A stretch of DNA of 48,569 nucleotides from Treponema sp. (lineage in GTDB: Bacteria > Spirochaetota > Spirochaetia > Treponematales > Treponemataceae), in assembly GCA_024681195.1 (NCBI GenBank), contig JAILBH010000132.1, positions 1 to 48,569 of the forward strand, read 5' to 3'. Shown piece by piece: positions 1 to 48,569 of the stretch. Both the position numbers and the translations under genes were made by a program. Positions within the stretch are counted from its first letter, which is position 1; each line of letters begins with the position of its first letter. The notes under the pieces were generated by a model, which had not been told where the DNA came from, did not search any database, and worked only from the letters and a program-made list of their open reading frames with translations.

Positions 1-2595
1 GAAAACCTGCCCTCCCCGGTCCATTTCCTGTCTTATGGCGGCTGCTACCCTGTCGTCGCTGAATTCATCTATAACTGTTTCAATGGGCTGGCGGTTCTGA
101 GGCGGTGTTGTCAAAAGACTCATGTCGCGGATTTTTAAAAGACTCATGTGCAGGGTTCGCGGGATAGGCGTTGCAGACATGGTAAGACAGTCTACATTGT
201 TTTTCATTTCCTTAAGGCGTTCCTTATCCTTTACACCAAAACGCTGTTCTTCATCAATTATCATAAGACCAAGGTTCTTAAATTTTACATCTTTCTGGAT
301 GATTCTGTGGGTGCCGACAAGGATATCAAGTTCACCCATAGAAAGCTTAAATAATATTTTCTTTTGCTCTGCAGCCGGGACAAAACGACTAAGTCTTGCA
401 ATTTTAACCGGAAAGTTTTTAAATCGTTCAATGAGGGTTTCATAATGCTGCTCTGCAAGAATTGTTGTTGGAGCTAAGAATGCAACCTGTTTACCGCCCA
501 TAACAGCCTTAAAGGCAGCTCTCATTGCAATTTCTGTTTTGCCGTAACCAACGTCTCCACAGACAAGACGGTCCATAGGAACTGGCTTTTCCATATCTGC
601 CTTAACTTCTTCGGTTACAGTTACCTGATCGGGGGTGTCTTCATAAGGGAATGCAGCTTCAAATGCAGACTGCCATTCAGTTTCTTTAGGAAAAGCATAG
701 CCCACACTCGCCTTTCTTCTTGAGTATAAATCTATAAGTTTTTGAGCAAGATCTTCTACGGCCTTTTGAACCTTGCTTTTACGGTTTTCCCATGACTTTG
801 AACCAATGCGGTCAAGTCGCGGTTTTTCTCCTTCATTACCAATATAGCGCTGAACAAGATTTACCTGTTCAATCGGGACAAAGGCAAATTCCTGGTCCGC
901 ATATTCAAGCTTAATATAATCTCTTTCGTTTCCTAAGGACTTTACCCTTTCTATACCATGGAAAAGTCCAATTCCCCAGTTTACGTGAACAATATAGTCT
1001 CCTGGATTTAACTCAACAAAAGTGTCGATTGCTTTAGATTTGGCTTTGTTTACAGATTTGGCAACATATTTTCTGCGGCCAAATATTTCGTTTTCCTGAA
1101 TTACAAGAAGCTTAATCTGAGGAATGTTAAAACCTGCTGAAATCGGTTTTGGAATGAGTTGAACGGGCTTTATATTTCCATGAGGTTCAATGTCTGTCCA
1201 GTCTTTAAAGATTTCATGAATACGAAGCTGCTGATTATCGTTGTCTGTAAAGATTACAATATTCCATTCGTCATTCTGGAGGTTTGTTAATTCCTCCTTC
1301 ATATAGTTTAGGTTTCCAAAGAAACTTCTTCCCGGTTCTGATGCAATTTTGAATAAAGTTGCATCAGAGTGCTCAGGATCTGCAGCAGTATCACCCTCTA
1401 GTGTCTTAAATTGTATACACTTTAAGACTTTTTCTGAAGTAGATTTGAAGTCTAAAAGCAAGGAGTCCGGCGGTAATGATGGAAAATTTTCGCGTGATTT
1501 TCTGTACATTCCTGTATAATCACGTCTTATTGCTTCTTCTGCGTGCAGCAGACGATCGTAATTAAACATTAATGTAAGTGTGTTGTTATCCAGATAATCT
1601 AAAATTGTGTATTGTTTATCCCATAAAAGATGATAAAAAAGCTCTTCACCTTCTGCATACCCCTTTTCTTCAAGCTCTTCAAGCATCATCTGTTTATAAT
1701 CAAGCGCGTTTTGTGTAAAAGGCAGGTGAACACTTAATGTTTGTGTACCATCCTCTTGTATAGTATTAATTGATGTACTATTCGCCTGTAAAGAAGTATC
1801 CTGATATTCATTAAGTTTTTGGCCTAATTTTTGTACAAGCTCATGATTCCAGATTACCTCTTTCATTGGATAAATTGTAACTTCGCTTCTTGAAGCAATT
1901 GTTGTCTGCGAGTCTGCTTCAAATTCTTTGATTGATTCTATTGTGTCAAAATCAAAAATAATACGGATTGGATTTTCTTCCAGCGGCAAAAAGATATCCA
2001 GTACTTCTCCTCTAAGGCTGAACTCCCCTCTTACATTTACCCTTGAAACTCTTGTGTAACCTGTTTGGATAAGCTTTTCTGCAATCTTTACTGTATTAAT
2101 GCTGTCTTTCTTTTTGAGTGTGAATGAGAAGGTTTTTATGTAATCTGGTGGTGGAAAGTTTGTAACAAATGAACGTTGTGTAATTATAAAAATGCGCGGA
2201 CTCTGTTCTGTGCGTAAGTCAGATCGTTCTGCAAGCTTTGCCAGAAAGCCTGCTCTCTGACCAAAAACAACGGAGCCTGTTGCAGCCGGTCTGTAAGGAA
2301 TTGTTCCCCAGTTTGGAAGCGTAAAAACCTGGGCTTCTGGAAAGATTGTTTTAATATCGGTTGTGATATCATTCATCTCATATTCACCCGGAACAACAAT
2401 CAAAAGATCCTGGGAAAGACTTTTTATGTGACTTGTCTTTGTAAGTTCAGAAACAAAATATGTAAAAAGAGACCCCTGAATTCCTTCAAGCTGTATTGGA
2501 AAACTTGTGTTTGCATCGGTAATTTTTTGAATTACCCCGGAAAAAGAATCCCAATTATGAAGAAAAATATTGACAGAAGATGATAATGATTTCAT
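1..2595 (-). CDS. mfd: Transcription-repair coupling factor Mfd, partial (C-terminus runs off the window start)
   Basis: Uninterrupted minus-strand frame from ATG at 2595 to base 1 (865 codons), absent from the ORF track because it is open at the edge. It ends in a superfamily-2 helicase segment (KQEMDRGGQVF), and the N-terminal part resembles the Mfd/UvrB-like domain. Confidence 0.93.
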   Translation of the reverse strand, partial: MKSLSSSVNIFLHNWDSFSGVIQKITDANTSFPIQLEGIQGSLFTYFVSELTKTSHIKSLSQDLLIVVPGEYEMNDITTDIKTIFPEAQVFTLPNWGTIPYRPAATGSVVFGQRAGFLAKLAERSDLRTEQSPRIFIITQRSFVTNFPPPDYIKTFSFTLKKKDSINTVKIAEKLIQTGYTRVSRVNVRGEFSLRGEVLDIFLPLEENPIRIIFDFDTIESIKEFEADSQTTIASRSEVTIYPMKEVIWNHELVQKLGQKLNEYQDTSLQANSTSINTIQEDGTQTLSVHLPFTQNALDYKQMMLEELEEKGYAEGEELFYHLLWDKQYTILDYLDNNTLTLMFNYDRLLHAEEAIRRDYTGMYRKSRENFPSLPPDSLLLDFKSTSEKVLKCIQFKTLEGDTAADPEHSDATLFKIASEPGRSFFGNLNYMKEELTNLQNDEWNIVIFTDNDNQQLRIHEIFKDWTDIEPHGNIKPVQLIPKPISAGFNIPQIKLLVIQENEIFGRRKYVAKSVNKAKSKAIDTFVELNPGDYIVHVNWGIGLFHGIERVKSLGNERDYIKLEYADQEFAFVPIEQVNLVQRYIGNEGEKPRLDRIGSKSWENRKSKVQKAVEDLAQKLIDLYSRRKASVGYAFPKETEWQSAFEAAFPYEDTPDQVTVTEEVKADMEKPVPMDRLVCGDVGYGKTEIAMRAAFKAVMGGKQVAFLAPTTILAEQHYETLIERFKNFPVKIARLSRFVPAAEQKKILFKLSMGELDILVGTHRIIQKDVKFKNLGLMIIDEEQRFGVKDKERLKEMKNNVDCLTMSATPIPRTLHMSLLKIRDMSLLTTPPQNRQPIETVIDEFSDDRVAAAIRQEMDRGGQVF

Positions 2596-2663
2596 TTAAT
2601 TTTACCGAAAATAAATATATAATATAAGAAATAATTCTTAAAATAAACTTTAAGGAGATTACG

Positions 2664-3653
2664 TTGAAAATCCGTAAAATTACACTTATTATAGCAGTTC
2701 TTAGTATTTTTGGACAGACTCTGTTTGGCCAGGCAACAACTGTGGAAAGCGGTGTCCGCGATTTTTCTGACGCTTCGGTTTCGATCAAATATTACAACAG
2801 GTCAATTTATTATCCTGGTATGAATGATGACAATCCTATTAATGTTCATATCACTATAAAAAATAATGGTACCGAAACCCTTCGCTTTAAGCTTGCTGAT
2901 GACCGTGCATTCAGCCTTGACTTTTATGCTTATACTGTAAAAAACAGTAAGCTTGAGCAAACCGATTCTGTAATTGAAAAACGTACAACAAACCGTACTG
3001 TTTATTTTAGAGAAATTGCTCTTGAAGGTGGCGAAGAATATTCCTTTATTGAAAATGTAAAGGATTACATCAAGGTAACAGATCCTTCTGTTTATTACCT
3101 TGAACTTTCGTTCTACCCTGAACTCTATAAATCAAAATATATTAAGCTTGATTCAAACAGACTTACTTTGGAAATCCGCCCTTCTCCTTCTGCTGCATCA
3201 TCTGTTTATGTTCCTGTAAAAGACGGTTCTTCAGAAATCCTTAAGCCTCAGGAAATTGGTCCGGATAAGGTTGTTGAACAGACAATTATTGCAAGACAGA
3301 AATCTCTTTGGGATCAGTACTTCCTTTACATGGATGTTGAATCTTTGCTCAAACGTAATTCTGCTTTAAGCAAAAAATATGTTACAGTTTCTGCAGAAGA
3401 ACGTGCCCGCATGATTGAATCCTTTAAGGCAGATTTAATGCAGTCAAGAATTGAAAATGATATTATTGCTGTTCCAGAAAAATTTGAAATTGAAAAAACA
3501 ACCTACTCTCCAACCGAAGGTTCTGTAGTTGTAATCGAATGGTTTAAGTATCCTAACTTTAGCGAAAAGAAACGCTATACCTATAAGGTTCGTCAGCGTG
3601 AAGGAATCTGGAATATTTATGATTACACTGTTGTAAATCTTGGAACTGAGTAA
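2664..3653 (+). CDS. Exported hypothetical protein
   Basis: TTG start preceded by AAGGAG; N-terminal signal peptide (KIRKITLIIAVLSIFGQTLFGQ). Confidence 0.8.
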   Translation: MKIRKITLIIAVLSIFGQTLFGQATTVESGVRDFSDASVSIKYYNRSIYYPGMNDDNPINVHITIKNNGTETLRFKLADDRAFSLDFYAYTVKNSKLEQTDSVIEKRTTNRTVYFREIALEGGEEYSFIENVKDYIKVTDPSVYYLELSFYPELYKSKYIKLDSNRLTLEIRPSPSAASSVYVPVKDGSSEILKPQEIGPDKVVEQTIIARQKSLWDQYFLYMDVESLLKRNSALSKKYVTVSAEERARMIESFKADLMQSRIENDIIAVPEKFEIEKTTYSPTEGSVVVIEWFKYPNFSEKKRYTYKVRQREGIWNIYDYTVVNLGTE

Positions 3654-3665
3654 TTAGGATAAAAA

Positions 3666-4418
3666 ATGAAAGCTCTTATAATTTCGGAAGAACAGACAGT
3701 TTGTGATTCTCTGAATGCCGTACTTGTAAAGGCCGGTTATGACACAATCGTTTATAAATGGCTTTTAAAGGCTTTGGACAATATTGAAGAGATTCGTCCT
3801 GACTGTATTGTTGTAAGCTCATCTGAATATCCGCGACACTGGAAGACTCTTGTTCAGTTTGTAAAAAGCGGAATTGGTGGAGATAATGTAGATATTTATC
3901 TTTATGAGCCAAATCCAATGTCGGCTGAAGATGAGGAAAAGGCACGGATTCTTGGAATTACAGATTATTTTACTACTCTGGAAAATGCAGAGTTAGAAAA
4001 GATTTTTAAGCCTGTTGGAGCTGCTGCTCCATCAGGTGACACAGTGCCTGAGCCGGTTGCAGCTCCTGTGGCAGTAGACGAAGCTGACGAAGTTCCAACT
4101 GTAGATAATATTGCTCCACAAGAAGAAACAGATGCTGGTGTAAATAATGATCACGGTCACTACATGCTTACAAATCCTTTTACTCATAAATATCTTTGTG
4201 GAAAATTCTTTGAATATAACGGTAAAACCCTTACCTGTTCTATTTCGAATATAAGTGATCTTGAAGGTATATTCAAAGATACAAACCTTGATTATTTTAC
4301 TTTCTTTGATATCTATTCTACCAAAACTGCTGCCGTTATTGTAAAAGATATTGTAAAAGCCGGAGACAATAATAATCTTCTGCTCGTGGAAATAAAAACT
4401 GTTTATGATGAGAATTAG
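3666..4418 (+). CDS. Receiver-like (pseudo-response-regulator) protein with an uncharacterised C-terminal domain
   Basis: N-terminus resembles a CheY-like fold, but the expected phosphoacceptor position (PDCIVVSSSEYP) lacks Asp. Confidence 0.6.
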   Translation: MKALIISEEQTVCDSLNAVLVKAGYDTIVYKWLLKALDNIEEIRPDCIVVSSSEYPRHWKTLVQFVKSGIGGDNVDIYLYEPNPMSAEDEEKARILGITDYFTTLENAELEKIFKPVGAAAPSGDTVPEPVAAPVAVDEADEVPTVDNIAPQEETDAGVNNDHGHYMLTNPFTHKYLCGKFFEYNGKTLTCSISNISDLEGIFKDTNLDYFTFFDIYSTKTAAVIVKDIVKAGDNNNLLLVEIKTVYDEN

Positions 4419-4761
4419 ACGTAAGAAAGCTAAATTTTTTTGTGAATTCTGCGGAAACGAAGTAAAACAGAATGATAAAGTCTGTACTTACTGCGGAAAA
4501 TTCTTTGCATCTGTACGTTGCCCTAATTGCGGAAAAACCGGTAGAACCGAAGAATTTACCAACGGTTGTCCAGCCTGCGGTTATGCTGTACATGGAAGCA
4601 GTTCTTTTGGAGGACGAGGAAGATTTGGAACCCGAAGCAAGCTGGGCCTTTCTTCTGTAAAAGGAAAATATACCGAAGCAAGCCTTCCCTTCTGGATTTA
4701 TATTGTTGTAATTGCCGTGCTCATAGCTCTTGTTATAGGTTTGTATGGCTGTCTGAATTAG
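4405..4761 (+). CDS. Zinc-ribbon membrane protein
   Basis: Multiple CxxC pairs (CEFCGNE, CTYCGK, CPNCGK, CPACG) and a C-terminal TM helix; overlaps the previous gene by 14 bp. Confidence 0.75.
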   Translation: MMRIRRKKAKFFCEFCGNEVKQNDKVCTYCGKFFASVRCPNCGKTGRTEEFTNGCPACGYAVHGSSSFGGRGRFGTRSKLGLSSVKGKYTEASLPFWIYIVVIAVLIALVIGLYGCLN

Positions 4762-4812
4762 TCTGTATTTGACTAAGCCTTAGAATTTTGATATATTGAT
4801 TTTAAGTTTTTT

Positions 4813-4896
4813 GCCCGGGTGGCGGAATTGGTAGACGCGCTTGGTTCAGGTCCAAGTGTCCTTACGGTCATAGGAGTTCAAGTCTCCTCTCGGGTA
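4813..4896 (+). tRNA. tRNA-Leu (anticodon CAG)
   Basis: Acceptor GCCCGGG/CTCGGGT with discriminator A, D-arm GGCGGAATTGGTAGACGCGC, anticodon arm CTTGG-TTCAGGT-CCAAG, long variable arm, T-arm GGAGTTCAAGTCTCC; CCA not encoded. Confidence 0.95.
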
Positions 4897-5607
4897 CTCA
4901 AATTGAATTGATGATGCGCAGAATCTCATAGGTTCTGCGTTTTTTATTTTTAAAGACTCTTCCGGATTATATAAAATGTCATTAATTACAGGAAAACCAC
5001 TCCATGCAAGATGACTTCGGACTTGATGTCTGTAGCCGTTAGTAATTGTACATTCAGCTTTTGCAAAATTTTCTATAAGGTTCAACTCAAGAATTTTTAT
5101 ATTTGTTGAATAAATAACTGGTTTTCCAAGCTTTTTAAGCGCAGCTTTTCCAGCTTCATTTGTTACAGGACGAACTTCTTTACCGCCTTCTCCAAAAGGA
5201 CGGAAATAAGAACTAAGGGTAAAATCAAAGGGAGTATTTTTGTTTGAATAGTCCATTTCTAAAGGAGGAAAACCTTCCATCTTACATTTTTTAAGATTAC
5301 ATTCCGCATAATATTTTTTGAGAATTTTACCGGCTTTTTGTTCGGCAATAAGAAAGTCAAAACATTCCTGATTTGCAGCAATTAAAAGAAGTCCGCTTGT
5401 AGCAGTATCAATTCTATGTAAAAGGCCGTGTTCTATTTCTTTACGGCCCTGGACCTTTAGTAATTGTGGAAAGATTGCAGCCGCTTTAGAAAATGCATTT
5501 TCGTTATCATCATTACTTAATGGTGCCGAAGCAAGTCCTGCTGGTTTATAAATTATTGCAAAAGGTTTTGAGTCGTCCGGAGCTTTAAGAACTTCAATCT
5601 CTTTCAT
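4846..5607 (-). CDS. RluA-family pseudouridine synthase
   Basis: HGLLHRIDTATSGLLL is a match to the HRLDxxTSG catalytic motif; GYRHQVRSHLAWSGFPVINDILY. Confidence 0.88.
   Translation of the reverse strand: MKEIEVLKAPDDSKPFAIIYKPAGLASAPLSNDDNENAFSKAAAIFPQLLKVQGRKEIEHGLLHRIDTATSGLLLIAANQECFDFLIAEQKAGKILKKYYAECNLKKCKMEGFPPLEMDYSNKNTPFDFTLSSYFRPFGEGGKEVRPVTNEAGKAALKKLGKPVIYSTNIKILELNLIENFAKAECTITNGYRHQVRSHLAWSGFPVINDILYNPEESLKIKNAEPMRFCASSIQFEYPRGDLNSYDRKDTWT
4917..4951 (+). terminator. Intrinsic terminator downstream of tRNA-Leu
   Basis: CGCAGAA (4917-4923) / TTCTGCG (4933-4939) stem followed by a T-rich tract. Confidence 0.75.
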
Positions 5608-6596
5608 TTAAAAGCTTCCTTAGTTTCTTTTGTTATGAGCTTTTTAGGATATTTTTGACGAAGCTGTTTTTCAAGTTCAAGAAAGCGGCGCGGAGTTTTA
5701 GAAATAAAAACAGTTGTTTTGTCTGAACCTGGAAGTTTAATTTCCAAAAGCTTTGAATGCAGCATAAGAGTTGCATCTGGAAAAATAGGGTCTGTTTTAT
5801 TATAAATGCTGTCTCCTACAATCGGGCATCCAAGATACTTCATGTGAACACGAATCTGATGTGTACGACCAGTTTTTAATCTAACCCTGACCAGAGTATA
5901 ATTTCCATAAGCTGCAATACAGTGATAGATTGTTCTTGCAAATTTGCCTTCATCGGTATCTGTTACAGCCTTAAAGCGTTTTCGATTTTTTGGATCACGT
6001 ACAATTTGAGTTCTTATGTCACCTGCATAGGCGGGCGGTCTTCCTTTGACAATAAGGATATATTCTTTTCGTAAAGATTTTTCTTTAAATTGATTTATAA
6101 GCCATTCTTCACTCTGACGGTTTTTTGCTGTTATGATTATGCCCGAAGTTTCTTTATCAAGACGGTGAACAATACCAGGACGGCGTCGCATGAGAATTTC
6201 TGAATCACTACCCTCTTTTAACTGAACAATTTTTTCTCTTCCCCAGTGATATAAAAGTGCATTTACTAAGGTTCCGTTCCAGTTGCCACAAGCAGGATGA
6301 GTCACCATTCCCTGTTTTTTATTCACTACAGTTACGTTGTCATCTTCATAAATTATATCAAGTGGAATATCTTCTGGGGTAATATCGTCAGGAATGTTAT
6401 CTTCCCATTCAATATCAATCATGTCGCCGGCTTTTACCTTTTGAGAAAGCTTACTTTTTTTACCGTTGATAAGTATAAGAGTAACACCGCTTTTTAATTT
6501 GGAACGATTCATTCCGCTGGATACTGTAGAAATATATTTATCCAGTCGTTCTGCGCTGTTATAACTTTCGGGAACCTTTACAGAAAAATATGCCAT
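5604..6596 (-). CDS. RluA/RluD-family pseudouridine synthase with S4 domain
   Basis: S4-like N-terminus, GIVHRLDKETSGIIITAK, KTGRTHQIRVHMKYLGCPIVGD. Confidence 0.92.
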   Translation of the reverse strand: MAYFSVKVPESYNSAERLDKYISTVSSGMNRSKLKSGVTLILINGKKSKLSQKVKAGDMIDIEWEDNIPDDITPEDIPLDIIYEDDNVTVVNKKQGMVTHPACGNWNGTLVNALLYHWGREKIVQLKEGSDSEILMRRRPGIVHRLDKETSGIIITAKNRQSEEWLINQFKEKSLRKEYILIVKGRPPAYAGDIRTQIVRDPKNRKRFKAVTDTDEGKFARTIYHCIAAYGNYTLVRVRLKTGRTHQIRVHMKYLGCPIVGDSIYNKTDPIFPDATLMLHSKLLEIKLPGSDKTTVFISKTPRRFLELEKQLRQKYPKKLITKETKEAFK

Positions 6597-7072
6597 TATT
6601 CTGCTGCTTCCTCCACAATGGGTTCAGAAGGAAGTTCTATTTTTACAGCTTCTGGATCTTCTATGATATTGATTGAATCATTAGTCTGAGATTTTTTCTT
6701 TTGACTAAATTCACGTTTAATAAATCTAATAACAAAATCAGTTAAACCAATGCCGGCACTAACACAAAGAGAAGTTATTATGATTTTTTTCATTTCTGCA
6801 GGTTCGTAGTCTGCTGTGGCAAGAGGATTAAATTTATCTGCTTTTCTTGTAAAATACTTATAGCCGTTATATACAATTGCGGCATCCATTGTTACAAAAG
6901 GCATTGATCCCAAGGTTATGATTTCGAATCTTCTTAAGTCATGAATTAGTTCAGGAAACTCTTCTTCTGTATACGGTTCAGGTGTTGTGTCTTTTTTTTC
7001 CGAAGATTGTGCAAAAATAAGGCCGCAAAGTAAAAAGAGAAATATGGCGCATACAAAAGTTTTGATTTTCAT
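6596..7072 (-). CDS. Exported/membrane hypothetical protein
   Basis: Signal peptide (MKIKTFVCAIFLFLLCGLIFAQ), then an internal hydrophobic segment. Confidence 0.7.
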   Translation of the reverse strand: MKIKTFVCAIFLFLLCGLIFAQSSEKKDTTPEPYTEEEFPELIHDLRRFEIITLGSMPFVTMDAAIVYNGYKYFTRKADKFNPLATADYEPAEMKKIIITSLCVSAGIGLTDFVIRFIKREFSQKKKSQTNDSINIIEDPEAVKIELPSEPIVEEAAE

Positions 7073-7077
7073 AAAGC

Positions 7078-7791
7078 TTAGTACTCCCTTTCTCCAAAAA
7101 TTGCGGTTCCAACCCGCACAAGTGTAGAACCTTCTTCAATGGCAATTTCAAAATCTCCTGACATGCCCATAGATAGTTCAGTTAAATTAAGTGAAGGAAA
7201 CTGCTCTTGTAATTCACCGGCAAGCTTTCTTAAAGTTACAAATGATTTTCTTATTAAAGCTTTATCATCTGTAAAAGGTGCCATAGTCATAAATCCGGCA
7301 GGAATTACATGTGGAAATTTCCCATCCTTACAGGCTTGCAAAGATTCAATCAGCAAATCACGGCTTGTATAACCAGATTTTGAGTCTTCACCTGTATGAA
7401 CTTCAAAAAGAATGTTTATTTTTTTGTCAATTCTGGCACATTGCTTTTCTATTTCCTGAATAAGTTCAATTCTGTCTACAGATTCTATAGTAGTAGCAAT
7501 TAGAACCGCGTGTTTTACCTTGTTTGTCTGAAGCTGTCCGATTATATGAAGCTCTGTTTGAGGATATTTCTGGCATATTGGAGGAAATTTTTGAAAAGCT
7601 TCCTGTACACGGTTTTCCCCAAAAAGAATTTGTCCGGCTTTTGCAGCTTCTATTACGGCTTCTGCCGGATGAAATTTACTTACAGCAAGAAGTTTTACAC
7701 TGCCCGGTTTTCGTCCTGCGTTTTTTTCTGCGGCTGCAATCTTATCTTTTATGATTTTAAGGTTATCTGGAATTACATTGTATGAACTCAT
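7078..7791 (-). CDS. YggS/PLPBP-family pyridoxal-phosphate homeostasis protein
   Basis: LLAVSKFHPAEAV, FGENRVQEA, HIIGQLQTNKVK, LSMGMSGDFEIAIEEGSTLVRVGTAIFG. Confidence 0.95.
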   Translation of the reverse strand: MSSYNVIPDNLKIIKDKIAAAEKNAGRKPGSVKLLAVSKFHPAEAVIEAAKAGQILFGENRVQEAFQKFPPICQKYPQTELHIIGQLQTNKVKHAVLIATTIESVDRIELIQEIEKQCARIDKKINILFEVHTGEDSKSGYTSRDLLIESLQACKDGKFPHVIPAGFMTMAPFTDDKALIRKSFVTLRKLAGELQEQFPSLNLTELSMGMSGDFEIAIEEGSTLVRVGTAIFGEREY

Positions 7792-8675
7792 TATTTACCT
7801 TCTTTTTGCTGATTACGAACTTCGTATATAACGTCTGAAAGCTTTAGCATTTGTGGAATTGTAAGAACTTCTGCTCGGAGCATTGGATCAATCTGGGCAA
7901 TAGAAAGACACTTTTCTGCCAGGTTTGAATCACTTAAAAAAGATTGAAGATTATTGCGGACAGTTTTTCTACGGGAAGAAAATAAGGCTCTCTGGACTTT
8001 AACAAAAAGCTTTGGATTAATACAGTTTGGAAAATCCTCTTTTTTAGTAAAAACAACAGCTCTTGAATCTACATTAGGCTTTGGCCAGAAGTTAGAGCCC
8101 GACAAATCCATAAGAGGTTTTACATCATAAGCCCAGCCACATAATACAGAAAGCGAAGAATAATCTTCACTACCCGGCTTTGCACACATTCTAACGGCTA
8201 CTTCTTTTTGCACTGTAAATACACAGCGTTCAAAACGGATATTATTTTCGATTGTATCTGCAATTATAGTTGCTGCAATATTATAAGGCAGGTTTCCAAA
8301 AAAACGTTCCGGTATATTCTGACCATCTGCTGTCTGATTATACCAGGTTTTCAGGACATCTCCTTCAACAATATTAAACTGATTATCAGCTGCTTCCTGT
8401 TCAAAAAAGCCTTTTATCAGAGCTGCAAAACCACGGTCAATTTCGAATACTGTAAGCTTTGTTCCTTTTTGAAGAAGTCCGCTGGTCATAGCTCCAAGCC
8501 CTGGTCCTACTTCCCAGACAGTTGTACCCTCCTTTACATCAAGTGCTTCTATAAGCTTTTCTCTTGCCTTCTGATTTATAAGAAAATTCTGTCCGAATTT
8601 TTTCTGCATTGAAAAGCCATTTGAGTCAAGTATGTTTTTAAGTTCTGCTGGTGAGTTGTAATCAGGGCAGTTCAA
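7791..8675 (-). CDS. rsmA: 16S rRNA (adenine1518-N6/adenine1519-N6)-dimethyltransferase
   Basis: KKFGQNFLINQKARE, WEVGPGLGAMTSGLL, FGNLPYNIAATII. Confidence 0.95.
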   Translation of the reverse strand: MNCPDYNSPAELKNILDSNGFSMQKKFGQNFLINQKAREKLIEALDVKEGTTVWEVGPGLGAMTSGLLQKGTKLTVFEIDRGFAALIKGFFEQEAADNQFNIVEGDVLKTWYNQTADGQNIPERFFGNLPYNIAATIIADTIENNIRFERCVFTVQKEVAVRMCAKPGSEDYSSLSVLCGWAYDVKPLMDLSGSNFWPKPNVDSRAVVFTKKEDFPNCINPKLFVKVQRALFSSRRKTVRNNLQSFLSDSNLAEKCLSIAQIDPMLRAEVLTIPQMLKLSDVIYEVRNQQKEGK

Positions 8676-9943
8676 TTAATTCTCCAGATGTATCCTTTTG
8701 AAAAGAAAGATACCAGATAATTTATTACAGTATACTGTAAATTAATAAAAAATCCACTAGGGCCTGCAAGAAGCGGGAACATTAAACTTAATACAATAAG
8801 CAAAAGTCCTGAATAAATAAAGAGAGTTACAACCGGAGAAACAAAGGCTGTGGCAATTATACCTGTTGGTGCAAAGCTTCCAAAAAGTTTAAGAGATACT
8901 GGAGCTGTAAAAATCTGTGCCCCTGTAGAAGAACCAAGAGAAGCTGCAAAATATTCAGGCATAAACCGCGAATATAGTCTGTTAAAAAAGCTGTTTGTAA
9001 GTAGAATGCCTGCAAGTGCGGAATAAGACAGAATAAAGCCTGAATTAAATAAATCCTGGGGCGAAATCACTGTGTGACACAAAAAACTAAAAGCCAGAAT
9101 TAACAGCATATCTGGTTTTTTGACATTTGCAAGGGCTGCAATAATTAAAAGAAGATTGCATAAAAAGGCTCTTAGCAAAGATGGCGAAAAACCCGCAAAC
9201 CATACAAATAAGACAAGAGCAATTATGCGGATTATAAAGGTAAGTTTTTTTCTTCCAATCCGGTTTCCAAAAAAAACTGCTATACCAGAGAACATAGATA
9301 AATGCATTCCCGAAAGAGCGAGTATATGCGATAATCCTGCATTTTTAAAACATAAGGAAATTTCTGAAGATGTATACTCTTTTGCACCACAAAGCAAGGC
9401 TAAAAGTAATCCGCCTGCTATTCCCCAGCTGAACATAAGTCTTTTAAACTGCAGTCTGCACAAGGCTCTGATATAATCAAGTCTACCGGCAACTGTTTTA
9501 GGAAAGTAAGAATTAATACAGCTTTCTATGTAAAACTTATCTTGAGTTTTATTAAAGCTTCCGTTTACTGTATAGATACCCCCTGCTTCCCAAAGACACG
9601 CATAGGAAAAGGTTTCAGCTACAGCCTTTGAATAAAGCTTACCCGGAAAAAACGCTTCTACAGCAGCAGCTGGTATAAAAACCTGAACATTACCCAGCGC
9701 ATCGCTTAGAGCCCCGTTTTTGGCCCTTACAGAGCATATTTTCATTCTGGCTGAATAATAATTTCCATCAGAAGTTTTTACAGGAGAAGAAATGAGACTG
9801 CCTTTTAACATTTCAATCTGGGCAGTAGGAAACATACTGGAAAATTTATTTTTGTCCGCTGCTTTTACGAGACCAGAATAAAAAAGAATTATACAGATTA
9901 TTGCTGCTATAAATACTGAACTATTCGAATACCTCTTTACCAT
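8672..9943 (-). CDS. ComEC/Rec2-family competence membrane protein (short form)
   Basis: Motif NAGLSHILALSGMHLSMFSGI plus a polytopic membrane region; no metallo-beta-lactamase tail. Confidence 0.85.
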   Translation of the reverse strand: MVKRYSNSSVFIAAIICIILFYSGLVKAADKNKFSSMFPTAQIEMLKGSLISSPVKTSDGNYYSARMKICSVRAKNGALSDALGNVQVFIPAAAVEAFFPGKLYSKAVAETFSYACLWEAGGIYTVNGSFNKTQDKFYIESCINSYFPKTVAGRLDYIRALCRLQFKRLMFSWGIAGGLLLALLCGAKEYTSSEISLCFKNAGLSHILALSGMHLSMFSGIAVFFGNRIGRKKLTFIIRIIALVLFVWFAGFSPSLLRAFLCNLLLIIAALANVKKPDMLLILAFSFLCHTVISPQDLFNSGFILSYSALAGILLTNSFFNRLYSRFMPEYFAASLGSSTGAQIFTAPVSLKLFGSFAPTGIIATAFVSPVVTLFIYSGLLLIVLSLMFPLLAGPSGFFINLQYTVINYLVSFFSKGYIWRIN

Positions 9944-11079
9944 CTAAGACCTGCAAGGGCCTGGCGGGCGGCAGACAATACAGGTTCCGGATAGTTAAGA
10001 TATGTAACAGACAGAAGCGCATCGAATGCCGATTTATCACCAATAGCTCCTAAAGAATTGATTACTGCAAGAACTACATTCTGATTTACAGAATGGGTGC
10101 TTTCCTGCAATTGATTCAATTCACCCAGGTACTTAATAAGCGGAGATACAGCATCGAGTGGCGAAATATTTACTAAAGAATTAATAAGAGTTACAAACTG
10201 ATCTTCTGATAATTGTCCGTTACTGAAATTTCCTTGACTTGCAGCAAAGAATGCAAGTACACTTCCCGAAGCTCTTGTCCATTTGTTTGTATTCAAAATC
10301 TGAAGTGCTTCGAACTGAATGTTTACTAATGGAGAAAGATTAAGGAAATTTTCTGCAATTTCACATAGTTCTGCAATTGTAAGATTTTTTGACTGTTTTA
10401 CAAGATTAAAGATTTTTTGTGTGTTGGCATAATCTCTGCTTTGAACTACCTGAAGAACTTCATTAATCGAAAGCGGAATAAGCTTGATCAATGTCTGTTC
10501 AATTTCGGTATAGTAATTAGAATATCGTTTGTCATTATAAGCATTATAAAGAATAGAAAAAGTGATGTTGTTGCCTATTGAACCCAGGGTATTAATGACT
10601 GATTTCAGAAGACTGGAATCAGATGAAAGAACTGTAGGGCTCTTCATAAAGTTGTTCAAAACGTCGGTAAATGGTGTGTAATTTAAAAGATCCTTTAATG
10701 AAAGAACCTTTGATTGAACCGCAATCTGAACAGTATTACTTTTTGAGAATTTATTGAAAAGTTCAATAAATTTGCCCAGCAATTCAGTTTTATCATCGTC
10801 TGACAATGATGAAACATAATCATTAGAAACAGAAAGAACTGCAGCAACGGCCAGACCGTCCATGTCTCTGTCTGTTCCTGTGATTTCTTGATTCTCTAAA
10901 ACAAATTCAATTGCCTTTTGTGAAAGCCAGATGCTTTCGTCACCTGCGGCTTGTCTTACTGCATTTGTTTTGTCGGTAATATTTCCTTTAATAAACTGTT
11001 TTTTATATTCCTGTGCAAAAACAAGTGTAGAGAAAACCGTTGTTATAAAAAGCAATGCTATTATTTTTTTCATAATCAT
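9937..11079 (-). CDS. Exported HEAT-repeat-like protein
   Basis: Signal peptide; repeated helical units such as ALQILNTNKWTRASGSVLAFF and VVLAVINSLGAIGDKSAFDALLSV. Confidence 0.7.
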   Translation of the reverse strand: MIMKKIIALLFITTVFSTLVFAQEYKKQFIKGNITDKTNAVRQAAGDESIWLSQKAIEFVLENQEITGTDRDMDGLAVAAVLSVSNDYVSSLSDDDKTELLGKFIELFNKFSKSNTVQIAVQSKVLSLKDLLNYTPFTDVLNNFMKSPTVLSSDSSLLKSVINTLGSIGNNITFSILYNAYNDKRYSNYYTEIEQTLIKLIPLSINEVLQVVQSRDYANTQKIFNLVKQSKNLTIAELCEIAENFLNLSPLVNIQFEALQILNTNKWTRASGSVLAFFAASQGNFSNGQLSEDQFVTLINSLVNISPLDAVSPLIKYLGELNQLQESTHSVNQNVVLAVINSLGAIGDKSAFDALLSVTYLNYPEPVLSAARQALAGLRW

Positions 11080-12266
11080 CCTTCTATAGGTTGGGCAAAA
11101 TCCTGGAATTCGGACTCGCCTGCAACTTCATCAGTTACAATAGTTTCCGGCGGATCAAGCGGCTGGATAGTTTCATCCTTTACGTCATCTGTAATTGTAA
11201 CGCCTGGATCTACAGCCGGCTCTGATTCCTGCTCATCTGTATCTGTAAGCTGAAGAGCCTCGTATACCTCTTTTTCGCGTTCCGGAAGCATATCATAAAC
11301 AAAGCTTAAGACTTCGTTTTTCATAGCCGGTTCAAGATGTATACATTCAAAATGCAGTAAAGATTGATTTGTTGCTTCATTAAACTCAACAGTTCTTACA
11401 ACACCAAACATAATTATGAGCATGTTCTGAATATTAAACTGGAGCTTAATCTGAACATTTGGAACTCCCTTTCCACCAATGCGGATAAGAGCTCCTGCTT
11501 CCGAAATATCTTCAATAAGACATTTGTAGCCGTTTTGAGTTTCTACTGCATTATAATCAATGTTTTCATTTTTAATGATATAGAGGTTTGCCTTAATTTC
11601 GCATTTTGCACGCACGGCCTTGCGTTTTTGTGTTCTTATGAGATTTGTTGAATGCTTGAGTGAAATTGAGGATTCACCAACAAAAAGTCCATGACCTGTT
11701 ACTGTTGTATCAAAAACATAACGGGCATCACCTTTGCGCCACAGATATACGCTTATGAATTTACCTACCCATTCTTCGGCGGTAAGCGGAATCATATCCT
11801 TCTGGCGTGGAACCGAAATAATAATTTCTTTTCCGTTGTTCAGAATCTTTGAAGAAAAAACACCCTTACCCGGCAGAATAATTCTGAGCTTCTGGTCTTT
11901 GTTCAGATACATTGTTGAATCAAGACCCTTTTTATCATCTGTATCATTCTGAAGCTTTGTGCGGTAATTAAAAAGTTTTGTAATTAATTCCTGAGTTTTT
12001 GGATCTGTTTCGGTGCCGTTTGCTGCAGCCTGCGAAGTAATATGAGCCATACATTTGGTAAGTGACGGCAATGACCAGAATAATGCTTTTGGATAGTCCA
12101 GATCGCACATCTGAGCAACATTCCATAAAAGATTAAGATCCGAAATAGAAAACTTTGAATCAATTCCGGTTATATAGAATTCTATTCTCTGCTTAAAAGC
12201 AGAGTACAAACCTGCAACTGCAAGAAGAATACATATTGCTGTTATAATGCCTACTAAAATGTACAC
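11076..12266 (-). CDS. PilZ-domain protein (membrane-anchored)
   Basis: GTG start with GAGGG ribosome-binding site; N-terminal TM; RKAVRAKCEIKANLYI ... CLIEDISEAGALIRIGGKG, matching PilZ RxxxR/DxSxxG motifs. Confidence 0.8.
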   Translation of the reverse strand: MYILVGIITAICILLAVAGLYSAFKQRIEFYITGIDSKFSISDLNLLWNVAQMCDLDYPKALFWSLPSLTKCMAHITSQAAANGTETDPKTQELITKLFNYRTKLQNDTDDKKGLDSTMYLNKDQKLRIILPGKGVFSSKILNNGKEIIISVPRQKDMIPLTAEEWVGKFISVYLWRKGDARYVFDTTVTGHGLFVGESSISLKHSTNLIRTQKRKAVRAKCEIKANLYIIKNENIDYNAVETQNGYKCLIEDISEAGALIRIGGKGVPNVQIKLQFNIQNMLIIMFGVVRTVEFNEATNQSLLHFECIHLEPAMKNEVLSFVYDMLPEREKEVYEALQLTDTDEQESEPAVDPGVTITDDVKDETIQPLDPPETIVTDEVAGESEFQDFAQPIEG

Positions 12267-12325
12267 AAATCCCTCTTTATTATATTATAATAGTATAACA
12301 CACGAAAAAAGAAAAGAGTACAAAA

Positions 12326-12973
12326 ATGAGACGACAAAATTTTATTTTCGAACTGATAATTTTACTGCTCATAGTCATTTTTTTGTTAATTCCACCGGTT
12401 TTAACCTCCCCATCTGCTGCCATAAATCAATTTGAAACCTGGGCTTTTCCATTAAGAAATATCTGTATAAGCATTTTTTGCCTTGCTCTTTATTTTATTT
12501 ATAAAAAGGTATTCGGTCAGAAGAAAAAAATCTTTTACCCTTCTCTGCTGGCTCTTGGCTGTCTTATTTTCTTTTCGTTAATTCTTAAATTTATAGCCTC
12601 TCATTTTAATACCGGTGTTATTCAGGTTGTAAATATGCCAGGTGGAGCTAAAGAGCTTTTTTATTGTTTTTTGACTTTTATAACTGGTGCAATTTATGAA
12701 GAAATAATTTACCGGTTTTATCTTGCAGATGCAATCAGGCATATAGCAGGTCCAAGACAAAATAAAAGACTCGAAAAAGTGTTGTTTTTTGTTTGTGAAG
12801 TTTTTGCATGTATTGCTTTTGCTTTAGCACACAGATATCTTGGAATCTTTGCCGTCATTAATGCTGCCCTTGCTCATATAGTTCTGCGTTTTTTGTATGT
12901 AAAAACCGGACTCATATGGAATTGTGTGTTAATTCATTTTGTTTATAATATCATCTCTTTGATTTTATTATAG
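12326..12973 (+). CDS. CPBP-family (CAAX-like) intramembrane metalloprotease
   Basis: Polytopic; motifs EEIIYRFYLAD and FALAHRYLG. Confidence 0.85.
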   Translation: MRRQNFIFELIILLLIVIFLLIPPVLTSPSAAINQFETWAFPLRNICISIFCLALYFIYKKVFGQKKKIFYPSLLALGCLIFFSLILKFIASHFNTGVIQVVNMPGGAKELFYCFLTFITGAIYEEIIYRFYLADAIRHIAGPRQNKRLEKVLFFVCEVFACIAFALAHRYLGIFAVINAALAHIVLRFLYVKTGLIWNCVLIHFVYNIISLILL

Positions 12974-13902
12974 GTCCATAGACTTATCTTTGAGTAACAG
13001 GTAAAGTCTTCTGAACTGCGTGGAGAACTGAATGTAGTTTTTACAAGATATTCGTTTTCTACACTTTGTGATAAATAAAAATTCTGATTGATGACAGACT
13101 TGTCTCCCATTTCGAATTCGAGTGACATAACAGGTATTAGAGAGTGTTCATCTATCACAGAGATTTCTTCTAATGGAGCAAAACCACCGTGTCTTAATTC
13201 AAGCAGCTTTTGATTGGCTGCATTCCAGTTTTCCCAGGAAGGTGTTCTTTTTATATTACGAGGTTTGTCTTCTTCGTTATATGTAAGAGTAAGACTTTGA
13301 ATGTCTCCCATCTGAAATACTGAATTTTTAAGTTGTTCAGAAATTAAATATGGATCACACCAGTACTGACTTGAAGTTGTAAGATAAGAATCAAAGCTTG
13401 TATCTATAAGAAAAATGGAGTTTAATTCATCTGTTGTAAAATATCGTTCAGATTGAGAAAAGTTCAATTCACCAAAATAAAGGTTCTGGTATAATTCTCC
13501 GTTTTTTACAAGGCTGATTGTAACTGCATTCTGCTGATTTATACCCGTCATATTTTCAATTTCTTTTTTTCCGGCTTTAATCATATTATGCTGTGAGATG
13601 AGACTAACAAAAAACTTTTGTAAAACCTCTGTATCTGCAGGAAGAAAATTTTCATATTCAAAATTTGCAGAAGCAAGCCACATATTGTTTTTTCTTGTCA
13701 AAAGAATGTAAGAAGAATTGTTTTGAATGGCAATCTGGTCAATTGAAGAAATATCTGCTTCGTGTAAAAGCTGGATCTGCTGCCGAATGCGCTTTTGTGA
13801 AGCAGAAGAAGAAAACACAGTAAATGAAAGTATATAAAGAATCAGAAGAATAAATACAGCGGTATAAAGAACTGCAAGTTTTTTTGGAGTGATGTTTTTC
13901 AT
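12943..13902 (-). CDS. DUF4340-like protein
   Basis: Single N-terminal TM; placed next to GldG-like permease and ATPase genes, the usual DUF4340 context. Confidence 0.65.
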   Translation of the reverse strand: MKNITPKKLAVLYTAVFILLILYILSFTVFSSSASQKRIRQQIQLLHEADISSIDQIAIQNNSSYILLTRKNNMWLASANFEYENFLPADTEVLQKFFVSLISQHNMIKAGKKEIENMTGINQQNAVTISLVKNGELYQNLYFGELNFSQSERYFTTDELNSIFLIDTSFDSYLTTSSQYWCDPYLISEQLKNSVFQMGDIQSLTLTYNEEDKPRNIKRTPSWENWNAANQKLLELRHGGFAPLEEISVIDEHSLIPVMSLEFEMGDKSVINQNFYLSQSVENEYLVKTTFSSPRSSEDFTCYSKISLWTYNKIKEMIL

Positions 13903-16061
13903 TTAAACCACCTTCTGCCTGCTATAAAAATTCCTGTATGGAAAAGTGGTAATACTACAAAAATCATTATATATACTAAAAGTGCAAGCTTTGCAAACTG
14001 AGTCATATCATTAATCTTGTAAAGGCTTGTATCTTTTGTAGTTTTGGACTGTAGCTTGGCAAGTTCGGTTTCGCCTGCAAGATTCAAAAAGCAGTTTCCA
14101 AGGAATTCAAAATTTCTATAGTCCCCGAATTCCCCGCCAATGTAACTTGTCATAAGTGTATTTAAAAAATACTGATCTGGAATAACTATAATATTTGAAT
14201 CTTCACACTCAGCAAGATTATATAAGCCCGAAAGCCCGCCGGTAATTTGAGCACCGATAATTAAAGTTTCTTTTTCGTGATTAGCAGAGTCCTGTTGAAT
14301 AAAAAATGGATTTGTTTCTATGAGTCTGGAAGGACTTGAACGGTCTGCTTTGTAGGTCCAGGCTGCATTAGAAGTAATAAGATAAGGAACTGCATTTTGA
14401 GAAAGATTTAAACTAACCGGCCAGAATTCTGTCATGCCAAGCGGACAGAATTGCTGTGGCAAAAGATCAATCCACTGAGGATAGTTTAGAATTTCCTGAG
14501 TGTCATCATCTGAATACATTGTGATTCTTGAGCACGAAATATCTGCTGCAATTGTATCTGTAAATTGAACGCCCCAGTTTTCGAGCATTTCTACAATGTT
14601 TGTACGGCGGTTTTCGGTAATACTCCAGTCTTCTTCGATGGAACAGCTGTACGGAGTTACTGCAAAAATGGCATTTCCTTTTTGCTGGAGGATGTAGTTT
14701 TCAATAGCTATGGCATTCTCAATATTGATTTCGCTGTCACCTATTACAAGCAGTGGTCCGTAGGCAAGTTCAAGATTTTGTACAAAGGAAGGATCGTCAA
14801 TATAAAGCGGATTTGTTGCAATTCCCTGTGAGTTGAGCCAAGGAATTATGTAGCTGTAGTCATCGCTAAGATTCATGCCGTTGCCGACTATGATGTTTAA
14901 GACTAGATTTTTTCCTGTGATAAGATTTCTAAGTCTTATGTTCAAATCGTATTCCAGAGTTTGCGAAGACATGATAAACGGAATTATCTGAACCATTCCT
15001 TTGTATTCTAAAACAATGCTTGAGTAAACATTTATAAACTCTGTAGATGTTGAACCGCTTTTTTGAATCTGTTGGGTTGTAACTCCGTAGCTTTGAAGCA
15101 TTGTCTGAATGTCTGTATCTTTATCGGGGTCTTTGATTGTACAGTGGATTTTATTGCTTAGCGATGAATAAGTATTTACGTAATCTGTTACATCTCTGAT
15201 CTGCGGATAAAGGCGCGAAAGAGTTCCAGAGCGGAAATATGTAATTGTTAAATTGTCATCAAGCGTATCTGTAAGTTTTTTTGTATATGCACTTACGGAA
15301 TAGGATTTGTTTTTGGAAAAGTCAAAGCGCTTGTACCAGCGTGTACTGTTAAGTATGACTAACGCAAACAAAAGAAAAAGCCCTGTGATAAAGAGCTTTT
15401 GATTTTTATTGTAACGGCGGCCTTTTTTAATTTCTATGCAAAGATATTTTGAGAATATAAACAAAGCTGTACAAGAAAGGAGCCATAAAAGATCACGGGT
15501 ATCTATAATTCCTTTGGAGGCTGCATCAAAGTGCCAGGCAAAGCTTAAGTTTTTACAGATAGAGGATGCAAAATTGTTTAAATTAAAATAAAGCGGAACA
15601 ACGTGGATTGAATTGAATATTGCAAGAAGAAGAGCACTTATTACAAATGCTGCTATTCCATTTGGTAATAATTCATTTATAAAAAGACAGAGTGATATTA
15701 TTGCTGCTCCATAAAGCAGCAGGCAGAATATTCCGGTAAAGACCTGACCTGCATCAATTGAACCAAACAGATTTATCAGAATACATACCGGAAACATCAT
15801 TGCAATAATTATTGAATATTGCAGAAAGATTCTGGCAAAGTATTTCAGCTGGAAAATTATTCTTTTTACCGGAATAAAATCGTTATAAATTGCAATTGAT
15901 TTTTTATAGCATAAGGCAGGAATTACAATAATGCAGATATATGGTGCCGAAGAAAAATATGTTAAAAGGTCTGTAGTTCCGGAACCTGTAAAAAACTGTC
16001 CTTTTATAAAAAACATTACGGAGGTAAAAACTGAAAATATTATTGCAGAAAATAATGTCAT
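13899..16061 (-). CDS. ABC-2-type permease fused to a GldG-like domain
   Basis: N-terminal polytopic permease region, then a GldG-like section (NKSYSVSAYTKKLTDTLDDNLTITYFRSGTL) and a C-terminal TM. Confidence 0.78.
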   Translation of the reverse strand: MTLFSAIIFSVFTSVMFFIKGQFFTGSGTTDLLTYFSSAPYICIIVIPALCYKKSIAIYNDFIPVKRIIFQLKYFARIFLQYSIIIAMMFPVCILINLFGSIDAGQVFTGIFCLLLYGAAIISLCLFINELLPNGIAAFVISALLLAIFNSIHVVPLYFNLNNFASSICKNLSFAWHFDAASKGIIDTRDLLWLLSCTALFIFSKYLCIEIKKGRRYNKNQKLFITGLFLLFALVILNSTRWYKRFDFSKNKSYSVSAYTKKLTDTLDDNLTITYFRSGTLSRLYPQIRDVTDYVNTYSSLSNKIHCTIKDPDKDTDIQTMLQSYGVTTQQIQKSGSTSTEFINVYSSIVLEYKGMVQIIPFIMSSQTLEYDLNIRLRNLITGKNLVLNIIVGNGMNLSDDYSYIIPWLNSQGIATNPLYIDDPSFVQNLELAYGPLLVIGDSEINIENAIAIENYILQQKGNAIFAVTPYSCSIEEDWSITENRRTNIVEMLENWGVQFTDTIAADISCSRITMYSDDDTQEILNYPQWIDLLPQQFCPLGMTEFWPVSLNLSQNAVPYLITSNAAWTYKADRSSPSRLIETNPFFIQQDSANHEKETLIIGAQITGGLSGLYNLAECEDSNIIVIPDQYFLNTLMTSYIGGEFGDYRNFEFLGNCFLNLAGETELAKLQSKTTKDTSLYKINDMTQFAKLALLVYIMIFVVLPLFHTGIFIAGRRWFK

Positions 16062-16807
16062 TTGTTACCTTCCGTTTTTTGTTTTTCTGTAAGGCTAATA
16101 AATTCCCGTTCAATATTCTGCAGATTGTTTACTTTGAAAAGCTGTCCCTGATGCATTATAAAAGCCTTTTGACATAACTGTGGCACTTCACTTAAAATAT
16201 GAGTAGAAATAAGAATCGCTTTTTCCTTACTCAAGTCAGAAATGTATTTTCTAAAGCTTATGATTTGTGAAGGATCAAGTCCGCTGATTGGTTCATCAAG
16301 AATAAGGTTTGCAGGATCATGAATTAAAGCCTGTGCAAAGGATACTCTCTGCTGCTGCCCTTTTGATAGAATTTTTATCTTATTGTTTAGAAAATCAGAC
16401 AGATTAAAATCTTTAGAAAGCTCTTCTATCCGATTTTGTGCAGTCTGTGGATCAAGCTTGTGACAGGCGGCTGCATAATGTAAAAAGTCAATAACTTTTA
16501 AATCCGGTGGAAGACATGAAATTTCTGGTACATAGCCGCAGAGCTCCATTGCTTTTTCGCATTGTTCCTCTATATCAAATTTATTATTTTCTTTATCGCT
16601 TATAAAGATTTTTCCTGATGTTGCATAATGAAAACCGCAGATTGCTTTTAAAAGAGTAGTTTTTCCAGAACCATTTGGACCAACAATTCCTGTTATACAA
16701 CCCGATTCAACTGTAAAGCTAATATTTTTTATGATAAATGCTTGTTTCTTTTTGGAACTACTAAGATGAGAATTATATTCTTTGCAAAAATCTATGATTT
16801 CTATCAT
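16058..16807 (-). CDS. ABC transporter ATP-binding protein (GldA-like)
   Basis: Walker A GPNGSGKTTL, signature LSKGQQQRVSFAQAL, Walker B NLILDEP. Confidence 0.93.
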   Translation of the reverse strand: MIEIIDFCKEYNSHLSSSKKKQAFIIKNISFTVESGCITGIVGPNGSGKTTLLKAICGFHYATSGKIFISDKENNKFDIEEQCEKAMELCGYVPEISCLPPDLKVIDFLHYAAACHKLDPQTAQNRIEELSKDFNLSDFLNNKIKILSKGQQQRVSFAQALIHDPANLILDEPISGLDPSQIISFRKYISDLSKEKAILISTHILSEVPQLCQKAFIMHQGQLFKVNNLQNIEREFISLTEKQKTEGNK

Positions 16808-16816
16808 TCAAAGACC

Positions 16817-17743
16817 TTAATCAATATAAGGAATATCAATCTGCATTCTGTCTCGGGATAGTTCTGCAGCCGGCCAGATTTTTTGAGCTTCTTCCAAAAG
16901 CTTTGTTAATTCTTTATCTGTATAACGAGGGCTGTAATGAATCATACACATACGGCGGACATTTGCATCGCGGGCAATTGTTGCGGCCTGACCTGCTGTC
17001 ATATGTTTTTTTTCTTTTGCCTGATCAATAAGTGCTTCTTCAAACATTCCTTCACAAACCAGAAGGTCAGATCCTCTAACCTCATCTGCAATGGCTGGTT
17101 TATATAAGGTATCTGTAACAAAACTGAATTTTCGTCCGCTGCGTTTTGGTCCAAGCACCTGTTCTGGTTTTACAGTTGTTCCGTCTGCTGCCTGGACTTC
17201 AAAGCCCTGCTGAAGCTGTGCCCAAAGCGGTCCGCATGGAACTCCCAGCTCCTGTGCCTTTTGCGGGTTGAATTCTCCAGGACGATCCAGTTCTTCAAGT
17301 GTATAACCAACGCAGGTTTTTGTATGCTCAAGCGGGAATGCACGGATATAAAAATCCTTGCCCGAGTGAACTACACATGGAGCTGTAATTTCCTGAACTA
17401 CAATGGGATAATTAATATACATATCAAGCACTTTGCGGCTTGTTTCTACATATTCTTTAACTTTGGGAGGTCCGTATATGTAAAGAGGTTCTGTCCTGTC
17501 TACCTGTGCTGTAAGCATAAGAATGCCCGGAAGCCCTGTTACATGATCTGCATGGGTGTGCGAAATAAAAATTGCATCAATTTTTTTCCATTTGAGGTTG
17601 AGTCTGCGTAAACTTACCTGAGTGCCTTCCCCACAGTCAAAAAGGAACAGGTTTCCTTCCCTTCGCAGTAAAACAGATGTCAAATGTCTATATGGTAAGG
17701 GCATCATTCCACCACAGCCCAAAATAAATGCTTCCATGTTCAT
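16817..17743 (-). CDS. rnz: Ribonuclease Z
   Basis: FLFDCGEGTQVSLRR, FISHTHADHVTGLPGI, SFVTDTLYKP, MCMIHYSPRY. Confidence 0.95.
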   Translation of the reverse strand: MNMEAFILGCGGMMPLPYRHLTSVLLRREGNLFLFDCGEGTQVSLRRLNLKWKKIDAIFISHTHADHVTGLPGILMLTAQVDRTEPLYIYGPPKVKEYVETSRKVLDMYINYPIVVQEITAPCVVHSGKDFYIRAFPLEHTKTCVGYTLEELDRPGEFNPQKAQELGVPCGPLWAQLQQGFEVQAADGTTVKPEQVLGPKRSGRKFSFVTDTLYKPAIADEVRGSDLLVCEGMFEEALIDQAKEKKHMTAGQAATIARDANVRRMCMIHYSPRYTDKELTKLLEEAQKIWPAAELSRDRMQIDIPYID

Positions 17744-17786
17744 AAAGTTATAATATCAAAAAAAACAATAAAAGTCATTGGTAAAT

Positions 17787-17934
17787 AAAAAAATGCTCCC
17801 GCGTGGAACCTGGTTTTGCTCTGCCGAGTACGCGAATAGGAAATTATAGAAAAGTTTCTGCCTGCTTACAGCAGCCAGAAACTTCTCGCGTACAAAGCGC
17901 CGCAAAACCAGAACCACACGCTCCGCATTTTTTT
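17787..17934. repeat. Long imperfect intergenic hairpin element (copy A)
   Basis: Nested pairing: AAAAAAATGC/GCATTTTTTT, TGGTTTTGC/GCAAAACCA, GTACGCGA/TCGCGTAC, AGTTTCTG/CAGAAACT, CTGC/GCAG. Confidence 0.8.
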
Positions 17935-17949
17935 AATTGTATCAAAAGC

Positions 17950-19311
17950 TTATATTTTTATTCTTTTCATGTAGATATTATAACATATGATATTTGCTAA
18001 ATAGGTCAATATCCAGCTTATTGGATATGTGATGAAAATCATAAACGGCGTGTGAAACTGCGGAATCTGGAAGATGGTAAAAAGCCAGATAATGCGGAAA
18101 AGGCAGGCGCCTACTAAAGATGAAATTGTTGGAGTTAATGAATGACCAATACCACGGATACAGTTGGCCATGCCGTCCATCATGCCGCAGAGGCAGTAGG
18201 TGGTAAAAATGACTACAAGGCGGCTCATACCCATTTCTATAACGTCGGGGCTCTTGGAAAAGATGCCTATAAGAGAACGTCCGCAGGCAAGCATAGGAAG
18301 ACTCAGGGCGTTTCCAATTATAAAAATGCAGCCTTGAGAAATCCAAACAACTTTTTTAATACGGTCCGGGCGGCGGGCACCCATATTCTGTGAGCAGAAA
18401 GTCAACGAGCCTTGAGAAAAGCCGTTCATTGCAGTGTAGACAAAGCCTTCCAGGTTTACTGCAGCGGCGTTTCCGGCAACAAGGACTGCTCCAAAAGAAT
18501 TAACTGATGACTGGATTATTACGTTTGAAAAAGAAAACATAATACCCTGAAATCCTGCAGGTAATCCAATTTTTACAATTTTGGCAAGGATGTGAGTGTC
18601 TATCGAAAGCTTTTTTATATTAAGATGAAAAGCCCCATCCTCTTTTACAAGCAAAAAAATAACACAAGCAGCCGCAAAGCATTGAGAAATAACAGTAGCC
18701 CACGCAACCCCGGCTACATCAAGTTTAAAGCGGATTACAAAAATAAGGTTCAGGAAAAGGTTAATGATTCCTGCTGTAAAAAGAATATAAAGAGGACGCT
18801 TTGTGTCTCCCTTAGAACGAAGTAAGGCGCTGCCAAAGTTATAAATCATGGTTGCAGTAATGCCGCCAAAATAAATGCGAAGATAAACTGCCGCAAGCTC
18901 CAGAACTTCGGGTGGAGACTGCATGAGTTTAAGAATAAATCTTGTAAAGCAAACTCCAACAGTAGTAAGAATTACACCGCTTATGAGCGACAACAAAATT
19001 GAAGTATGAACTGTCTGTTCAAGCCTGTCCTGTCTGCCCGCCCCAAAATAGCTGGCACTAACTACATTTGTTCCAATCGAAAGCCCCATAAAAAGATTTA
19101 CAAGAAGGTTTATGAGAGAGCCTACAGAACCTACAGCAGCAAGTGAGTTATCTCCTGCAAAACGTCCGACAACAACAACATCTGCGGCATTAAAAAGCAG
19201 CTGGAGTAAACTTGATAAAATGAGTGGAATAGAAAATTTTAGAAGCTTACCAAAGATTGGCCCATGGGTCATATCTATCTGGTTAGAGCTTTTAGTAACT
19301 CCTATTTTCAT
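17950..19311 (-). CDS. MATE-family efflux transporter
   Basis: About 12 TM helices; GPIFGKLLKFSIPLILSSLLQLLFNAADVVVVGRFAG is typical of the MATE N-terminus. Confidence 0.95.
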   Translation of the reverse strand: MKIGVTKSSNQIDMTHGPIFGKLLKFSIPLILSSLLQLLFNAADVVVVGRFAGDNSLAAVGSVGSLINLLVNLFMGLSIGTNVVSASYFGAGRQDRLEQTVHTSILLSLISGVILTTVGVCFTRFILKLMQSPPEVLELAAVYLRIYFGGITATMIYNFGSALLRSKGDTKRPLYILFTAGIINLFLNLIFVIRFKLDVAGVAWATVISQCFAAACVIFLLVKEDGAFHLNIKKLSIDTHILAKIVKIGLPAGFQGIMFSFSNVIIQSSVNSFGAVLVAGNAAAVNLEGFVYTAMNGFSQGSLTFCSQNMGARRPDRIKKVVWISQGCIFIIGNALSLPMLACGRSLIGIFSKSPDVIEMGMSRLVVIFTTYCLCGMMDGMANCIRGIGHSLTPTISSLVGACLFRIIWLFTIFQIPQFHTPFMIFITYPISWILTYLANIICYNIYMKRIKI

Positions 19312-19571
19312 AAATCCTCTAAAAGCTCTCGGAAAAAGTGATTTTCGACTTTAGCATGATTCATGAGGTCCCCGTAAGATTCAAATCTTTTTCCTTCGTA
19401 AAGCTGACCAAAAACAATATACTCTTTTCCGCTATCGTCCTTATCATAATTAAGGACATAAGTTTTTCCCTTAAAAACAAATTCGAATTCTTTTTTTGAT
19501 TGTATATAAAAATAGATATCGTCTTTGGTCATATTAAAACACATTTTAATTTTTTTAATAATTATATGCAA
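19308..19571 (-). CDS. Small hypothetical protein
   Basis: Open frame overlapping the MATE gene by 4 bp; likely starts at an internal Met (MTKDDIYFYIQSKKEFEFVFKGKTYVL). Confidence 0.6.
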   Translation of the reverse strand: MHIIIKKIKMCFNMTKDDIYFYIQSKKEFEFVFKGKTYVLNYDKDDSGKEYIVFGQLYEGKRFESYGDLMNHAKVENHFFRELLEDL

Positions 19572-19594
19572 CCATAAATAATTAAATCATAAAG

Positions 19595-19735
19595 TGTGGC
19601 TCCCAGTCGAGAACGGGTTTGCAAAACCGCGGCCTAGGCCGCTAGACGCTGAAGTGCCTTGTAATTATATACTTGGCCGCAAAAGCGGCCGCACTTCAGA
19701 GTCTTTTTGAAATCCGTTCTCTCCTTCGCGCCACA
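19595..19735. repeat. Long imperfect, branched intergenic hairpin element (copy B)
   Basis: TGTGGC/GCCACA, GAGAACGG/CCGTTCTC, AGAC-CTGAAGTGC/GCACTTCAG-GTCT, plus internal palindromes GCGGCCTAGGCCGC and GGCCGC-AAAA-GCGGCC. Confidence 0.8.
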
Positions 19736-19849
19736 AAAATGAATTTATTATTGTTAATATGAAATCTTTAATTTTACCCTCCGTTTTATTCCCTCGCGCC
19801 TATATAATATATATAGAATTAACATATCTATTTATGATATTATTTATAT

Positions 19850-20803
19850 ATGAGTAAAATAAAAGACATAAGCGATAAAATAAAACATTCAGTAGAAACC
19901 GTTTTTAAAGGTGATGAAAATATTGTAGACATGATCCTGGCAGCTGTTTTTGCCGGAGGTCATGTTCTTTTGGAAGATGTGCCGGGAACAGGAAAAACTG
20001 TTCTGGCCAAAGCTCTTGCAAAATCAAGCGGACTTGCATTCAGCCGCATTCAGTGTACACCAGATTTAATGCCAAGCGATGTAACAGGTTCTTCTGTATG
20101 GCTTCCTGCAAAATCTGAGTTTGAATTCCGTCCGGGGCCTGTAATGTCAAGCATAGTTTTAGTAGACGAGCTCAACCGTGCAACTCCGCGTACTCAGTCT
20201 GCCCTGCTTGAAGCTATGGCCGAAGGTCAGATAAGTATAGACGGCAAACGCCACGAACTTGGTAAGCCCTTTTTTGTAATTGCTACCGAAAACCCTGTTG
20301 AATCAGAAGGTACCTTCCCTCTTCCTGAGGCTCAGAAAGACCGATTTATGCTTTGCCTTTCAATTGGATATCCTAAAAAAGAAGAAGAAATATCAATCAT
20401 TACTGCACAGCGTTCTCTTGTTCATCCTGTTGAAGCTGTACAGGCAGTTGTTACTAAAGATGAAATCCTTGCCTGTATGGAAGAAGCTGTAAATGTTCAT
20501 GTAGACGAAGCTGTTATGGAATATCTTTTGGCACTTGTAGAAGCAACAAGAACAAACGAAAGCCTTACTGCAGGTATTTCGCCTCGTGGTTCCATTGCAT
20601 TGTATAAGGCCGCACAGGCATTGGCCGCTGTAAAGGGACGTTCTTACGTTACACCGGAAGATGTAAAGAGTCTTACTCTTCCTGTATTCCGCAAACGAAT
20701 AATCTTAAAGGGAGACGCAATTATACGTGGTCTTACTGCCCAAAGCATAATTCGTCAGCTTCTGGAAGCCGTTCCTGTTCCTGATTTTAAGGCTCATGTA
20801 TAA
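19850..20803 (+). CDS. MoxR-family AAA+ ATPase
   Basis: GGHVLLEDVPGTGKTVLAKAL, VDELNRATPRTQSALLEAM, FVIATENPVESEGTFPLPEAQKDRF. Confidence 0.95.
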   Translation: MSKIKDISDKIKHSVETVFKGDENIVDMILAAVFAGGHVLLEDVPGTGKTVLAKALAKSSGLAFSRIQCTPDLMPSDVTGSSVWLPAKSEFEFRPGPVMSSIVLVDELNRATPRTQSALLEAMAEGQISIDGKRHELGKPFFVIATENPVESEGTFPLPEAQKDRFMLCLSIGYPKKEEEISIITAQRSLVHPVEAVQAVVTKDEILACMEEAVNVHVDEAVMEYLLALVEATRTNESLTAGISPRGSIALYKAAQALAAVKGRSYVTPEDVKSLTLPVFRKRIILKGDAIIRGLTAQSIIRQLLEAVPVPDFKAHV

Positions 20804-21882
20804 TGATCAGGCCTGCTTCCGCACTTAAAACAACCTTATATTTCTCTATTTTTGCAATTTTGTTTTTGCCTTATAAATTTGTTCAGGCAATTGCAATTAG
20901 TGCCCTGCTTATAATCCTTGTAAGCTATATCTGGGCGCGTGCATTAAGTAAGGGAATAAAGGTTGAACGCGATGAAGCAGAAATAAAAACAGTTTCTTAC
21001 GAAAGACTTACAATTTCTTTTACAATAACTAATCATTCACGATTTCCAGCCCTTATGTGCTTTGTTCTGGATAATATTCCCTTTCTTCATGTATTTGAAA
21101 AGCAGAATGAAAGACTTTTTATGCTGAGGGGTCACGAAAAAAAGACAGTTTTTTACCAGGCAAATGCACTCCAGCGTGGGCTTTATACAGCAGGTCCCAT
21201 TTCTGTAAAAACAAATGATCCTTTGGGACTATTTGATATTGAATTTGAGTTTGAATGTACCCAACGTATTTTAGTTCGCCCGGCACGTATTCAGCTTAAG
21301 ACAAATGCACATCCCGGGCTCCCACAGGGAAACATTAAAATAAATAACCCGATTTATGAAGACATTACCATGCGCCGCTGCCTTAGGGAATATAAAAACG
21401 GTGATGAACTTAAGCGTATAAACTGGCGTGCAAGTGCTAAGTATGATTCTCTTTATACAAACGAATACGAAGACACCTTTGACGCACCTTTTTTTGTTTT
21501 CTTAAACCTTGCCAAAGATGATTACCCGCTTAATCACTGTCATGAAATGGGAGAAAAGGCAATAGAAATTGCAGCAAGCATTGTAAACACTGCAGCACGT
21601 CTTAAGCAGCGCTGTGGCTTTGCGGCTTATGGTTCGGCTTTTCCTTTTATAAAACCAGGCGAAAATCAGGCAGATTGTATTTTGGATATCCTTTCGCTCA
21701 TTCAAATGGAAAACGGAAAGCTTGATTATGATCCTGAGGCAAAATTAAAGCAGGAGCTTAGTACGGGAACCCTGCTTTTTGTTATAGGTCCAAAGGAAGT
21801 AAGCTTGTATAACGATAAAATTGGTGCCGGCCAGTATGGAGTTACCACCCAGACTCTTGGAATTATGAGGGATATAAAATGA
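20803..21882 (+). CDS. DUF58-domain protein
   Basis: TM pair; REYKNGDELKRINWRASAKYDSLYTNEYE is the DUF58 signature region. Confidence 0.92.
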   Translation: MIRPASALKTTLYFSIFAILFLPYKFVQAIAISALLIILVSYIWARALSKGIKVERDEAEIKTVSYERLTISFTITNHSRFPALMCFVLDNIPFLHVFEKQNERLFMLRGHEKKTVFYQANALQRGLYTAGPISVKTNDPLGLFDIEFEFECTQRILVRPARIQLKTNAHPGLPQGNIKINNPIYEDITMRRCLREYKNGDELKRINWRASAKYDSLYTNEYEDTFDAPFFVFLNLAKDDYPLNHCHEMGEKAIEIAASIVNTAARLKQRCGFAAYGSAFPFIKPGENQADCILDILSLIQMENGKLDYDPEAKLKQELSTGTLLFVIGPKEVSLYNDKIGAGQYGVTTQTLGIMRDIK

Positions 21883-23321
21883 AAACTAAGATGAATGTCG
21901 GTTATTCACATAAGTTTTTAGAACGATTCCTCATTTTTTTGACACTTGCCTCTTTTTTATGCTGTGGTTTAAGTCTTTTGCGCGACCTTACAATCCAGAA
22001 AAAAGAAGTAATCAATTACCTTACAATAATCCTTACAGCAGTTTATGCGGTAATAGCTTTTGGAATAATAGCAATTTTCTTTAATGAAAATACAAAGACC
22101 GGAACTTTTGTAAGAATGAGTGTGTATTTTCCGCTGGCAGGCGGTATAATTGCATATTTTTTGCGAAGCTTTATAAACTTTCCTGTTATGCTGTTAATAT
22201 CTTTTGCAATGTTTATACTGTATAAAAAGCTTTTTGAAGCATTTTTTGAACATGACGGTTTTGAAAAGCAATGTGCCAACAAAAACAATACAACTGGTTT
22301 GCAAAAAGAACTTTATGATTATAATATACATTTAAGTGGTGCTGCAGCCGGTTATCGTCAAAACAGAACAATTCTTTTTATTCTTGCAATTATACTTTTG
22401 ATTCTTACGGGGCTTACTGTTACAACCTGTGGTACTCCTTCTTTGCTTTCTGTTATTCTGCTTTTTACCTACATTATATGTTTATATTCAAATCTGTTTA
22501 TTTATTCGCATTATGTCCGCGAGGCTGTATATGCATCAGATGGTTTTGTAAATGTTTTTGATTTTAGATTTAAAATTGTCGGAGTAAGCCTCATCATATT
22601 TGCAGCATGCTTTTTAGTGAGCCTGCTTGTTTCTTCAAATCACTCCCCGCTTAAGCTTTCTTATCTTTTATTTTTCTTAAAATGGTTCAAAAAGCCCGAA
22701 ACAAATTCTCAAGCTCAATATAAAGATGTGATTAATGATGATGTTATTGCCCAAAGATTAAAGGATCTTGAAATATATCAGCGTGCAATTGACGAAGGGA
22801 AAGAAACTAAAGGAACTTTTACTTTTGCAATAATTTGCGGGGCAATTTTTGTACTTGCAATCTTGTGGTATTTTATAAGTCCGTTCTTTAAAAGAGCCTG
22901 GGACAAATACTTACGTGGTGTAAGCTTTAAGGCAATTTTTAAAAACTTTTTTGTTCACATAAAAACACTGATTAAAGGACTGTTTACTAAAAAACAACGC
23001 TTTAAGCTGGAACGCTCAGAAAGCTCCCGTCGTTTTGGTAAGGAGATGGAAGAATTTCTAAAAACAGCAAAAAAATCAAAGGAAAAAAAGGCAGAACTTG
23101 ATCGTCTTACAAGAAAGTTTATGAAGATAATAGATTTTGGAACTTCACAGGGTGTTGAATATACAAAAAATCTGGCTCCGGCTGAATATACACAACTATT
23201 GAATAACCAGAACGCGGTTACTGCAGGCTTACTTTTTGAAAAAGCCCTTTACGATAAAGAATGCCTCACAGCAGAAGAAGAAAAATCCTTTAGTTCACTG
23301 GTGGATAAAATATGCGGATAG
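21879..23321 (+). CDS. Polytopic membrane protein of MoxR/DUF58 operon, possibly with a DUF4129-like C-terminus
   Basis: Multiple TM helices and a cytoplasmic C-terminus; translationally coupled to the DUF58 gene. Confidence 0.65.
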   Translation: MKTKMNVGYSHKFLERFLIFLTLASFLCCGLSLLRDLTIQKKEVINYLTIILTAVYAVIAFGIIAIFFNENTKTGTFVRMSVYFPLAGGIIAYFLRSFINFPVMLLISFAMFILYKKLFEAFFEHDGFEKQCANKNNTTGLQKELYDYNIHLSGAAAGYRQNRTILFILAIILLILTGLTVTTCGTPSLLSVILLFTYIICLYSNLFIYSHYVREAVYASDGFVNVFDFRFKIVGVSLIIFAACFLVSLLVSSNHSPLKLSYLLFFLKWFKKPETNSQAQYKDVINDDVIAQRLKDLEIYQRAIDEGKETKGTFTFAIICGAIFVLAILWYFISPFFKRAWDKYLRGVSFKAIFKNFFVHIKTLIKGLFTKKQRFKLERSESSRRFGKEMEEFLKTAKKSKEKKAELDRLTRKFMKIIDFGTSQGVEYTKNLAPAEYTQLLNNQNAVTAGLLFEKALYDKECLTAEEEKSFSSLVDKICG

Positions 23322-24508
23322 TCTTTTACAGTTCAAATTCCAATATTTTTGATGAAAAAAACTTTATAATCTCCGTGTTTCCAAAAAATACTACTACATT
23401 TAAGAACTTTAGGCTTGTTCATCCGGAACATGAATTTTTCTGTGTTACTCAAAAACCTGCCATGTTTATGCCGGAAGAAAGCTCCCCAAATGTTTTTTAT
23501 CTTCCTCAGGATGCTTCTACACAAGATTTTGCCGATTCAATCCAAAAGCTCAAGCCAGAGCTTGCCATTGCAATGACCTTTTGGATTGAACCTTACGATT
23601 GGCTTCCTGTAAGTGATTCGCTTATTGCTCAAAAATTAAATGAATCTGGCATAAAAACAATCTGTCATAGTACTGAATGTGGATTAAACTGCTTTGATAA
23701 ATGGCGTACTCATAACGAATTAAACAGCCTTGGATTTGATGTTCCACGCGCTGTTTTTTGTGATCATGATTTATATTTTTGTGCCGGAAGCAATAAAGAA
23801 GTTATCCGTAATGTTTACAAAGAAAGCGTACTCTCAGAGCTAAAAAAATTAAAGCTTCCGCTTATTATAAAGGATACAACCGGACTTAGTTCTTATGGAA
23901 TGACTGTTGTAAATACCTATGGTGAAGCTGCCGGTTATCTTAATTCCAAGCGAAATAATTCAAACCGGCTCATAGAAGAATATATAAATGGACAGCAATA
24001 TGGACTTGAAATTTATGGAGTGCCGGGCTTTTATCAGGTGCTTCCGCCTTTTAAAATGAGTATTAATCAATATGGAATTACAAGTCCTAAACAAAGCATA
24101 AAATGCGGACCTTGTAAACTTCCAGAATCATTAAATGCCATGATGCTTGAGCTTGCCGAAAAAATGAAGTTTTACGGAGTTGTTCAGGTAGATTTAATTT
24201 TAGATGAAAAAAATAACTGGCACATAATAGAAATTAATCCGCGTCTAAGTGGAATGAGCTATACATATGCAGCCGCCTGCTCTCTTTCGGTTTTTGAAAT
24301 GCTTTATCGTTCCTGTGTACAAAAGGTTTTACTTCCTGAATGTAAAGGTTTAATTATGAGTTTAAAGCTTCCACTTATGAATCAACAGGAGCTTTTGGAA
24401 ATAAGCAGTATAAAAGGTGTAAAACTTCTTAATCAGACAAATGATCTGGCTGCTAAACAGGAAAGAGAAAAAGGTTTTTGTGAATGTATAATTGCTTATC
24501 AGCAGTAA
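23312..24508 (+). CDS. ATP-grasp-domain ligase
   Basis: KLKLPLIIKDTTGLSSYGM, RLIEEYINGQQYGLEIYG, VDLILDEKNNWHIIEINPRLSGMSYTYA. Confidence 0.85.
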   Translation: MRIVFYSSNSNIFDEKNFIISVFPKNTTTFKNFRLVHPEHEFFCVTQKPAMFMPEESSPNVFYLPQDASTQDFADSIQKLKPELAIAMTFWIEPYDWLPVSDSLIAQKLNESGIKTICHSTECGLNCFDKWRTHNELNSLGFDVPRAVFCDHDLYFCAGSNKEVIRNVYKESVLSELKKLKLPLIIKDTTGLSSYGMTVVNTYGEAAGYLNSKRNNSNRLIEEYINGQQYGLEIYGVPGFYQVLPPFKMSINQYGITSPKQSIKCGPCKLPESLNAMMLELAEKMKFYGVVQVDLILDEKNNWHIIEINPRLSGMSYTYAAACSLSVFEMLYRSCVQKVLLPECKGLIMSLKLPLMNQQELLEISSIKGVKLLNQTNDLAAKQEREKGFCECIIAYQQ

Positions 24509-25347
24509 GTTGTTGTTTGAATTAAGGCCGAAATTGTATTGTCGGTAAAATTTCCGCTTTGAGCCATTCCTTTAATTTGTTCTGCTGTATATTTTGATTC
24601 GGGATAAACTACTACGACTGATTTATCCTTGTCCTGCAAAAAGTTTGTCTCTCCAAAATTTGTGTATCGGGTTGCACCTATAGAAACCATTATTTGTTTT
24701 GGGCAGAGTGCGGCAACAAGATAGCTGTGAATATCTTCTGCAGGTCCTTCATTTTTCTGACCGTTAAATTTTTCGAGCATCCAGTCTGTGAGTTTTTTAT
24801 AGATATAGCTGTAATCACGGATTGCAGAATTTTCCCCATATTCGTAAACCTGGTCGTTTCGGATTAAAAAGCTTGCGATGCGATAGTTGTCAAAGCTGCA
24901 GCCTTTTTCAAAACCATCTGCCATAATCAGATTATCAGAAAAACCTTTAGAACATTCCCCCCAGTTTTTCTTTTCGCTGATTTTTTTTGCTCCCTGTTTA
25001 CGGATTGAACAGTCATTGGAAGCTCCAAAACATAAAGGACTAAGTTTGGTAAGCGTTTCACCTTCCCAACTTGCATTAAAAATAACAGCACATTCAGGTT
25101 CAATCTGAAGCTTTTCTTCCCCCTTAGGAAAAATTATTTTGTGTGAATTAAAAGGAAAAACCTTAAGAAACTCTGGAACTCCAGTTTTTGCAGGAATATA
25201 AGTTGGAAAAATTGCTTTAGGCGCATCAGCTTCTTTTGTTATTACATTTGCAAAATCAATTGCTTCGCCAGCCTGCTCAAGATGGCCAGTAAAGTTACCT
25301 GCTACGCCAAAACAGGGAATGTTTTTTGAGTCATAAAAGTCTGTCAT
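24499..25347 (-). CDS. DUF5718-like protein (tentative family name)
   Basis: IPCFGVAGNFTGHLEQAGEA N-terminus; family name recalled, not searched. Confidence 0.55.
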   Translation of the reverse strand: MTDFYDSKNIPCFGVAGNFTGHLEQAGEAIDFANVITKEADAPKAIFPTYIPAKTGVPEFLKVFPFNSHKIIFPKGEEKLQIEPECAVIFNASWEGETLTKLSPLCFGASNDCSIRKQGAKKISEKKNWGECSKGFSDNLIMADGFEKGCSFDNYRIASFLIRNDQVYEYGENSAIRDYSYIYKKLTDWMLEKFNGQKNEGPAEDIHSYLVAALCPKQIMVSIGATRYTNFGETNFLQDKDKSVVVVYPESKYTAEQIKGMAQSGNFTDNTISALIQTTTYC

Positions 25348-25352
25348 TTTGA

Positions 25353-26498
25353 TTATCTACCCTTAAGCTTTTTGATTACTTTTTTATGCCAGAAGGCACG
25401 GAGTTTTTCTGCAGCAATATAAAGAGTGTAAATATTTTTAAAAGGAATATCCCAGCTGCCTATTCTGTGTATTATGCGTCCACCAAAATTAGCCTTGAAC
25501 ATATAAAGTCCGTGCATAGGATGATTTTCATCTTCTCCTTCGGGCGGCATTCCGTACATATCATAATATTTGCTGCCATAAGCCTTTGCATCTTTCATAG
25601 CAGTCCATTGTAAAAGATGATTTGGCATTAAATTGCGTTTGTGGTTGCTGCTGGCTCCATAAAGATAAACAGCTTCATCATGACTAAAAAGCGTCATTAT
25701 GGCAGCAATTTCTTCTCCTTCATGTTCTGCAATATAAAGGGAAACCTCCGGAACATCTTTACCGGCAGCAATTTCTTCTGCAGAAGCTTTTATTAAATCA
25801 AGATAATAAGCTTTTGCATGACTTGAATTTCCGTCCCTTGCATTTGTCTCTTTTGTCAGTTCATAAAATTTGTCTATTTTTTCGGACAAGTTAAGACTGT
25901 TTCCTAAGTAACGTTTAATTTCAACACCCTTTTTCTGGCTCAATCTAATGTTATAGCGCCATTTAGAGTGCATTCTGTTCATAATTTCTTCTTCATCAAC
26001 AGTCAAATCAACAAGTGTTGTGTCCGGCGGTTGAATATCTACACTGTTTTTTTTAAGCTTGAGCTTGTCTGCAAAAGAAACAATTTTAATTCCCTTGTTA
26101 AAAGCTGCCATTTCTAAAAAGTCATCAAATTCAACAGCCGGATCAAAACGAATTGCAATTGTATTTTTGGGAAGTTCTGGTTTTAAGGCAAAAGCTATAT
26201 CATGTAAAAGATTTGCAAATTCAATTGCCTGATCCTGAGGACTAATTTCTGCCCTGTCAAAAGGAAGCGCCGGAAACAATGGAACATAAGCAATCGAAAA
26301 TCGATTCTTTGCAAAGCTTCTGTTCATAACAGAAACTTCTGCAGTATTAGTTTGACCGTTATAAGTTATGTCCAGGGAAAACCTTTTGCTTGTCCAGCCA
26401 TGTCTTGATTTAAAATCTGCCCAGAATGGGGTTTGTAAAAAACTGCCGTTATTAGTGCATTCTGTTTCAGCTGCAGGCAGTACCTTTATATCAAACAT
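25353..26498 (-). CDS. FemAB/FemX-like peptidyltransferase (GNAT fold)
   Basis: LQTPFWADFKSRHGW N-terminus; YLYGASSNHKRNLMPNHLLQWTAMKDAKAYGSKYYDMYG. Confidence 0.85.
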   Translation of the reverse strand: MFDIKVLPAAETECTNNGSFLQTPFWADFKSRHGWTSKRFSLDITYNGQTNTAEVSVMNRSFAKNRFSIAYVPLFPALPFDRAEISPQDQAIEFANLLHDIAFALKPELPKNTIAIRFDPAVEFDDFLEMAAFNKGIKIVSFADKLKLKKNSVDIQPPDTTLVDLTVDEEEIMNRMHSKWRYNIRLSQKKGVEIKRYLGNSLNLSEKIDKFYELTKETNARDGNSSHAKAYYLDLIKASAEEIAAGKDVPEVSLYIAEHEGEEIAAIMTLFSHDEAVYLYGASSNHKRNLMPNHLLQWTAMKDAKAYGSKYYDMYGMPPEGEDENHPMHGLYMFKANFGGRIIHRIGSWDIPFKNIYTLYIAAEKLRAFWHKKVIKKLKGR

Positions 26499-27874
26499 TA
26501 TAAACCTTCAATAGAGTTGTCTTTATACTTTTCATTTTCTTCGATGATTTTGTCCTTGATTGCAAGAAATTCTTCAACAAGAACCGGATCAAATTCAACA
26601 CCGGCACCTTTTTTTATTATGTCAAAGGCTTCATCGTAAGAACTAGGATTTTTATAACAGCGGTAATTTACAAGTGCTTCAAAAACATCCACAATAGCCA
26701 TTATTCTGGCGCCAAGAGGAATATCCTTTTCTCTTAAATGCTCCGGATACCCTTTTCCATTCCATCTTTCATGATGTGAACGGCAGATTTGAGCTGTAAG
26801 TCTAACCTGGTCACGATTATTTGTAAGAGGAAGAATATCAGATACAATCTTGGCTCCATTTTCGGCATGGGTCTGAATTGTAATAAATTCTTCTTCTGTG
26901 AGTTTTCCAGGTTTATTCAAAATATAATCTGGAATATAGATTTTTCCAATATCGTGGAAAGGAATTGCATCAACAAGCAGTTCAATATATTTTTCGCTCA
27001 AAACATCCCTGTAAATTCCTTTTCGTGCACAGGCATCGGCAAAAACCTTAACCATATTTGTAACACGCATTTCGTGTACACCAGATTCAAGCTTTCGGTT
27101 TTCTATAAGATTTGTAAAGTAATAAACAGAATTTTTCTGATGTTCAAGAGTTTGAATTCTTTTTTCATTATATAACTTATTAGAAATTTCAAGCTCCTGG
27201 TTCATCTTCTGATTCAAATTTATAAAAATAATCAGGAATGAAATTGCAAGACCAATGCTTATTAAAGCAACACCAAAATTTGCAATCTGAATTATATGAG
27301 AAATGAATGGGAAAAATATGAACGACGCAAAACCAATATTTTCCAGATTTTGAACATTTTTATGATACTTAAGGATAAGAAATAAGGCTTCCAGATAAAG
27401 CACAACTTCTATTCCAACAAGTATCATAAACCAGCTGCCTCTGTGATAGGTATTATCAGGGGCAATTGTATAATAAATGCCAAGGAATGGAGTTAGAATA
27501 AGCAGAATCATATAGAGTATGCTTATTCCAAGACTAAAGTATGAATAGCCTTTATTGATTTTAGTATCTTTCTGGTAGTAGCGGATTACATAACCGATAT
27601 AAAAATAGATAATAAAGATTCCTGTAAAATAATACAGGAAGGATGACAATGGTAATGCAACGAGCTTCCAAGCTGCATCAGTTCCTTCACTGATCCACAT
27701 AAAGATGTCAGTAATGCCATAGAAAATGGCTGCAATATTTGTGAATAAAAACCATTTTGCAGATTCATCTTTCTTTTTAAAATAAGAAATAGAAAAAGCA
27801 ATTATGAGACAAATAATAATACTGCATACGTCCAGCGATACGTTGGCCGCATTAATAACGTCTTTACTCATCAT
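26498..27874 (-). CDS. HD-GYP-type phosphodiesterase with polytopic membrane sensor region
   Basis: PFHDIGKIYIPDYILNKPGKLTEEEFITIQTHAENGAKI and CRSHHERWNGKGYPEHLREKDIPLGARIMAIVDVFEAL. Confidence 0.92.
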   Translation of the reverse strand: MMSKDVINAANVSLDVCSIIICLIIAFSISYFKKKDESAKWFLFTNIAAIFYGITDIFMWISEGTDAAWKLVALPLSSFLYYFTGIFIIYFYIGYVIRYYQKDTKINKGYSYFSLGISILYMILLILTPFLGIYYTIAPDNTYHRGSWFMILVGIEVVLYLEALFLILKYHKNVQNLENIGFASFIFFPFISHIIQIANFGVALISIGLAISFLIIFINLNQKMNQELEISNKLYNEKRIQTLEHQKNSVYYFTNLIENRKLESGVHEMRVTNMVKVFADACARKGIYRDVLSEKYIELLVDAIPFHDIGKIYIPDYILNKPGKLTEEEFITIQTHAENGAKIVSDILPLTNNRDQVRLTAQICRSHHERWNGKGYPEHLREKDIPLGARIMAIVDVFEALVNYRCYKNPSSYDEAFDIIKKGAGVEFDPVLVEEFLAIKDKIIEENEKYKDNSIEGL

Positions 27875-30183
27875 CCAATATCACTATTCAGTGCTTTTAT
27901 TGTAACAAGTTCTTTGCCATTTGCAAGTAAATTCTTACCTGCAATCTGAATTTTTCCGTCTACAGCTTTAATCTGTACACTAAAGAACTCATCAATATTG
28001 ATTTCTGCTTTTTTAGCTGCAGAAGGATCTGCTCCTTTAAGAATAACCTTAGTTCCAGGTTCTGCCCAGGAAGCATCAAGAACTTCTACGCATTCCTTTC
28101 CGTTTTCGTCCTTATAATCTCCAGCCAGAAGCATACCGCGGCTTTCTACCCCACGCATTGTGCGAGGTGCAAGGTTTGAAGCAATAATTACATGCTTTCC
28201 AAGAAGCTCTTCTTCTTTAAGGAACATACGTAAGCCTGACTGAATTGTGCGAGGTGTTCCGCTTCCATCATCCAGAGTTTCAATATAAAGCTTTTCTCCT
28301 TCCGGATTTGGTTTAATATCTGTAATTTTGGCAACAGTAAGCTCAATATTTGAATTAAAGAAAGCGGCCTGCTGTTCAAGAGGAAGAGCTTCCGGTTCTT
28401 TTTTCTGAGGTTTTTTATCCTTCTTTTCTGCAGGTTTACCCTGTTCCTTGTTCTGTTTACCGCTGAAGCGTTCACGGAAGGAAAGCATTGTCTTCTGGTC
28501 CATTGGCTTAAAGTAAACTTCTGTTGGTCCAACGGTTGTAAGTCCTTCTGTTACACCAATATCATTCCATGTGTAGCCTGGAATTGTTTCCTGTCCTACG
28601 CGTTTTTCCTGGATTGATTTTCCAAAGTAAGACATGATTTTTTGTGTATATTGAGGCATATAAGGATTCATCATAATCATCAAATCCTTAATTACATAAC
28701 AAAGATTATGGATAAGACTTTCTGCAGCAGCCGGATTTTCTGTTCTTGCTTTCCAAGGTTCAGCAGCCTGGAATTTTTTATTACAGATATCAGAAATTTC
28801 AAACATTGTGTGGAAGGCTTCTTTTAAATCTGCCCATTCAAGACACTGAGTTGCCTTATCTTCGAGTTCGCGTACCTGTTTCCAAAGCTCTTCGTCAACC
28901 GGGGCGTCCGGAATTTTTCCTTCGTAATATTTGTTTACAAAAAGAAGAGTTCTGTTTACAAGGTTTCCAAGGTTACCAATAAGCTCTCCATTTAGTTTTT
29001 CCATAAAGTCTTTCCAGGTAAACTGATAATCCTGTTTTTCGGGACGGTTGTAGAAAATATAGAATCTCCAGGCATCGGCAGGAATTCCGGTTTCTATTGC
29101 ATCGCTTCCAAATACACCAATTCCTCGGCTTTTTGAAAATTTTCCGTCTTCGTAATTTAAGAATTCGGTTGAAGACATATGATGGAGCTTTGTCCAGTCG
29201 TGTGGGCTTCCCAAAAGTGTACATGGGAAAATTACAGTATGGAATGGAATATTATCTTTTCCAATGAACTGGAATAAATCAATCTTTGGTTTGCCTTTAG
29301 CTTCTTCTGATTCAGAAGGAATCCACCAGCTCTTCCAGTCAAAGCTCTGTTTTCCGGCTTTTACAAGCTCGTCTGCAAGCTGTTTTGTGATAGAAATATA
29401 GCCGATTGGTGCATTAAACCAAACATAAAATACTTTATTTTCGTAGCCTTCTTTTGGAACCGGAATACCCCACTTAAGGTCACGGGTAATTGCGCGTTCC
29501 TGAAGACCGTCTCTGAGCCATGCTTTAGTCATGCTTAAAGCGTTTTCTGACCATTTGCCTTCTACACTGGCTTTTTCCATCCAGTCATTGAGTTTTCCAC
29601 TTAATGATGGTAGATCAATATAAAGATGTTTTGTTTCTCTAACTTCTGGAGTTGAACCGCAGGTATGACATTTTGGGTCTTTTAATTCGATTGGATCAAG
29701 TAAAGAACCACAGGAATCACACTGATCCCCACGTGCATTTGTAGAACCACATTTTGGACAGGTTCCGTCTACATAGCGGTCTGCAAGAAACATCTGGCAA
29801 TGAGGACAAAAAAGCTGTTTATTTACATGCTCTTTGATAAGTCCTGCTTTATCCAGATCAAGAAATAAAGACTGGGTAATTTCTGTACACTGCTCGTTAG
29901 AAGTACGTCCAAATTTATCAAAATTAATATGGAAAAAGTCATAAATTTTAGTGTGCTCTTTATAATAATAATCACAGAGCTCGCGAGGCTGTTTTTCTTC
30001 TTCCAGGGCTTTAGTTTCTGTTGCAGTTCCGTATTCATCAACTCCACATACATAAAGAGTATCATAACCCCGGTTACGGCAGAATCTGGCAAAAACATCT
30101 CCCGAAAGAGACTGAATTATGTTTCCCAAATGAGGAATATTATTAACATAAGGCAAAGCAGCCGTAATAAGACGTCTATTCAT
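27871..30183 (-). CDS. metG: Methionyl-tRNA synthetase with C-terminal tRNA-binding domain
   Basis: ITAALPYVNNIPHLGNI, zinc-binding CPHC/CPKCG/CDSCG/CHTCG, KFSKSRG; CGGAG ribosome-binding site. Confidence 0.97.
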   Translation of the reverse strand: MNRRLITAALPYVNNIPHLGNIIQSLSGDVFARFCRNRGYDTLYVCGVDEYGTATETKALEEEKQPRELCDYYYKEHTKIYDFFHINFDKFGRTSNEQCTEITQSLFLDLDKAGLIKEHVNKQLFCPHCQMFLADRYVDGTCPKCGSTNARGDQCDSCGSLLDPIELKDPKCHTCGSTPEVRETKHLYIDLPSLSGKLNDWMEKASVEGKWSENALSMTKAWLRDGLQERAITRDLKWGIPVPKEGYENKVFYVWFNAPIGYISITKQLADELVKAGKQSFDWKSWWIPSESEEAKGKPKIDLFQFIGKDNIPFHTVIFPCTLLGSPHDWTKLHHMSSTEFLNYEDGKFSKSRGIGVFGSDAIETGIPADAWRFYIFYNRPEKQDYQFTWKDFMEKLNGELIGNLGNLVNRTLLFVNKYYEGKIPDAPVDEELWKQVRELEDKATQCLEWADLKEAFHTMFEISDICNKKFQAAEPWKARTENPAAAESLIHNLCYVIKDLMIMMNPYMPQYTQKIMSYFGKSIQEKRVGQETIPGYTWNDIGVTEGLTTVGPTEVYFKPMDQKTMLSFRERFSGKQNKEQGKPAEKKDKKPQKKEPEALPLEQQAAFFNSNIELTVAKITDIKPNPEGEKLYIETLDDGSGTPRTIQSGLRMFLKEEELLGKHVIIASNLAPRTMRGVESRGMLLAGDYKDENGKECVEVLDASWAEPGTKVILKGADPSAAKKAEINIDEFFSVQIKAVDGKIQIAGKNLLANGKELVTIKALNSDIG

Positions 30184-30268
30184 TAATTTGCTCCGTTATT
30201 TTTTTTGATTTAAATAAGAATACTTCATAATAATGAAAATTATTGTTTTTTACAATAAGAATACATTC

Positions 30269-30360
30269 GTGAAAAAAAGTAAAGTCAGGGTTCCGAGGCA
30301 GTGAACCTTCATACCCCCCTCAGGTTCACAGACCAGGGTTCTCTGTTTTGTATTTTTCAC
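30269..30360. repeat. Intergenic imperfect hairpin (element D)
   Basis: GTGAAAAA/TTTTTCAC outer arms, GTGAACC/GGTTCAC inner arms, and a direct repeat CAGGGTTC at 30286 and 30334. Confidence 0.6.
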
Positions 30361-30380
30361 AAACATGAATTCTTTTTATA

Positions 30381-30409
30381 ATGACAACACACAATTTTCA
30401 TAGTATAAT
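30381..30409 (+). promoter_or_regulatory. Sigma70-type promoter for chemoreceptor gene
   Basis: ATGACA (30381-30386), 17 bp spacer, TATAAT (30404-30409). Confidence 0.65.
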
Positions 30410-30417
30410 GAACTATT

Positions 30418-32298
30418 ATGAGTGTATTTTTATCATATGCTGTTTTACTAAGCGTCGTAACAGAAATAAGTGTCTTATTTCTGCGTTTTTTTGCCCTGGA
30501 TTTTATCTATAACTCTCCGGAAGAGATGTTCATCGGCGGCTTTGCAAGTAATATGCTGATTTCCATTATTTTACTTGCAATCGTCTTATTTATAGCCTGG
30601 TTTTTCTGCCGACCTTTTGACAAAATCATTAAAAGAATTAAAGAAGAAGGCTATACTCCCACCGAAGAAGAAACCCGTAAATGTCTTGGAACCTATAGAA
30701 AACTCAATATCCTTACCATTTCTGCAAACTTCCTTGGCTTTTTTGTTGGTCAAGTTGTAATGGTTTGGGATGGACTTAGAACCGGACGTGCAGATTTTAA
30801 TCTTCTTAGAATTGTATTTATTGTAACACAGGCTGTGGCTTTTGGTGGTGTTTCTGCCATGTCTACAATCAATGGTCTTGATTCACGTCTTTCAAAATAC
30901 CGCCAGATGCTCAAAATTCAGTCAATTTCTAATCTTAAAAAATATAGTTCTATGACTCTGGCAAGCTCAATTGCAATGACATTCTTTATTGCACTTTCAT
31001 TTGTTGCAATTAATATGCTTGCTACTCTTTTTGGTTCATTCCAGGTACCGGATCCAACTATCTTTATGAAAAAAGGCTGGCTTTGTTTTGCACTCTCTGT
31101 AATTCTTGCAACCTATCCACTTGCAGTTATCATTGTTGATTTGACAAAACGAATGCGTCATACCTCAAAAGTTATGGAAGAAATCTCTCAGGAAGGTAAC
31201 CTTCAGCATCGTGTTGATATTACAATCCTTGATGACTTTGGTGTTCTTACTACTTCCATCAACAAGATGATTGATAAGCTTTCTGGAATGATCAGGGGAC
31301 TTGTAGAAAGTACAGAAACTGTTTCTTATTCTGCCAAAATCATAAACGCTTCTGTATTTAATGCATCAACTGCTATAAATGATTTTTCTACAATGCTTGA
31401 AAACATTAAAAACAACTCAAGTGAACAGAATAATCTTGTATTGGAAGCAGATAAGAATATTTCTAACCTTGCACACAATGTACGTGTAATTAAAGAACAT
31501 TTACTTGAACAGGCTCAATCTGTAGCAACAATTTCTTCTTCTGTAACACAAATGACAGCTAACATTGGATCTGTTGCAGACACTGCAGAAAAAGCCCGCG
31601 GCTCTGCAGAATTACTTACACAAAAGAGTCAGCAGGGACGAGAATCAATTCAAAATGCGATTGAAACTATGGTTGCAATCCAAAAGAGTTCTGCAGAAGT
31701 TCAGAATTTTGTTAATATCATTCGAAATCTTGCAAGTCAGACTAACCTGCTTTCTATGAACGCCGCTATTGAGGCTGCTCATGCCGGTGAATTTGGTCAG
31801 GGATTTGCTGTAGTTGCAGAAGAAGTTCGTAATCTTGCTGAATCATCTGCTCAAAGTGCACGAAATATTCAACAGCATATTGAAGAAATGATTGTTACCA
31901 TCGAAGCCGGTGTAAAAACAATCAATTCTGCAGGTGAATCCTTTATGGAAATTTCTCATGGTGTTGAAGAAACAGCAAACTTTGTTGGTGAGATTTCTCA
32001 GGCTATGGAAGAACAGAAAATTGGTGCCGCCGAAACTCAGAAGGCTACAATTACTGTAGTAGATGCAGTTCATGCCGTAAATGATCTTGCTTTAACTCAG
32101 TCAGAAGATGCTCAGAAGGTACGAGAGTTCATGAGAACTGTAGTAACTGCTTCTGAGTCTACATTAAAGGCTGTTCAGGATGGTGTTATTGCAACAATGC
32201 ACCTTAAAGAATCTGTACATGAAGTAAACGACTCTGCTACCAGCAATACACAATCAGTTGATGTTATTGAGCAGCAGGTCGGATTATTCAAGGTATAA
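30418..32298 (+). CDS. Methyl-accepting chemotaxis protein
   Basis: Multi-TM N-terminus, HAMP-like region, signalling tip [39 protein letters not shown]. Confidence 0.95.
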   Translation: MSVFLSYAVLLSVVTEISVLFLRFFALDFIYNSPEEMFIGGFASNMLISIILLAIVLFIAWFFCRPFDKIIKRIKEEGYTPTEEETRKCLGTYRKLNILTISANFLGFFVGQVVMVWDGLRTGRADFNLLRIVFIVTQAVAFGGVSAMSTINGLDSRLSKYRQMLKIQSISNLKKYSSMTLASSIAMTFFIALSFVAINMLATLFGSFQVPDPTIFMKKGWLCFALSVILATYPLAVIIVDLTKRMRHTSKVMEEISQEGNLQHRVDITILDDFGVLTTSINKMIDKLSGMIRGLVESTETVSYSAKIINASVFNASTAINDFSTMLENIKNNSSEQNNLVLEADKNISNLAHNVRVIKEHLLEQAQSVATISSSVTQMTANIGSVADTAEKARGSAELLTQKSQQGRESIQNAIETMVAIQKSSAEVQNFVNIIRNLASQTNLLSMNAAIEAAHAGEFGQGFAVVAEEVRNLAESSAQSARNIQQHIEEMIVTIEAGVKTINSAGESFMEISHGVEETANFVGEISQAMEEQKIGAAETQKATITVVDAVHAVNDLALTQSEDAQKVREFMRTVVTASESTLKAVQDGVIATMHLKESVHEVNDSATSNTQSVDVIEQQVGLFKV

Positions 32299-32299
32299 A

Positions 32300-33994
32300 C
32301 TATTTAATATCCTTACGCATAATTTTGCCGGATATTGTTTTAGGCAGCTCCTTTACAAAGTCCACAATTCTTGGATATTTGTATGGAGCTGTTGTTTTTT
32401 TAACAAAATCCTGGATATCTTTTACAAGCTGGGGACCTGGTTCATACCCTTTTGCAAGAATGATTGTAGCCTTTACAACCTGACCGCGAACAGGGTCTGG
32501 AGCTGCAGTTACAGCGCATTCTACAACAGCAGGATGCTGCATAAGAACAGATTCTACTTCAAAAGTACCAATTCTATAGCCTGAACACTTGATTACATCG
32601 TCATTACGGCCTGTAAACCAGAAGTATCCGTCTTCATCACGCCATGCATTATCGCTTGTATGATAATAGCCGTCATGCATTACAGCCTTAGTCTTTGCTT
32701 CATCCCCAAAATATTCCATAAAAAGACCAGGGAAATTTCCTTTGGACATATCAACAACGATTTCACCAACCTCACCATCTTCTACTTCATTACCTTCTTC
32801 ATCAATAAGAGTAACGTTGTAATAAGGTGCAGGTTTTCCAAGACTACCCGGTTTTATCTTTTCGTTTCCATAGTTGAAGAGAGAGAGTGTTGTTTCTGTC
32901 TGGCCAAAGCCTTCTCTAATCTCTTTACCAGTTACAGCCTTCCATTTATTAAATACTTCTTCACTAAGTGGTTCACCAGCTGTAGACCAATGTAGACAAC
33001 TTGAGAAATTATATTTAGTTAAATCTTCCTGAATAAGGAAGCGGTAGATTGTTGGAGGAGCACAGAAAGATGTTATATGATGTTTTTCTATCTGTTTGAT
33101 AAGGTCAATAGGCTTAAATTTATCATGATAGTCATAAATAAATACAGCACATTCTGCAATCCACTGGCCATAAAGCTTACCCCACACTGCCTTACCCCAG
33201 CCTGTATCTGCAACTGTAAGATGAAGACCACCTTTCTGAACCTGCTGCCAGTAGCTTGCTGTAACAATGTGTCCAAGCGGATAAAGGAAGTTGTGAGAAA
33301 CCAGCTTTGGATGACTGGTAGTTCCAGAAGTAAAATATGCAAGAAGAATATCATCATTTTTGCTTATATCTTCTCGCTTAAGGGCATGTAAATCATTAAG
33401 CTGAGCTTCTGTTACATTTTTACAGCCTTCTGTAAAATCCAGCCAGGCCGGATGGTTCTTTTTAAATTCTTCACTCATTCCCTGATCAATTCCAAAAGGT
33501 GGAACTGCAACAAGAGTTTTGAGAGAAGGACATTCTTTTTGAGCATCCTCAATATATTTAAAAAGTTCACGACTATCTACGGCAACAACAGCTTTAATAA
33601 ATGCAGTATTACAGCGGTAAACAATATCTTCTTTGGTAAGCATATGAGTTGCAGGAATTACACTTGCCCCTATTTTATGAAGTGCAACAATAGAAATCCA
33701 GAATTCATAGCGACGTTGAAGAATAAGCATTACAAAGTCACCGCGTTTAATTCCAATACTGCGGAAATAAGCTGCGGCCCTGTCTGTACGTTCCTTGAGT
33801 TCCCCAAAAGTCATACGAATTTCTTCGTCATTATCATTGCACCATATAAATGCCAGTGCATCTGGAGTTCTTTTTGCAAGCTCGTCAACAACATCGTAAC
33901 CAAAGTTAAAGTTGTCTGGAACCTTTATTTTATAATTTGCAAAAAAGTCGTTATAGTCTTTAAATTCTGTTTGTTCTAGAAAATCTTCTAACAT
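32300..33994 (-). CDS. AMP-forming acyl-CoA synthetase (acetyl/medium-chain type)
   Basis: AYFTSGTTSHPKLV, REGFGQTETTLS, YYHTSDNAWRDEDGYFWFTGRNDDVIKCSGYRI, PKTISGKIMRKDI. Confidence 0.93.
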   Translation of the reverse strand: MLEDFLEQTEFKDYNDFFANYKIKVPDNFNFGYDVVDELAKRTPDALAFIWCNDNDEEIRMTFGELKERTDRAAAYFRSIGIKRGDFVMLILQRRYEFWISIVALHKIGASVIPATHMLTKEDIVYRCNTAFIKAVVAVDSRELFKYIEDAQKECPSLKTLVAVPPFGIDQGMSEEFKKNHPAWLDFTEGCKNVTEAQLNDLHALKREDISKNDDILLAYFTSGTTSHPKLVSHNFLYPLGHIVTASYWQQVQKGGLHLTVADTGWGKAVWGKLYGQWIAECAVFIYDYHDKFKPIDLIKQIEKHHITSFCAPPTIYRFLIQEDLTKYNFSSCLHWSTAGEPLSEEVFNKWKAVTGKEIREGFGQTETTLSLFNYGNEKIKPGSLGKPAPYYNVTLIDEEGNEVEDGEVGEIVVDMSKGNFPGLFMEYFGDEAKTKAVMHDGYYHTSDNAWRDEDGYFWFTGRNDDVIKCSGYRIGTFEVESVLMQHPAVVECAVTAAPDPVRGQVVKATIILAKGYEPGPQLVKDIQDFVKKTTAPYKYPRIVDFVKELPKTISGKIMRKDIK

Positions 33995-34013
33995 AAATAA
34001 TCCTTTATGATTC

Positions 34014-34565
34014 TTATATTATTATTGCTAAGAATTTAGCTTTTTTATCATTCAGCGCCTGCATACCGTGCTTCTTTGTTGCATCAAAATAAACGCTGTC
34101 ACCTTCTTCCAATACCATTTCTTTGCCGTCTACAACAAGCTTCATTGAACCTTCAATCATGTATTCAAATTCATGGCCCGGATGTGCATTAAAATGGATT
34201 TCCTTTGTTTCTTCAGGTGTAATGGTAACAATAAAAGGATCTGCCTTGCGGTTCTGAAAACCTGCAGCCAGAGCCTGATATTTATAATCGCTTCGTCTGT
34301 CTACCGAAAGTCCTTTATCCTTTTTGGTAAGACAGTATGAATGCATGTGCGGTTCTTTTCCCGAAATGAGGGTACCAAGGTCAATTCCGTACTTTTTGGA
34401 CATTGACTGTAAAATGCCTACAGGAATGTCGATTGTGCCGGTTTCGTACTTCTGGTACTGTTCAATAGAAATACCACATACACCTGCAGCTTCTTCTACT
34501 GATACATCCATAATTTCACGCAGACCGATCAATCGGTCTGCTACTGCCTTAATCTCCTCATTCAT
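34014..34565 (-). CDS. XRE-family regulator with C-terminal cupin domain (paralogue 1)
   Basis: Helix-turn-helix N-terminus; cupin AHPGHEFEYMIEGSMKLVVDGKEMVLEEGDSVYFDATKKHG. Confidence 0.92.
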   Translation of the reverse strand: MNEEIKAVADRLIGLREIMDVSVEEAAGVCGISIEQYQKYETGTIDIPVGILQSMSKKYGIDLGTLISGKEPHMHSYCLTKKDKGLSVDRRSDYKYQALAAGFQNRKADPFIVTITPEETKEIHFNAHPGHEFEYMIEGSMKLVVDGKEMVLEEGDSVYFDATKKHGMQALNDKKAKFLAIII

Positions 34566-34599
34566 AAAATTACCTCTTTATATTTAGTTTTGTACAATA

Positions 34600-36246
34600 T
34601 TAGTCTTGTACTTTTAACACTTCTCTTCTGTATTTTGTTCCAATTTCTGTAAGCTTAAACTTCTGAATTTTTCCAGAACCGGTCATTGGAAATTCATCCA
34701 GGAACATTACAAGCTGCGGCCACTTGAATTTAGAAAGCTTATCGCGGCAGAATTCAATTACATCCTGCTCAGTCAAAGTTTTACCTTCATGAAGAATAAT
34801 GAATGCTCCGGTAATTTCACCATAGCGTTCACTCTTAACAGCGGCAACCTGAATATCTTTAATTTCTGGAATCTGAATTAAGAACTCTTCAATTTCGCGT
34901 GGATAAATGTTTTCTCCACCACGAATAATCATATCTTTAATGCGGCCGGTAATCTTATAATTTCCGTTTTCATCTTTTACACCAAGGTCTCCGGAATGAA
35001 GGAAGCCGTTTTTATCAATTGTTTCTGCAGTAGCTTCGGGCATTTTGTAATAACCCTTCATTACGTTCCAGCCCTTACAACACATTTCTCCCTGAACGCC
35101 AACAGGACATTCTTTTCCTGTTTCCGGATCCAAAACCTTTACTTCAATTCCTTCAAAAGCATCTCCAACAGTTGTTGCTTTTACTTCTACTGAATCATCC
35201 CAGTGGCTTTGAGTCATACCAGGGCTGGATTCTGTAAGGCCATAAACCGAAGTAATTTCGGGCATATGCATTTTTTCTATTACAGTCTTCATAAGCTCAA
35301 CAGGAACGCCAGAGCCGGCCATAATACCGGTTCTAAGAGAAGACATGTCAAACATGCTGAACATCGGGTGGTTTAATTCAGAAATAAACATTGTTGGTAC
35401 ACCATAAAGAGATGTACACTTTTCTTTCTGGATTGAAGCAAGAGCAACAAGAGGATCAAAGGTTTCCAGAAGAACGTGGGTAGCACCATGAGTCAGAATT
35501 GCCATTACTCCAAGAACAATACCAAAACAATGGAAAAGCGGTACTAAAAGACACAAACGGTCCTTTGAAGTGTAACGCATTCGTTCTCCAATAATCCATC
35601 CGTCATTAATAATATTGCGGCTGGTAAGCATAACACCCTTAGGAAAGCCGGTTGTTCCCGAAGTATACTGCATGTTTACAACATCGTGCTGTGTAACTTC
35701 ACTTTCTATCTTGTGAATAATTTCTATGTCTACATGCTGTCCAAGCAAAAGAAGTTCCGGTGTTGAATAAAGACCACGGAATTTTTCTGGTCCCATAAAT
35801 ACAACATTACGCAAAAATGGAAAACGCTTTGATTTAAGACAACCACGTTCATATTCATCAAGCTCCGGAACAAGCTCTTTAATCATTGCAACATAATTTG
35901 AATCCTTTACACCATCGGTAAGACAAAGAGTTGTTAAATCGGCCTGTTTAACAAGATATTCAAGTTCGTGAGATTTATATGAGGTATTTACAGTAACTGC
36001 AACAGCTCCTAGTCTGGCACAGGCAAACATATAAGTAAGCCAGTCTGGAACATTTGTTGCCCAGATTCCAACATTGTCACCTTTTCTGACTCCAATGGCG
36101 TATAATCCGCAGGCAAGATCATCTACACGTTTGTCAAACTGAGCATAAGTAAAACGTAAATCACGGTCTGCGTATACCATGAATTCCTGTTCAGGATTTT
36201 CCTGAGTTTTTTGTCTTAACAGCTGGTTTAAAGATAATTCAATCAT
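34600..36246 (-). CDS. AMP-forming acyl-CoA synthetase/ligase
   Basis: [78 protein letters not shown]. Confidence 0.94.
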
Positions 36247-36252
36247 AATTTG

Positions 36253-36281
36253 AATATATACGAAAGCAGTGAAAATTTCAA
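36253..36281 (-). promoter_or_regulatory. Putative promoter of acyl-CoA synthetase operon
   Basis: Minus strand: TTGAAA (36281-36276), 17 bp spacer, TATATT (36258-36253), then 6 nt to the ATG at 36246. Confidence 0.65.
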
Positions 36282-36289
36282 TATAAAAG

Positions 36290-36323
36290 TTTAATTATTT
36301 TAAAGTTATTTAATATAATTAAA
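36290..36323. promoter_or_regulatory. Tandem AT-rich palindromic operator candidate (copy 1)
   Basis: TTTAATTATTTTAAA - GTTA - TTTAATATAATTAAA (15+4+15), same layout as 43887-43920. Confidence 0.6.
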
Positions 36324-36362
36324 CATTAAATATTATTTTTTACTTTATTTTCTATAAATCTG

Positions 36363-36371
36363 TGTTATAAT
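36363..36371 (+). promoter_or_regulatory. Extended -10 element for FIST gene
   Basis: TGTTATAAT, with the last T 7 nt upstream of the ATG. Confidence 0.55.
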
Positions 36372-36377
36372 TAATAT

Positions 36378-37493
36378 ATGGAAAGGTCATTAATTGCATT
36401 CAGTGGCACTGGCGTCAAGGAAGACGACTACACCAACTGTTTTCAAAAAATATCTTCTCAAAATTCCAGTCCCAAAATTATTATATTCTTTTCCGACTAC
36501 CAGGATTTATGGTATTACGCCAAACAACTTAAAGAAGACTTTCCAGAAGCAACTTCAATAGGATGCTCAACATGTATGAATTTTTCGACAGAAGGCTATT
36601 CCGAAAAAGGGCTTTCTGCAATGGCAATTTATAATAATGTTGAATGTTCTTCCGGTTTACTTTATGAAGTTTCAAGACATCCAAAAAACTACTGCCGTCA
36701 TATTAATGAGGCCTTAAAATCCCTTAATTCAACAGATAATACAATTTGTCTGGAATTTACAACTTCCGGTTCCAGGTGTGAAGAGCTTGTCTTAGACACT
36801 TTTGAAGAAATTCTTTTGGGGACAGATATTAAGGTTGCAGGTTCTACAGCTGGCAGCAATAAAAATATTAGAACTTCTGCCGTAGCTTTAAATGGTGACA
36901 TTTACATAGAAAGCTGTGCCTTTATATTTATACATAATCTTAGCGGAAAGATTCATCTTTACAGAGAAAACTTATTCCGCCCTACTTCTCATGTACTTTT
37001 AACTACAGATGTTGATTGCGAAAATTTAAGAGTTTATGAATATGATAACAAGCCTGCAGCTAAGGTTTTATGCGAACTTTTACATGTAGACCGTGAAAAT
37101 CTTTTAGAAACTTTAAAATTAAATCCAATTGGTCGTATAGAAGGCAATAATATTCTTATATCAGAAGCTGCACAAATTATGGATGACGACTCAATTGTTT
37201 ATTATTCAAGACTCTATAATCAAACCCGCGTTGTCCTTCTGGAACAGGATAATTATGACAGCGTGTGGGACGAAACTCAAAATGCTATTAAAAAAATGAC
37301 AGATAAACCATCGTTCTCTATAGCAGTGCACTGTTATTCCCGAAAGGTAATGCTTGAGGAACAAAGCCGATTTGATGATTTTTCAAAACGTCTTATTACT
37401 ACTCTTGGAAAATATATCGGAGTTTGCGGTTTTGGTGAACAGATAATGTTTAATAATCTGAATCAGTCACTGGTGCTTATAATTTTTGAATAG
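36378..37493 (+). CDS. FIST-domain signal transduction protein
   Basis: FIST N region ([50 protein letters not shown]) followed by a FIST C-like region ([27 protein letters not shown]). Confidence 0.82.
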
Positions 37494-37501
37494 AGGTTTT
37501 C

Positions 37502-40500
37502 ATGTTCAGATATAACAACGGTATTATTATTACCAACAAAAATTGTATTGGCTGCAATTATTGTATCTCTCAATGTTCAATTATGGGAGCGAATATTTCT
37601 GCAACAATTAAAGGTAATAAAATAATTGCTGTAGATTCCAATAAATGTAATCACTGTGGTAAATGTATTGCTCTTTGTATTCATGATGCACGTGAATATG
37701 TTGATGATACCAAAGATTTTTTTGATGCCCTTAAAGATGGAGAAAAAATTTCTTTAATAATTGATCCAAGCTTTTATTTTACTTATGGCGAAAAAGCTTA
37801 TCAGATTACACAATATCTTCGTTCTCTTGGTGTTCAAAAAGTTTATGATGGTTCTGTAGGCTGTGAAATAGCTGTATGGGCAACCGTAAAATATCTTAAA
37901 GATCATTATGATGATAATCCAAGAGATAAAGCTTTTATTGTAAATAACTGCCCTGCTTTTATAAATGTTGTAGAAATGAAATACCCGCAGCTTATGCAAA
38001 AGGTAATTCCTGTTCAATCTGGTCCAATCTGTACGGCAATTTTTGCACATAAATATATGAGCGATATGAATAAGATTGCTTACCTTGGTCCATGTATTGC
38101 TAAGAAAGATGAAATTACAACAAAGAACACTTTTGGAAACATCTCTTATAATCTTACCTACAAACATTTGTGGGAACAGATTAAGGATATAGATTTTTCT
38201 CAATACGAACCATTTTATTCAGATATTAAACCTATTGGCTTTGGACAGTTCACGGTACGATCTGGTTTTTATCAAAAGATTATATCTAATTACTTTTCAA
38301 GGCATGATGTAACTGCGGTACACACGGGGGCTGGAGATCCAACCTTTAAGCAGCTTTTGATGTATACAGATACAGAATATGATAATATTCAACCGCTGCT
38401 TGCCGAAGTTTATGCCTGTAATCAAGGTTGTTTTGAAGGTCCTGGTTCGGATAAAAGCTGTTATAACAAAGGTGAAAACTTTTCACGTTTTAACCACATG
38501 TTCAAAGAAAGACATGACACTTTTGAACATTCAAATGGAGATTACAGGGAAGAAACTAAATTCCTTTTTGAAAAATTTAAAGACTTTCATTTTGAAGATT
38601 TTAGCCGCAGCTTTGAAGACAGATACTTTCAGCCTTATCATGTTTCGGATTCAATCTATAATGAAATTTTTAATGCTATGCTCAAAACCACAGAAGAGAA
38701 ACGTCATATTGACTGTGGAATGTGCGGTTACAAAACCTGTAAAAGCATGGCCACTGCAATTGCCTATTCGTACAACAAAAAAGAAAACTGTATTCATTAT
38801 ATGAATGATGAAATGCGTCATCGTCTTTATACAGATACAGTTGCTAACTGTCCTAATAAAGATGCCTTTATTGAAAGAGTAAAAAGAACAATTATAAAAA
38901 ATCCAGAAAAGAATTACAGACTTTATTGTGGTGATATAAACAAATATAAGGTTATAAATGAGCTGCATGGTTCAGAAATTGGAGATGCCGTATTAAGAGT
39001 AATTTCCCAGAGACTTGATGAGCTTACAAAACCAGACGGTTGTTATGCCCGTATAACAAGTGGTCAGTTTGCATTCTTCCTTGAAGAATCAATTGATAAC
39101 ATTCAGCATATAATGAACTTAAAATCTTTTGATTGTACCGGACTTGGAATAAACTACCCTATTACAATGCGTTTTGGTTTTTACAGTATGATAGAAAATC
39201 CTATTGCAGATAGAGAAAACGTTAATGTAATGGAAATGATTAACAGCTCGGTCCTTGCAATGGATCAGCGTATTACACAACAGGAAAATACCTACAGTCC
39301 TTTTACACAAGCCTTAAGACAAAAGCAGCACAAAGAAGCACAGCTTTCTACTCTTATGAAATCTGCTTTGGAAAATAACGAATTTGTTTTATGGTTCCAG
39401 CCACAGTATTCAACAGCAACAAATAAAATGGTTGGAGCCGAAACTCTCTGCCGCTGGATAAACAAAGAAGGTCAGATTATTTCTCCATCGGTATTTATTC
39501 CTGTAACAGAAAAAAACGGCTTTATCCGTTATCTTGATAAAGAAATCTGGCGTAAGGCATTCAGTATGCTAAGGCGATGGATAGATGCTGGTTATGATCC
39601 GGTTCCAATCTCTTTAAATATTTCGCGTGTGAGTCTTGAATCAGAAGGAATATATTACACAATTAAATATTTAAAAGATGAATATCATATTCCACCGGAG
39701 CTTGTACATTTTGAAATTACAGAAAGCGCCTACATTGGTGATGAAGGAAACTTTATTCATCGTATAAATCTTATTCGTAGTCTTGGTTTTAAGATTGCCA
39801 TGGATGATTTTGGAAGCGGTTATTCTTCTTTAAATACACTTAAGGATATTCCGATTGATATAATCAAGCTGGATATGGGCTTTTTAAATGACAGTAATGT
39901 TTCTGAACAAAATAAAGCTTTGGATTTACAAGATAAGAAATTTACTTCCAAGGGTGGTACTATCATCAGCTCTGTAATTAGAATGGCTCAAAAGCTTAAT
40001 TATATTACAGTTGCCGAAGGTGTTGAAAAACCGGAACAGGTAGCATTTTTAAGAAGTATTGGCTGCGATGTTATTCAGGGATTTTTATTTGCAAAACCAA
40101 TGCCGGAAGATGCCTTTATAAAAGTAATGCTTTCAAAAGAAACAAAACAATTTGGAGTTCAGACTAATCGTCCTACCGGTAAAATTGAAATTGAGCGCTT
40201 TATAAATCCAAATAATCCTGAGTCATATTTGTTTGATAATTATGTAGGCCCGGCTCTTATTGTTGAATATCATACTCAGGATTGTAACACTACGATTTTA
40301 AAAACAAATGACCATGCCAAAATTTTATTTGGCGTTGCAGACCGTAATTTTGATACCATAAACGGTTTATTTTCAAAATTCATTAAATCAAAAAACGGTA
40401 GGAATTTACGGGATGCATTAAATCAAGCAACAAAGACTGTTGATGAAGTTATAAGTGAAGTTAGAATACATAATCTTTCTTCGCACGAAGTAAAATATAT

Positions 40501-40627
40501 AAGATCGCATATCTGGCAGATTAATACCAATATGGACAGCTTTGTATTTTATATTCTTTTTGATGATATTTCTGACTTCAAGCTTCTCAAAGAAAAGCTC
40601 GAAGCAGAACATGATGAGACAGAATAG
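37502..40627 (+). CDS. Ferredoxin / [FeFe]-hydrogenase-like H-cluster / degenerate GGDEF / EAL fusion with PAS-like C-terminus
   Basis: 4Fe-4S motifs [11 protein letters not shown] and [12 protein letters not shown]-cluster-like [46 protein letters not shown] replaced by SGQFA; EAL motifs [42 protein letters not shown]. Confidence 0.88.
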
Positions 40628-40629
40628 AA

Positions 40630-41205
40630 TCAGGCAGGAGTATATACAACAGCAAGAATCTTTGCAGGATTTTCGCCGTGGCTATGTACGTGATGTGCTA
40701 CAATTGATTCATAGTAAATTGAGTCCCCTTTTTGAAGAAGATATTTGTCTTTACCATAAATTATTTCTACCTCACCTTCAAGAACATAAATGAATTCTTC
40801 GCCCTCGTGGGTTGAAGTTTTAATTTCTTCTTCTGAACTTGGGAAAATATCAATGATAAACGGATCCATGTGGCGGCCGGCTTTGTTCTGAGCCAGTGTG
40901 TAAAAGTCAAGGTCTGAGTTTACTGCATTTCCGCGGTCGCTGAATCGGGTTACTTCCTTTTTATCCTGAGCACGGGTTACTACCGGGCCTAAGTTTTCGT
41001 CGTCGTCCATAAAGGTACCAAGGCGAACACCAAGTACACGGGCAATTTTAATAAGCGGAGTTAAGTTCGGAACAAGGCTTCCGTCTTCAATGCTTGCAAT
41101 CTGCTGAACGCTTAAGTTTGTTCTTTCGCTTACATCTTCTATACTGAGCTTGCGGTTTTCGCGAACCAATTTTACCTTTGCACCAATTTTATTTTTTTCA
41201 CTCAT
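40630..41205 (-). CDS. XRE-family regulator with C-terminal cupin domain (paralogue 2)
   Basis: KVKLVRENRKLSIEDVSERTNLSVQQIASIEDG helix-turn-helix; cupin THEGEEFIYVLEGEVEIIYGKDKYLLQKGDSIYYES. Confidence 0.93.
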   Translation of the reverse strand: MSEKNKIGAKVKLVRENRKLSIEDVSERTNLSVQQIASIEDGSLVPNLTPLIKIARVLGVRLGTFMDDDENLGPVVTRAQDKKEVTRFSDRGNAVNSDLDFYTLAQNKAGRHMDPFIIDIFPSSEEEIKTSTHEGEEFIYVLEGEVEIIYGKDKYLLQKGDSIYYESIVAHHVHSHGENPAKILAVVYTPA

Positions 41206-41753
41206 TTGATTTCATACTCCTTATTAAATGCAGTTTCAATAGTTGCAATATTAATCGGGTTAAATTTTTTGTTGCGTGCACTGATTGCTTCGTCCAGAGC
41301 ATATTCAAAAGGCTTTGGACCGCTAACCATGCCTGGAATTACTTTTGCAAGACAACCAAGAACTACCATGTTTGCACCACGCGGATTATTTGTTTCCTCT
41401 GCAATTTTATTACATGGAAGAGCAAGAGTTCTTATATCCTTTCGGCTTGGTTCAATGTCAATAAGGCTTGAGTTGTAAATTAAAAGTCCGCCGGGCTTGA
41501 GCCATTCTTCAAACTTTGTCATAGATGGTTTGTTTAAGGCAACTACAACATCCGGCTTTTCTATTACAGGAGAAGCAACTTCTTCATCACTAACAATTAC
41601 AGAACAGTTGGCAGTTCCACCACGCATTTCTGCACCATAAGAAGGAATATGAGAAACAAATTTATCTTCGCTCATTCCTGCAAGTGTAAGGATTTTTCCG
41701 GCAAGGATTACCCCCTGACCGCCAAAGCCTGCAAAAATTATTTCTGTTGTCAT
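41202..41753 (-). CDS. 2-oxoacid:ferredoxin oxidoreductase gamma subunit
   Basis: EIIFAGFGGQGVILAGKIL ... SYGAEMRGGTANCSVIVSD. Confidence 0.94.
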   Translation of the reverse strand: MTTEIIFAGFGGQGVILAGKILTLAGMSEDKFVSHIPSYGAEMRGGTANCSVIVSDEEVASPVIEKPDVVVALNKPSMTKFEEWLKPGGLLIYNSSLIDIEPSRKDIRTLALPCNKIAEETNNPRGANMVVLGCLAKVIPGMVSGPKPFEYALDEAISARNKKFNPINIATIETAFNKEYEIK

Positions 41754-42550
41754 TTTGCGCCTCCTGGAACTACAACACCTGCTGTTGGTTTTGCTGCATC
41801 TGGTACATTACCGGCTGGAACATCACGGAAAACTCCAAGCGGATAATATGGTTCCATCTGTTCCTTTACCCAGTCTGCTGCAACAGTTGGAGCAACGCCC
41901 CAGTTAGTAGGACACATGCTCAAAACTTCTACAAAGCTGTAGCCCTTTCCTTCCTTCTGATAAGTTAAAGCCTTTTTAATTGCAGCCTTAGTCTTATTAA
42001 TGTGCTGAACATCATAAACTGCACAGCGTTCAATATATTTTGGTTCAACAAGTGTATTCAAAAGTTCGCATGCACGAATTGGATAACCAACATCGTTTGC
42101 ATCACGGCCGTATGGTGAAGTTTTTGTTACCTGACCAACAAGCGAAGTTGGAGCCATCTGACCACCTGTCATTCCGTAGATTGCGTTATTGATAAAGATT
42201 ACTGTGATATTTTCTCCACGGTTTGCAGCGTGAACAGTTTCTGCAGTACCAATTGCAAGAAGGTCACCGTCTCCCTGGTAGCTTATTACAAGCTTATCTG
42301 GGTGAACGCGTTTCATACCGGTTGCAACTGCAGGAGCACGACCATGAGCGGCTTCGCAGGAATCTACGTTTATATAGTTGTAGGCATATACGGCACAACC
42401 AACCGGAGCAACTAAAAGAACGTCGCTTTGAATATTCATCTCATCAATTACCTGAGCAATGAGCTTGTGAACAATTCCGTGTCCACAGCCGCCGCAGTAA
42501 TGAGTCTTTACATCCTTCATTGATTTAGGAAATTCATATTTCTTAGACAT
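41750..42550 (-). CDS. 2-oxoacid:ferredoxin oxidoreductase beta subunit (TPP-binding)
   Basis: HYCGGCGHGIVHKLIA, GRAPAVATGMKRVHPDKLVISYQGDGDLLAIG, NNAIYGMTGGQMAPTS. Confidence 0.95.
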   Translation of the reverse strand: MSKKYEFPKSMKDVKTHYCGGCGHGIVHKLIAQVIDEMNIQSDVLLVAPVGCAVYAYNYINVDSCEAAHGRAPAVATGMKRVHPDKLVISYQGDGDLLAIGTAETVHAANRGENITVIFINNAIYGMTGGQMAPTSLVGQVTKTSPYGRDANDVGYPIRACELLNTLVEPKYIERCAVYDVQHINKTKAAIKKALTYQKEGKGYSFVEVLSMCPTNWGVAPTVAADWVKEQMEPYYPLGVFRDVPAGNVPDAAKPTAGVVVPGGAK

Positions 42551-43601
42551 AGCTTTTTACCTTCTCAATAATTGCATCAACTTTAGGAATAATTCCACCA
42601 GGTTCACCGTAGAATTCAACATCACTAACCTTGTGGCCACTGTAAAGCTTAACATCCTGTACCATCTGTCCCATAGACATTTCTACAGTAAGAATCTTTT
42701 TTGCAGTGCTACAAGCTGCTTCGAGTTCTTTCTGAGGGAATGGCCACAAAGTAATCGGACGGAAAAGACCAGCCTTAATACCCTGGTCACGCAACATCTT
42801 TACAGCCTTTTTGCAAACGCGGGCTGCAGTACCGTATCCTGTAAGAACTATATCTGCATCGTCACACATATAAGTTTCGCTCATTGTTTCGTTTGCCTGA
42901 ATGCGGTCGTAATTTTCAAAAAGCTCTTTTGTGTGCTTGTTTAAGTCGTAGTCATCCCCGTTTAAGCGCAAAGACAAGGCAATATTATTTTCACGGTCAG
43001 GTGTGCGACCTGTAAGTGCCCATGGCTTTGCAGGAAATTCTGTAACATATTCAGGAAGGATACATGGTTCACTCATCTGTCCAAGGTATCCGTCTCCTAA
43101 GATCATACATACAACACGATATTTATCTGCAATTTCAAAGGCTTTTACGGTACAGTCTGCCATTTCCTGAACAGTACCTGGAGCAATAACTACAACATGA
43201 TAGTCACCGTTACCACCGCCTCTAGTGGCTTGAAAGTAGTCTCCCTGAGCTCCGCTGATATTTCCAAGGCCCGGGCCTCCACGCATCATGTTTACAATAA
43301 CAGCCGGAAGTTGTGCACCTGAAAGATAAGAGATTCCTTCCTGTTTAAGAGAGATTCCGGGAGAAGAAGATGAAGTCATTGCACGGGCTCCTGCTGCACT
43401 TGCTCCCATTACCATATTTATTGCGGCAAGTTCACTTTCTGCCTGTAAAAAGCAACCCTTTTCTTCGGGCAGACGCTTTGCCATATAAGCTGGAATTTCA
43501 TTCTGCGGAGTAATTGGATAGGCAAAATAAAAACGGCATCCTGCTCTGATAGCTGCTTCTCCAATTGCTTCGTTTCCTTTCATTAAAACTTTCTTACTCA
43601 T
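42543..43601 (-). CDS. 2-oxoacid:ferredoxin oxidoreductase alpha subunit (VorB-like)
   Basis: KGNEAIGEAAIRAGCRFYFAYPITPQNEIPAYMA, TSSSSPGISLKQEGISYLSGAQLPAVIVNMMRGGPGLG. Confidence 0.95.
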   Translation of the reverse strand: MSKKVLMKGNEAIGEAAIRAGCRFYFAYPITPQNEIPAYMAKRLPEEKGCFLQAESELAAINMVMGASAAGARAMTSSSSPGISLKQEGISYLSGAQLPAVIVNMMRGGPGLGNISGAQGDYFQATRGGGNGDYHVVVIAPGTVQEMADCTVKAFEIADKYRVVCMILGDGYLGQMSEPCILPEYVTEFPAKPWALTGRTPDRENNIALSLRLNGDDYDLNKHTKELFENYDRIQANETMSETYMCDDADIVLTGYGTAARVCKKAVKMLRDQGIKAGLFRPITLWPFPQKELEAACSTAKKILTVEMSMGQMVQDVKLYSGHKVSDVEFYGEPGGIIPKVDAIIEKVKSYV

Positions 43602-43603
43602 AT

Positions 43604-43816
43604 CTACTCTGCCTCAATTTCAATAACGCAATCCGGGCACATAGTTGCACAAAAAGCACAAGCAATACAATTTGCCTCATCAATACAAACAGGATAGTGA
43701 ACACCCTGACCATTAGTCTCTTTTGACATTTCAAGAATTTTTTTAGGACATGCACGAATACAAAGTGAACAGCCCTTGCATCTCTCCGTGTTGATTAAAG
43801 GTCTTCCTTTAGCCAT
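43604..43816 (-). CDS. 2-oxoacid:ferredoxin oxidoreductase ferredoxin (delta) subunit
   Basis: Two 4Fe-4S motifs CKGCSLCIRACP and CIACAFCATMCP; GGAG ribosome-binding site. Confidence 0.95.
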   Translation of the reverse strand: MAKGRPLINTERCKGCSLCIRACPKKILEMSKETNGQGVHYPVCIDEANCIACAFCATMCPDCVIEIEAE

Positions 43817-43848
43817 AAAATCTCCAAAAATAATTAATGATTAAATAT

Positions 43849-43877
43849 AATATAAACTAAATGAGAAAATAAAACAA
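43849..43877 (-). promoter_or_regulatory. Putative promoter of 2-oxoacid oxidoreductase operon
   Basis: Minus strand: TTGTTT (43877-43872), 17 bp spacer, TATATT (43854-43849). Confidence 0.6.
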
Positions 43878-43886
43878 TAGGAAAAC

Positions 43887-43920
43887 TTTAATATTATTAA
43901 AGAAATTTAATAATATTAAA
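43887..43920. promoter_or_regulatory. Tandem AT-rich palindromic operator candidate (copy 2)
   Basis: TTTAATATTATTAAA - GAAA - TTTAATAATATTAAA: perfect 15 bp inverted arms, same 15+4+15 layout as 36290-36323. Confidence 0.62.
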
Positions 43921-43935
43921 TGTATATTTATAAAA

Positions 43936-44643
43936 TTAACACCCAAACCATTGAGCAGCGGTCTGGTCAGCAAGCTGTAGTAAAATTACCAGTGGATTTT
44001 CCAGAAAATTTGAATAGTTATATGATTCACTGTCCGACAAATCAGAAAAACCCATGTGGCGGCTAACAGCTTCCATAACCATTCTGTTATCTATCATAGA
44101 TGGAAGAATTTTAAGCATCATAAGAACCGATTCGTTTCCGTGTCCAAGATTTCGGTTATCGCTTCTTGTTTTATAAAAAGGCTGCTTTACCCAGTTTCCG
44201 CTAATATCCTTGGTATTACGGTATTCAACTGTATAAAAGCCTGTTTTACAAAAATCGTGGACAAGAGCTGCAATAAATATGTCTTTGGCTGTAATTACAT
44301 AATTATTCCGACCAGGACTTGTAAAAAAATTATCCAATACAGGTTTTGCAAATTCCAGTGACTGCTTTATTACCATAAGAGAATGAAGGCTCAAGCCTCC
44401 TTTTATATTACCATGAAAGCGTGATGAAGCAGGTGCAGTCCAGAAATCCGTATTATCAAGCCAGTCTTTAAGCGCTGCTGTTTCCATTGGATCTTTCATA
44501 ATATAATCAATCATGTTTTCAATAGCCGGTTTTATATTATCCATGTTATTTGTACCGTCGGCATGGACCGGTGAATATTCCTTGTAAATATCCAGCATTT
44601 CAAAAACATCTGTATATAATTCATTAATCTGTTCGTCTGTCAT
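43936..44643 (-). CDS. HD-domain-like hydrolase
   Basis: LVHDFCKTGFY and LGHGNESVLMMLKI; AAGGA ribosome-binding site. Confidence 0.72.
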   Translation of the reverse strand: MTDEQINELYTDVFEMLDIYKEYSPVHADGTNNMDNIKPAIENMIDYIMKDPMETAALKDWLDNTDFWTAPASSRFHGNIKGGLSLHSLMVIKQSLEFAKPVLDNFFTSPGRNNYVITAKDIFIAALVHDFCKTGFYTVEYRNTKDISGNWVKQPFYKTRSDNRNLGHGNESVLMMLKILPSMIDNRMVMEAVSRHMGFSDLSDSESYNYSNFLENPLVILLQLADQTAAQWFGC

Positions 44644-44645
44644 AT

Positions 44646-45944
44646 TTAGTTTCCTTTTGTATTTGTTAATATGGTAATTTCTACACGGCGGTTTCTTGCC
44701 CTTCCTTCCGGAGTATCATTGTCTGCTACAGGCTTTGTTCCTCCACTACCCTTAGTAATTAGATTATCTTTATTAACACCTCTTTTGACAAGTTCTTTTA
44801 CTATTGTTCTTGCACGATTTAAAGACAAATCCATTTCATCAGACTCATCACCTACACGAGCAGTATGACCTTCAATTAAAATCTGATTATCAGGAACTTT
44901 TTTGAGCAGGGCTGCAATCTGACCCAGTCTGTTTTTTTCATCAGGTAAAAGTTCCGCTCTGTTTGCAACAAACTGTAAGTCTCTTATAACAAGCATATAA
45001 CCAAGCTCTGTTTTTTCATATTCAATATCGGACTGAGTTTCTGCCTGTGCAAGAATTTGATTAATAACAGGAAGAATTTCTTCTTCATTAACTCCGGATG
45101 GATAATCTGTAAATAATGAAATAGTACCTTTAAATGCAATCTTATTCCCATTTTGATAGGTAAAACTTTCATCTACCTGATCCTGAATTAAAAGTGCAGC
45201 ACCTGTTTCTTTATCTATATAAAGCTTTGCATCATGTTTACCTGTTGCAGCTTTTAAGTTTTTGTCTCCCTCATAATCAAAGGAACTGGTTCCACTACCA
45301 TAGCGTGTTGCCCAGGCAGCTTTTACAACCAGAACAGGCCGTTCATTAAAAATCTTATCGCCGGTATAAGTATACTGAATATAAATTGGCATTCTGGTGA
45401 TAATTCCGTCTCCGGTTGGATCTACAGCCCGCACAGCCTTAGCCGTCCAGGTGTCTCCTTTCTGAATCGGATCTTTAGGAAAAGAAGGAAAGCTTCTAAA
45501 ACTAGGATACCCGTTATCTTCAATCATAACCATTTCGCCATTTTGAGTGATTTTAAAGCTCGAAACAATAGCATCATGTATACCTTCATCGACAGTTGAA
45601 GAAAGATGCATTGTATCCTGTTCTACATAAAAATATCCTTCGTAATAATTATCTCCATTATAATAAGAAGGACTGATAAAAGACCTGACTTCCCTCTTTG
45701 TTAGCCCGATATAACGATTATTCTCATACCTCCTGAGATCCGTCCGTTCCGTAAGAATATAATTATCATCCCCACTATATTCCAAGGTTACGGATTGAGA
45801 ATAAAAGTTGTAAGGTATTATTAAAAAGATTGTAATTAAAAAGAGTTTGAAAAAAATTGCGGAGCGAAGGTTCGTGTTTTTCGGAGCTTCATACTCCCTC
45901 TGCGGAGAAAAACACGGTTCTTCGCGTGAGCAATTTTTTTCCAT
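44646..45944 (-). CDS. OmpA-family outer membrane protein (start set to ATG at 45944; ORF extends to 45983)
   Basis: C-terminal OmpA domain ILIEGHTARVGDESDEMDLSLNRARTIVKELVKRGV...GRARNRRVEITIL; signal-peptide-like AIFFKLFLITIFLIIPYNFYSQS. Confidence 0.85.
   Translation of the reverse strand: MEKNCSREEPCFSPQREYEAPKNTNLRSAIFFKLFLITIFLIIPYNFYSQSVTLEYSGDDNYILTERTDLRRYENNRYIGLTKREVRSFISPSYYNGDNYYEGYFYVEQDTMHLSSTVDEGIHDAIVSSFKITQNGEMVMIEDNGYPSFRSFPSFPKDPIQKGDTWTAKAVRAVDPTGDGIITRMPIYIQYTYTGDKIFNERPVLVVKAAWATRYGSGTSSFDYEGDKNLKAATGKHDAKLYIDKETGAALLIQDQVDESFTYQNGNKIAFKGTISLFTDYPSGVNEEEILPVINQILAQAETQSDIEYEKTELGYMLVIRDLQFVANRAELLPDEKNRLGQIAALLKKVPDNQILIEGHTARVGDESDEMDLSLNRARTIVKELVKRGVNKDNLITKGSGGTKPVADNDTPEGRARNRRVEITILTNTKGN
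45850..45940. repeat. Long imperfect hairpin element (copy C), overlapping 5' end of the OmpA-family CDS
   Basis: AAAAAATTGC/GCAATTTTTT, GCGAAG/CTTCGC, CGTGTTTTT/AAAAACACG, GGAG/CTCC; arms align with copy A. Confidence 0.8.
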
Positions 45945-45951
45945 ATGATTT

Positions 45952-46590
45952 CTATATTCCAAGATTCTCGCCAATAAGTACAACTTTTATTCTACCTGCA
46001 GGTTTACAGAATCTTGTTGTTACAAACTGTGCACAAATTGTCGTTGCCGAAAGACAATCTGCACAACAGCCAATTTTCTTACAAGGTGTATCCAGATCAA
46101 AACGTTGTGCATTTGCAGGAGCGGCAAAACCTCTTACACGGGAATAAGCCGCATCCATATCCTGAACAACCTTATTCATTCCTGCAATTACAATTACATT
46201 TTCTGGTCCGTAACAAAGAGCTGCAACGCGGTTTCCTTTTCCGTCAATATTAAAAAGCTGGCCGTCTTCGGTAATTGCATTGCTGCTCATTATAAAAGAA
46301 CCGCAGTTTAATGCTTTATGCATTAAAAGTTCACGTTCATCAGGAGACTGGGCTGCATCACGGTCTATGATAGAATAGTCGTTAGAAATAAGCTTTTCTT
46401 TGAGGCCAAGGGCGTCCATAGTCATACAGCCACCCCAGGAAACAGAATGGTTTTTTGGAATAATCTGCAGAATCTTTTCTACAGCCTGTGTATTATCAGA
46501 AACATAGTATGCTTCAAAACCACGCTTTTTTAATGCTTCTGCAACCTTAGGACCTTTAAGTTCATAAAGCTTTTTTATTGGATCTGCCAT
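45952..46590 (-). CDS. LUD-domain (lactate-utilisation-like) protein
   Basis: SVSWGGCMTMDALGL, SSNAITEDGQLFNIDGKGNRVAALCYGPENVIVIAGMNKVV. Confidence 0.9.
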   Translation of the reverse strand: MADPIKKLYELKGPKVAEALKKRGFEAYYVSDNTQAVEKILQIIPKNHSVSWGGCMTMDALGLKEKLISNDYSIIDRDAAQSPDERELLMHKALNCGSFIMSSNAITEDGQLFNIDGKGNRVAALCYGPENVIVIAGMNKVVQDMDAAYSRVRGFAAPANAQRFDLDTPCKKIGCCADCLSATTICAQFVTTRFCKPAGRIKVVLIGENLGI

Positions 46591-46607
46591 AATTATACCA
46601 TCCTGCT

Positions 46608-48488
46608 CTAATTAACCAATTTGAAGGAATCAAGTTCATTAAGCAAGCCCGAAACACTTTGCTTTGTACTGTTTGTAGAAGCGGTTGTTACTGCAACAGC
46701 GTCAGAAATATGCATAGAGAAGGCATTTATCTGACTCATTGTATCAGAAATAGATCTTGTTACTTCAGAAAGATTCTGCATTTCTTTAAGAATCTGTTCT
46801 CCACCCACAAGCATTTCTGCTGAACCATTTTTTACTTCCTGGGTTGTATTACTGATAGAACGCATTGCTTCGAGAACCTGCTGGTTACCTGCATTTTGTT
46901 CTTCCATTGCATTTGCAATAACAGTTTCCTGCTGACGAACCTTCTGTGAAAGCTCATAAATATTTTCGAATGCAACTTTTACGTGACCAATATCTGTTGT
47001 GATATTAGAAATTGCGTCAGAAAGTGCATGGAGGTTTTCATCGATTGCTTTAGACTGACTGCTTGACTGTTCTGCAAGCTTACGGATTTCTTCTGCTACT
47101 ACAGCAAAACCTTTACCTGCTTCACCGGCATGTGCAGATTCAATAGCGGCGTTCATGGCAAGAAGATTTGTACGGCTTGCAATATTTTGAATAATGCTTG
47201 AAGCCTGTAAAATACCTTCTGACTGTGCAAGAACTCCTTCTGCAGTTTCAACCGCAATCTTAACCTGCTGTTCACCCTTATCAGAAGCTTCTGAAAGAAG
47301 ATTTACAACTTCACTGTTCTTTTCAAGAATCTGAGAAACCGAAGCAATATTTGCTACCATTTCTTCTACTGCGGCACTGGACTGTGTTACCCCTGTAGCC
47401 TGAGCTTCAATAGAATTATTAAGAGAACGAATATTACCCATAATCTGTTCGATTGAAGAATTAGATTCTTCTACACCGGCAGACTGGTTTTCGATTTCGG
47501 TTTTAATTTTCTGGAGTGCTTCAGTAATGTTAGAAATATTATTCTTTGTTGCATCCATGTTCGAAACAAGATCATCAGATTCGTTAGAGGTTCTCTTAGC
47601 TGATTGTTCTACTTCTACAAGAATTTTATTTGATTTGCGTTTAAACTCGTTTACATCAAGAATAATAAGTCCAAGTTCACTGCGGTTTGTAGCCTTTTGT
47701 TCTTCTATAGTATAATCATTCTCTATAAGTGCACTTGTAACTCTATTGATTCTTCTTAAACAAACTTTAATATCATCTGTAAGCAAAAGGTTTACTATAA
47801 TGAAGTAAATAAGTGAATAAATCAAAATTGGTGCAAGACGTTCCTGCATAATAACTAAACCCTGCTGCATGTTCAATGGGTTTAAACAAATAAAGATAAG
47901 GAACATACATCCAAGAATACCAAACGAAACTGTAAGAACGTTACGTTGGACCAAAGTAAGAGGAAGTTCTTTCTTATTAAATGGAATCATATGTAAGCGA
48001 GGTTCAATAACACGAACCTGAAGAACATAAAATAAAAGACCAATATCAAGCAGGGCTCCAAACAAAATCATATAAATGAACATTGAAGGATTTGTACCCT
48101 GAAAGGCCTTAAGCTGTAATCCAGTTTTTTTTATGAATATATTAATTGCGGTTCCCTGTACAAAATTTAAAATAATTGGAATTGCAATATTACCAAGAGC
48201 AGAAAACTTTAATTTTTTATTTGTCTTGGCAATAGATTCAGGAGTTCCGGTATACTCAGAAAGATATTTTCTTTCCCAAAAAGCCATACCAAAAGCTGCA
48301 ATAAAAGTAAGTATTGTAATACCATTAATTATAGGATTGGTAAAAATAATACCATATTCTTCCATATCAAAAACATCAGTAAGAAGCCCAAGAGGTGTTA
48401 ACAAAAGAAATGGTGAAATGTAAACAAGAATAATAAAGAGATAAGCATACCAAGGAAGCCTTATACCAGGTTTGTTGGATTTTGTCAT
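46608..48488 (-). CDS. Methyl-accepting chemotaxis protein (start re-set to ATG at 48488)
   Basis: Signalling tip [44 protein letters not shown] lies just upstream of the second Met of the tracked ORF (48506). Confidence 0.94.
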
Positions 48489-48569
48489 AAAAAATTCTCC
48501 AGTCATATTAGAATAAATAAAAGCATAAATGCCAGAAGACTTTTTTAAAAGGATTAACTAATTATACAT

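Follow-up and report, generated by a model that had tools for sequence, protein, structure and literature searches.

The intergenic DNA upstream of an acyl-CoA synthetase operon in the window, i.e., the whole 48,569-nucleotide stretch of Treponema DNA analysed here, carries a tandem array of two palindromes which, judged by its sequence, its conservation, and its behaviour in chance controls, is a real and conserved double operator. Arrays of this type probably mark an amino-acid regulon, mainly a branched-chain one, in rumen Treponema. As a DNA element the operator appears ordinary in kind, and what seems new is the regulon.

The tandem operator and its promoter

On the plus strand, positions 36290–36323 of the window read TTTAATTATTTTAAA-GTTA-TTTAATATAATTAAA, a 34-mer in which two 15-mers (36290–36304 and 36309–36323) are paired via a 4-bp linker. 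Each 15-mer is a near-perfect palindrome on its own, TTTART-N3-AYTAAA; an equally valid reading of the array is an 18-bp dyad spanning the linker, TACTAAA-N4-TTTAGTA, and the inner half-sites of arrays are slightly better kept than the outer ones. The operator faces the ACS1 operon on the minus strand, where it is followed by 8 bp, a −35 box TTGAAA (36281–36276), an N17 spacer, a −10 box TATATT (36258–36253), the 6 bp CAAATT, and the ATG at 36246 (promoter boxes were called by eye or by consensus). The interval 36253–36323 given in the initial annotation corresponds to the operator together with the −10 and −35 boxes, and the layout described there, i.e., an operator between divergent genes placed 8 bp before TTGAAA-N17-TATATT on the minus strand, is confirmed by the coordinates. 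In the genomes G000, G014, G018, G025, and G033, the −10 box lies 6–7 bp from the ACS1 ATG without a Shine–Dalgarno sequence, suggesting a leaderless transcript; the ACS1 mRNA is predicted to be leaderless in the window as well (36244–36258).

A second tandem operator is found at 43887–43920 (minus strand), upstream of the VOR operon, and is followed after 9 bp by a −35 box TTGTTT (43872–43877), an N17 spacer, and a −10 box TATATT (43849–43854). A similar layout had been claimed for this site with one or a few mismatches per 15-mer, and it in fact shows no mismatch to TTTAAT-N3-WTWAAA x2.

These two sites are the only exact matches to TTTAATNNNWTWAAA-N4-TTTAATNNNWTWAAA in the source assembly (2.27 Mb, 77% complete). 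The background is very AT-rich, and chance similarity within such intergenic DNA could in principle produce the double motif; single 15-mers show no enrichment in the window, with 17 seen vs. 13.4 expected at 1 mismatch. However, 100 dinucleotide shuffles of the window gave zero pair matches with up to 2 mismatches allowed, indicating that the paired layout carries the signal rather than an AT-rich 15-mer. Relaxed to at most 2 mismatches, the pattern is present in 16 of the 59 same-genus genomes and in none of 40 genomes from other genera of the order, and its reversed control has 0 matches in 99 genomes. When 3 mismatches are allowed, matches to the reversed control appear in 16/59 genus genomes, but with a site number far below that of the true pattern. 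The initial annotation had named an equal frequency in shuffled sequence as a refutation, and this was not seen. Chance similarity is ruled out at the ≤ 2-mismatch level by the shuffles and the reversed control, and as a general explanation it is hardly credible in view of the two exact genome sites, the specificity of the 4-bp linker, and the conservation at orthologues.

Genes of the two operons

The first operon begins with ACS1, an AMP-forming acyl-CoA synthetase of 548 aa (34600–36246, minus strand; AMP-binding, 1.2e-92), followed on the same strand by XRE1, an XRE-cupin protein of 183 aa (34014–34565) which in many relatives is preceded by a promoter and a tandem array of its own, and by ACS2, an acyl-CoA synthetase (32300–33994) whose best NCBIfam model is MbcS, at 425 bits and below the cut-off of 850. 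The VOR operon, also on the minus strand, starts with a VorD-like ferredoxin of 70 aa (43604–43816) and continues with the VorB subunit (42543–43601; NCBIfam 3-methyl-2-oxobutanoate dehydrogenase subunit VorB, 510 bits, cut-off 399). Its further genes encode the TPP-binding beta subunit (41750–42550) and the gamma subunit (41202–41753) of a 2-oxoacid:ferredoxin oxidoreductase and, as the last gene, XRE2, an XRE-cupin protein of 191 aa (40630–41205) which is 28% identical to XRE1; the VorD-like, beta, gamma, and XRE2 assignments come from family matches. VOR catalyses the interconversion of branched-chain 2-oxoacids with acyl-CoAs; the free acids are activated by acyl-CoA synthetases.

On the plus strand, a NosP-like FIST gene (36378–37493) adjoins a gene (37502–40627) for a 1041-aa protein which combines ferredoxin-type domains, an iron-hydrogenase C-terminal domain, GGDEF, and EAL. 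The two proteins possibly form a redox- or gas-sensing c-di-GMP unit, and relatives of this unit are divergent to ACS1 in some genomes. The initial suggestion of a regulator shared with the divergent FIST gene is not supported, and a shared operator was rejected: the divergent neighbour differs from genome to genome, but the array remains in front of ACS1.

Conservation and spacing in relatives

Orthologues of ACS1, XRE1, VorB, and XRE2 were located in genus genomes, and their upstream DNA was read. Absence of the array upstream of orthologous operons, another refutation named in the initial annotation, was not seen: in the Treponema bryantii clade it stands upstream of the orthologous ACS1, XRE1-ACS2, and VOR operons, unlinked ones included. 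Of 12 genomes, 10 have it before ACS1, and every one of the 10 genomes examined for VorD has it there with a score of at least 20/24; XRE1 has an array of its own unless the gene merely follows ACS1. In G018, for example, XRE1-ACS2 is on contig C25 and VOR and ACS1 are on C100, and each of these three separate units has an array. The VorD promoter of G003 shows three 15-mers in register, and those of G056, G041, and G047 resemble it with a weaker third copy.

The 4-bp linker was evaluated in DNA retrieved by protein similarity, not by the operator pattern. In XRE1 loci, 34 sites at ≥ 21/24 have this spacing vs. 0–3 for most other spacers, and in ilvE loci the corresponding numbers are 15 vs. 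0–4. The XRE1 loci (L370–L417) also show a secondary peak of paired 15-mers at a spacing of 14 bp, with 15 sites at ≥ 21/24.

The 48 XRE1 loci contain 39 arrays, and the best downstream −35/−10 pair begins after 8 bp in 32 of these arrays and after 9 bp in 2. The 8-bp gap partly reflects common descent of closely related sequences; ACS1 orthologues have an equal 8-bp gap. This fixed array-to-−35 distance of 8–9 bp fits an activator, in agreement with the initial reading of the position near −35, and by their geometry the arrays at ACS1, XRE1-ACS2, and VOR look like activator sites.

The probable wider regulon

Arrays also precede ilvE, leuABC, ilvBCD, livK, gdh, and other genes in genomes without XRE1 or XRE2, and the source genome itself has an array before ilvE (C201:41091). 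The targets seen are ilvE, leuA/cimA, leuB, leuC, ilvB, ilvC, ilvD, livK, livH, gdh, an NfnA-type gene, glyA, dapA, an iorA-like gene, and a nifH-like gene. Target families were assigned by Pfam (aminotransferase IV, Glu/Leu/Phe/Val dehydrogenase, periplasmic binding protein, aconitase family, isopropylmalate dehydrogenase, SHMT, and DHODB-type Fe–S), and the other genes were named by visual inspection of their translations. By hand count, 52 of the 61 sites at ≥ 22/24 stand before branched-chain, glutamate, acyl-CoA, or 2-oxoacid genes, 1 before the operon of XRE3 (a third XRE-cupin protein, discussed below), and 8 before other or unclear genes. No arginine genes were seen among the sites inspected, and no transcription-factor gene was recognised by eye directly behind the other arrays.

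Weaker arrays (21/24) before nifH-like genes in G004 (L434) and G052 (L446) give a hint of a link to nitrogen supply. A 171-aa protein family without an NCBIfam match is encoded behind an array in G000, G002, and G004 (L251:2611–3126, i.e., source-genome contig C225; L285; L437).

The arrays at ilvE sit on or after the −10 box. In the source genome, TTGACA-N17-TAAAAT is overlapped by the array, and in G014, G033, and G009, TATAAT or TATACT immediately precedes it. The arrays at leuB, leuC, and livK are likewise placed just after the −10 box, and the geometry at ilvE, leuABC, and livK would suit a repressor. The ilvB array has the 9-bp activator spacing, and the gap at gdh is about one turn longer (both by eye).

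Proposed mechanism

From the array, its conservation, its targets, and its spacing, as read in the DNA, we infer a model of binding, activation or repression, and ligand sensing which is probably correct: a dual activator/repressor encoded elsewhere in the genome acts through the tandem operator. This dimeric transcription factor would bind cooperatively, with two (sometimes three) dimers side by side on 15-bp palindromes of the form TTTARTAnTAYTAAA, which recur every 19 bp or about two helical turns. At ACS1, XRE1-ACS2, and VOR, where the array ends 8–9 bp upstream of the sigma-70 −35 box, the proximal dimer would be centred at about −51 and the distal one at about −70, and the promoter-proximal dimer would most likely touch RNA polymerase and activate transcription. 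The weak outer half-site beside −35 in XRE1 promoters would fit a dimer which is kept in place by the neighbouring one. At the ilvE, leu, and liv genes, the complex on or after the −10 box would instead block initiation or escape, leading to repression. One factor could thereby turn branched-chain acyl-CoA/2-oxoacid genes up and amino-acid synthesis and uptake down together, and the ligand sensed is presumably a branched-chain amino acid, 2-oxoacid, or acyl-CoA.

Candidate regulators

Both operons contain or end in an XRE-cupin gene, and neighbouring genes are the targets of known XRE-cupins (PMC7901475), pointing at first sight to XRE1 and/or XRE2 as the proteins which bind the arrays. Arrays are also found in all 13 XRE1-bearing genomes. 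However, 17 of the 32 array-bearing genomes have neither protein, a distribution on which both were rejected as master regulators. In addition, arrays occur at the unlinked ilvE, leu, liv, and gdh genes, no array is found near Bacteroidia XRE1 or several distant Treponema XRE1 loci, and the HTH helices of XRE1, XRE2, and XRE3 differ from each other. Binding of the arrays by XRE1 or XRE2 is thus very improbable, and the two appear to be members of the regulon and not its likely master. The initial proposal of an XRE-cupin regulator fails for this pair and survives only in altered form, with XRE3 as the leading candidate. The Bacteroidia relatives of XRE1 (L414, L415), which are 57–58% identical, lie behind argC/argD/proC-like genes and before an ACS2-like gene, with no array.

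XRE3 is a core XRE-cupin protein of 206 aa which is unlinked to both operons (C89:12218–12835 in the source genome). It is PuuR-like, with an HTH best matched to SinR structures, and has a citrate synthase gene as neighbour in many genomes. In most genomes, the gene immediately before XRE3 encodes a conserved 358-aa protein with no family assigned (L210:1668–2744).

XRE3 is present in 31 of the 32 array-bearing genomes, the one exception being 74% complete, and the array is absent from 13 of 14 XRE3-less genomes (Fisher 8.5e-5, confounded by ancestry); the reversed-pattern control showed no such link to XRE3 presence. The array is missing in 14 XRE3-bearing genomes. On an IlvE tree, the array falls mainly in one clade, whose sister clade holds 9 of the 10 XRE3-less rows, and ancestry alone could explain much of the co-occurrence.

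Support independent of this co-occurrence comes from the DNA before the XRE3 operon, where 7 of 21 clade genomes reach ≥ 19/24 vs. 2.9% of shuffles, with most of these sites weak and the best (22/24) in G041 and G042. At other genes, scores ≥ 19 were found only at regulon sites, in shared XRE3 intergenic regions, and at one site before citrate synthase. The recognition helix of XRE3, SQIERNH vs. SQIERNR/K, tracks the clade with exceptions, e.g., G048 has R together with a good ilvE site; this difference was dropped as proof for XRE3 because it follows the clade and has this exception. On these observations XRE3 is tentatively the most likely binder of the array, at a probability somewhat below even. 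It is possible, and still more tentative, that in rumen Treponema XRE3 controls the metabolism of amino acids and branched-chain acids as a global, Lrp-like dual regulator which acts via tandem 15-bp palindromes.

A different binder could be the Lrp/AsnC protein (match at C227:8860–9084 in the source genome), a feast/famine dual regulator with clustered palindromes of 13–15 bp. The E. coli Lrp regulon resembles the array targets liv, ilv, leu, gdh, and glyA, and one lrp copy is found in 55 of 59 genus genomes. The 15-mers at a 19-bp period match the arrays of 13–15 bp semi-palindromes at two or three helical turns described for Lrp (PMC2995911), and Ss-LrpB, which has 15-bp palindromes, activates porDAB (PMC4046817). 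However, the presence of Lrp is unrelated to that of the array (29/32 array genomes, 26/27 others; p 0.62), and the lrp upstream region has no site in 9 genomes examined, the best score being 17/24. Autoregulation of lrp through the array, a frequent though not universal trait of such regulons, was rejected accordingly (0/9), and Lrp/AsnC is an unlikely binder.

Another tandem-box regulator to consider is ArgR, which recognises pairs of boxes set a constant distance apart and is encoded in 55 of 59 genomes, or a LysR-type protein that occupies two neighbouring sites. This alternative is likewise unlikely: arginine genes are lacking among the sites seen, and the distribution of ArgR, which is nearly universal and hence uninformative, does not track the array. 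More broadly, the binder is less likely than not to be a factor other than XRE3, Lrp/AsnC, and XRE1/XRE2.

Relation to known systems

ARG boxes are 18 bp long and 2–3 bp apart. The paired ARG boxes of ArgR/AhrC resemble the present operator in having two palindromic boxes at fixed spacing, but the Treponema array consists of 15-mers with a 4-bp linker, and no arginine genes were found in its regulon.

The Pseudomonas XRE-cupins (PsdR, PauR, ErfA, and DbuR) are alike in that they are metabolic regulators with palindromic sites near promoters, 15–25 bp in length (PMC12724383), and have amino-acid metabolism among their targets. In contrast to the Treponema arrays, which are tandem and have many unlinked targets and some activator geometry, their sites are mostly single and promoter-overlapping, and they mostly act as local repressors of neighbouring genes, not as wide dual regulators (PMC7901475). 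A regulator gene within the target set, an XRE-cupin trait, is seen for the XRE1 and XRE2 operons, which carry the array; the sites at the XRE3 operon are mostly weak. E. coli Lrp, whose targets carry clusters of semi-palindromic sites two or three helical turns apart, and Ss-LrpB, which activates porDAB through 15-bp palindromes, share with the Treponema system the regular arrays, the dual control proposed for it, and amino-acid and 2-oxoacid:ferredoxin oxidoreductase targets (PMC2995911, PMC4046817). However, Lrp/AsnC sites differ in sequence from TTGCAAAATTTGCAA, the Treponema lrp gene has no site, and the distribution of Lrp is not that of the array.

Significance

Rumen treponemes depend on branched-chain volatile fatty acids. 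A search of the available papers for a branched-chain regulon in Treponema found nothing, and one on Treponema regulons and branched-chain volatile fatty acid needs gave no usable match. The array makes its regulator directly accessible to pull-down experiments in which a 34-bp probe serves as bait, and for what is apparently one factor it offers promoters of both the activator and the repressor type. If XRE3 is indeed this factor, its role would be unusual in a family whose known members are mainly local repressors, and XRE1 and XRE2 would be recruited, co-regulated paralogues. The array provides a sequence handle on how rumen treponemes balance branched-chain acid use (ACS and VOR) against amino-acid synthesis.
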